A stretch of 33,491 bases of DNA from Pseudomonadota bacterium (lineage in GTDB: Bacteria > Pseudomonadota > Gammaproteobacteria > Steroidobacterales > Steroidobacteraceae): positions 1 through 33,491 of the forward strand of contig CAUJHX010000001.1 of assembly GCA_963204795.1 (NCBI GenBank), read 5' to 3'. The notes below the pieces were generated by a model. It did no database searches. It was given only the letters and a program-made list of their open reading frames with translations, and was not told where the DNA came from. The stretch's first letter is position 1, and every line of letters starts with the position of its first letter. A program made the translations under genes and the position numbers. This document shows positions 1 through 33,491 of this stretch, piece after piece.

Positions 1-1
1 C

Positions 2-397
2 GCACTGCTCGCCCATGGCGATCTCTTCTGCACCGACGACGTGAAGTATCAGCAGTTGCGCATCATCGTGCGCGACCCGCAGTGGCAGCAGCGGCTGCTC
101 GCCCTGTCGCTCGCCGACCGCAAGCTGCTGGCCAATGAAGCGCGCGCCGGCAGCCGCGCGCACACGAGCCGCGCGCAGCCGGCGATCATGGACGCGAACC
201 CCGCGGCGATCGAACTCGCCGCGCGCGAGTTCGATGTCGACGTCGTGATCCACGGCCATACGCACCGCCCGGGCGTGCACGAGTTCGTTGCGGACGGTCG
301 CCCGCGCACGCGGGTGGTGCTCGGCGCCTGGTACGAGCAGGGCAGCGTACTCGAGTGGGACGCTGCGGGGCGCCGCCTGCGCACGCTCAAAAGATAG
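2..397 (+). CDS. lpxH: UDP-2,3-diacylglucosamine diphosphatase LpxH, 3' part (5' end outside window)
   Basis: LpxH hydrolyses UDP-2,3-diacylglucosamine to lipid X plus UMP in lipid A synthesis; it is a Mn-dependent peripheral inner-membrane enzyme. The frame is open from the window edge, and about 131 residues of a family of roughly 240 are present. The visible part opens with the family motif HGDLFCTDD (nt 14-40) and continues with conserved VRDPQWQQ-type sequence. Near the end is the calcineurin-like metal motif GHTHRP (about nt 253-270), which supplies two metal-binding histidines. An in-frame ATG-less start at nt 41 would cut off the HGD motif, so the gene clearly begins upstream of the window. 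It converges on miaE with an 11-bp tail-to-tail overlap, leaving no room for a separate terminator. Nothing looks damaged. Confidence 0.93.
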   Translation, partial: ALLAHGDLFCTDDVKYQQLRIIVRDPQWQQRLLALSLADRKLLANEARAGSRAHTSRAQPAIMDANPAAIELAAREFDVDVVIHGHTHRPGVHEFVADGRPRTRVVLGAWYEQGSVLEWDAAGRRLRTLKR

Positions 398-1001
398 AAA
401 TGGTGCCGGAGTGGAAGCGCAGGACCGGCTCCGGTGCCGTGACCAGCTCCGCTTCAACCTGCGCGAGCTGGCGCAGCCGCCCTCTCCAGTCGATGTCTCC
501 CGCACTCGCCTGCGCATGCTCGAGGTAGAGCTCATGATGGCGCGCCTCCGCGCGCTCGAGATCCGCGTAGAAATCCCCGAGTGGTGCAGGCAATCGAGGC
601 GCCAGCAGGCGGAAGCGCTCGCAGGATCTCGCCTCGATCAGCGCGCCCATCAGCAGCAGATCGACCTTGCGACGCGGCTCGGCGCTGGCTGCGTGCCGTC
701 GCAGCGCCGAGGCATAGCGCCCCGGCTTCTGCCGCTCAAACGGCACCTCGAGTTGCTGCATCATGCGCACGACCTGCTCGAAGTGGCGCAATTCTTCCCG
801 CGCGAGGCGCGCGAGCGCGACGCCGAGCGCGATGTCCTCCGGATACGCGAAAATCAGTGCCAGCGCAGTCGAAGCCGCTTTCTTCTCGCAGTTGGCATGG
901 TCCGTGAGGAGCGATCGCCAGTGCCCGGCCGCCGCGTCCACCCATGCGGCTGGCGTGGGCGCCGCGAGGATCGTCGTCGCAGTTTCGGGCGGCGTACTCA
1001 C
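387..1001 (-). CDS. miaE: tRNA-(ms2io6A37) hydroxylase MiaE
   Basis: This 204-residue protein hydroxylates the isopentenyl group of ms2i6A37 in tRNAs reading UNN codons, an oxygen-dependent modification. It is a ferritin-like non-haem diiron enzyme. The fold shows as helices carrying paired acidic/His motifs: an early NCEKKA segment (residues 37-42), REELRHFEQ (68-76), EARSCERF (123-130) and EARHHELYLEH (152-162). These are the expected Glu and ExxH iron ligands. The chosen start is GTG at 1001: its codon overlaps the TGA of the upstream kinase (GTGA, 998-1001), implying translational coupling. Upstream in the same frame is only antisense-type sequence inside the kinase gene, so a longer version is rejected. 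It is shorter than the Salmonella enzyme (about 270) but like the compact forms I recall from Pseudomonas. Confidence 0.88.
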   Translation of the reverse strand: MSTPPETATTILAAPTPAAWVDAAAGHWRSLLTDHANCEKKAASTALALIFAYPEDIALGVALARLAREELRHFEQVVRMMQQLEVPFERQKPGRYASALRRHAASAEPRRKVDLLLMGALIEARSCERFRLLAPRLPAPLGDFYADLERAEARHHELYLEHAQASAGDIDWRGRLRQLAQVEAELVTAPEPVLRFHSGTISIF

Positions 1002-2242
1002 TGCCCCTCCAGAGTCTCGAGCGCCATTTCGAGGATTGCTGCGGCTTCGCTCGCGCTCGCGTAGCGCGCCGCCGGATCCTTCGCCATCAGGCGATCGATG
1101 ATCGGTTGCGCCCGTGCGAACTCCTTCGGCAACCGCGGCACCGGCGCCTTGGCGTGCAGATAGATGATCGCCATCGGGTTGTCGGCGTCGTACGGCTTCG
1201 TGCGGGTCAGCATCTCGTAGAACACGACGCCGAGGCTGTAGAGATCGCTGCGCTCGTCGGCTGCCTGGCCGTGTCCCTGCTCCGGGCTCATGTAATGCGG
1301 CGTGCCGAAGATCATGCCCGTGTCGGTGATTTCGAACGCGAGGGCTTCGTGCTTGGCGAGCCCGAAATCGATCAGCGCGAGGGTCCCGTCGTCGCGCACC
1401 ATGACATTGCCCGGCTTCAGATCCCGATGACGCACACCGGCCTCGTGCACCGCGGCGAGTGCGCGGGCAATCTCGAGCGCATAGCCGAGTGCGCTGCGCA
1501 GCGTGAGCGGCGAGCGCATGCGCTTTCGCAGATCGCCGCCGGCGAAGTACTCCATCACGATGAAGGCAAATTCGTCCATCACGCCGAGGTCGTGGATGCG
1601 CACGACGTTCGGGTGCCGCAGGCGGCGCACGATTTCGTATTCCTGCAGGAAGCGGTCGAAGGACTGGTCGACGCCATTCGCCTTGCGCGCCGTGTGGGTG
1701 ACTTTCAGCACGACGAGATCGCCGGCCTCCTCGCTCTCGGCGAGGTACAGCTCGGACACCGAGCCGCGTGCGAGCTCGCGGACTCGCCGGTAGCCACGCA
1801 GCCGCGCCGCGCCGAACTGCAGTGCCTCGAGCCCCTCCGGCGAACCACGCCATTCGGCCAGTGCGTCGACATGCGCGCCCGCGGCGCGCTCGAGTGCATC
1901 CAGCAGGCGCGTGTTGTCGATGGCGTCGCGGCTGAAGGTGTCGAAGGCCCCCGCTTCGATCGCACGCTCACGGGTCCGGATCTCATCGTCCGGGGCGAAA
2001 AAGACCACCGGTGCGAAGCCCGGGCGCGCGCCGAGATCCTCGAGCCAGCTGAAACCGGCTCCCTGCGGTGAGGCGTGGTCGAGCAGCACGGCATCGAAAC
2101 CCTGTGCAAGGAACTCGGGGGCCATCGGCCCACGCCGCACGGGGTTGTAGGTGACGACGTCGGCATCGGGCCAGCGGCACGTCACGTGGTGGCGAATGAG
2201 CGCCCGGTAGCGCGGATCGTGATCGATCATTAGCAGGCGCAT
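998..2242 (-). CDS. Receiver-domain/Ser-Thr protein kinase fusion
   Basis: A 414-residue cytoplasmic protein. Residues 1-120 resemble a response-regulator receiver: the acidic pocket reads IDHDP (Asp7, Asp9) and Asp55 in LLDHASP sits at the phosphoacceptor position. The conserved Thr/Ser after beta-4 appears to be Ala and the switch Lys appears to be Arg, so phosphotransfer is uncertain. Residues 150-410 are a Hanks-type kinase with Lys180 (VVLK), HRDLKPGN (272-279), DFG (292-294) and GTPHYMSPEQ (313-322). The catalytic residues are intact. The glycine-rich loop is degraded to one Gly (LARGSVSELYLA, 157-168). There is no membrane segment or PASTA sensor. It starts 8 bp after the glycerate kinase gene and overlaps miaE by 4 bp. 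Substrate and signal are unknown; control of a neighbouring metabolic step is speculation. Confidence 0.85.
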   Translation of the reverse strand: MRLLMIDHDPRYRALIRHHVTCRWPDADVVTYNPVRRGPMAPEFLAQGFDAVLLDHASPQGAGFSWLEDLGARPGFAPVVFFAPDDEIRTRERAIEAGAFDTFSRDAIDNTRLLDALERAAGAHVDALAEWRGSPEGLEALQFGAARLRGYRRVRELARGSVSELYLAESEEAGDLVVLKVTHTARKANGVDQSFDRFLQEYEIVRRLRHPNVVRIHDLGVMDEFAFIVMEYFAGGDLRKRMRSPLTLRSALGYALEIARALAAVHEAGVRHRDLKPGNVMVRDDGTLALIDFGLAKHEALAFEITDTGMIFGTPHYMSPEQGHGQAADERSDLYSLGVVFYEMLTRTKPYDADNPMAIIYLHAKAPVPRLPKEFARAQPIIDRLMAKDPAARYASASEAAAILEMALETLEGQ

Positions 2243-2250
2243 CGCCCCGA

Positions 2251-3429
2251 TTACACCATGCGCGCGAGCCCGATGACGAGATCGCCAACATTCGTGCCGG
2301 TTGTCCCGGTATGAATGAGGTCCCCAGACGCCTCGAGCGCCGTGCCGGAGTCAGCCCGACCCAGACAGTCGTCGCCGTCGAGGCCCGCGTCGGCGATCCG
2401 TTGCCATGTGTCACCATCGACGAGCGCACCGGCATCATCGGTGGATCCATCCGTTCCGTCGGTGCCAGCGGCGAGCAGGGCGAGTCCCGGCTCGCCGGAC
2501 AGGACCCGCGCGGCGGCGAGAGCCAGGTGCTGGTTGCGCCCACCGCGCCCGGGAGCGCGGGGCAGGCATACCGTCGATTCACCACCGTGTATGACTACAT
2601 CCATTGAACGCCCGACGAGTTCCGCAGCAAAGCGGGCGCCCAGAGTCGCAGCATCCTGCGCAAACCGCCGCGTGCCCGCGTGCACGCGAAACCCCTTGGT
2701 CAGCGCGGCTGCGCGCACGGCGTCAATCGCATCATCGATGCCCGCGATCACGCGCCGCTGCACCCGGTCCCCCGGCGCGGGCCCTGCGAGCCCGGAACCG
2801 ATCACGGCCGGATCGTTGTGCGGCACGTCCGAAATGAACAGGGCGAGCGCGATCCTGCCCCCGAGACGCGCCATCAATGCACCGCCCTTGATGAGCGAGA
2901 GCTGGCGCCGCCGCGCGTTGATCGCATCGATCGTGGCACCCTCCGCGAGGAGTGCCCGATTGAACGATGCCAGTTCTGCGAGCGTGACGCCCGGCGGCAG
3001 CACCTCCACGAGACTCGATGCGCCACCCGACACCAGCAGCAGCGGCAGCTCGTCGGGCGCCAGCGCTTCGAACCCGGCGAGCAGCCGCGCGCCCGCCGCG
3101 AGGCTGCGCTCATCCGGCACGGGATGCCCCGACTCGATTACGGTGACGCCGCGACAACCGCGCAACTCTGCATCTGCATGCCCGTCGCGGGTGATGACGA
3201 GCGCACGCCGGATGCGCGGCCCGAGCGCGTCACATGCGCCGAGTGTCATACGCGACGCCGCCTTGCCCACCGCGAACACGGCAACGGCCCGGTGCCCGGA
3301 GAGCAATGCAGTGATGTCGGGAGCCGCGAGCGCGATCCGGACACGCGCACGGCCTTCGACAGCGCGCAGCGCGAGGGAAAACCAATCGAGCAGCAGCGCG
3401 CGCGCGAGGCGCTGCGGCGACGCCTTCAC
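2251..3429 (-). CDS. Glycerate 2-kinase, MOFRL/TtuD-GckA family
   Basis: Predicted to phosphorylate D-glycerate to 2-phosphoglycerate, feeding hydroxypyruvate or tartronate breakdown into lower glycolysis. It has 392 residues from the GTG at 3429. Family signatures are AVGKAA (about residues 53-58), a DGHADAE segment, the ESGHPVPDE loop, SGGASSL, the [15 protein letters not shown] region, and in the C-terminal MOFRL domain [16 protein letters not shown] and [16 protein letters not shown]. The GTG overlaps the purF stop as GTGA (3426-3429). The frame is open for another 45 codons upstream, but that extension is Arg/Pro-rich, unlike the family, and lies inside purF, so I reject it. Slightly shorter than the usual 415-430 residues. 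Names used for relatives are ttuD and gckA. Coupling to purF is unusual. Confidence 0.88.
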
Positions 3430-4937
3430 CCGCCCCGCACGACCTTGAGGCCCGAGCGCTCGCCATTGCGGCGATGCGCCTTGGCGGCGTCCGAGCGCTC
3501 GAGGCGCAGGCGGTCGAGGTACTCGGGCGTCACGTCGCCGGTGACGTACTCGCCCGAGAAACACGACGTATCGAACTCGGTGACCTTGGCAATGTCGTGC
3601 TGGCAGGCCTGCACGAGGTCCTCGAGCGTCTGGTAGACGAGCCAGTCTGCGCCGATCGCCTTCGCGACCTCATCGACGCTGCGGCCGTTGGCCACGAGTT
3701 CGTTCGCGGCCGGCATGTCGATGCCGTAGACGTTCGGGAAGCGCACCGGCGGGGCTGCCGAGGCGAAGTACACCTTGCGCGCACCCGCCTCGCGTGCAAG
3801 CTCGATGATCTGCGCCGAAGTCGTGCCACGCACAATCGAGTCATCGACGAGCAGCACCACCTTGCCACGGAACTCGAAATCGATCGCGTTCAGCTTGCGC
3901 CGCACAGATTTCTCCCGCTGCTCCTGCCCCGGCATGATGAACGTGCGGCCGATGTAGCGGTTCTTGTTGAAGCCCTCGCGGTACTTGAGGCCGAGGATCT
4001 GCGCGACCTGCAGCGCCGCGGTGCGCGAGGTATCCGGAATCGGGATCACGACTTCAATGTCGTGGTCCGGGTGCTCGCGGCGGATGCGCTCGGCGAGCTT
4101 CTCGCCCATACGCATGCGCGCACGGTACACCGACACCTTGTCGATGATTGAATCGGGGCGCGCAAAATACACATATTCGAAGATGCAGGGCGTATGGCGC
4201 GCGGTCGCAACGAGCTGCTGCGCATGCAACCGGCCCTGCTCGTCGATGAATACCGCCTCTCCGGGCCCGACGTCGCGCACGCAGCGAAAGCCGAGGCCTG
4301 TCAGGGCGACGCTTTCCGATGCAAGCATCCATTCGACGCCCTTCGGCGTTTCACGATTGCCGAGCACCAGCGGGCGGATGCCGTTCGGGTCGCGAAAGCC
4401 CACGATCCCGTGACCGATCAGCATCGCCACCGCAGCGTACCCGCCGCGGCAACGGCGATAGACGGCCGTGAGCGCCGCGAAGATGTCGGCGGGCGTGACG
4501 CGTGGCGTGCCGACACGTTGCAGCTCGGACGCGAACACATTGAGCAGCACTTCCGAATCGGATGAGGTGTTGAGGTGCCGGCGGTCCTCGCGCGCGAGCA
4601 CTTCGGCGAGCTCAGCGGCGTTCGTCAGGTTGCCGTTGTGGCCGAGGCAGATGCCATACGGCGCGTTGACGTAGAACGGTTGCGCTTCAGCGGCCCCCTC
4701 GCAGCCAGCGGTCGGGTAGCGCACGTGCGCGATGCCGACATTGCCCCGCAACTCGAGCATGTGGTGCTGCTGGAAGACGTCGCGCACGAGACCGCTGCCC
4801 TTCCTGACGCACAGCTCGCCCTCGCTCGAGGTGACGATGCCGGCGGCGTCCTGGCCCCGATGCTGCAGGATGGTCAACGCGTCGTAGAGTCGCTGATTGA
4901 CGGAACCCGTGCCCACGATGCCGACGATGCCGCACAT
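3426..4937 (-). CDS. purF: Amidophosphoribosyltransferase PurF
   Basis: First committed step of purine synthesis: PRPP plus glutamine gives 5-phosphoribosylamine. At 503 residues it is full length (E. coli about 505). The initiator Met is followed by Cys2 (MCGIVGIVG), the N-terminal nucleophile of the glutamine amidotransferase domain, which occupies about residues 1-235. The C-terminal phosphoribosyltransferase domain carries the PRPP-binding motif [15 protein letters not shown] and an upstream [10 protein letters not shown] segment. There is no iron-sulfur-type cysteine set, matching the E. coli class rather than the Bacillus class. The ATG follows the cvpA stop by 3 bp, with a G-run acting as ribosome-binding site inside the end of cvpA. 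The cvpA-purF pairing is standard in Gammaproteobacteria. The stop overlaps the GTG of the glycerate kinase. Confidence 0.97.
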
Positions 4938-4940
4938 GAG

Positions 4941-5423
4941 CTACATCCCCCCGGGCAAGTGGTCGCCGACGATCGTGCGCAGCCCGCTCGCCACACTCTC
5001 CGCCGGGCCCTTGAGCTTGGCATCCTGCCACCAGGCGTCCCGGTCGATCTCGACCGTCTGGCCGAGGATCACGAGAGCTCCGACCACGACCACACCGCGC
5101 AGCAACCCGAAAAAAAAGCCGAACATGCGATCGATGCTCATCACGAGCGAAATACGGGTGAAATATCCCACGAGCCACGCAGCGAGCGTGCCGGCGAGCA
5201 GCACGACGAAAAAGATGATGGCGCGCGCGGCCCAGGGGCGTACCGGAGGAGACTCGAGCAGCCCGCCCAGCAAGGGCTCGAGGTCGGGCCCGTAACTCCA
5301 CGCGAGCAACAACGCCGCGACCCAGGTCACGAGGGCGATGACTTCACGCACGAGCCCCCGGAAGAGTCCGACGATCGCCGAGATCGCCACTATGCCGATC
5401 AGAACGTAATCCGTTGGCGTCAT
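4941..5423 (-). CDS. cvpA: CvpA family inner-membrane protein
   Basis: A 160-residue integral membrane protein named for its requirement in colicin V production, and linked to envelope homeostasis. The biochemical role is unknown. Four hydrophobic segments are visible at about residues 5-22, 27-45, 66-88 and 101-121. The family pattern RGLVREV follows the first segment and an IDRMFGFFFGLLRG segment precedes the last. The C-terminal tail (about 122-160) is soluble and ends Gly-Gly-Met. Start: ATG at 5423 with only a weak GCGGAA upstream. The gene follows dedD by 42 bp and precedes purF by 3 bp, the conserved dedD-cvpA-purF order. Confidence 0.95.
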   Translation of the reverse strand: MTPTDYVLIGIVAISAIVGLFRGLVREVIALVTWVAALLLAWSYGPDLEPLLGGLLESPPVRPWAARAIIFFVVLLAGTLAAWLVGYFTRISLVMSIDRMFGFFFGLLRGVVVVGALVILGQTVEIDRDAWWQDAKLKGPAESVASGLRTIVGDHLPGGM

Positions 5424-5465
5424 GTTCCGCTCAATTGTACAAGTGACAGTGCAGAAAAACCCGGT

Positions 5466-6056
5466 TCACGGATGGTCGACGACCTTCCCTGGTTGCCCGG
5501 CTTCAGCGAGACGCGCGGCAAGTTGCAGCGCTCCGGCACGATCCGCCACCGGGCCGACCCGAACGCGATACAGCTTCCTGCCACTGCCCGTCGGAGAAAT
5601 GAAGGCGGGGAACCCTCCCTTGCCCAGTTTCGCGACGAGACCCTCGGCATTGGCGCGATTCGCGAAGCTGCCGATCTGGACCGCAAAACCGGTTTCCACC
5701 GACGCGGAGCCGGACCCGGCAACAGGCGCCTGAGCCGGCTCAGGGGTCGGCGCCGGAGTCGGCGTGGGAAGCGGCGCGGGCGTGGTCGCGGGCGCGGATG
5801 TGGGCGCCAGATCCGCGCCGGACACGGGCGCTGACGGTGACGATGGCGTCACCGTCAGCGGGGTTATCGGCGGCTGCGTGCCCGCGGGCTCGGTAAGGTC
5901 GATCGTGTAGGAGCGGATGGGCGGCCCCTCGACGCCGGTCATCGTCACGGGCGTGGCCGGACGCGGCGGGCCGGAAAGGAGCGCTGGCACGACGATCACG
6001 ATGAAGACGACGAGGATCACGGCTCCGGTGAGCCGCTCTTTGAACTGCTTGTTCAC
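5466..6056 (-). CDS. dedD: DedD-like SPOR-domain membrane protein
   Basis: A 196-residue bitopic inner-membrane protein whose SPOR domain binds denuded septal peptidoglycan, placing it at the division site. It has a short basic cytoplasmic tail (NKQFKERLTG), one membrane helix at about residues 10-28, a Pro/Thr/Ala-rich periplasmic linker (about 56-118) rich in P-T-P-A-P repeats, and a C-terminal SPOR domain (121-196). The SPOR domain shows the typical AVQIGSFANRANAEGL opening and LYRVRVGPV strand. I chose GTG at 6056, because it places the basic residues directly before the helix as in E. coli DedD. The frame stays open upstream into folC, but that part is Arg-rich and non-homologous. The gap to folC is 7 bp. 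Confidence 0.9.
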   Translation of the reverse strand: MNKQFKERLTGAVILVVFIVIVVPALLSGPPRPATPVTMTGVEGPPIRSYTIDLTEPAGTQPPITPLTVTPSSPSAPVSGADLAPTSAPATTPAPLPTPTPAPTPEPAQAPVAGSGSASVETGFAVQIGSFANRANAEGLVAKLGKGGFPAFISPTGSGRKLYRVRVGPVADRAGALQLAARLAEAGQPGKVVDHP

Positions 6057-6063
6057 ACCGGAT

Positions 6064-7326
6064 TCAGTATAGCTGAAGCCATTCGAGCGCCGGCCCCACG
6101 ACATGGAATGAACCGAACACGACGATGCGGTCGCCGGGCCGTGCCAACGCGCGCGCCGCCTCGCAGGCCTGCAAGACCGCTCCGCAGGTCGCAAGCGGTG
6201 CCGCCCCGAGGCCCAGCCGTGCCTTCACTCTCCCGGCACTTAGCCCGCGCGGCGGCGCCAGCGTCGTCAGCACCCAGCCGTCGACCTGATCGTGCAACAC
6301 CCGGCCAATGGCAGCTACATCCTTGTCGTCGAGAAAGCCTGCCACCGCCAGCGTGCGCCCGGGGATCGGGCGTGCCGCGAGCTCACGGGCAAGTTCGGCA
6401 GCCGCAGGCGCATTGTGCGCGACATCGAGAATCCACTCGATCTCGCCCGGCACGATCTGGAAGCGACCCGCAAGCCGCACCTGCTCGAGACCCCGGGCTA
6501 CCGCCTCCCGCGATACGGCAAGGGTGCTCGCGTCGAGCGCAGCGATCGCGGTCGCGGCGTTGGCGAATTGTGTGGCGCCGGCGAGCGCGGGGCGCGGCAG
6601 ATCAGTCAGAGTGCGGCGCGCGGAGTGCCAGTTCCAGCGCTCGCCGTGGATCTCCCAGTCGAAGTCGCGCCGCGCGAGCCTCGCCACCGCCCCGATGCGC
6701 TCGATCTCCGTGAATACGCTCGCGGGCAAAGCGGGTGTGCCGAGCACGGCGGGATGACCCCGCCGAAAGATGCCAGCCTTCTCGCGGCCGATGTCCTCGA
6801 GCGTCGGGCCGAGCCATTCGTGGTGATCGGCGCCCACCGAGCACAGCACAGCGACATCCGCGTCCGCGAGGTTCGTCGCGTCGAGGCGCCCCCCGAGACC
6901 GACTTCGAGCACCCGGACTGCGACACCACGATCACGGAATACCAGGAGCGCCGCGAGCATGCTGAACTCGAAGTATGTGAGGGTCGTTTCGCCTCTTGCA
7001 CGCTCGATGGCCTCGAACGCCTCGACAATCTCGCCGTCGGAAACCTCGCTGCCTCCGACGCGGATGCGCTCGTTGTAGCGCACGAGATGCGGCGAACTGA
7101 ACGCACCGGTCAGGTGGCCCGCGCCGCGCAGCATTGCCTCCAGCAACGCGACGGTCGAGCCCTTGCCGTTGGTGCCGCCGACGATGAAGGTGGGTACCTG
7201 CGCGCGCGCGATGCCAAGGGTGTGCGCCACGCTGCCCACGCGCGCCAGCCCGAGATCGATGCTGCGGGGGTGGGCGTGCTGCTGCAGTTCGAGCCACCCG
7301 GCGAGCGTGCGCGTGGATGGCGTCAC
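6064..7326 (-). CDS. folC: Bifunctional dihydrofolate/folylpolyglutamate synthase FolC
   Basis: Adds glutamate to dihydropteroate to make dihydrofolate, then extends the polyglutamate tail of tetrahydrofolates. It is a cytoplasmic Mur-ligase-fold ATPase. From the GTG at 7326 it has 420 residues. The ATP loop GGTNGKGST (51-59) is followed by the folate loop segment SSPHLVRYNERIRV, VLEVGLGGRLDATN, DHHEWLG, a KAGIFRRG segment, and DVAHNAPAA in the second domain. Start choice: the frame reaches a TTG at 7344 that would overlap accD by 8 bp. The GTG at 7326, 10 bp after the accD stop, fits the family N-terminus (S/T-L-x-x-W-L a few residues in) better. Both starts are possible. The position between accD and dedD is canonical. 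Confidence 0.94.
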   Translation of the reverse strand: MTPSTRTLAGWLELQQHAHPRSIDLGLARVGSVAHTLGIARAQVPTFIVGGTNGKGSTVALLEAMLRGAGHLTGAFSSPHLVRYNERIRVGGSEVSDGEIVEAFEAIERARGETTLTYFEFSMLAALLVFRDRGVAVRVLEVGLGGRLDATNLADADVAVLCSVGADHHEWLGPTLEDIGREKAGIFRRGHPAVLGTPALPASVFTEIERIGAVARLARRDFDWEIHGERWNWHSARRTLTDLPRPALAGATQFANAATAIAALDASTLAVSREAVARGLEQVRLAGRFQIVPGEIEWILDVAHNAPAAAELARELAARPIPGRTLAVAGFLDDKDVAAIGRVLHDQVDGWVLTTLAPPRGLSAGRVKARLGLGAAPLATCGAVLQACEAARALARPGDRIVVFGSFHVVGPALEWLQLY

Positions 7327-7336
7327 GCAGGCCCGG

Positions 7337-8206
7337 TCAGGCAACGGTGGCCGCGGGCGGAAGCTTCAGCAGCAGGCGGATTACGGCGCCGAGCCGCTCG
7401 CGCATGTCGCGCCGGTCGACGATCATGTCGATCGCGCCGTGCTCGAGCAGGAACTCGCTGCGCTGGAAGCCTTCGGGCAGTGTCTCGCGGACCGTCTGCT
7501 GGATCACCCGCGGACCGGCAAATCCGATCAGCGCGCGCGGCTCGGCAACATTCAGGTCACCGAGCATGGCGAGGCTCGCCGACACGCCGCCCGTCGTGGG
7601 ATCGGTCAGCACGGAAATGAAAGGCAGGTGCTCACGCGCAAGGCGCGCAAGTGCCGCGCTCGTCTTCGCCATCTGCAACAGCGAATAGAGCGCCTCCTGC
7701 ATGCGCGCGCCACCACTCGAGGAAAAACAGACCAGCGCCGCCCGGTTCCCGATGCAGTAGTCGACCGCGCGCTTGAAGCGCTCGCCCACAACCGAGCCCA
7801 TCGAGCCGCCGAGGAAGCGGAACTCGAACGCACACGCCACCACGTCGACACCGAGCAGTTTGCCCGCGACCGCGATCAGCGCGTCGTTCTCGCCGGTATT
7901 TTTCTGCGCCGACGTGAGCCGGTCACGGTAGCGCTTGCTGTCCTTGAACCTGAGCGGATCCTCGGGCATCACACCGGCGCCGATCTCGAGCACCTCGCCC
8001 TCGTCGAGAAACATCGCGAGCCGCTCGCGCGCGCCGATGCGCATGTGGTGGCTGCATTTCGGGCAGACATTGAGATTGCGCTCGAGCTCGGCGCGATACA
8101 GCACCGCATCGCAGGAGGGGCACTTGATCCACAGGCCCTCGGGGATCGAACGCGTGCGGCGTTCGGTCTTGATCCGCGAGGGCATGATTTTTTCGAACCA
8201 GGACAT
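7337..8206 (-). CDS. accD: Acetyl-CoA carboxylase carboxyltransferase subunit beta
   Basis: Forms the carboxyltransferase with AccA, transferring carboxylate from carboxybiotin to acetyl-CoA to give malonyl-CoA for fatty-acid synthesis. It has 289 residues (E. coli about 304). The N-terminal zinc ribbon uses Cys29, Cys32, Cys48 and Cys51 (CPSC and CPKC). The crotonase-like body contains [22 protein letters not shown] and [11 protein letters not shown], which build the acetyl-CoA pocket and oxyanion holes. ATG at 8206 gives the standard [11 protein letters not shown]-terminus. It lies 1 bp after truA. In many relatives trpF or trpFBA sits between truA and accD; none is present here. Confidence 0.97.
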
Positions 8207-8207
8207 G

Positions 8208-8990
8208 TCAGAGCGGAATCATAGCGGAAACGCCCACCGGCACGGCGAACTCGCGCGGATAGCTCGCAGCGACGAAGTACAGGCCATCGGCCGGCGCGGT
8301 GGCGGCATTGCGTGTGCGGTCGCGGCTCGCGAGCACCTCGGCCGCAAAATCCGGCCCGGTGTCCCCGCGTCCCACACTGATCAGGAGACCCGCGATATTG
8401 CGCACCATGTGGTGCAGGAAGGCGTTGGCTGTCACCGCGATCGTGACACGCTCGCCTTCCCGACAGACGGCCAATGCCGTCACGCGACGCACTGGAGTCC
8501 TCGACTGGCATTCCAGCGCACGAAAGGCATTGAAGTCGTGCTCGCCGAGGAGATGGGCCGCTGCCAGGTTCATGCGCGCCACCTCGAGCGGCCGTCGCAC
8601 CCAGCTGACCCGCCCAGCCGCGAGCGCCGGGCGCTCGCTGCGATTCAGGATGTGATAGTGATAAGTGCGCGAGACTGCCCCGAAGCGGGCATGAAAATCC
8701 GGCGGCATCTCACGCGCCCACGTCAGCGCAATGTCGGGCGGCAGGCGGGTGTTGGCACCGAGCACCCAGGCGCGTGCCGCGCGCTCGGCTGGTGTATCAA
8801 AATGCACGACCTGGCCGAGCGCGTGCACGCCGGCATCGGTGCGGCCGGCGCATATGGTGCGCACAGGTCCATTGGCGACTGCAGACAACGCGGCTTCGAC
8901 TGCGCCCTGCACCGAGCGCTGGCCCGCCTGAAGCTGCCACCCGACGTAGTTCGTGCCGAGATACTCGATGCCGACCGCTACGCGCGGCAT
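8208..8990 (-). CDS. truA: tRNA pseudouridine(38-40) synthase TruA
   Basis: Isomerises uridines 38, 39 and 40 in tRNA anticodon stem-loops to pseudouridine. It has 260 residues (E. coli 270). The catalytic aspartate is Asp52 in [10 protein letters not shown] (48-57). Other family blocks are the N-terminal [13 protein letters not shown] (7-19), TYHYHILNR, the [10 protein letters not shown] segment, and [13 protein letters not shown] near the C-terminus. ATG at 8990 follows the fimV stop by 8 bp. This downstream position from asd-fimV is conserved in pseudomonads and xanthomonads. No domain is missing. Confidence 0.97.
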
Positions 8991-8998
8991 ACCCGCCT

Positions 8999-11968
8999 TT
9001 AACCTGGCAAGGTATCGATGAGCCGCTGGGCTTCCTGCTTCTGCGAGACCGACCCTTCCTGCAGGACTTCCTTCAGGATGCTGCGGGCGCCGTCGGGATC
9101 GCCCATGTCCATGTAGGCCCGTGCGAGGTCGAGCTTGGTGCCGACCTCGCTCATCGTCACCGGCTCGAGGTCAGGCAGCGCCAGGTCCTCGGGGCCGATC
9201 TTCTGCGTGGCAGCGAACGCACCGTCATTGTCCGAGGGCGCGCCCACGTCGAACTCGACGCCCGTGCGGGAGCCGCCAAAGGCATCCGTTGCGCTGAAAT
9301 CGACGTCGACGCTGCCGGGCTTCAGGGCCGCAAGGCGCGATGTCTCGCCCGCGATGTCCGGCAGTGCCTTGAGCGAAGCGGTGGCGTTGACGTCGGCGAT
9401 TGCCGGATTCGTACCTGTCTGATCGGCGCCCTCGATGGTGTACCAGCTGCCGGTGGTCGCAGCCTCGCCGGTCTCCCCTTCGCCGGCGCGGCGCTCGGCC
9501 TCCTCGATGATTTCACGTGAACGCGCATCGAGGCCTGCGACCATGGTCGGCGCATCGCCCGGGCTTTCCGCGTCTGCATCAGGTCCGATGTTGAGGCCGA
9601 GGTCGTCGATCGCGAGTTCGGCGGTCCGATCAGCCGCCATGCCCGACTGACGCATGGCGACATCCACCTTGTCGCGGAGTGTGCCGCTCTCCCCTATCCG
9701 CAGCGTCGGCTGTTCGACCGTCGGCGCGTCCAGGTTGTCGGGCATCAGCGCCGTGCGTTCGACGGTCACTTCCGGCGGCATCTGCGCCGTCATCTCGCGG
9801 GTCGTGTTGCCGCTGCGATCGTCGGTGCCGCGCAAGGGGTCGTCGAGCACGAAATCGAGATCGTCGCCCACACCGGTCGTGGCGAGCGCACCGGCTTCGC
9901 CGGTCGGGTCCCTGTCACCCAGCGACTCGCTATCGAGCGCCGTGTTGAAGTCGAGATCGACCCCGCCCGCCGGCGCGCGCGGCGCCTCGCCGCCCGGTTC
10001 GCCGAGCAGATCGTAATCGACGCGGTTCTGGCCGCCCTCGAGATCGAGATCGATGCCGCCCGCGATGGCACCACCCGCAGGAGCAGCCTGCTGGAACAGC
10101 TCGTCTTCGGGCGCGAGCTGCTTGCCCATGATCACGATCTTGTCCCACTCGCCCGCGGGCGCTTCGGCACGCGAACCCGCAAGTTCGCGGGCGGTCGCAA
10201 GGAACTGATCCTTGTTGCCCCACACGAAGAACACTTCGAGGAGCTTCAGCTTCAGGTCCCGCCGCGTCGGCTCGCGCTGGATCGCGATGCGCACCAAGTC
10301 CGCGGCCTGGTCGTACAGGCCGTACGCCATGTGGAAATCGGCTTCAGCGAGCGGATCGCCCTGATCGAGATTGATCGCCGTCTCGCCGCTGATCGTCTGG
10401 TCGGCGGAGGTGGTGACCACCGCAGCGGGCTTGCGGAATGTGCCGGAATCATCGAGGCGCGGCCGCTCGTGCGAGCCGGACTCCTCGACGAGGAAGGAGT
10501 CTTCCTCCTGGTCGCCGACCGGCTTGCGCAAGCGCGCAGTATCGGTGAGTCCCGAGCGGCGCTCCGCCACGGCAGCACCCGCTTCGGCGAGTCGTCCGAG
10601 CGAATTGTCGAAATCGCTCTGTTCGCGTGTCTTCCATTTGCGGAATGCGAAAAGTGCCAGCAGCGCTGCAATCAGCAGCGCCGGGATGTACCAGAGGCCC
10701 CGCAACGTATCGAAGAACGACGGCCCTTCCTGGACCGGCGCGGGCGCCCGCACCGGCTTCTTCACGGGTTCCTCGACAGCCGCTTCCGGCACGGCCGGAG
10801 TCGGAGCAGCCTCAGGCGTCGCTTCAGGCGTTGCTTCAGGCGCGGTTGCGGGCGGCGCTTCGGGCGTAGTCTGCGCCGCGGGCGGCACGGCCTCGGGGGC
10901 CGCCGGTGGCGGCGCTTGCGTTGCCGGCGGCGCGCCTTGCGCGGCCGCGAGGCGCGCCTGCAGGTCGGCAAGTTCGCGGCTGCGAACCTCGAGTTGCGCC
11001 TTCGATTCCTTCAGCTGGCCTTCGAGCTCCCGCACGCGCGCGTTGAGCTGATCCACTTGCGCGCTCGCCGCGGCATCGGCGGCCCCGGTACCGGCAGCAC
11101 CCGCCGCCTGGCCCGGCGGAACGAGGCGTAGACGTTCATCCGACGGTGCTGCAACCCCGGCGCGATTGCGCCAGGCGGCGTACTGGCGCCTTATCTCGCC
11201 ACGCGCGTCATTCGAGCTGATCGCAGCGAGTGCGGAGGCGTCCGGCACGCGCAGTACCGCGCCCGAATGCAGGTCGTTCATGTTGTCGCCAAACGCCGCA
11301 GGATTGCCCTGATACAGGCCCACCATCATGCGCTGCGTGTCGGCACCACCGGTGAGACCGGAGGCAATCGATGTCAGTGTGTCACCACGCCGCACGGAAT
11401 ACGAACCCGCACCCGGGGCCGCCTGCGCGGCTGGCGTGGAGGCCTCTTCAGCAGCGCGCGGCGCGCGATCTGGCGCGGGGGCCGGTGCAGGCGCTGGACG
11501 CGCAATCTCGCCCTCGCGGGACGCGCCTTCCGTCGGCGCGGCGACAGGCGCTGTGGCTGCGCCCGCGCCCGGTGCGAACACCGGAGGATCCATCAGCAGT
11601 GTGTATTCGCGCACCAGCCGGCCGCGCGCCCAGTTGACCTCGACGAGCAGCGTCACGAAAGGCTCGGTGACGGGCTCCTGTGATCGCAGCCGCAGGACAG
11701 TGCGACCATCAGCGGTTCGCACCTGGGTGACAGTCACGGAATTCAGGAACGCCGGCCAGTCGAGCGCATAGCGGGCGAAGGTCTCGCGCGATGCCAGCTG
11801 GGCCTTGAGTGTCGCCAGTTCCTCGGGCGTCGCGCCGAGCAACTCGATCTCCGCATCGAGCGGCCCGTTCAGGCGCGAATTGAGACGTACGTCTCCCAGG
11901 CCGAGGGCCAGGGAAAGCTGCGGCAACAACAGCAGGGCGAGTGCCAGCACCCGCGATTTAGCGATCAT
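8999..11968 (-). CDS. fimV: FimV/HubP-family polar and type IV pilus assembly protein
   Basis: A 989-residue peptidoglycan-associated, single-pass inner-membrane protein. Relatives (P. aeruginosa FimV, Vibrio HubP) organise the cell pole and promote type IV pilus secretin assembly and twitching. Signal peptide at about residues 1-22, the FimV N-terminal domain (23-132, starting LGLGDVRLNSRLNGPL), a LysM peptidoglycan-binding domain (about 189-242, YSVRRGDTLTSIA), a coiled coil (303-343), a Pro/Ala/Glu-rich linker (345-415), a membrane helix (about 424-443) and a long acidic cytoplasmic region. That region has TPR-like helices at about 535-600 and the conserved C-terminal FimV TPR domain (about 940-989, LDLARAYMDMGDPDGAR). 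A GGGGAG ribosome-binding site lies 6-7 nt before the ATG. A FimX-like regulator of the same pilus system is also in this window. Confidence 0.94.
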   Translation of the reverse strand: MIAKSRVLALALLLLPQLSLALGLGDVRLNSRLNGPLDAEIELLGATPEELATLKAQLASRETFARYALDWPAFLNSVTVTQVRTADGRTVLRLRSQEPVTEPFVTLLVEVNWARGRLVREYTLLMDPPVFAPGAGAATAPVAAPTEGASREGEIARPAPAPAPAPDRAPRAAEEASTPAAQAAPGAGSYSVRRGDTLTSIASGLTGGADTQRMMVGLYQGNPAAFGDNMNDLHSGAVLRVPDASALAAISSNDARGEIRRQYAAWRNRAGVAAPSDERLRLVPPGQAAGAAGTGAADAAASAQVDQLNARVRELEGQLKESKAQLEVRSRELADLQARLAAAQGAPPATQAPPPAAPEAVPPAAQTTPEAPPATAPEATPEATPEAAPTPAVPEAAVEEPVKKPVRAPAPVQEGPSFFDTLRGLWYIPALLIAALLALFAFRKWKTREQSDFDNSLGRLAEAGAAVAERRSGLTDTARLRKPVGDQEEDSFLVEESGSHERPRLDDSGTFRKPAAVVTTSADQTISGETAINLDQGDPLAEADFHMAYGLYDQAADLVRIAIQREPTRRDLKLKLLEVFFVWGNKDQFLATARELAGSRAEAPAGEWDKIVIMGKQLAPEDELFQQAAPAGGAIAGGIDLDLEGGQNRVDYDLLGEPGGEAPRAPAGGVDLDFNTALDSESLGDRDPTGEAGALATTGVGDDLDFVLDDPLRGTDDRSGNTTREMTAQMPPEVTVERTALMPDNLDAPTVEQPTLRIGESGTLRDKVDVAMRQSGMAADRTAELAIDDLGLNIGPDADAESPGDAPTMVAGLDARSREIIEEAERRAGEGETGEAATTGSWYTIEGADQTGTNPAIADVNATASLKALPDIAGETSRLAALKPGSVDVDFSATDAFGGSRTGVEFDVGAPSDNDGAFAATQKIGPEDLALPDLEPVTMSEVGTKLDLARAYMDMGDPDGARSILKEVLQEGSVSQKQEAQRLIDTLPG

Positions 11969-12060
11969 TCTGACTCCCCGTCAAACCCGGCGCAGCAGTT
12001 TTCACCATTAAATACAACAGGTTACTACCGAAATCTCGGCTGCCACCCGCTTGTTGCCGC

Positions 12061-12089
12061 ATTATGACTCATAAAAAGTCGCGCGCCAA
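12061..12089 (-). promoter_or_regulatory. Predicted sigma70 promoter for fimV
   Basis: On the minus strand, TTGGCG (12089-12084) and CATAAT (12066-12061) are separated by exactly 17 bp and followed by a GC-rich discriminator GCGGCA. The -35 lies inside the last codons of asd. A start near 12054 would give an 86-nt 5' leader before the fimV ATG. Several A/T-rich hexamers in that leader (12000-12020) could be a second promoter but fit less well. Confidence 0.5.
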
Positions 12090-13091
12090 AATCTCCGCGA
12101 TCTGCACGCTGTTGGTCGCAGCACCTTTGCGGACGTTGTCGGCCACGATCCAGAGGTCGAGCCCCCGATCGTGCGAGATATCCTCGCGGATTCTGCCGAC
12201 ATAAACTGTGTCGTGGTTCGCTGCCTCGGTCGCCGCCGTCGGATACCCGGCCGGAACCCGATCGTCGAGCACGGTCACTCCAGGGGCCTTTGCCAGCAGT
12301 TCACGCGCCTGCTCCGCGGAAATCTTGCGTCGCGTTTCGATGTGCACCGCCTCGGAATGCCCGAAGAACACCGGCACGCGCACGGTGGTCGCGTTCACGC
12401 GGATCGACGCGTCCTCCATGATCTTGCAGGTCTCCCAGAACATCTTCATTTCTTCGCGCGTGTAGCCGTTCGACTCGAACGTGTCGATCTGCGGCACGCA
12501 ATTGAAGGCGATCTGCTTCGCGATCACTTTCGCCTCGGCTTCACGGCCCGACAGCAGCGCAGCGCTCTGCGAGGCCAGTTCGTCGACCGCTTCCTTGCCC
12601 GCGCCCGACACCGATTGATAGGTCGCGACATTGATGCGCTCGATGCCGACCGCATCGTGAATCGGCTTGAGAGCCACCACCATCTGGATCGTCGAACAGT
12701 TCGGATTCGCGATGATGCCGCGCGTGCGGTAGCCCGAGACGGCCTGCGGGTTGACCTCGGGCACGACGAGCGGAATGTCGTCCTCGTAGCGAAACTCCGA
12801 CGTGTTGTCGATCACGACGCAGCCTGCCGCCCAGGCCTTCGGCGCGAATTCACGCGAGGTATCGCTGCCGGCCGAAAAGAGGCCGATGTCAGCGCGAGCG
12901 AAGTCGAACTTGTCGAGTTCCAGCACGGGATAGCGCTTGCCATGGAACTCGACTGACTTGCCGAGTGAGCGATTGCTCGCGAGCGGGAACAGCTCGCTCA
13001 CCGGAAAGTTGCGTTCCTCCAGAACCCTGATCATGGTGTCGCCGACAAGGCCGGTCGCACCTACCACTGCCACTCGAAATTGCTTGCTCAT
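12069..13091 (-). CDS. asd: Aspartate-semialdehyde dehydrogenase
   Basis: NADPH-dependent reduction of aspartyl phosphate to aspartate semialdehyde, the branch point to lysine/diaminopimelate, methionine and threonine. It has 340 residues from the ATG at 13091. The nucleotide-binding GATGLVG is at 11-17, the catalytic Cys is Cys132 in [10 protein letters not shown], and the base histidine region reads [11 protein letters not shown]. The length and IANPNCST context match the type seen in Gram-positives and many proteobacteria rather than E. coli Asd (about 367). The ATG overlaps the aroC stop as ATGA (13088-13091). The 39 open codons upstream are inside aroC and unlike the family, so they are rejected. 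Confidence 0.96.
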
Positions 13092-14173
13092 ATCACCGGG
13101 GTCTTCGATTTCACGTCGCCATTCTGCGCCCGATTGCGCAGGAAGTGGTCCATCAACACCAGCGCCAGCATCGCTTCGGCAATCGGCGTGGCGCGCAGCC
13201 CGACACACGGGTCGTGCCGCCCGGTCGTGACGATCCCGACGGCGTTGCCGCTCGCGTCGATCGTCTCGCCTGGAATCTGGATGCTCGAGGTCGGCTTCAG
13301 CGTTGCATGCGCGATGATGTCCTGGCCGCTCGAAATGCCGCCCAGCATGCCGCCCGCATTGTTCGACTTGAAGCCCTGCGGCGTCAGCACGTCCCGATGC
13401 TCGCTGCCGCGCTGTGCAGCCGCGCGCGTTCCCGCCCCGATCTCGACGGCCTTGACCGCGTTGATACCCATCAGCGCGGCGGCAATGTCCGCGTCCAGCC
13501 GGCTGAACACGGGTTCGCCGAGACCGGGTGGCACACCGGTCGCGATCACGGTGACACGCGCGCCGATCGAATCGCCCGCTGTGCGCAGGTCCCAGATCAG
13601 CTTCTCGAGTTCCGGAATGCGCGCCGGATCGGGGCAGAAGAACGGATTTTCATAGGCCGCGGCCGGATTCACCGGCTCCAGCTCGAGCGGGCCGATGCGG
13701 CTCAGATAGCCGTGAATGCCCACGCCGAGCCGCCCCGCGAGGTACTTGCGCGCGATCGCGCCCGCCGCGACACGCATCACGGTCTCGCGCGCCGAGGAAC
13801 GTCCGCCGCCACGATAATCGCGCAGACCGTACTTCTGCTGGTACGTGTAATCGGCATGACCCGGGCGGAACCGGTCCTTGATCTTCTCGTAGTCGCGCGA
13901 GCGCGCATCCGTGTTTTCGATGAGAAGACCGATCGGCGTGCCGGTGGTGTGGCCCTCGAAGACGCCCGAAAGAATGCGCACCTGGTCGGCTTCACGACGC
14001 TGACTCGTGAATTTCGATGTTCCCGTGCGGCGCCGGTCGATATCAGGCTGCAGATCCGCTTCGGACAGCGCGAGCCCCGGCGGGCAGCCGTCCACGATGC
14101 AGCCGAGCGCGGGCCCGTGGCTCTCGCCGAAGCTGGTCACCGTAAACAGTTTGCCGAAAGTGTTACCGGACAT
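13088..14173 (-). CDS. aroC: Chorismate synthase
   Basis: Converts 5-enolpyruvylshikimate-3-phosphate to chorismate using reduced FMN, ending the shikimate pathway. From the ATG at 14173 there are 361 residues. The N-terminus [20 protein letters not shown] matches the family exactly. Other signatures are the [10 protein letters not shown] segment, [17 protein letters not shown], the second signature around [23 protein letters not shown], and the C-terminal [15 protein letters not shown] two codons upstream (14179) is also open, but the ATG with AGGTTGGAG just before it is preferred. The first 11 bp overlap the end of prmB. Confidence 0.97.
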
Positions 14174-15050
14174 CTCCAACCTGTTCAGCCGTCAGCAGGA
14201 ACACTCCACCGCCTCCCCGTTCGAACGAGAGCCAGGTGAACGGCACGCGCGGAAACCTCGCGCGCACGAGCACCTCGGAGTTGCCCACCTCGACCACAAG
14301 TATGCCGCGCGGACGAAGGTGCTGCACCGCCCCGCGCAGGATCACGCGCACGGAATCGAGCCCATCCTCTCCCGCAGCGAGGGCGCCGCGGGGCTCGTGC
14401 GAGTACTCGGGTGGCAGGGCCGCAAGCTCATCGACCCCGACATAGGGCGGATTCGACACAATAATATCGTAGCGCCGGCCTGCGAGCGCGGCGAAATGAT
14501 CCGATCTCACGAGCCGGACACGTCGCCCGACGCGGTGGCGGCGCACGTTGATCGCAGCCACCTCGAGCGCGTCGACCGAGATGTCCGAGGCGTCGACGTG
14601 GGCCTGCGGAAAGGCCTTTGCACAGGCGATGGCGATGCAGCCGGAACCGGTGCCGAGATCGAGGATGGTCCGCACGCGACGCGCATCCACCCATGGCGTG
14701 AACCGGCGCTCGATCAGCTCGGCAATCGGCGAGCGGGGAATCAGGACGCGCGCATCGACATGGAACGGCAGACCGGCGAACCAGGTCTCGCCCGTCAGGT
14801 AGACCGCCGGCACGCGCTCACGAATGCGCCGCTCGACGAGCGCATCGATCGCGCGCTGCGCATGCACGTTCACGCGTCGGCCGTAATCGCGCGCACGCGG
14901 TGGCACCGGCAAACCGAGCACATGCCACACGAGCGCCGCGGCATCGTCGCGCGCGTTGTCCGTGCCGTGCCCGTAGTGCAGGCGCGCACGCGCGAGACGC
15001 CTCGCGGCGCACGCGATCGCGTGTCGCACGGTCGGGGCTGCGCGATGCAT
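14163..15050 (-). CDS. prmB: Ribosomal protein uL3 glutamine N5-methyltransferase PrmB
   Basis: Methylates a glutamine of ribosomal protein L3 with S-adenosylmethionine, aiding 50S assembly. It has 295 residues from the ATG at 15050. The N-terminal helical domain contains [15 protein letters not shown] (25-39), characteristic of PrmB rather than PrmC. Next come [13 protein letters not shown], the SAM-binding [10 protein letters not shown] (131-140) and the catalytic NPPY (200-203). The C-terminus has [18 protein letters not shown], also PrmB-like. Another in-frame ATG at 15068 would add six residues and run across the divergent sco start. The open frame beyond that is antisense to sco and rejected. 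prmB-aroC linkage is common in Gammaproteobacteria. Confidence 0.94.
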
Positions 15051-15051
15051 G

Positions 15052-15069
15052 TGTGATAATGGCGCCATG
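15052..15069 (+). promoter_or_regulatory. Extended -10 promoter abutting the sco start codon (predicted leaderless)
   Basis: TGT (15052-15054) precedes GATAAT (15055-15060), forming an extended -10, then six bases GGCGCC and the ATG at 15067. With normal spacing (+1 six bases past the -10) transcription would begin at the A of ATG. No convincing -35 is seen at 17 bp, consistent with reliance on the TGn element. The same ATAATGGCGCCATG recurs at folE2 (32000-32013). Confidence 0.5.
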
Positions 15070-15693
15070 TCCACCTCGAAATCCTGGCTGCCCTGGGCAG
15101 CCCTTGCCGTTGCCGGCGTGCTCGCCGGCGCCTGGATCGCCCGCACCACCCTGGCGCCTCCGTCAGCGCCCGCGCCGGTGCTGCAGGCGGGAACCTGGCT
15201 GCCGGAGCCGCGCACGTTCAACACGCCCGCACTCACGACCAGCCTCGGTCAGCCGTTCACCGCCGCCGGATTCGCCGGGCACGCGAGCGTGCTTTTCTTC
15301 GGCTTCACGAACTGCCCGGACGTGTGCCCGACGACGCTCGCGGTCCTCGCACAGGCAAAGCGGGCGTCGCGAGCCGCGAACCTTGCGATCTACCTCGTGA
15401 CGGTCGACCCCGAGCGCGACTCTCCGGCGGTACTGCACAACTATCTCGCGGGCTTCGATCCGGAGTTTATCGGTCTTACGGGCAACCCGCTCGACCTCAA
15501 GAGCTTCACCCGCTCGCTCGGCGCCGCCGTCGTGAAAGTCGACCTGCCCGGCGGCAGCTATTCCATGGACCACTCGGCGTCGCTCTTTCTGCTCGATGAT
15601 GCGGGACGCCTGCGCGCCGTGTTCACGCCACCTTTTGAACCTGCGAAGCTCGCGGCTGATTTCGCTGCCGCCATCGCGGCTGCCCGGGGATGA
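15067..15693 (+). CDS. SCO1/SenC family copper chaperone
   Basis: A 208-residue membrane-anchored periplasmic thioredoxin-fold protein that delivers or reduces copper for the CuA site of cytochrome c oxidase. An uncleaved signal anchor lies at about residues 8-25. The copper ligands are complete: Cys83 and Cys87 (CPDVC) and His169 (SYSMDHSAS). The family [15 protein letters not shown] and TVDPERDSP blocks are present. Start: ATG at 15067. An in-frame ATG at 15049 would add six residues but lies upstream of the predicted -10. It heads a plus-strand run and overlaps psd by ATGA. No cytochrome oxidase gene is nearby, so the partner is elsewhere. Confidence 0.92.
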
Positions 15694-16559
15694 ACCACGA
15701 GGGTATCGGCGCACGCCTCTTCGTCGCGCTCCAATACCTGCTGCCGCAACACGGTCTCTCGCGCCTCGTGCACGCGTTGGCGCGCGTGCGTGTGCGCTGG
15801 ATCAAGAACGCGTTGATCAGCGCGTTCATGCGCGTCTTCGTGCCTGATCTGTCGGACGCGGCCGAAAGGAACCCCCGCGCCTACCCGACTTTCAACGCGT
15901 TCTTCACGCGCCCGCTTGCGCCCGATGCGCGTCCTGTTGCCGCCGGGAATGCCGCCATCGCCTGCCCCGTCGATGGCACCGTGAGCGAATGCGGGAGCAT
16001 CCTGGGTGACCGCATCCTGCAGGCCAAGGGTCACGATTACACCCTCGACGCCCTGCTCGCGGGGCGCACGCCACTCGCGAGACGCTTCGAGGGTGGCCGA
16101 TTCGCGACGATCTACCTTGCGCCGTGGAACTATCACCGCATCCACATGCCGCTGGCGGGCACGCTGACCGAGGCCTGGTACGTGCCGGGCCGACTCTTCA
16201 GCGTGAACCGCACGACTGCCGCGCATGTCGCCGGCCTCTTCGCACGCAACGAGCGCCTCGTTTGCCTGTTCGAAGGCGCAACTTCATTCGCGCTGGTCCT
16301 GGTCGGAGCGCTCAATGTCGGCAGCATGGAGACGGTCTGGCACGGCGAAGTGACCCCGCGCCGGCCGCGCGCGCTCACGAGCCTGCCGGTCGGCGCCCCC
16401 GGGGAATTGGCCAAGGGTGAGGAGATGGGCCGCTTCAACATGGGCTCCACCGTGATACTGCTGCTGCCGCCGGGCGACGCAAGCTGGGACGCTTCCCTTG
16501 CCGCCGGTCGCATCGTGCGGGTCGGGGAGCGCATCGGCAGCACCGGGCTGCCCGGATGA
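15690..16559 (+). CDS. psd: Phosphatidylserine decarboxylase proenzyme
   Basis: Decarboxylates phosphatidylserine to phosphatidylethanolamine at the inner membrane, using a pyruvoyl group made by self-cleavage. It has 289 residues. The catalytic elements are visible: Asp95 (CPVDG), His149/His152 (WNYHRIHMP), and Ser253 in the cleavage motif MGST (251-254), where E. coli has LGST. Cleavage before Ser253 would give a large beta and a small alpha chain. TFNAFFTRPL near residue 67 is also typical. ATG overlaps the sco stop (ATGA, 15690-15693) and the stop overlaps the epmA ATG in the same way. Adjacency of psd and epmA is also seen in E. coli. Confidence 0.96.
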   Translation: MNHEGIGARLFVALQYLLPQHGLSRLVHALARVRVRWIKNALISAFMRVFVPDLSDAAERNPRAYPTFNAFFTRPLAPDARPVAAGNAAIACPVDGTVSECGSILGDRILQAKGHDYTLDALLAGRTPLARRFEGGRFATIYLAPWNYHRIHMPLAGTLTEAWYVPGRLFSVNRTTAAHVAGLFARNERLVCLFEGATSFALVLVGALNVGSMETVWHGEVTPRRPRALTSLPVGAPGELAKGEEMGRFNMGSTVILLLPPGDASWDASLAAGRIVRVGERIGSTGLPG

Positions 16560-17521
16560 CAGTGGACTTCGCGCCCGACGCGACGCTCGGGCAGCTCGCG
16601 CGGCGGGCGATGGCGCTTGCGAAGGTGCGGGCCTTCTTCCATGAGCGCGACGTCATGGAAGTCGACGTGCCAGCGCTGGTCAACGCGCCCGTGACCGACG
16701 TGAACATCCATTCCGCCGAGGTGCGCCTGCCCGGCGATGCCGCGCGGCGCTTCGCGCTGCACACCTCGCCCGAATACGCGATGAAGCGCCTGCTCGCAGC
16801 GGGAAGCGGCGACATCTACTTTCTTGGTCATGTGTTTCGCGGCGCCGAGCGCGGGCGCCTGCACAATCCCGAGTTCACGCTGATCGAGTGGTACCGGCGC
16901 GGCATGACGCTGGCCGATCTGATGCGGGAGGTTGCCGACCTGGTCAGTGGACTGTGCGGCAGGCCCTTCGACGTCGAACACATCACCTATCGCGCCGCGT
17001 TCGCGCGCGAGACGGGGCTCGATCCGTTCGCGGCACCGCACGAGGCACTGACGAATGCCGCAGCGGCCCTCGGGCTCGGGGCGAGGGAGATCAACGCAAG
17101 CAGCCGCGACGAACTCCTCGAACTCATCATGGGCGCCAGGGTGGGGCCGCGCCTTGGCGCGGGACGGCTCACGTTCGTGCACGGCTATCCGGCCACGCAG
17201 GCCGCACTCGCGCGGCTCGACCCGGCTGACCCGCGCACGGCGCTGCGCTTCGAGCTCTATGCCGGGGGCATCGAACTCGCGAACGGGTTCGACGAGCTCG
17301 CCGACGCCACCGAGCAGCGGGCACGCTTTGCGGCGGACCTTCGCGAGCGTGCCCGGCGAGGGCTGCCCTGCGGGCCGCTCGATGAGCGCCTGCTCGCCGC
17401 GCTTGCGGCAGGGCTCCCGGCCTGTGTGGGCGTTGCGGTCGGCTTCGACCGGGTATTGATGCTCGCCGAGGGCGCCCGTCTCATCGACGAGGTCCTGCCG
17501 TTCACCGTGGAGCGCGCGTGA
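16556..17521 (+). CDS. epmA: Elongation factor P--(R)-beta-lysine ligase EpmA
   Basis: A class II lysyl-tRNA synthetase paralogue that attaches (R)-beta-lysine to a lysine of EF-P. It has 321 residues (E. coli 325) and is only the catalytic core; the N-terminal anticodon-binding domain of LysS is absent. Motif 2 region: HTSPEYAMKRLLAAGSGDIYFLGHVFRG, ending in HNPEFTLIEWY. Motif 3 region: GVAVGFDRVLML close to the C-terminus, with GIELANGFDEL before it. Its substrate gene efp and the mutase gene epmB lie 0.7-2.3 kb downstream. ATG overlaps psd by 4 bp; the stop overlaps the GTG of msrC. Confidence 0.94.
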   Translation: MTVDFAPDATLGQLARRAMALAKVRAFFHERDVMEVDVPALVNAPVTDVNIHSAEVRLPGDAARRFALHTSPEYAMKRLLAAGSGDIYFLGHVFRGAERGRLHNPEFTLIEWYRRGMTLADLMREVADLVSGLCGRPFDVEHITYRAAFARETGLDPFAAPHEALTNAAAALGLGAREINASSRDELLELIMGARVGPRLGAGRLTFVHGYPATQAALARLDPADPRTALRFELYAGGIELANGFDELADATEQRARFAADLRERARRGLPCGPLDERLLAALAAGLPACVGVAVGFDRVLMLAEGARLIDEVLPFTVERA

Positions 17522-18051
17522 GCTTCGGCGGGTCGCAGTACGATTTTTCCGACAAGCCGCGCGCCTACGGAGAGCTGGCGCGCGACCTCGAGCACTTGCT
17601 CGCGGGCGAGCGCAACTGGATCGCGAACGCGGCGAATGCCGCCGCGCTGATTTATGGCGCGTTGCCCGACCTCAACTGGGCCGGCTTCTATCTACCCGTG
17701 ACGAGCCCGTCGGGGGCGCGGGAGCTGGTCGTGGGGCCTTTTCAGGGCATGCCGGCGTGCGTGCGCATCGCAATGGGCCACGGCGTGTGCGGTACCGCGG
17801 CGCAGCGGCGCGAGACCCTCGTCGTGCCGGATGTCGCTGCCTTCGAGGGCCACATTGCCTGCGACTCTGCTTCGCGGTCGGAGATCGTGCTGCCGCTGCT
17901 GCTGCCGGGTGTCGCGGGCGAGGCGGGTCTCGTCGGCGTGCTCGATCTCGACAGTCCGCGCCTCGCACGCTTCGATGACGCCGATCGCGCGGGGCTCGAG
18001 CGGCTGGCAGCGATCATCGCCGGTGCCTGTGACTGGCCGAAGGTGAGGTAA
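17518..18051 (+). CDS. msrC: Free methionine-(R)-sulfoxide reductase (GAF domain)
   Basis: Reduces free methionine-R-sulfoxide, an oxidative-damage repair activity of the YebR/fRMsr family. It has 177 residues and is a single cytoplasmic GAF domain. The three redox cysteines of the family are all present: Cys81 (PACVRI), Cys91 (GVCGTAA) and Cys115 (HIACDSASRSEI). NWAGFYL and GPFQGMPAC blocks are typical. GTG at 17518 overlaps the epmA stop (GTGA), so it is probably translated by coupling. It is the last gene of the sco-psd-epmA-msrC run and converges on efp across the foldback repeat. I know of no functional link to EF-P modification. Confidence 0.92.
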   Translation: MSFGGSQYDFSDKPRAYGELARDLEHLLAGERNWIANAANAAALIYGALPDLNWAGFYLPVTSPSGARELVVGPFQGMPACVRIAMGHGVCGTAAQRRETLVVPDVAAFEGHIACDSASRSEIVLPLLLPGVAGEAGLVGVLDLDSPRLARFDDADRAGLERLAAIIAGACDWPKVR

Positions 18052-18072
18052 CGCGCGGGCGCGTAGCGCGGG

Positions 18073-18176
18073 GATCTGCGACCGGGCCCTTTCAAGACCG
18101 TGCGCGCCATGGACGGCGCGCCCGGAGCTTACAGGGAAGTATTCACGGCGTTCTTGAAAGGGTCCGGTCGCAGATC
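18073..18176. repeat. REP-like foldback element between convergent genes
   Basis: Two 25-bp arms (18073-18097 and 18152-18176) are inverted repeats of each other with one mismatch, separated by 54 bp. Inside the loop is a second hairpin: GCGCGCC (18102-18108) and GGCGCGC (18115-18121) around ATGGAC. The outer arms read GATCTGCGACC at one end and GGTCGCAGATC at the other. It fills the 151-bp gap between msrC and efp, so it can act as a bidirectional terminator. From memory the core resembles repeats scattered through other gammaproteobacterial genomes, but this was not searched. Confidence 0.8.
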
Positions 18177-18202
18177 ACTGCGCCGCCCGGCCGTGCGCAA
18201 GC

Positions 18203-18772
18203 TCAGCTCTTGGCGCGCGACACGTACTCACCCGTGCGGGTGTCGATGCGCAGGACTTCGCCTTCGTTGATGAAAAGCGGCACGCGCACCACGGCGCCCG
18301 TTTCGAGCTTCGCGGGCTTCTGACCGCCCGTCGCGGTGTCGCCGCGCAGGCCCGGGTCAGTCTCGACGACTTTCAGCTCGATGTGGGGCGGCGGCGTGAC
18401 CTGCAGCGGCACGCCGTTCCACAGCGTCACGATGCAGACCGTGCCATCCTTGAGCCACTGGGCGGCATCGCCCACGGCCTGCTTGCCGGCCGTGTGCTGC
18501 TCGAAGCTGTCTGGCACCATGAAGTGCCAGAAGTCGCCGTCCTGATACAGGTATTGCATGTCGACGTCGACGACATCGGCCGCTTCGGCGGTGTCACCCG
18601 ACTTGAAAGTGCGCTCGATCGTCCGGCCCGTCTTGAGATTGCGGACCCTCACGCGGTTGAACGCCTGACCTTTGCCGGGTTTGACGAACTCGTTCTCGAT
18701 CACGGCATACGGATCGCCGTCGAGCAGCAGTTTGACGCCGGCGCGAAATTCGCTGGTGTTGTAAGTGGCCAT
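18203..18772 (-). CDS. efp: Elongation factor P
   Basis: Rescues ribosomes stalled at polyproline by binding near the E site and reaching the peptidyl-transferase centre. It has 189 residues in three beta-barrel domains. The modified residue is Lys34 in the loop KPGKGQAF (31-38), as expected for beta-lysylation by EpmA and EpmB, both encoded nearby. The C-terminal block ALFIN-type sequence ([25 protein letters not shown]) is typical. A GGGGA ribosome-binding site lies 6 nt before the ATG. It diverges from epmB with 38 bp between starts; a TATCAT hexamer on the minus strand (18816-18811) is a weak -10 candidate. Pro-rich targets in this window include DedD and FimV. Confidence 0.97.
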
Positions 18773-18810
18773 GAGTATCCCCAGAATCGGGGCCGCAAAA
18801 AAGGGCGCAA

Positions 18811-19821
18811 ATGATAACGGCTGAACTTGCAGGCCGCCACAGGGAATCGTGGCAGTACGAACTGGCGGAGGCCATCACCGACCCCGGACAGCTGCTTGAA
18901 GCCCTGGCGCTCGACCCCGCATTGCTCACCCCGGCGCTCGCGGCAGCCGCGCGCTTTCGCCTGCGGGTTCCACGTTCCTTCGTGGCGCGGATGCGCCGGG
19001 GCGACGCGCGCGACCCCCTGTTGCGCCAGGTCCTGCCCATCGGCGAGGAACTCATCGATGCCGAAGGGTACAGCGGCGATCCACTCGGCGAGTCGGCAGC
19101 GAACCGGGCGCCAGGCCTGCTGCACAAGTACCGGGGTCGCGCCCTGCTCGTGACGACCGGCGCCTGCGCGGTGCACTGCCGCTATTGCTTCCGCAGGGAA
19201 TTCCCCTATGAGGCGCAGGTCTCCGAGGGGGGGCGCTGGGCAGGGGCGCTCATGGCGATCAGGGCCGATACGAGCATCGAGGAGATCATCCTCTCCGGCG
19301 GGGACCCGCTGTCGCTTTCGAACGCGCGCCTCACGGCGCTGACCGGGAGTCTCGCAGCGATTCCCCACCTGCGACGGCTGCGCGTTCACACCCGCACGCC
19401 GGTCGTGCTTCCCTCGCGCGTCGATGATGGCTTCGTGGCCTGGCTGCGCACGTTGCCATGGCCTGCAGTGGTCGTGGTACACACAAACCACGCCCGGGAG
19501 ATCGACAACGCCGTCACTGGGGCCTTCACGCGCATCCGGGCAACCGGAGTCCAGCTCCTCAATCAGTCCGTCCTGCTCGCAGGCGTCAACGACGACGAGG
19601 AGGCTCTCGTGGCGCTCTCGGGCGCATTGTTCGACGCCGGCGCATTGCCTTACTACCTGCACCTGCTCGACCGCGTGCGAGGCGCGTCACACTTCGCAGT
19701 ACCCGAGGCGCGCGGCCGTGAGCTCATGCGGGCCATCAGCGCCCGGTTGCCTGGCTATCTCGTACCGAGGCTCGCGCTCGAGGAGGCGGGCGCGGCGGGG
19801 AAGACGGTGCTGGGAGACTGA
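18811..19821 (+). CDS. epmB: EF-P (R)-beta-lysine 2,3-aminomutase EpmB
   Basis: A radical-SAM, PLP-dependent enzyme that converts (S)-alpha-lysine to (R)-beta-lysine for EpmA. It has 336 residues. The cluster motif is CAVHCRYC (Cys119, Cys123, Cys126; CX3CX2C) followed by FRREFPY. The aminomutase features [10 protein letters not shown] and the [16 protein letters not shown] block follow, and HYLHLLDRV-type sequence ([16 protein letters not shown]) leads to the PLP lysine region. The length matches EpmB and lacks the long C-terminus of clostridial lysine 2,3-aminomutases. Divergent pairing with efp is conserved in E. coli and strongly supports this assignment over other aminomutases. Confidence 0.93.
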
Positions 19822-19886
19822 TGCGGCGGGGGCGTGCGCGGCGTGGGACGGGCCGGAAAGCGTCGGCCAGGTCCGCCCCCTCCCCC

Positions 19887-19928
19887 GCCATTCGCTATAA
19901 GCTATCTGCCGCTTGCTGTTTGCTTGCC
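19887..19928 (+). repeat. Array of six degenerate heptamers, each beginning GC
   Basis: The 42 bp divide exactly into six 7-bp words, all beginning GC: GCCATTC, then GCTATAA, then GCTATCT, then GCCGCTT, then GCTGTTT and finally GCTTGCC. The words differ but keep the period. The array lies in the epmB-fimX gap, immediately before or overlapping the start of the FimX-like gene. It includes TATAAG (19896-19901), a possible -10. Two arrays of the same size and logic lie at 26214-26255 and 26362-26403. Confidence 0.6.
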
Positions 19929-21987
19929 TGGAGTTGCTGTTCTGTCCGACCAGTCCGCCTTTCCCTTGATCGTGTGCGCGCCCTTGCGCGATCCGGTCGA
20001 AGCCATCAATTCGCACCTGCGTCGCGCGGGACACGCGGTGCATTGCACGTGGATTCCTGCCCTGGGTGATCTCGGCGACGCGCTCACGCAGCTCAATCCC
20101 GAGATGCTGATTTGTCAGCCACAGGTCGAAGGCGAGCTTTCTGCCGTCGCTGCCGTGCGCAACCAGCTTGCGCCGCAGGTCCCGCTCATCGCGCTGCTCG
20201 AAGAGGCCGATGAATCGGCCATCGCCGGGGCCATCGCCGTCGGCGCGCGCGACGCCGTCACCCTCGCCCGACCGGACCGCCTGCGTGCCGTGATCGAGCG
20301 CGAGCTGCGCAGCTTTCGCCTCGAGCGCGCTCTCAACACCACCCTGCAATCCGCTCGCGACTACCGCAAGCAGCTCGAAACGGTGCTGCAGCGGTCGAAT
20401 GACGCGATCGCGCAGGTCCAGGAAGGCATCGTCGTCGGCGCGAATGCATCGTGGCTCGATGTCTTCGGCTTTGCGCGCGACGGACAGGTCATCGGCCAGC
20501 CGCTGATGGACTTGTTCGAGGAGACCTCGCACACCGCACTGAAGGGCGCGCTGGTTGCGTGCCTGCAGGGTCGCTGGACGGATCATGTGCTGCGGGCTGA
20601 TGGCCGGCGCGCCGACGGCACCATGCTGCCGCTCGAGTTCGTGCTGTCACAAGGCGAATTCGATGGCGAGCCTTGCGTGCGGCTCATCGTGCCGGCACGC
20701 AAGCGTGACGAACATGAACTCGCGAACGAGCTGGCGGACTCCGTGCGCCGGGACCCCGCGACCGGTCTTCACTACCGCCGGCCGCTGCTCGAGACGATCG
20801 GCGCCCGTATCATGACGCCGGCGCGCGGCGGCGTACGCTATCTTGCATTGCTGCGCCTCGACAAGTTCGCCACTCTCGAGAAGGAAGTCGGCGCGCTCGC
20901 GAGCGATCAGTTGCTCGTCGAGTTCGCGGGGATGCTGCGCGAGCATGTGAGCGCAACGGACCTCGCGGGGCATTTCAGCGGCACCGCCTTCCTGGTGCTG
21001 CTCGAGCGCGGCAACGAACGCGACGTCGAGACCTGGGCCGAGCAGTTCGTCGCGCGCATCGCGAAGCATGTGTTCCATGTCGGCACGAAAACCCTTGGCG
21101 CCACGTGTTCGATCGGCCTTGGTGTCGTGCCGCACGGCAACCCGAACCTCGATGACGCGATCCAGGATGCCGTCGACGCCTGTCGCCGTGCTCGCCATCA
21201 GGGCGGCGGGCGGGTCGCGACGCTCGACCGCGCCGACAACGATTCACGCGTGCAGGCCTACGACCAGATCTGGGTCAAGCACATCAAGGCAGCCTTGATG
21301 GAGAACCGGTTCCGGCTCGTGCAACAACCGGTCGCATCGCTGCGGGGCGACGATCCGCAGATGTTCGATGTGCTGGTACGCATGCTCGACCACCAGAAGA
21401 AGGAGGTCCTGCCGGCCGACTTCATGGCGGCCGCCGAGCGCAACGATCTGCTGCGCAACATCGACCGATGGGTCGTCGGCGCCGCGCTGTCGTTCGCGGC
21501 GCAGCGCCGCCCCGGCTGCCTCTTCGTGCGCCTCGCCAGGGACAGCCTCCTCGATCCCTCGTTTCCTGACTGGCTCGATGGGCAGCGCAGGGCCACAAAC
21601 GCCGACCCGGTCCGTGTGTGTTTTCAGGCCACCGAGGAGATCGCGGCGTCCCACGTGCGGCAGATCAAGACGCTCGCCGACGCCTTCAAGGCCCGCGGCT
21701 TTCGCTTCGCGATCGAACGCTTCGGCGGAGGCCGCGACCCCAAGGGCCTGCTCGAAGCGATGCCGATCGATTTCATCAAGATCGATGGCGCGCTGGTCCA
21801 GGGCCTCGCCGGCGATGTCGAACTGCAGCAGCAGGTGCGTGCGCTCGTGGACGCCGCGACGAAGCGCGGCATCGAAACGATTGCCGAGCGCGTCGAGGAC
21901 GCGAACACGATGGCCGTGCTGTGGCAGCTGGGCGTGCAGTTCATCCAGGGCTATTTCGTCAACGCCCCCGAAGACGTGCACATCTGA
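19924..21987 (+). CDS. fimX: FimX-like REC-PAS-GGDEF-EAL protein with degenerate active sites
   Basis: Probable c-di-GMP effector for type IV pili, like P. aeruginosa FimX. About 687 residues in four parts: a receiver-like domain (nt 19960-20320) lacking the phosphoacceptor Asp, a PAS domain (about 20380-20700), a GGDEF-like domain with FSGTAF (20974-20991) in place of GGDEF, and an EAL-like domain with FDVL (21364-21375) in place of EAL and ERFGGG in place of DDFGTG. FIKIDG and the C-terminal GYFVNAP are kept. It should bind c-di-GMP without making or degrading it. The start is uncertain. The frame is open from GTG 19834, but that would encode a proline run and the heptamer array. TTG 19924 is given; CTG 19942 (GGAG 8 nt before), TTG 19966 and GTG 19972 are alternatives. 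Confidence 0.82.
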   Translation: MPGVAVLSDQSAFPLIVCAPLRDPVEAINSHLRRAGHAVHCTWIPALGDLGDALTQLNPEMLICQPQVEGELSAVAAVRNQLAPQVPLIALLEEADESAIAGAIAVGARDAVTLARPDRLRAVIERELRSFRLERALNTTLQSARDYRKQLETVLQRSNDAIAQVQEGIVVGANASWLDVFGFARDGQVIGQPLMDLFEETSHTALKGALVACLQGRWTDHVLRADGRRADGTMLPLEFVLSQGEFDGEPCVRLIVPARKRDEHELANELADSVRRDPATGLHYRRPLLETIGARIMTPARGGVRYLALLRLDKFATLEKEVGALASDQLLVEFAGMLREHVSATDLAGHFSGTAFLVLLERGNERDVETWAEQFVARIAKHVFHVGTKTLGATCSIGLGVVPHGNPNLDDAIQDAVDACRRARHQGGGRVATLDRADNDSRVQAYDQIWVKHIKAALMENRFRLVQQPVASLRGDDPQMFDVLVRMLDHQKKEVLPADFMAAAERNDLLRNIDRWVVGAALSFAAQRRPGCLFVRLARDSLLDPSFPDWLDGQRRATNADPVRVCFQATEEIAASHVRQIKTLADAFKARGFRFAIERFGGGRDPKGLLEAMPIDFIKIDGALVQGLAGDVELQQQVRALVDAATKRGIETIAERVEDANTMAVLWQLGVQFIQGYFVNAPEDVHI

Positions 21988-21994
21988 CTCGCGC

Positions 21995-24238
21995 TCAGCC
22001 CACCGCGAGCCCCTGCACTGTCCGCCATCCGCGCGGCAGCACGGCGCCGCGCTGTGCACGCTCCCCGCGGTAGTCCGCGAGCTCTGCGGTCGAGAGCGTC
22101 ATGCGTCGCTCGCCGGACAGCACGATGAGCGAGCCGCCGGGCGGCACCACTGCGATGCCGACCAGCACTTCCTCGCGGGCTTCGGCCTTCCTGCCCGGAA
22201 TACCGAAAAGCTTGTTGCCCTTGCCCTTCGGCAGCTCCGGCACCTCGGATGCCGGAAACACGAGCAGCTTGCCTTCGCTGTTGACGACCGCGACGAGTGA
22301 ATCGGCGGAAGCCACCGGCACGGGCGGCAGCACGAGCGCCTTGTCCGGCACCGACAGCACGGCCTTGCCCGCTTTGCGGTCCGTCAGCAACTCCCGGATG
22401 CGCACCGTGAAGCCATAGCCTGCGTCCGACGCCACCAGCCACAGATCATCGGGCTCGCCCATCAGCACGCCGGCGAATCTCGCCCCGTCCGGTGGATCGA
22501 GACGCCCGGACAGCGGCTCGCCCTGGCCGCGAGCGGAAGGCAAGGTGTGCGCCGCGAGACTGTACGCCCGCCCGGTGCTGTCGATGAAGATGGCGGGCTG
22601 CAGACTGCGGCCGCGCGCCACAGCCTGGAACGCATCACCGCTCTTGTATGACAGCGTGAGCGGATCGATTTCGTGGCCCTTCGCGGCGCGCACCCAGCCC
22701 GCCGTCGACAGGACGACCGTCACCGGCTCGTTGGTCAACAGTTCCTTCTCATCGATCGCCTGCGCCGCCTCGCGCTCGACGATCTTCGAGCGACGCTCGT
22801 CGCCGTATTTCTCCGCATCCGCGCGCAGCTCGTCGGCAACGAGCTTGCGCAGCTTTGCCTTGCTCTTGAGTGTCGCGTCGATTTCGTCACGCTCGTCCGA
22901 CAGCGCCTGCTGCTCCTCGCGGATCTTCATCTCCTCGAGCCTGGCGAGGTGGCGCAGCTTCGTCTCGAGAATCGCTTCCGTCTGTTCCTCCGAGAGCTTG
23001 AAGCGCTTCATCAGCACCGGCTTGGGTTCGTCTTCCCGGCGGATGATGCGGATCACCTCATCGAGGTTGAGGTAGACAGCGAGCAGGCCTTCGAGGATGT
23101 GCAGGCGCCGCGCCACCTTGTCGAGCCGCCACTCGAGCCGCCGGCGCACGGTGCCGATGCGAAACTCGAGCCATCCGGCCAGCAGATCGCGCAGCCCCAT
23201 CACGCGCGGCCGACCATCGAGATCGATGATATTGAGGTTGACGCGGTAGTTGCGCTCGAGATCGGTGGTGGCGAAGAGGTGCGCCATCAGCTGCTCGAGG
23301 TCGACGCGGTTCGAGCGCGGCACGATCACGAGGCGGGTCGGGTTCCTGTGATCCGACTCGTCGCGCAGATCCTCGACCATCGGCAGTTTCTTCGCGCGCA
23401 TCTGCTCGGCGATCTGCTCCTGCACGCGCGCGCCCGACACCTGGTGCGGCAGGCGCGTGATCACGATGTTGCCGTCCTCTACGGTGTAGACGGCGCGGGC
23501 CTTGTAACTGCCGATGCCCTTGTCGTAGAACTCGACGAGATCGGAGCGGGGCGACACGATCTCTGCGCCCGTCGGCAGGTCCGGCCCCTTGACGAACTTC
23601 ATCAGCGCGCGCGTGGTCGCCTCCGGCTCCTCGAGCAGATGCAGGCAGGCGGCCGCGACCTCGCGCAGGTTGTGCGGCGGGACGTCGGTTGCCATGCCCA
23701 CCGCAATGCCGGAAGTGCCATTCAGCAGGAGGTTCGGCAATCGTGCCGGCAGCATCGCCGGCTCCTCGAGCGTGCCATCGAAGTTCGGCTGCCAGTCGAC
23801 CGTGCCGTCGCCGAGTTCCCGCAGCAGCACTTCCGCGTAACGCGTCAGCTTCGCCTCGGTATAGCGCATCGCCGCGAACGACTTCGGGTCGTCGGAAGAT
23901 CCCCAGTTGCCCTGACCGTCGATGACCGGATAGCGGTACGAAAACGGCTGCGCCATCAGCACCATCGCCTCGTAGCAGGCGCTGTCGCCGTGCGGATGGA
24001 ACTTGCCGATCACGTCACCGACGGTGCGTGCAGACTTCTTGTGCTTGGAAGCCGCCGACAGCCCGAGTTCGCTCATCGCGTAGATGATGCGACGCTGCAC
24101 CGGCTTCAGGCCGTCGCCGAGCGCCGGCAGCGCGCGATCGAGGATCACGTACATCGAATAGTCGAGGTACGCCTTCTCCGTGAAGGCCCTGAGCGCCTGC
24201 TTCTCGATGCCTTCGAAGTTCAGTTCCTGGTCCTGCAT
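21995..24238 (-). CDS. parC: DNA topoisomerase IV subunit A
   Basis: Breakage-reunion subunit of topoisomerase IV, which decatenates daughter chromosomes. It has 747 residues from the ATG at 24238 (E. coli 752). The active-site tyrosine is Tyr126 in AAMRYTE. The quinolone-resistance region reads [10 protein letters not shown] (81-90), with Ser86 and Glu90 at the positions most often mutated, so no target-site resistance is evident. The ParC-type [21 protein letters not shown] distinguishes it from GyrA. The C-terminal beta-pinwheel (from about 500) is short and lacks the GyrA box. The frame extends to a TTG at 24265; the ATG is preferred on family grounds, though its GAGGAG lies about 14 nt away. 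It ends 7 bp from the convergent fimX. Confidence 0.96.
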
Positions 24239-24256
24239 GGGTGTGCAAATCTCTCC

Positions 24257-24291
24257 TCGGGTCAATCATCCAGGCAGCGCGAACGACCCGA
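24257..24291 (-). promoter_or_regulatory. Possible stem-loop next to the parC ribosome-binding site
   Basis: In the 55-bp parE-parC gap the minus strand has TCGGGTC (24291-24285) and GACCCGA (24263-24257), a 7-bp perfect inverted repeat around 21 nt. The 3' arm runs directly into the GAGGAG that precedes the parC ATG. In mRNA the stem could limit ribosome access or set a parE:parC ratio. It has no U-run, so it is not a terminator. It could be chance in GC-rich DNA. Confidence 0.35.
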
Positions 24292-24293
24292 CC

Positions 24294-26180
24294 TCACACT
24301 TGCGCGAGATTGCCCTTGTGCTCGAGCCATTCACGCCGGTCGCCCGCGCGCTTCTTCGCGAGCAGCATGTCCATCAGCTGATCCGCCTGATCCCCGGCAT
24401 TCACCGTGAGTTGCACCAGCCGTCGCGTGCGCGGATCCATCGTCGTTTCGCGCAGTTGCGAGGGATTCATTTCGCCCAGCCCCTTGAAGCGCGTGACGAC
24501 CGGCTTCGCGCGCGCCTTCTCCGCTTCGAGCCGCTTCAGGATTGCATCGCGCTCGGCTTCATCGAGCGCGTACCTGACACTCTTGCCCGCGTCGATGCGA
24601 AAGAGCGGCGGCATCGCGACGTGCACATGACCATGCGTCACGAGCGGGCGGAAATGCCGCAGGAACAGTGCGCAGAGCAGCGTCGCGATGTGCTGACCGT
24701 CGGAATCGGCGTCGGCGAGGATGCAGACCTTGTGGTAGCGCAGCTCGGAGAGATCGGCCGAGCCCGCGTCGATGCCGAGCGCGACACTGATGTCGTGCAC
24801 CTCCTGCGAGTTGCCGATGTCGCGCGCATCGACTTCCCAGGTGTTCAGGATCTTGCCCCGCAGCGGCATGATCGCCTGGAATTCACGATCGCGCGCCTGC
24901 TTCGCCGAGCCGCCGGCGGAGTCGCCTTCCACGAGGAACAGTTCCGAGTGCACGGGATCCTGCGAGGTGCAATCGGCGAGCTTGCCCGGCAGTGCCGGCC
25001 CGCTCGCGATGCGCTTCCTCTGCACGCGCTGCGCAGCCTTCAGCCGCTCCTGTGCGTTTGCGATCGCAAACTGCGCGATGCGCTCGCCGGCGTCCGGATG
25101 CTGGTTGAGCCACAGCGCGATCGCATCCTTCGTGTAATTCTCGACGAGCTGCGCGGCATCGCGCGAGCCGAGCCGCTCCTTCATCTGTCCGGCAAACTGC
25201 GGTTCGCGGATCTTGATCGAGAGCACAAAACTCACCCGGTCCCATACGTCCTCGGCGGTGAGCTTCACGCCGCGCGGCACCAGATTCCTGAACTCGCAAA
25301 ATTCGCGTACGGCGCTCACGAGCCCGGCACGCAGACCATTGACGTGGGTCCCGCCGTCCACCGTGGGGATGAGGTTGACGTAGCTTTCGGCCACCGCCGC
25401 GCCGCCGCCCGGCACCCAGGCAAGCGCGTACGACACGGAGTCGCTGTCACCGTCGCGCTTGCCTGCAATAGGCTCGGTCGGCAGCCGCTCGACATCGCCC
25501 AGTTCGTCGTTGAGGTAGGCGCCGAGGTCGCCGGTGAAAAACCACTCGTCCTGCTCGCCGCTCGTCTCGTTCGTGAACTTCACGCGCAGCCCGGGGCACA
25601 GCACCGCCTTTGCCTTGAGCACGTGTCGCAGCTGCGGAACCGAGAATTTCCCGGCGTCAAAGAACTTCGGATCGGGCCAGAAGCGCACGGTAGTACCCGT
25701 ATTGCGCTGCCCCACCGCGCCGATCACTTCGAGCTTCGAGGCGACCTTGCCGTCCTTGAAGCTGATGTTGTATTCCTTGCCACCGCGGCGAATCCAGCAC
25801 TCGAGATGGTTCGACAGCGCGTTCACCACCGATACACCCACGCCGTGCAAGCCGCCCGAGAACTTGTAGGCGGTGTCCGAGAACTTCCCGCCCGCGTGCA
25901 GGCGCGTGAGAATCAGTTCGACACCACTCACCTTCTCTTTCGGGTGGATGTCGACCGGCATGCCGCGGCCGTTGTCGATGACTTCGAGCGAACCGTCCTT
26001 GTAGAGCGTGACTGCGATCTCGTCGCAATGGCCGGCCAGCGCTTCGTCGACGCTGTTGTCGATCACCTCGTGCGCGAGGTGGTTCGGGCGGCTCGTGTCC
26101 GTGTACATCCCCGGCCTGCGCCGCACGGGCTCGAGACCGGTAAGGACTTCGATGTCGGAGGCGTTGTACGTCTGGCTCAT
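24294..26180 (-). CDS. parE: DNA topoisomerase IV subunit B
   Basis: ATPase and TOPRIM subunit of topoisomerase IV. It has 628 residues (E. coli 630). The GHKL ATPase domain shows RPGMYTDTSRPNHLAHEVIDNSVDEA, with the NSVDE motif binding Mg-ATP, then DNGRGMP and GGLHGVGVSVVNALS. The TOPRIM domain has EGDSAGGSAKQ and DADSDGQHI; DADSDG is ParE-like, where GyrB has DADVDG. FKGLGEM is also present. The size lacks the long insertion of gammaproteobacterial GyrB. ATG at 26180 has no ribosome-binding site; an extended -10 lies 12 bp upstream, giving a predicted leader of about 6 nt. parE and parC are separated by 55 bp. Confidence 0.97.
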   Translation of the reverse strand: MSQTYNASDIEVLTGLEPVRRRPGMYTDTSRPNHLAHEVIDNSVDEALAGHCDEIAVTLYKDGSLEVIDNGRGMPVDIHPKEKVSGVELILTRLHAGGKFSDTAYKFSGGLHGVGVSVVNALSNHLECWIRRGGKEYNISFKDGKVASKLEVIGAVGQRNTGTTVRFWPDPKFFDAGKFSVPQLRHVLKAKAVLCPGLRVKFTNETSGEQDEWFFTGDLGAYLNDELGDVERLPTEPIAGKRDGDSDSVSYALAWVPGGGAAVAESYVNLIPTVDGGTHVNGLRAGLVSAVREFCEFRNLVPRGVKLTAEDVWDRVSFVLSIKIREPQFAGQMKERLGSRDAAQLVENYTKDAIALWLNQHPDAGERIAQFAIANAQERLKAAQRVQRKRIASGPALPGKLADCTSQDPVHSELFLVEGDSAGGSAKQARDREFQAIMPLRGKILNTWEVDARDIGNSQEVHDISVALGIDAGSADLSELRYHKVCILADADSDGQHIATLLCALFLRHFRPLVTHGHVHVAMPPLFRIDAGKSVRYALDEAERDAILKRLEAEKARAKPVVTRFKGLGEMNPSQLRETTMDPRTRRLVQLTVNAGDQADQLMDMLLAKKRAGDRREWLEHKGNLAQV

Positions 26181-26192
26181 GAGGCGGCGCGG

Positions 26193-26201
26193 ATTCTAGC
26201 A
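26193..26201 (-). promoter_or_regulatory. Extended -10 promoter for parE
   Basis: The minus strand reads TGCTAGAAT (26201-26193), a TGn-extended -10 with one mismatch to TATAAT. It is followed by a GC-rich 12-nt stretch and the parE ATG. The +1 would be near 26186, leaving about 6 nt of leader. The -35 region falls inside the first heptamer array and has no TTGACA-like hexamer. Confidence 0.45.
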
Positions 26202-26213
26202 GACGCTGCGCGC

Positions 26214-26255
26214 GCTACGGGCTACGGGCGACGGGCTGCGGGCTGCGGGCAAGAG
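26214..26255 (+). repeat. Left heptamer array of an inverted pair (six 7-bp units)
   Basis: Six consecutive 7-bp units fit the pattern GCNNCGG: GCTACGG twice, GCGACGG once, GCTGCGG twice, with a last divergent unit GCAAGAG followed by GCG. Every unit begins GC. It pairs in inverted orientation with 26362-26403, matching 38 of 42 positions. The array covers the -35 region of the parE promoter. Confidence 0.8.
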
Positions 26256-26361
26256 GCGCGGTGTCATGCGGCGACGGGCGTTGAGAGCGCCGAGGGGCGA
26301 CGGATGAAGCGAGGCGACCGCGACACTTCCGATTCTGACGACATCATGCGCCGCGCGCCGC
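26256..26361. other. 106-bp spacer between the inverted heptamer arrays
   Basis: GC-rich sequence with no credible gene, promoter or ribosome-binding site. The 10-20 bases next to each array are partly complementary as well (GCG followed by GCG/CATG-containing sequence on both sides), so the foldback may extend a little. The centre is unique in this window. With the arrays it makes up most of the 235-bp parE-DUF3501 gap. Confidence 0.5.
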
Positions 26362-26403
26362 CTCTTGCCCGCAGCCCGTAGCGCGTCGCCCGTAGCCCAC
26401 AGC
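26362..26403 (-). repeat. Right heptamer array of an inverted pair (six 7-bp units)
   Basis: Read on the minus strand there are six 7-bp units beginning GC: GCTGTGG, GCTACGG, GCGACGC, GCTACGG, GCTGCGG and the terminal GCAAGAG followed by GCG. The order and terminal unit match the left array, so the two can form a 42-bp stem with four mismatches around a 106-bp loop. It begins 12 bp past the DUF3501 stop codon, so it may also serve as a terminator or RNA-stabilising structure for that operon. Confidence 0.8.
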
Positions 26404-26415
26404 GCGCTGGGCGCT

Positions 26416-27006
26416 TCACCCCGTCTGCAGATCCTCGACCAACGCGCGACGCGTATCGTCGGCGACCAGGACGCTGTGCGAATACTGCGGATGATCGATG
26501 CCCGCGCGGAGCGCGGCAGCGCCCGCGCGCAGTGCAGCGATCATTGCATCGGTGAGCTCGAAGCGCAGGAAATGCACCGCGGAAGTCTTCTCCTCGTTCT
26601 CGCGTTCGAGGTCCTCGTCGGCAATCGCAAATACGCGCTCGTGACCGCCGACCTGCACCCAGCAGCGATCCTCGATGCCGCGCAGCTCCGTGAGGCGCTG
26701 CGCCCGCTCGCGCGGGTCGACGAACTCGATCAGCAGCGTCACCTTCCAGTTGCGCCCTTCAGGAATCAGCGGGTTATAGGCGCCGAGTTCGTCGGCGATG
26801 CCTTCAGCCTCGAAGATGCGCTCGACGCGCAGCATTTCCTGCACCTGGTACTGGATCGTCAGGCGGTCCTCGAAGCACCAGGTGGCGTTCGGACCCACGG
26901 CGAGCTGGCGGGCGCGCTTGTGCGCGATCACGCGCTCGCGGAATGCCGCCCGCTCGCGCGCGTACTGTTCGAGCGGGAGCAGGTCCGCTGGTGTCAGCGC
27001 CGTCAC
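26416..27006 (-). CDS. DUF3501 family protein
   Basis: A 196-residue soluble protein with no assigned function. I recognise it as DUF3501 from the N-terminal block LTPADLLPLEQYARERAAFR, the CFEDRLTIQYQVQEMLRVERI segment (about 44-64), and its operon partners. It is rich in Arg and Glu and has two cysteines (Cys44 and one near residue 114), too few for an Fe-S cluster. The C-terminal half (about 120-180) looks like an alternating alpha/beta fold. GTG at 27006 overlaps the stop of the Fe-S gene (GTGA, 27003-27006), so equimolar coupled synthesis is likely. The rubrerythrin, CCG-domain Fe-S protein and DUF3501 set is one I recall from other proteobacteria; a shared redox or peroxide task is inference. 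Confidence 0.85.
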   Translation of the reverse strand: MTALTPADLLPLEQYARERAAFRERVIAHKRARQLAVGPNATWCFEDRLTIQYQVQEMLRVERIFEAEGIADELGAYNPLIPEGRNWKVTLLIEFVDPRERAQRLTELRGIEDRCWVQVGGHERVFAIADEDLERENEEKTSAVHFLRFELTDAMIAALRAGAAALRAGIDHPQYSHSVLVADDTRRALVEDLQTG

Positions 27007-28361
27007 AGGCCGTACGCCGTGCGCAGCAAGCGCAGCGGATGCTCGGGCTCGCGCGCGCCATCGAGCCCGCTCGCGATCTGGTGCCCGGCCATCGGGCAGT
27101 CACTCGAATAGTGGTCGGCGGCGGCGGCGGCGACCCGGTCGATCACCGGCTTGCCGATCTTCATTGAAGCTGCGCGATATTCCTTCTTCACCGCATACGT
27201 GCCGTTGTGGCCGGAACAGCGCTCGATCACATCGACCGTGGTACCGGGCACCAGCCGCAGCAGGTCGCGCGTCTTGAGCCCGATGTTCTGCACGCGCAGG
27301 TGGCAAGGCACGTGGTAGCTGACCTTGCCGAGCGAGCCCTTGAAATCGGTGCGCAGCAGCCCCGCCTTGTGCCGCAGCATCAGGTATTCGAACGGATCGA
27401 ACATCGCCTCCGCGACGGCCTTTACTGCGGCATCATCCGGGAACATGAGCGGCAACTCCTGCTTGAACATCAGCACGCACGAGGGAATCGGCGCGACGAT
27501 GTCGTGACCGGCGTCGATGAGTGCCTTGAGCTGCGGGATGTTCGCTTCCTTGTAGCGCGCCACTGTCTCGAGGTCGCCGAGTTCGAGCTTCGGCATGCCG
27601 CAACATTTCTCGCTCCCGACCACGGTCACGGGGATGCCGTTGTGCGCAAAAACCGCGACGAGATCCTCGGGCAACGCGGTCTCATTCCTGTTGCCGTAGC
27701 AGGTCACGAAGAGGGCCACCTTGCCGCGGGTCGATTCGGTCGGCGTGGCAGTGAGCGTCCCGTTGCGGGCACTACGGGCCATCTGCGCCCGGGCACGCGC
27801 CCGGCCTGTGCGCGAGTGGTATTTCGGCAGCGGCGCGGTGCGATCGACGCCAAGGGTTTTCTCGAGCACGGCCCGGCCCGCTTTCGTGCCGTTCACCGCG
27901 TTCACGACTTCGGCGACCACCGGAATGCCTGCCAGCGCACCGACCGTGCCGGTGGAGGTCAGGAGCCTGTCGCGAAACCGCGTACCGCCTTTCTTCGCCT
28001 TCACTGCCTTGGCGCGCAGCATCAGGTGCGGGAAATCGATATTGAACGGATGCGGCGGCACGTACGGGCACTTCGTGAGGAAGCACATGTCGCAGAGGTA
28101 GCAGTGATCGACGACGTCCTGAAACACCCGTTTGTCGACGCCCTCGAGCTCGCCGCTGTCGGTTGCATCGATCGCATCGAACAATGTCGGAAATGCGTTG
28201 CACAGCGCGAAGCAGCGCCGGCAGCCGTGGCATATGTCGAAGACGCGCTCGAGTTCCTTCTCGAGCGCGGCCTCGTCGTAGAACGCCGGGTTCTGCCAGT
28301 CGATCGGATGGCGCGTGGGTGCCTCGAGGCTGCCCTCGCGCGGTCCGGCTCCGTTCGTCAC
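27003..28361 (-). CDS. Two-[4Fe-4S] ferredoxin-like protein with two cysteine-rich (CCG) domains
   Basis: A 452-residue GlpC/HdrD-type iron-sulfur protein, probably an electron-transfer partner. The N-terminal half has two cluster motifs: CHGCRRCFALC (Cys44, 47, 50, 54) and CYLCDMCFLTKCP (Cys87, 90, 93, 98). A basic linker (about 115-215) precedes two CCG-type domains. The first is complete (Cys221, CCG 253-255, PSC 295). The second reads CHLR (Cys353), CSGHNG (382-387) and DCPMAG (Cys422), so the central Cys-Cys is Cys-Ser. There is no flavin domain or membrane helix, unlike LutA or GlcF complexes. GTG at 28361 overlaps the rubrerythrin stop, and its own stop overlaps the DUF3501 start. It likely reduces the rubrerythrin, which has no rubredoxin domain of its own; that is inference. 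Confidence 0.88.
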   Translation of the reverse strand: MTNGAGPREGSLEAPTRHPIDWQNPAFYDEAALEKELERVFDICHGCRRCFALCNAFPTLFDAIDATDSGELEGVDKRVFQDVVDHCYLCDMCFLTKCPYVPPHPFNIDFPHLMLRAKAVKAKKGGTRFRDRLLTSTGTVGALAGIPVVAEVVNAVNGTKAGRAVLEKTLGVDRTAPLPKYHSRTGRARARAQMARSARNGTLTATPTESTRGKVALFVTCYGNRNETALPEDLVAVFAHNGIPVTVVGSEKCCGMPKLELGDLETVARYKEANIPQLKALIDAGHDIVAPIPSCVLMFKQELPLMFPDDAAVKAVAEAMFDPFEYLMLRHKAGLLRTDFKGSLGKVSYHVPCHLRVQNIGLKTRDLLRLVPGTTVDVIERCSGHNGTYAVKKEYRAASMKIGKPVIDRVAAAAADHYSSDCPMAGHQIASGLDGAREPEHPLRLLRTAYGL

Positions 28362-28774
28362 AGCGTGTCGAGCGCCTTCTGGAAGCGGTTCGCGTGCGAG
28401 CGTTCCGCCTTTGCGAGCGTCTCGAACCAGTCGGCGATTTCACCGAAACCTTCTTCGCGCGCTGCCTTCGCCATGCCCGGGTACATGTCGGTGTACTCGT
28501 GCGTCTCGCCAGCGATCGCTGCCTTGAGGTTCAGCTTCGTGTCACCGATCGGCAGACCCGTGGCCGGATCGCCCGACGCCTCGAGATATTCGAGGTGGCC
28601 GTGGGCGTGGCCGGTCTCGCCTTCAGCGGTCGAGCGAAACACGGCCGAAACGTCGTTGAAGCCTTCGACATCCGCCTTGGCTGCGAAGTAGAGATAGCGT
28701 CGGTTGGCCTGGGACTCCCCCGCGAACGCGTCCTTCAGATTCTGTTCGGTCTTCGTACCCTTGAGCGCCTTCAT
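28358..28774 (-). CDS. rbr: Rubrerythrin (ferritin-like diiron domain only)
   Basis: A 138-residue four-helix diiron protein predicted to reduce hydrogen peroxide. Iron ligands are visible: Glu20 (AGESQANRRY), Glu53/His56 (EGETGHAHGH), Glu90 and Glu93 (GETHEY), and Glu124/His127 (KAERSHANRF). The C-terminal rubredoxin Cys4 domain of classical rubrerythrin is absent, so an external electron donor is needed; the co-translated Fe-S protein is the obvious candidate. The ATG has a strong ribosome-binding site (CGGAGGA, 8 nt away). It is the first gene of the operon and follows a good sigma70 promoter and a perfect palindrome. The palindrome argues for control by a Fur/PerR-type repressor. Confidence 0.92.
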   Translation of the reverse strand: MKALKGTKTEQNLKDAFAGESQANRRYLYFAAKADVEGFNDVSAVFRSTAEGETGHAHGHLEYLEASGDPATGLPIGDTKLNLKAAIAGETHEYTDMYPGMAKAAREEGFGEIADWFETLAKAERSHANRFQKALDTL

Positions 28775-28790
28775 TGGGAGTCCTCCGTTG

Positions 28791-28805
28791 TTAGACTGAG
28801 TCTAA
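28791..28805. promoter_or_regulatory. Perfect 7-1-7 palindromic operator upstream of rubrerythrin
   Basis: TTAGACTGAGTCTAA is a perfect inverted repeat of 7 bp around one central base. It lies 16 bp upstream of the rbr ATG and just downstream of the predicted -10 (28817-28822), covering about +6 to +20, where a bound repressor would block transcription. The 7-1-7 layout and outer TTA/TAA match PerR and related Fur-family boxes as I remember them, though the inner GACT differs from the usual TAAT or GAAT. The regulator is not in this window. Confidence 0.7.
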
Positions 28806-28816
28806 AGAAGGCATGG

Positions 28817-28845
28817 ACTGTAGTCCGCCGGGCGGGACGCGTCAA
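28817..28845 (-). promoter_or_regulatory. Sigma70 promoter of the rubrerythrin operon
   Basis: On the minus strand TTGACG (28845-28840) and TACAGT (28822-28817) are separated by exactly 17 bp. Transcription would start near 28810, giving a leader of about 36 nt that contains the palindromic operator and the ribosome-binding site. This is the best-matching promoter in the window. Confidence 0.75.
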
Positions 28846-28869
28846 CCTGCGCGCAGCGCTGCATCTGCG

Positions 28870-28899
28870 TTGACCGGCTGACCTTCACCTCGGTAACGT
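28870..28899 (+). promoter_or_regulatory. Possible sigma70 promoter for xseB-ispA-dxs
   Basis: TTGACC (28870-28875) is followed after 18 bp by TAACGT (28894-28899), or after 17 bp by GTAACG. The discriminator is GGCGCC, the same six bases as at sco and folE2. A start near 28906 gives a leader of about 11 nt before the xseB GTG. The -10 is weak. It lies back to back with the rbr promoter in the 142-bp divergent gap. Confidence 0.35.
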
Positions 28900-28916
28900 G
28901 GCGCCACTTTTTCCCC

Positions 28917-29174
28917 GTGGGTATCGCGTTGAGCAAAGCAGCCAAAGCGCCGGATTTCGAGAAGGCGCTCAGTGAGCTCGAGCAGCTCGTGGAGCGGCTC
29001 GAGCGCGGCGACCTGCCGCTCGACGACGCACTCAAGACCTTCGAGCGCGGCGTCGCCCTCACCCGCCAGTGCCAGGAAGCCTTGAAAGCAGCACAGGCCA
29101 GGGTCGAAATCCTTGCTGCGCGTGGCGATGGCACGTCTGTCGAGCCTTTCGAGCCGGACGACGACGCCGGGTGA
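28917..29174 (+). CDS. xseB: Exodeoxyribonuclease VII small subunit
   Basis: Small subunit of exonuclease VII, which degrades single-stranded DNA to oligonucleotides with XseA (not in this window). It has 85 residues (E. coli 80). The family pattern FEKALSELEQLVERLERGDLPLDDALKTFERGVAL is clear and covers two amphipathic helices; an acidic tail follows. Start: GTG at 28917, with TTG at 28929 (giving LSKAAKAPDF) nearly as good. Neither has a ribosome-binding site. The xseB-ispA-dxs order is standard in Gammaproteobacteria. The stop overlaps the likely ispA GTG. Confidence 0.93.
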   Translation: MGIALSKAAKAPDFEKALSELEQLVERLERGDLPLDDALKTFERGVALTRQCQEALKAAQARVEILAARGDGTSVEPFEPDDDAG

Positions 29175-30076
29175 GCGGCACCATGTTCGAGGCGCGCGTC
29201 GCGAGCCTCCAGGATCGCATCGAAGCGGTGCTCGATCGCGCGCTCACCCTGCCGGACGCCGCGACCGCAAGGCTGCGCGACGCAATGCGCTACAGCGTCC
29301 TCGGCGGAGGCAAGCGCCTGAGGCCGGTGCTGGTTTACGCCACGGGTTCAGCGCTCGGCGCACCCCTCGAGGCGCTCGATGCGCCCGCGGCCGCGGTCGA
29401 GCTGATCCATGTCTACAGTCTCATCCACGACGATCTCCCTGCGATGGACGACGACGATCTGCGTCGCGGCCGGCCCACTTGCCATCGCGCATTCGACGAG
29501 CCCACCGCACTCCTTGCCGGGGATGCGCTGCAGGCGCACGCATTCGAAGTGCTCTCGCAGCCGCTGCCCGGCGATCCGGTGCAGCTCGCCGGCAGGCAGA
29601 TCGCGATGATCCGCGTGCTTGCCGCCGCGATTGGCACGAGTGGCATGGCCGGTGGCCAGGCGATCGATCTCGAATCCATCGGGTGCGCGCTTGACGTGCC
29701 GGCGATCGAAAACATGCACCGCCGCAAGACAGGGGCGCTGATCCGCGCGAGCGTGCTGCTCGGAGCGATTGCCGCCGGGGTGGACACGGGCGATCGCTAC
29801 GAAGCGCTGGCCCGTTTCGGAGCGGAAGTCGGCCTTGCTTTCCAGATCCAGGACGACATTCTCGATGTCGAGGGCAGCGCGGCCAGGCTCGGCAAGACAC
29901 CGGGTGTCGATGCCGCGCGCACCAAACCCACCTACGCCACCCGTGCCGGCCTCGCGGAGGCGCGTCTTCTGGCTCACGCTGCCCACGATCGCGCCGTCGC
30001 GGCACTGACTCCGCTCGGCGCTGCGGCGGATGTGCTCGCGCACCTTGCGCGCTACATCGTGCGTCGCGAACACTGA
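29171..30076 (+). CDS. ispA: Farnesyl diphosphate synthase (short-chain polyprenyl synthase)
   Basis: Condenses dimethylallyl/geranyl diphosphate with isopentenyl diphosphate to give farnesyl diphosphate for quinones and undecaprenol. About 301 residues. The first aspartate-rich motif is DDLPAMDDDD with the adjacent RRGRPTCH; the second is QIQDDILD. GGGKRLRP near residue 45 binds the diphosphate. The residues before the first motif are bulky (VYSLIH), as in farnesyl synthases. Start: GTG at 29171 overlaps the xseB TGA (GTGA), the pattern seen at many junctions here; an ATG four codons later (29183) is the alternative. The open frame farther upstream lies inside xseB and is not coding. Confidence 0.94.
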   Translation: MSGTMFEARVASLQDRIEAVLDRALTLPDAATARLRDAMRYSVLGGGKRLRPVLVYATGSALGAPLEALDAPAAAVELIHVYSLIHDDLPAMDDDDLRRGRPTCHRAFDEPTALLAGDALQAHAFEVLSQPLPGDPVQLAGRQIAMIRVLAAAIGTSGMAGGQAIDLESIGCALDVPAIENMHRRKTGALIRASVLLGAIAAGVDTGDRYEALARFGAEVGLAFQIQDDILDVEGSAARLGKTPGVDAARTKPTYATRAGLAEARLLAHAAHDRAVAALTPLGAAADVLAHLARYIVRREH

Positions 30077-30103
30077 GCGCGCGTGTAAACTTTCCGGACA
30101 CGC

Positions 30104-32014
30104 ATGAGCATTTCCGCCGACACCTACCCGACGCTGGCCGCCGTCGCCCGCTCTCCCGCCGACCTGCGGAATCTGCACGAGTCCCAGCTCGCCGCGGTGA
30201 CCGACGAGTTGCGTTCGTACCTGATCAATACGGTCGCCACGCGCGGCGGTCATTTTGCCGCGGGGCTCGGCACGGTCGAGCTGACGGTCGCGCTGCATTA
30301 TGTCTTCGAGACGCCTCGCGATCGCATCGTCTGGGACGTCGGCCATCAGGCTTATCCGCACAAGGTTCTGACCGGCCGGGGCGACCGGCTCGACACGATC
30401 AAGCAGAAGGGAGGTCTTGCGCCCTTTCCGACGCGCGCCGAGAGCGAGTACGACACCTTCGGCGTCGGACACTCGAGCACCTCGATCAGCGCCGCGCTCG
30501 GCATGGCCGTGGCTGCGGCGCGGCGTGGCGAACAGCGCAGCGTCGTCGCGATCATCGGCGATGGCGCGCTCACCGCGGGTCTCGCCTGGGAGGCGATGCT
30601 CAACGCCGATGCGCGCAAGGCGAATCTCATCGTCGTTCTGAACGACAACGACATGTCGATATCAGAGAATGTCGGGGCGCTGTCGCGCTATCTCACGCGG
30701 ATCATTTCGAGCCGCACCTATGCGATGGTGCGTGCAGGCGGCAAGAAGTTCCTCGAACCGATGCCGACGATGCGCGAATTCGCGCGTCGCTCCGAGGAAC
30801 ATCTGAAGGGCATGGTGCTGCCGAGCACGCTGTTCGAAGAGCTGGGTTTCACCTACCACGGCGTGGTCGATGGCCACGACGTGAAGGAGCTCGTGAGTAC
30901 GTTGCGCCGATTGCGCGGCCGCGAAGGGCCGCAGTTCCTGCACATCAAGACCCGCAAGGGAAAAGGCTATGCGCCGGCGGAGGCCGACCCGATCAAGTGG
31001 CACGGCCCGGGCCCCTTCGATCCGGCGAGCGGCACGATCTTCAAGGAAGCAGCGAGCGGGCCGAGCTATTCGCAGGTGTTCGGCGACTGGCTCTGTGACA
31101 TGGCCGCACGCGACGAGCGCATCATCGGCATCACCCCTGCGATGCGCGAAGGCTCGGGCCTCGTCGGGTTCTCGAAGCGCTTTCCCGATCGCTATTTCGA
31201 TGTCGCGATTGCCGAGCAGCACGCGGTGACCTTCGCGGCGGGCCTCGCATGCGAGGGTCTGAAGCCGGTGGTGGCGATCTACTCCACCTTCCTGCAGCGC
31301 GCCTACGATCAACTGATCCATGACGTTGCGCTGCAGAACCTGCCCGTGGTGTTCGCGCTCGATCGCGCTGGCCTCGTCGGCAGCGACGGCGCGACCCACC
31401 AGGGCAGCTTCGACCTCTCGTTCCTGCGCTGCATCCCGAACATGGTGGTCATGGCCCCCGCCGACGAAAATGAATGCCGGCAGATGCTCTACACCGCAAC
31501 CACGCTGCCCGGCCCGGCGGCGGTGCGTTATCCACGCGGCGCGGGCCCCGGCGCGAAGATCGCTGCCGCCATGACCGCCCTGCCCGTCGGCAAGGCCGAA
31601 ATCCGCCGCGAAGGCCGCAGCGGTCTGCTCGTGCTCGCCTGGGGCACCATGCTGGAAGGTGCCACGGCCATCGGCGACCGGTTCGACGCGACGGTCGTGA
31701 ACATGCGCTTCGTGAAACCGCTCGACGATGCACTCGTGCTGCAGCTCGCCGCGCGGCACCGTGCAGTGCTGACCCTCGAGGAAAACGTGGTGGCGGGAGG
31801 CGCGGGGTCCGCTGTCACGGAACTGCTGGCCGCTGAACAGATCATGGTGCCACTGCACTCGCTCGGCATTCCGGACCGGTTCATCGAGCACGGCTCGCGC
31901 GAGGAATGTCTCGCGATGGCGGGGCTCGACACGCCGGGCCTCCTCGCGGCAACCGACCATTGGTGGACAGCGCTGACGGCCAGCCCGGCCCGAGCCCGTA
32001 TAATGGCGCCATGA
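30104..32014 (+). CDS. dxs: 1-deoxy-D-xylulose-5-phosphate synthase
   Basis: Thiamine-diphosphate enzyme joining pyruvate and glyceraldehyde 3-phosphate, the entry step of the MEP isoprenoid pathway. It has 636 residues (E. coli 620). The ThDP/Mg motif runs from GDGALTAG (152-159) to NDNDMSIS (180-187). Catalytic-region histidines are at His50 ([10 protein letters not shown]) and His81 (VGHQAYPHK). [14 protein letters not shown] carries the Glu that activates ThDP, followed by the transketolase C-terminal domain. ATG at 30104 follows ispA by 27 bp; only a weak TAAACT and no strong ribosome-binding site lie in the gap. Its last codons contain the folE2 promoter, and its TGA overlaps the folE2 ATG. 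Confidence 0.97.
31999..32013 (+). promoter_or_regulatory. Consensus -10 abutting the folE2 start codon (predicted leaderless)
   Basis: A perfect TATAAT (31999-32004) is followed by GGCGCC and the ATG at 32011. The spacing puts +1 at the A of ATG. It lies within the last codons of dxs (Arg-Ile-Met-Ala-Pro-stop). A -35 is poor: TGACGG (31974-31979) is 19 bp away. Fourteen bases (ATAATGGCGCCATG) are identical to the sco promoter/start. Confidence 0.45.
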
Positions 32015-32859
32015 CCCCGATCGCAACCGCACCCCGACCTCACGGTCACGCCGTCGAAGACGTCCAGGGCCACGCCGACACCCGCCGCATTCCGATCAAC
32101 AAGGTCGGGATCAAGGAGATCACGCACCCGGTGCGCGTGAAGGATCGCGCCGAGGGCGAGCAACACACGATCGCCACCTTCAACATGTACGTGAACCTGC
32201 CCCACAATTTCAAGGGCACGCACATGTCGCGCTTCGTCGAGATCCTGCATCGGCAACGCGAGATCTCCGTCGACTCGTTCCGCGCGATGCTGGAGGAGAT
32301 GACGGGCCGCCTCGAGGCCGATGCCGGCCACATCGAGATGTCCTTTCCGTTCTTCGTGATGAAGTCGGCACCGGTGTCCGGCGTAAAGAGCCTGATGGAC
32401 TACCGTGCGGCCCTGATCGGCGAGCATCGTCACGGCACGACTTCGCTGTGGCTGAAAGTGGTCGTGCCGGTGACGAGCCTGTGCCCGTGCTCGAAGAAGA
32501 TTTCCGACCGGGGTGCGCACAACCAGCGCTCGCACGTCACGATCGAAGTGAAGCTGCACAGCCACATGTGGATCGAGGAGCTTATCGACGTCGCCGAATC
32601 CGAAGCATCCTGCGGGCTCTATGGCATCCTGAAGCGACCCGACGAGAAGTACGTCACCGAGCACGCCTACGACAATCCGAAGTTCGTCGAAGACCTGGTA
32701 CGCGACGTCGCGGTGCGCCTGAATCGCGACGACCGCATCGCGGCCTACGTAATCGAGGCCGAGAACTTCGAGTCGATCCACAACCACTCGGCCTATGCGC
32801 GGGTCGAACGCGACAAGGACGCTGCACCGGCTCCGCTCGCGCCGGCTCCGGTCCGTTAG
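32011..32859 (+). CDS. folE2: GTP cyclohydrolase IB (FolE2)
   Basis: Converts GTP to 7,8-dihydroneopterin triphosphate, the first step of folate synthesis. The IB family can use metals other than zinc. It has 282 residues. The metal/active-site cysteine region is [21 protein letters not shown] (Cys158, Cys160, His170). The central [12 protein letters not shown] block, the [16 protein letters not shown] segment and a C-terminal [13 protein letters not shown] are all family hallmarks. The frame is open 35 codons upstream inside dxs, but the ATG at 32011, overlapping the dxs stop as ATGA, gives the expected N-terminus. It lies last in xseB-ispA-dxs and has its own -10. No Zur-type operator is evident. 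Confidence 0.95.
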
Positions 32860-33491
32860 CAGCTCGCGAGCGGCGCGCGCGTCGCGAGGAGGTCAAAGCG
32901 CGTGCCCCGCGCGCTGTGCCGGGCAAGGTAGTCAGCGAGTGAGTCCCCGATCCGCTCGACACGTGTCCCGCGCACGGCGTGGACGACACTGAAGGCCGCG
33001 CCGACAAGCGCGGCAAACTGCGCGACACTGCAGCCCTGCTCCGCGAGCTGCTCGGACGCAAATTCCACGTAGAGCGCGCGTGTCCGGGGCAGCACCGCGC
33101 TCGCGCCGCGCAGCACCTGTACTTCGAAACCCTCGGCATCGACGACGAGGAGATCGACCCCGGGCCAGGTCTGCGGTACGGACGCATCGAGCGTGACGAC
33201 CGGCACTTCGATCTCGCCACCCGGACTCAGGCGGCTGTTGCCTGAATTGACCGGATTCTCGGTAAAGCGCGCCGTGCCGGGCGCATCGCCCACCGCGCTC
33301 GCCTCCACGCGCACGCCAGCGAGTCCGTTCAGCACAAGGTTCATCGCGAGCAATCGGCGGTTGCGTGGGCTCGGCTCGAAAGCGAGGGTGGATGGTGCCC
33401 CGCACACCCGGGCGAGCGGAATCAGCACGCTGCCGATGTGCGCGCCGACCACGACGAGACGCGCGCCCGGCGCAACGAGGGATTGCAGCAG
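32856..33491 (-). CDS. FkbM-family methyltransferase, 5' end outside window
   Basis: A SAM-dependent O-methyltransferase domain, incomplete at the N-terminus; 211 residues are visible and the frame is open to the window edge. The glycine-rich SAM motif [15 protein letters not shown] (usually DVGANIG) is followed by [16 protein letters not shown], where the acidic residue binds the ribose. The [14 protein letters not shown] block is the FkbM signature. Substrate is unknown; relatives methylate sugars, polyketides or lipids, often in glycan clusters. The codon use is similar to its neighbours. It converges on folE2 and the two stop codons overlap by 4 bp (32856-32859), so there is no intergenic terminator. 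Confidence 0.85.

Follow-up and report, generated by a model that had tools for sequence, protein, structure and literature searches.

The stretch of DNA analysed here (the window, 33,491 nt) is contig C1 of draft genome G000 (3.17 Mb, 287 contigs). The gap between its DUF3501 and parE genes holds two inverted arrays of 7-bp words, with the following features.

24294..26180, minus strand: parE, topoisomerase IV subunit B (DNA_gyraseB, Toprim, and HATPase); its start codon is 33 nt beyond arm 1
26214..26255, plus strand: arm 1, five GC-phased heptamers and then the head word GCAAGAG
26249..26258, plus strand: head GCAAGAGGCG of arm 1, the conserved inner end of the array
26256..26361, minus strand: 106-nt loop, matching part of the 'K core' repeat
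26359..26368, minus strand: head GCAAGAGGCG of arm 2
26362..26403, minus strand: arm 2, five GC-phased heptamers and then the head word GCAAGAG
26416..27006, minus strand: DUF3501 gene (PF12007, E 7e-71); the element begins 12 nt past its stop codon, where the initial annotation had also placed one arm

Arm 1 (26214-26255, plus strand) reads GCTACGG GCTACGG GCGACGG GCTGCGG GCTGCGG GCAAGAG, and arm 2 (26403-26362, minus strand) reads GCTGTGG GCTACGG GCGACGC GCTACGG GCTGCGG GCAAGAG. The initial annotation had described two inverted six-word tracts that match at 38 of 42 positions, both end in GCAAGAG, and lie 106 bp apart, and this description is exact. A repeat finder lengthens the arms to 49 nt (92%; 26210-26258 and 26359-26407), and Tandem Repeats Finder gives a period of 7 at both. 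The pattern of four GC-phased words followed by GCMAGA occurs twice in the window, at these two arms, and not once in 100 dinucleotide shuffles. The pair is able to fold as a long stem, as had been claimed (RNA fold of 26205-26415, z = -8.4 vs shuffles). The loop is 76% identical over 107 columns to one K core copy (L159) and 73% over 95 to another (L117). There were no Rfam matches in the window at the gathering threshold, nor in 12 element loci at E 0.5.

The proposal that one arm covers the -35 region of parE could not be substantiated; a sigma-70-like site was looked for and none was found. The link of the element to parE is incidental, because it is DUF3501 that the element follows, and two relatives (G001 and G005) have none before parE. 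A TAGAAT-like box directly before parE (window 26181-26200) is, by eye, kept in four relatives, with the DNA upstream differing. In G002, the DUF3501-parE gap (L085) holds a copy of another hairpin family, with GGTGCCGGGTTTTCGGTTATTCGGTTATT arms, that has further copies at L182-L191 (G002) and L162-L181 (G004).

The two tracts are the arms of one 'heptad hairpin', with about four 7-bp words per arm, just past a stop codon; the loop-side end of each arm is a fixed head, GC[C/A]AGAR-GCG. The initial annotation had suspected a repeat family, and members are indeed dispersed across G000 and its relatives. Their form is (GC-N5) about four times, the head, a loop, and the inverse. Most G000 arrays run toward a common inner end, GGGC[A/C]AG.., and an inverted partner is present for many. 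G000 contains GGGCNNCGGGCNNCGGGC at 213 places (its reversed control is uninformative, as it matches the same arrays), and CGGGCAAGAG at 44, with 2 for the reverse. An excess of arrays over shuffled DNA had been put forward as a check; in 371,672 bases of G000 pieces, partly chosen for holding matches, so that densities are not genome averages, there are 18 arrays of at least four units as against 0 after block shuffling. Three-unit runs are at chance (11 vs 12), and 100 kb of contig C182 of G000 contains no array of at least four units.

An array pattern, GGGCNNC, proved to be tied to one dialect and wrongly implied that relatives lack arrays; a pattern based on the head showed otherwise. The genomes compared are mostly drafts, with genes called by a purpose-written codon-usage script. 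The short hairpin GCCAGAAGCG-N(2-32)-CGCYTCTKGC is present in G000, G001, G003, and G005, all members of a single genus, and in none of 52 genomes from elsewhere (reversed controls 0). The short head hairpins that were inspected are flanked by GC-phased heptamers, with a different word in each genome. Two GC-phased words plus the head are found 51 times in G000, 24 times each in G001, G003, and G005, 6 times in G004, 4 times in G002, and once in G006, as against 0-1 for the reversed controls; of the 52 genomes outside the genus, 21 have one or two matches, which is the control level. With three words plus the head, the counts are 46 in G000, 19 in G001, 23 in G003, 21 in G005, 3 in G004, 4 in G002, and 0 in G006 (six of seven genus genomes).

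The head-based search outside the genus finds only elements carrying this head. In the family beyond the genus, three words plus the head were matched in 19 of 193 genomes, in 18 of them once and in G435, of a different genus, 8 times. At least five of 10 places in G435 hold true inverted pairs, whose arms each have about four GCTGTGA-type words and carry the same head, GCCAGA, and G473, from the genus of G435, has one element. Because the genus of G435 has real members, the heptad-hairpin design is older than one genus or has passed beyond it, with a patchy distribution. A GTDB-wide pattern scan returned two stretches, of which L106 resembles coding DNA and L107, by eye, lies at the end of a gene that has an array in the same position in G000:C10. 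In a class-wide scan for four GCKNRSR words, 30 of 369 genomes matched, mainly with perfect heptamer arrays; the reversed control is informative in part, since arrays can match it too. Degenerate GC-phased heptamers were also seen in distant class members, at L354 (G392) and at L358 (G179), the latter an inverted pair without the GCCAGA head. In G016, of another genus of the family, L202-L211 are intergenic palindromes with GGTGCCGGGGTG and AAAAGGGGACATGCCTATTT arms.

Exactly four units precede the head in 35 of 47 arms in G003, 14 of 26 in G001, 17 of 36 in G005, and 28 of 95 in G000, where arrays longer than four words are common. Perfect or near-perfect arrays of 11-19 units exist as well, and those such as the GCGACGG run in C10 (19 units) show that slippage also acts on arrays. 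The whole family might have arisen through heptamer slippage and biased mutation, 7 bp being a favoured slippage length, with functionless growth and drift. Perfect heptamer arrays occur in other Gammaproteobacteria, and an earlier survey is reported to have found heptamers the commonest long repeats in most of its genomes (PMC4679880). However, neighbouring G000 words are only weakly alike at most positions, and slippage can neither give dozens of loci a common dialect nor preserve the head and the count of four. It explains the long perfect arrays alone, and we consider it a very improbable origin for the family. A further loop class between heptamer arrays, of ~250-500 nt with GGAAAGGTTCCCGCATTT-like and GCATAAGCGGCGAAAGCACAATC-like parts, was seen in G000 at L099 (C221), L053 (C137), L054 (C142), and L102 (C249), in some cases with perfect arrays of 11-18 units next to it. 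Such arrays form an end of contigs C10 and C98, and so they probably broke the assembly.

Among 457 units from 95 arms in G000, positions 1, 2, and 6 are one base in 99, 98, and 94%, C fills position 5 in 81%, a purine (A or G) fills position 4 in 90%, and position 3 is open, giving GC-N-R-C-G-[G, A or C]. The corresponding words are GC-G-N-R-C-R in G001, GC-K-N-R-S-R in G003, which mixes GCGAACA-type and GCTTAGG-type arms, and mostly GC-T-N-A-G-A in G005 (position 5 is A in 84% of 164 units). Distinct words account for 92 of 398 run-collapsed units in G000, slightly fewer than the 106 (97-116) expected under independent positions. G000 arms have three 3-unit strings in common (2.7 expected) and no 4-unit string, and block copying between loci is not supported as the source of the common word of G000. 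In the relatives, shared 3-unit strings number 23 in G005 (5.1 expected) and 4 in G001 (0.18 expected). One G000 locus, L297 (G000:C39), has a flank that is 100% identical over about 1.4 kb to that of L283 (G003:C39). Such identity between two species bins means that one bin holds DNA of the other, a cross-binned contig in one draft; L297 was left out of the G000 word-sharing and letter/ruler counts and kept in the arm-pair, orthology, and placement counts.

Paired arms were compared where both had GCCAGA or GCAAGA heads and at least three words. Across 21 proper pairs in G000, agreement at positions 3-7 is 60%, as compared with 58% across elements, and 454 of 3000 permutations are as high. 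The term 'inverted copies' used in the initial annotation thus suits the window pair (38/42) but not the G000 family, in which paired arms are no more alike than unpaired ones at variable letters; that G000 arms are inverted copies of each other is accordingly not supported. Paired arms are more alike in G003 (18 pairs; 0.683 vs 0.511; 0 of 3000 permutations as high) and in G005 (12 pairs; 0.722 vs 0.593; 41 of 3000), and this likeness is in good part sub-family identity at position 6. The five pairs in G001 show no extra likeness. G000 words are near-random draws from a degenerate motif, neither copied between loci nor mirrored between arms. Copying can thus be seen in the relatives but not in G000, because G005 and G001 share blocks and G003 and G005 have similar paired arms, whereas G000 has neither.

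Where places are orthologous, the element and its head are kept in several species, in some cases along with the loop and the count of 4+4 words, but the word is spelled differently. The dialect is GC-N-R-C-G-G in G000 and GCTNAGA or GCGAACA in relatives. Among the retrieved elements (23 in G005, 25 in G003, 20 in G001, and 58 in G000), to which the orthology count is limited, 10 of 23 in G005 are matched, by orthology of both flanks, to an element in G000, G001, or G003; for 8 of the 23 a partner lies in G000. The chance of at least 8 shared G005-G000 places is ~1e-4 if the 58 G000 elements are spread over ~830 gaps, and 0.015 at 15% per gap. L273 (G005) and L296 (G000) both have 4+4 words, the head GCCAGA, and the loop sequence TCGCGAGCCAGCGC, and all of their words differ. 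At one shared place with a similar loop and 4+4 words, G005 has GCTAAGA GCTTAGA GCTTAGA GCTTAGA and G000 has GCTATGG GCTATGA GCTACGG GCTGCGG. At L277/C19 and L268/C36, a G000 arm carries the relatives' word GCTTAGG beside the head and its own words farther out. Relatives differ at orthologous loci by whole 7-bp units, in keeping with the indels in multiples of 7 that had been predicted. Empty sites are found at other places in G004, and those in G004, G001, and G005 show that a given place can do without the element.

The K core is a structured repeat of 120-177 nt (L112-L161) with copy-specific complementary arms, found in all seven genus genomes. A 177-nt copy from G004, used as the query, has relatives in 7/7 genus genomes and short pieces in 6/33 others. 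Many of the copies in G004 are 84-92% identical to it. By eye, K core loci are common to species (e.g. the murA end), and the arms in other species are ~20-35 bp long, nearly complementary within a copy, and different between copies. The loci searched have no Rfam match. We aligned 16 of 17 copies tried (L116, without an anchor, was left out), obtaining 53 pairs, of which 37 have changes on both sides. Of 847 cells, 773 are Watson-Crick, 13 G-U, and 16 A-C, as compared with 56 each of G-U and A-C for shuffled partners. As G-U is as rare as A-C, though selection on RNA would tolerate G-U, pairing in the K core resembles that of DNA, or else the outcome of one arm being repaired from the other, which is a known mechanism.

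Small inverted pairs dispersed between genes are typical of REP, BIME, and REPIN elements, each REP having a GTAG-like 5' tetranucleotide and its own imperfect palindrome. A REPIN- or MITE-like mobile repeat would be spread by a transposase acting in trans, with copies settling after genes, where they do least harm, and then decaying. The dispersed inverted pairs of short conserved units, the empty sites, the near-identical K core copies of G004, and some 3-unit blocks in common in G005 and in G001 are all consistent with such an origin. The MITE criterion of near-identical multiple copies with empty sites fits the K core in G004; the heptad arms of G000 are not block-shared, though empty sites are seen. 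No precise element boundary was found. PF01797 (RAYT-type Y1 transposase) has no match in the seven genus genomes (4 of the 21 searched and 5 of 14 controls have one), and heptad arms, unlike REP, BIME, or REPIN units, are tandem words. The suggestion in the initial annotation of mobility through a REP-type transposase finds no backing in these counts, nor in the words of G000, which keep their frame although they are not shared as blocks between loci. Places are, moreover, common to species, and we judge a mobile origin decidedly unlikely.

We classified the gaps that hold 126 elements in four genomes: 35 are convergent, 63 tandem, 10 divergent, and 10 at a contig edge, and 8 elements lie inside called genes. 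Comparison gaps of at least 80 bp in G000 and G005 (149) comprise 14 convergent, 94 tandem, and 41 divergent. Relative to these, convergent gaps are enriched and divergent gaps depleted among the 108 two-sided elements (Fisher 5e-6 and 2e-4). The median distance from an element is 8 nt to a stop codon (n=133) and 44 nt to a start codon (n=83). This placement would suit a transcript-end RNA hairpin, folding from either strand, that ends, insulates, or protects transcripts, chiefly between convergent genes, and folds are strong (z -6.0 to -8.7). Good folding is, however, expected of every inverted repeat. The window element has no T tract or terminator call (none in 26100-26500 in a scan limited to loops of 3-8), and the variable letters of paired arms do not covary in G000. 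Mismatches in heptad arms show no excess of G-U over A-C on the plus strand (40 vs 49 in G000, 24 vs 31 in G003; strands not oriented by gene), which also counts against an RNA-stability element. An RNA hairpin explains the place and not the free letters; it is a possible explanation, though an unlikely one.

Inverted heptamer arrays in Xanthomonas, with the repeat GGGAATC, are reportedly the subject of a study by Rehm et al. (2015). According to the accessible portion of the literature on these (GGGANTN)n repeats, there are 186 and 183 arrays per genome, mostly of four units, with 70-75 inverted pairs; they are intergenic, at a mean of 28 nt past the upstream gene, and 83% are at places common to two species (PMC4692102). 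The present arrays are likewise degenerate G-rich heptamers, intergenic, in inverted pairs, and near the 3' end of the upstream gene. They differ in their word, and the same portion of text reports no fixed head in Xanthomonas and one word for both species, not dialects. A G-quadruplex was proposed there (PMC4692102). G4 motifs occur here in 28/58 elements of G000, 0/23 of G005, 2/25 of G003, and 2/20 of G001, and are not a family property; a G-quadruplex as the general function was rejected because the relatives' words have no G runs. The Beggiatoaceae TAACTGA heptamers, as far as the available text describes them, are intergenic arrays too, of 2-6 copies, mostly before start codons, and differ in being uniform in word and, save for one exception, direct rather than inverted (PMC4679880).

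A drive like that of uptake signals, in which the words bias DNA uptake or exchange and a dialect spreads by recombination, would account for species dialects and for inverted pairs near gene ends. Both are seen in heptad hairpins and, in the part of the source available, in the DNA uptake sequences (DUS) of Neisseriaceae, whose dialects of a short word differ at few positions and whose inverted pairs are at gene ends or terminators (PMC3630211). The same text describes DUS as short words, present in thousands of copies and not arranged in tandem degenerate arrays, with a tested uptake role (PMC3630211). Heptad hairpins occupy tens of places per genome, not thousands, with degenerate words, and we regard an uptake role as extremely improbable. 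In open-licence literature, we found no paper with these words, nor such an element beyond those of Xanthomonas and Beggiatoaceae. Inverted heptamer arrays after genes are already known from Xanthomonas, going by the portion of that study available (PMC4692102), and heptad hairpins are a variant of them. As far as that literature was searched, the novelty lies in the head, the ruler of four words, and dialects that differ between species at common loci.

Our preferred reading, held tentatively and with somewhat less than even confidence, is that the words are a tandem degenerate recognition motif for a putative factor, most likely read on DNA. A fixed frame with free letters, combined with the head, the ruler, and a dialect that shifts in concert at many loci, is the trace expected of a factor that reads sequence. 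The same design with another word in a second genus (G435) also counts in its favour, as does pairing in the linked K core, which points to DNA rather than RNA. The putative factor would act in trans and read the words (GC-N-R-C-G-G in G000) in a 7-bp register, and the inverted pair would present two arrays head to head at a gene end. If the preferred letters changed, all loci would be rewritten over time, giving species dialects. Observed are the anatomy, the head, and the four-word ruler, along with the position, the shared loci, the dialects, and the independence of words in G000; we infer reading by a factor, action on DNA, and a role at gene ends. Several findings weigh against recognition: relatives share blocks above chance and have partly similar paired arms, both to be expected from copying or pairing; heptad arms make very good RNA folds; and there are slippage in perfect arrays, empty sites, and 8/126 elements inside called genes. 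Among the three readings offered initially, a protein-binding array, with a putative reader, fits best.

A fuller proposal, which we consider unlikely, is a gene-end punctuation system, in which the factor would count four 7-bp words per arm by the fixed head, the preferred word would be species-specific, and orthologous sites would be rewritten in place, on DNA and not RNA. Selfish copying and slippage are the usual accounts of common bacterial gene-end repeats. Neither predicts that places, frame, head, and often word number are kept while the spelling changes across loci, with the words of G000 uncopied. With its word, head, and ruler, the element is a defined object with which a reader can be sought, and one to set beside the inverted heptamer arrays of Xanthomonas for comparison.
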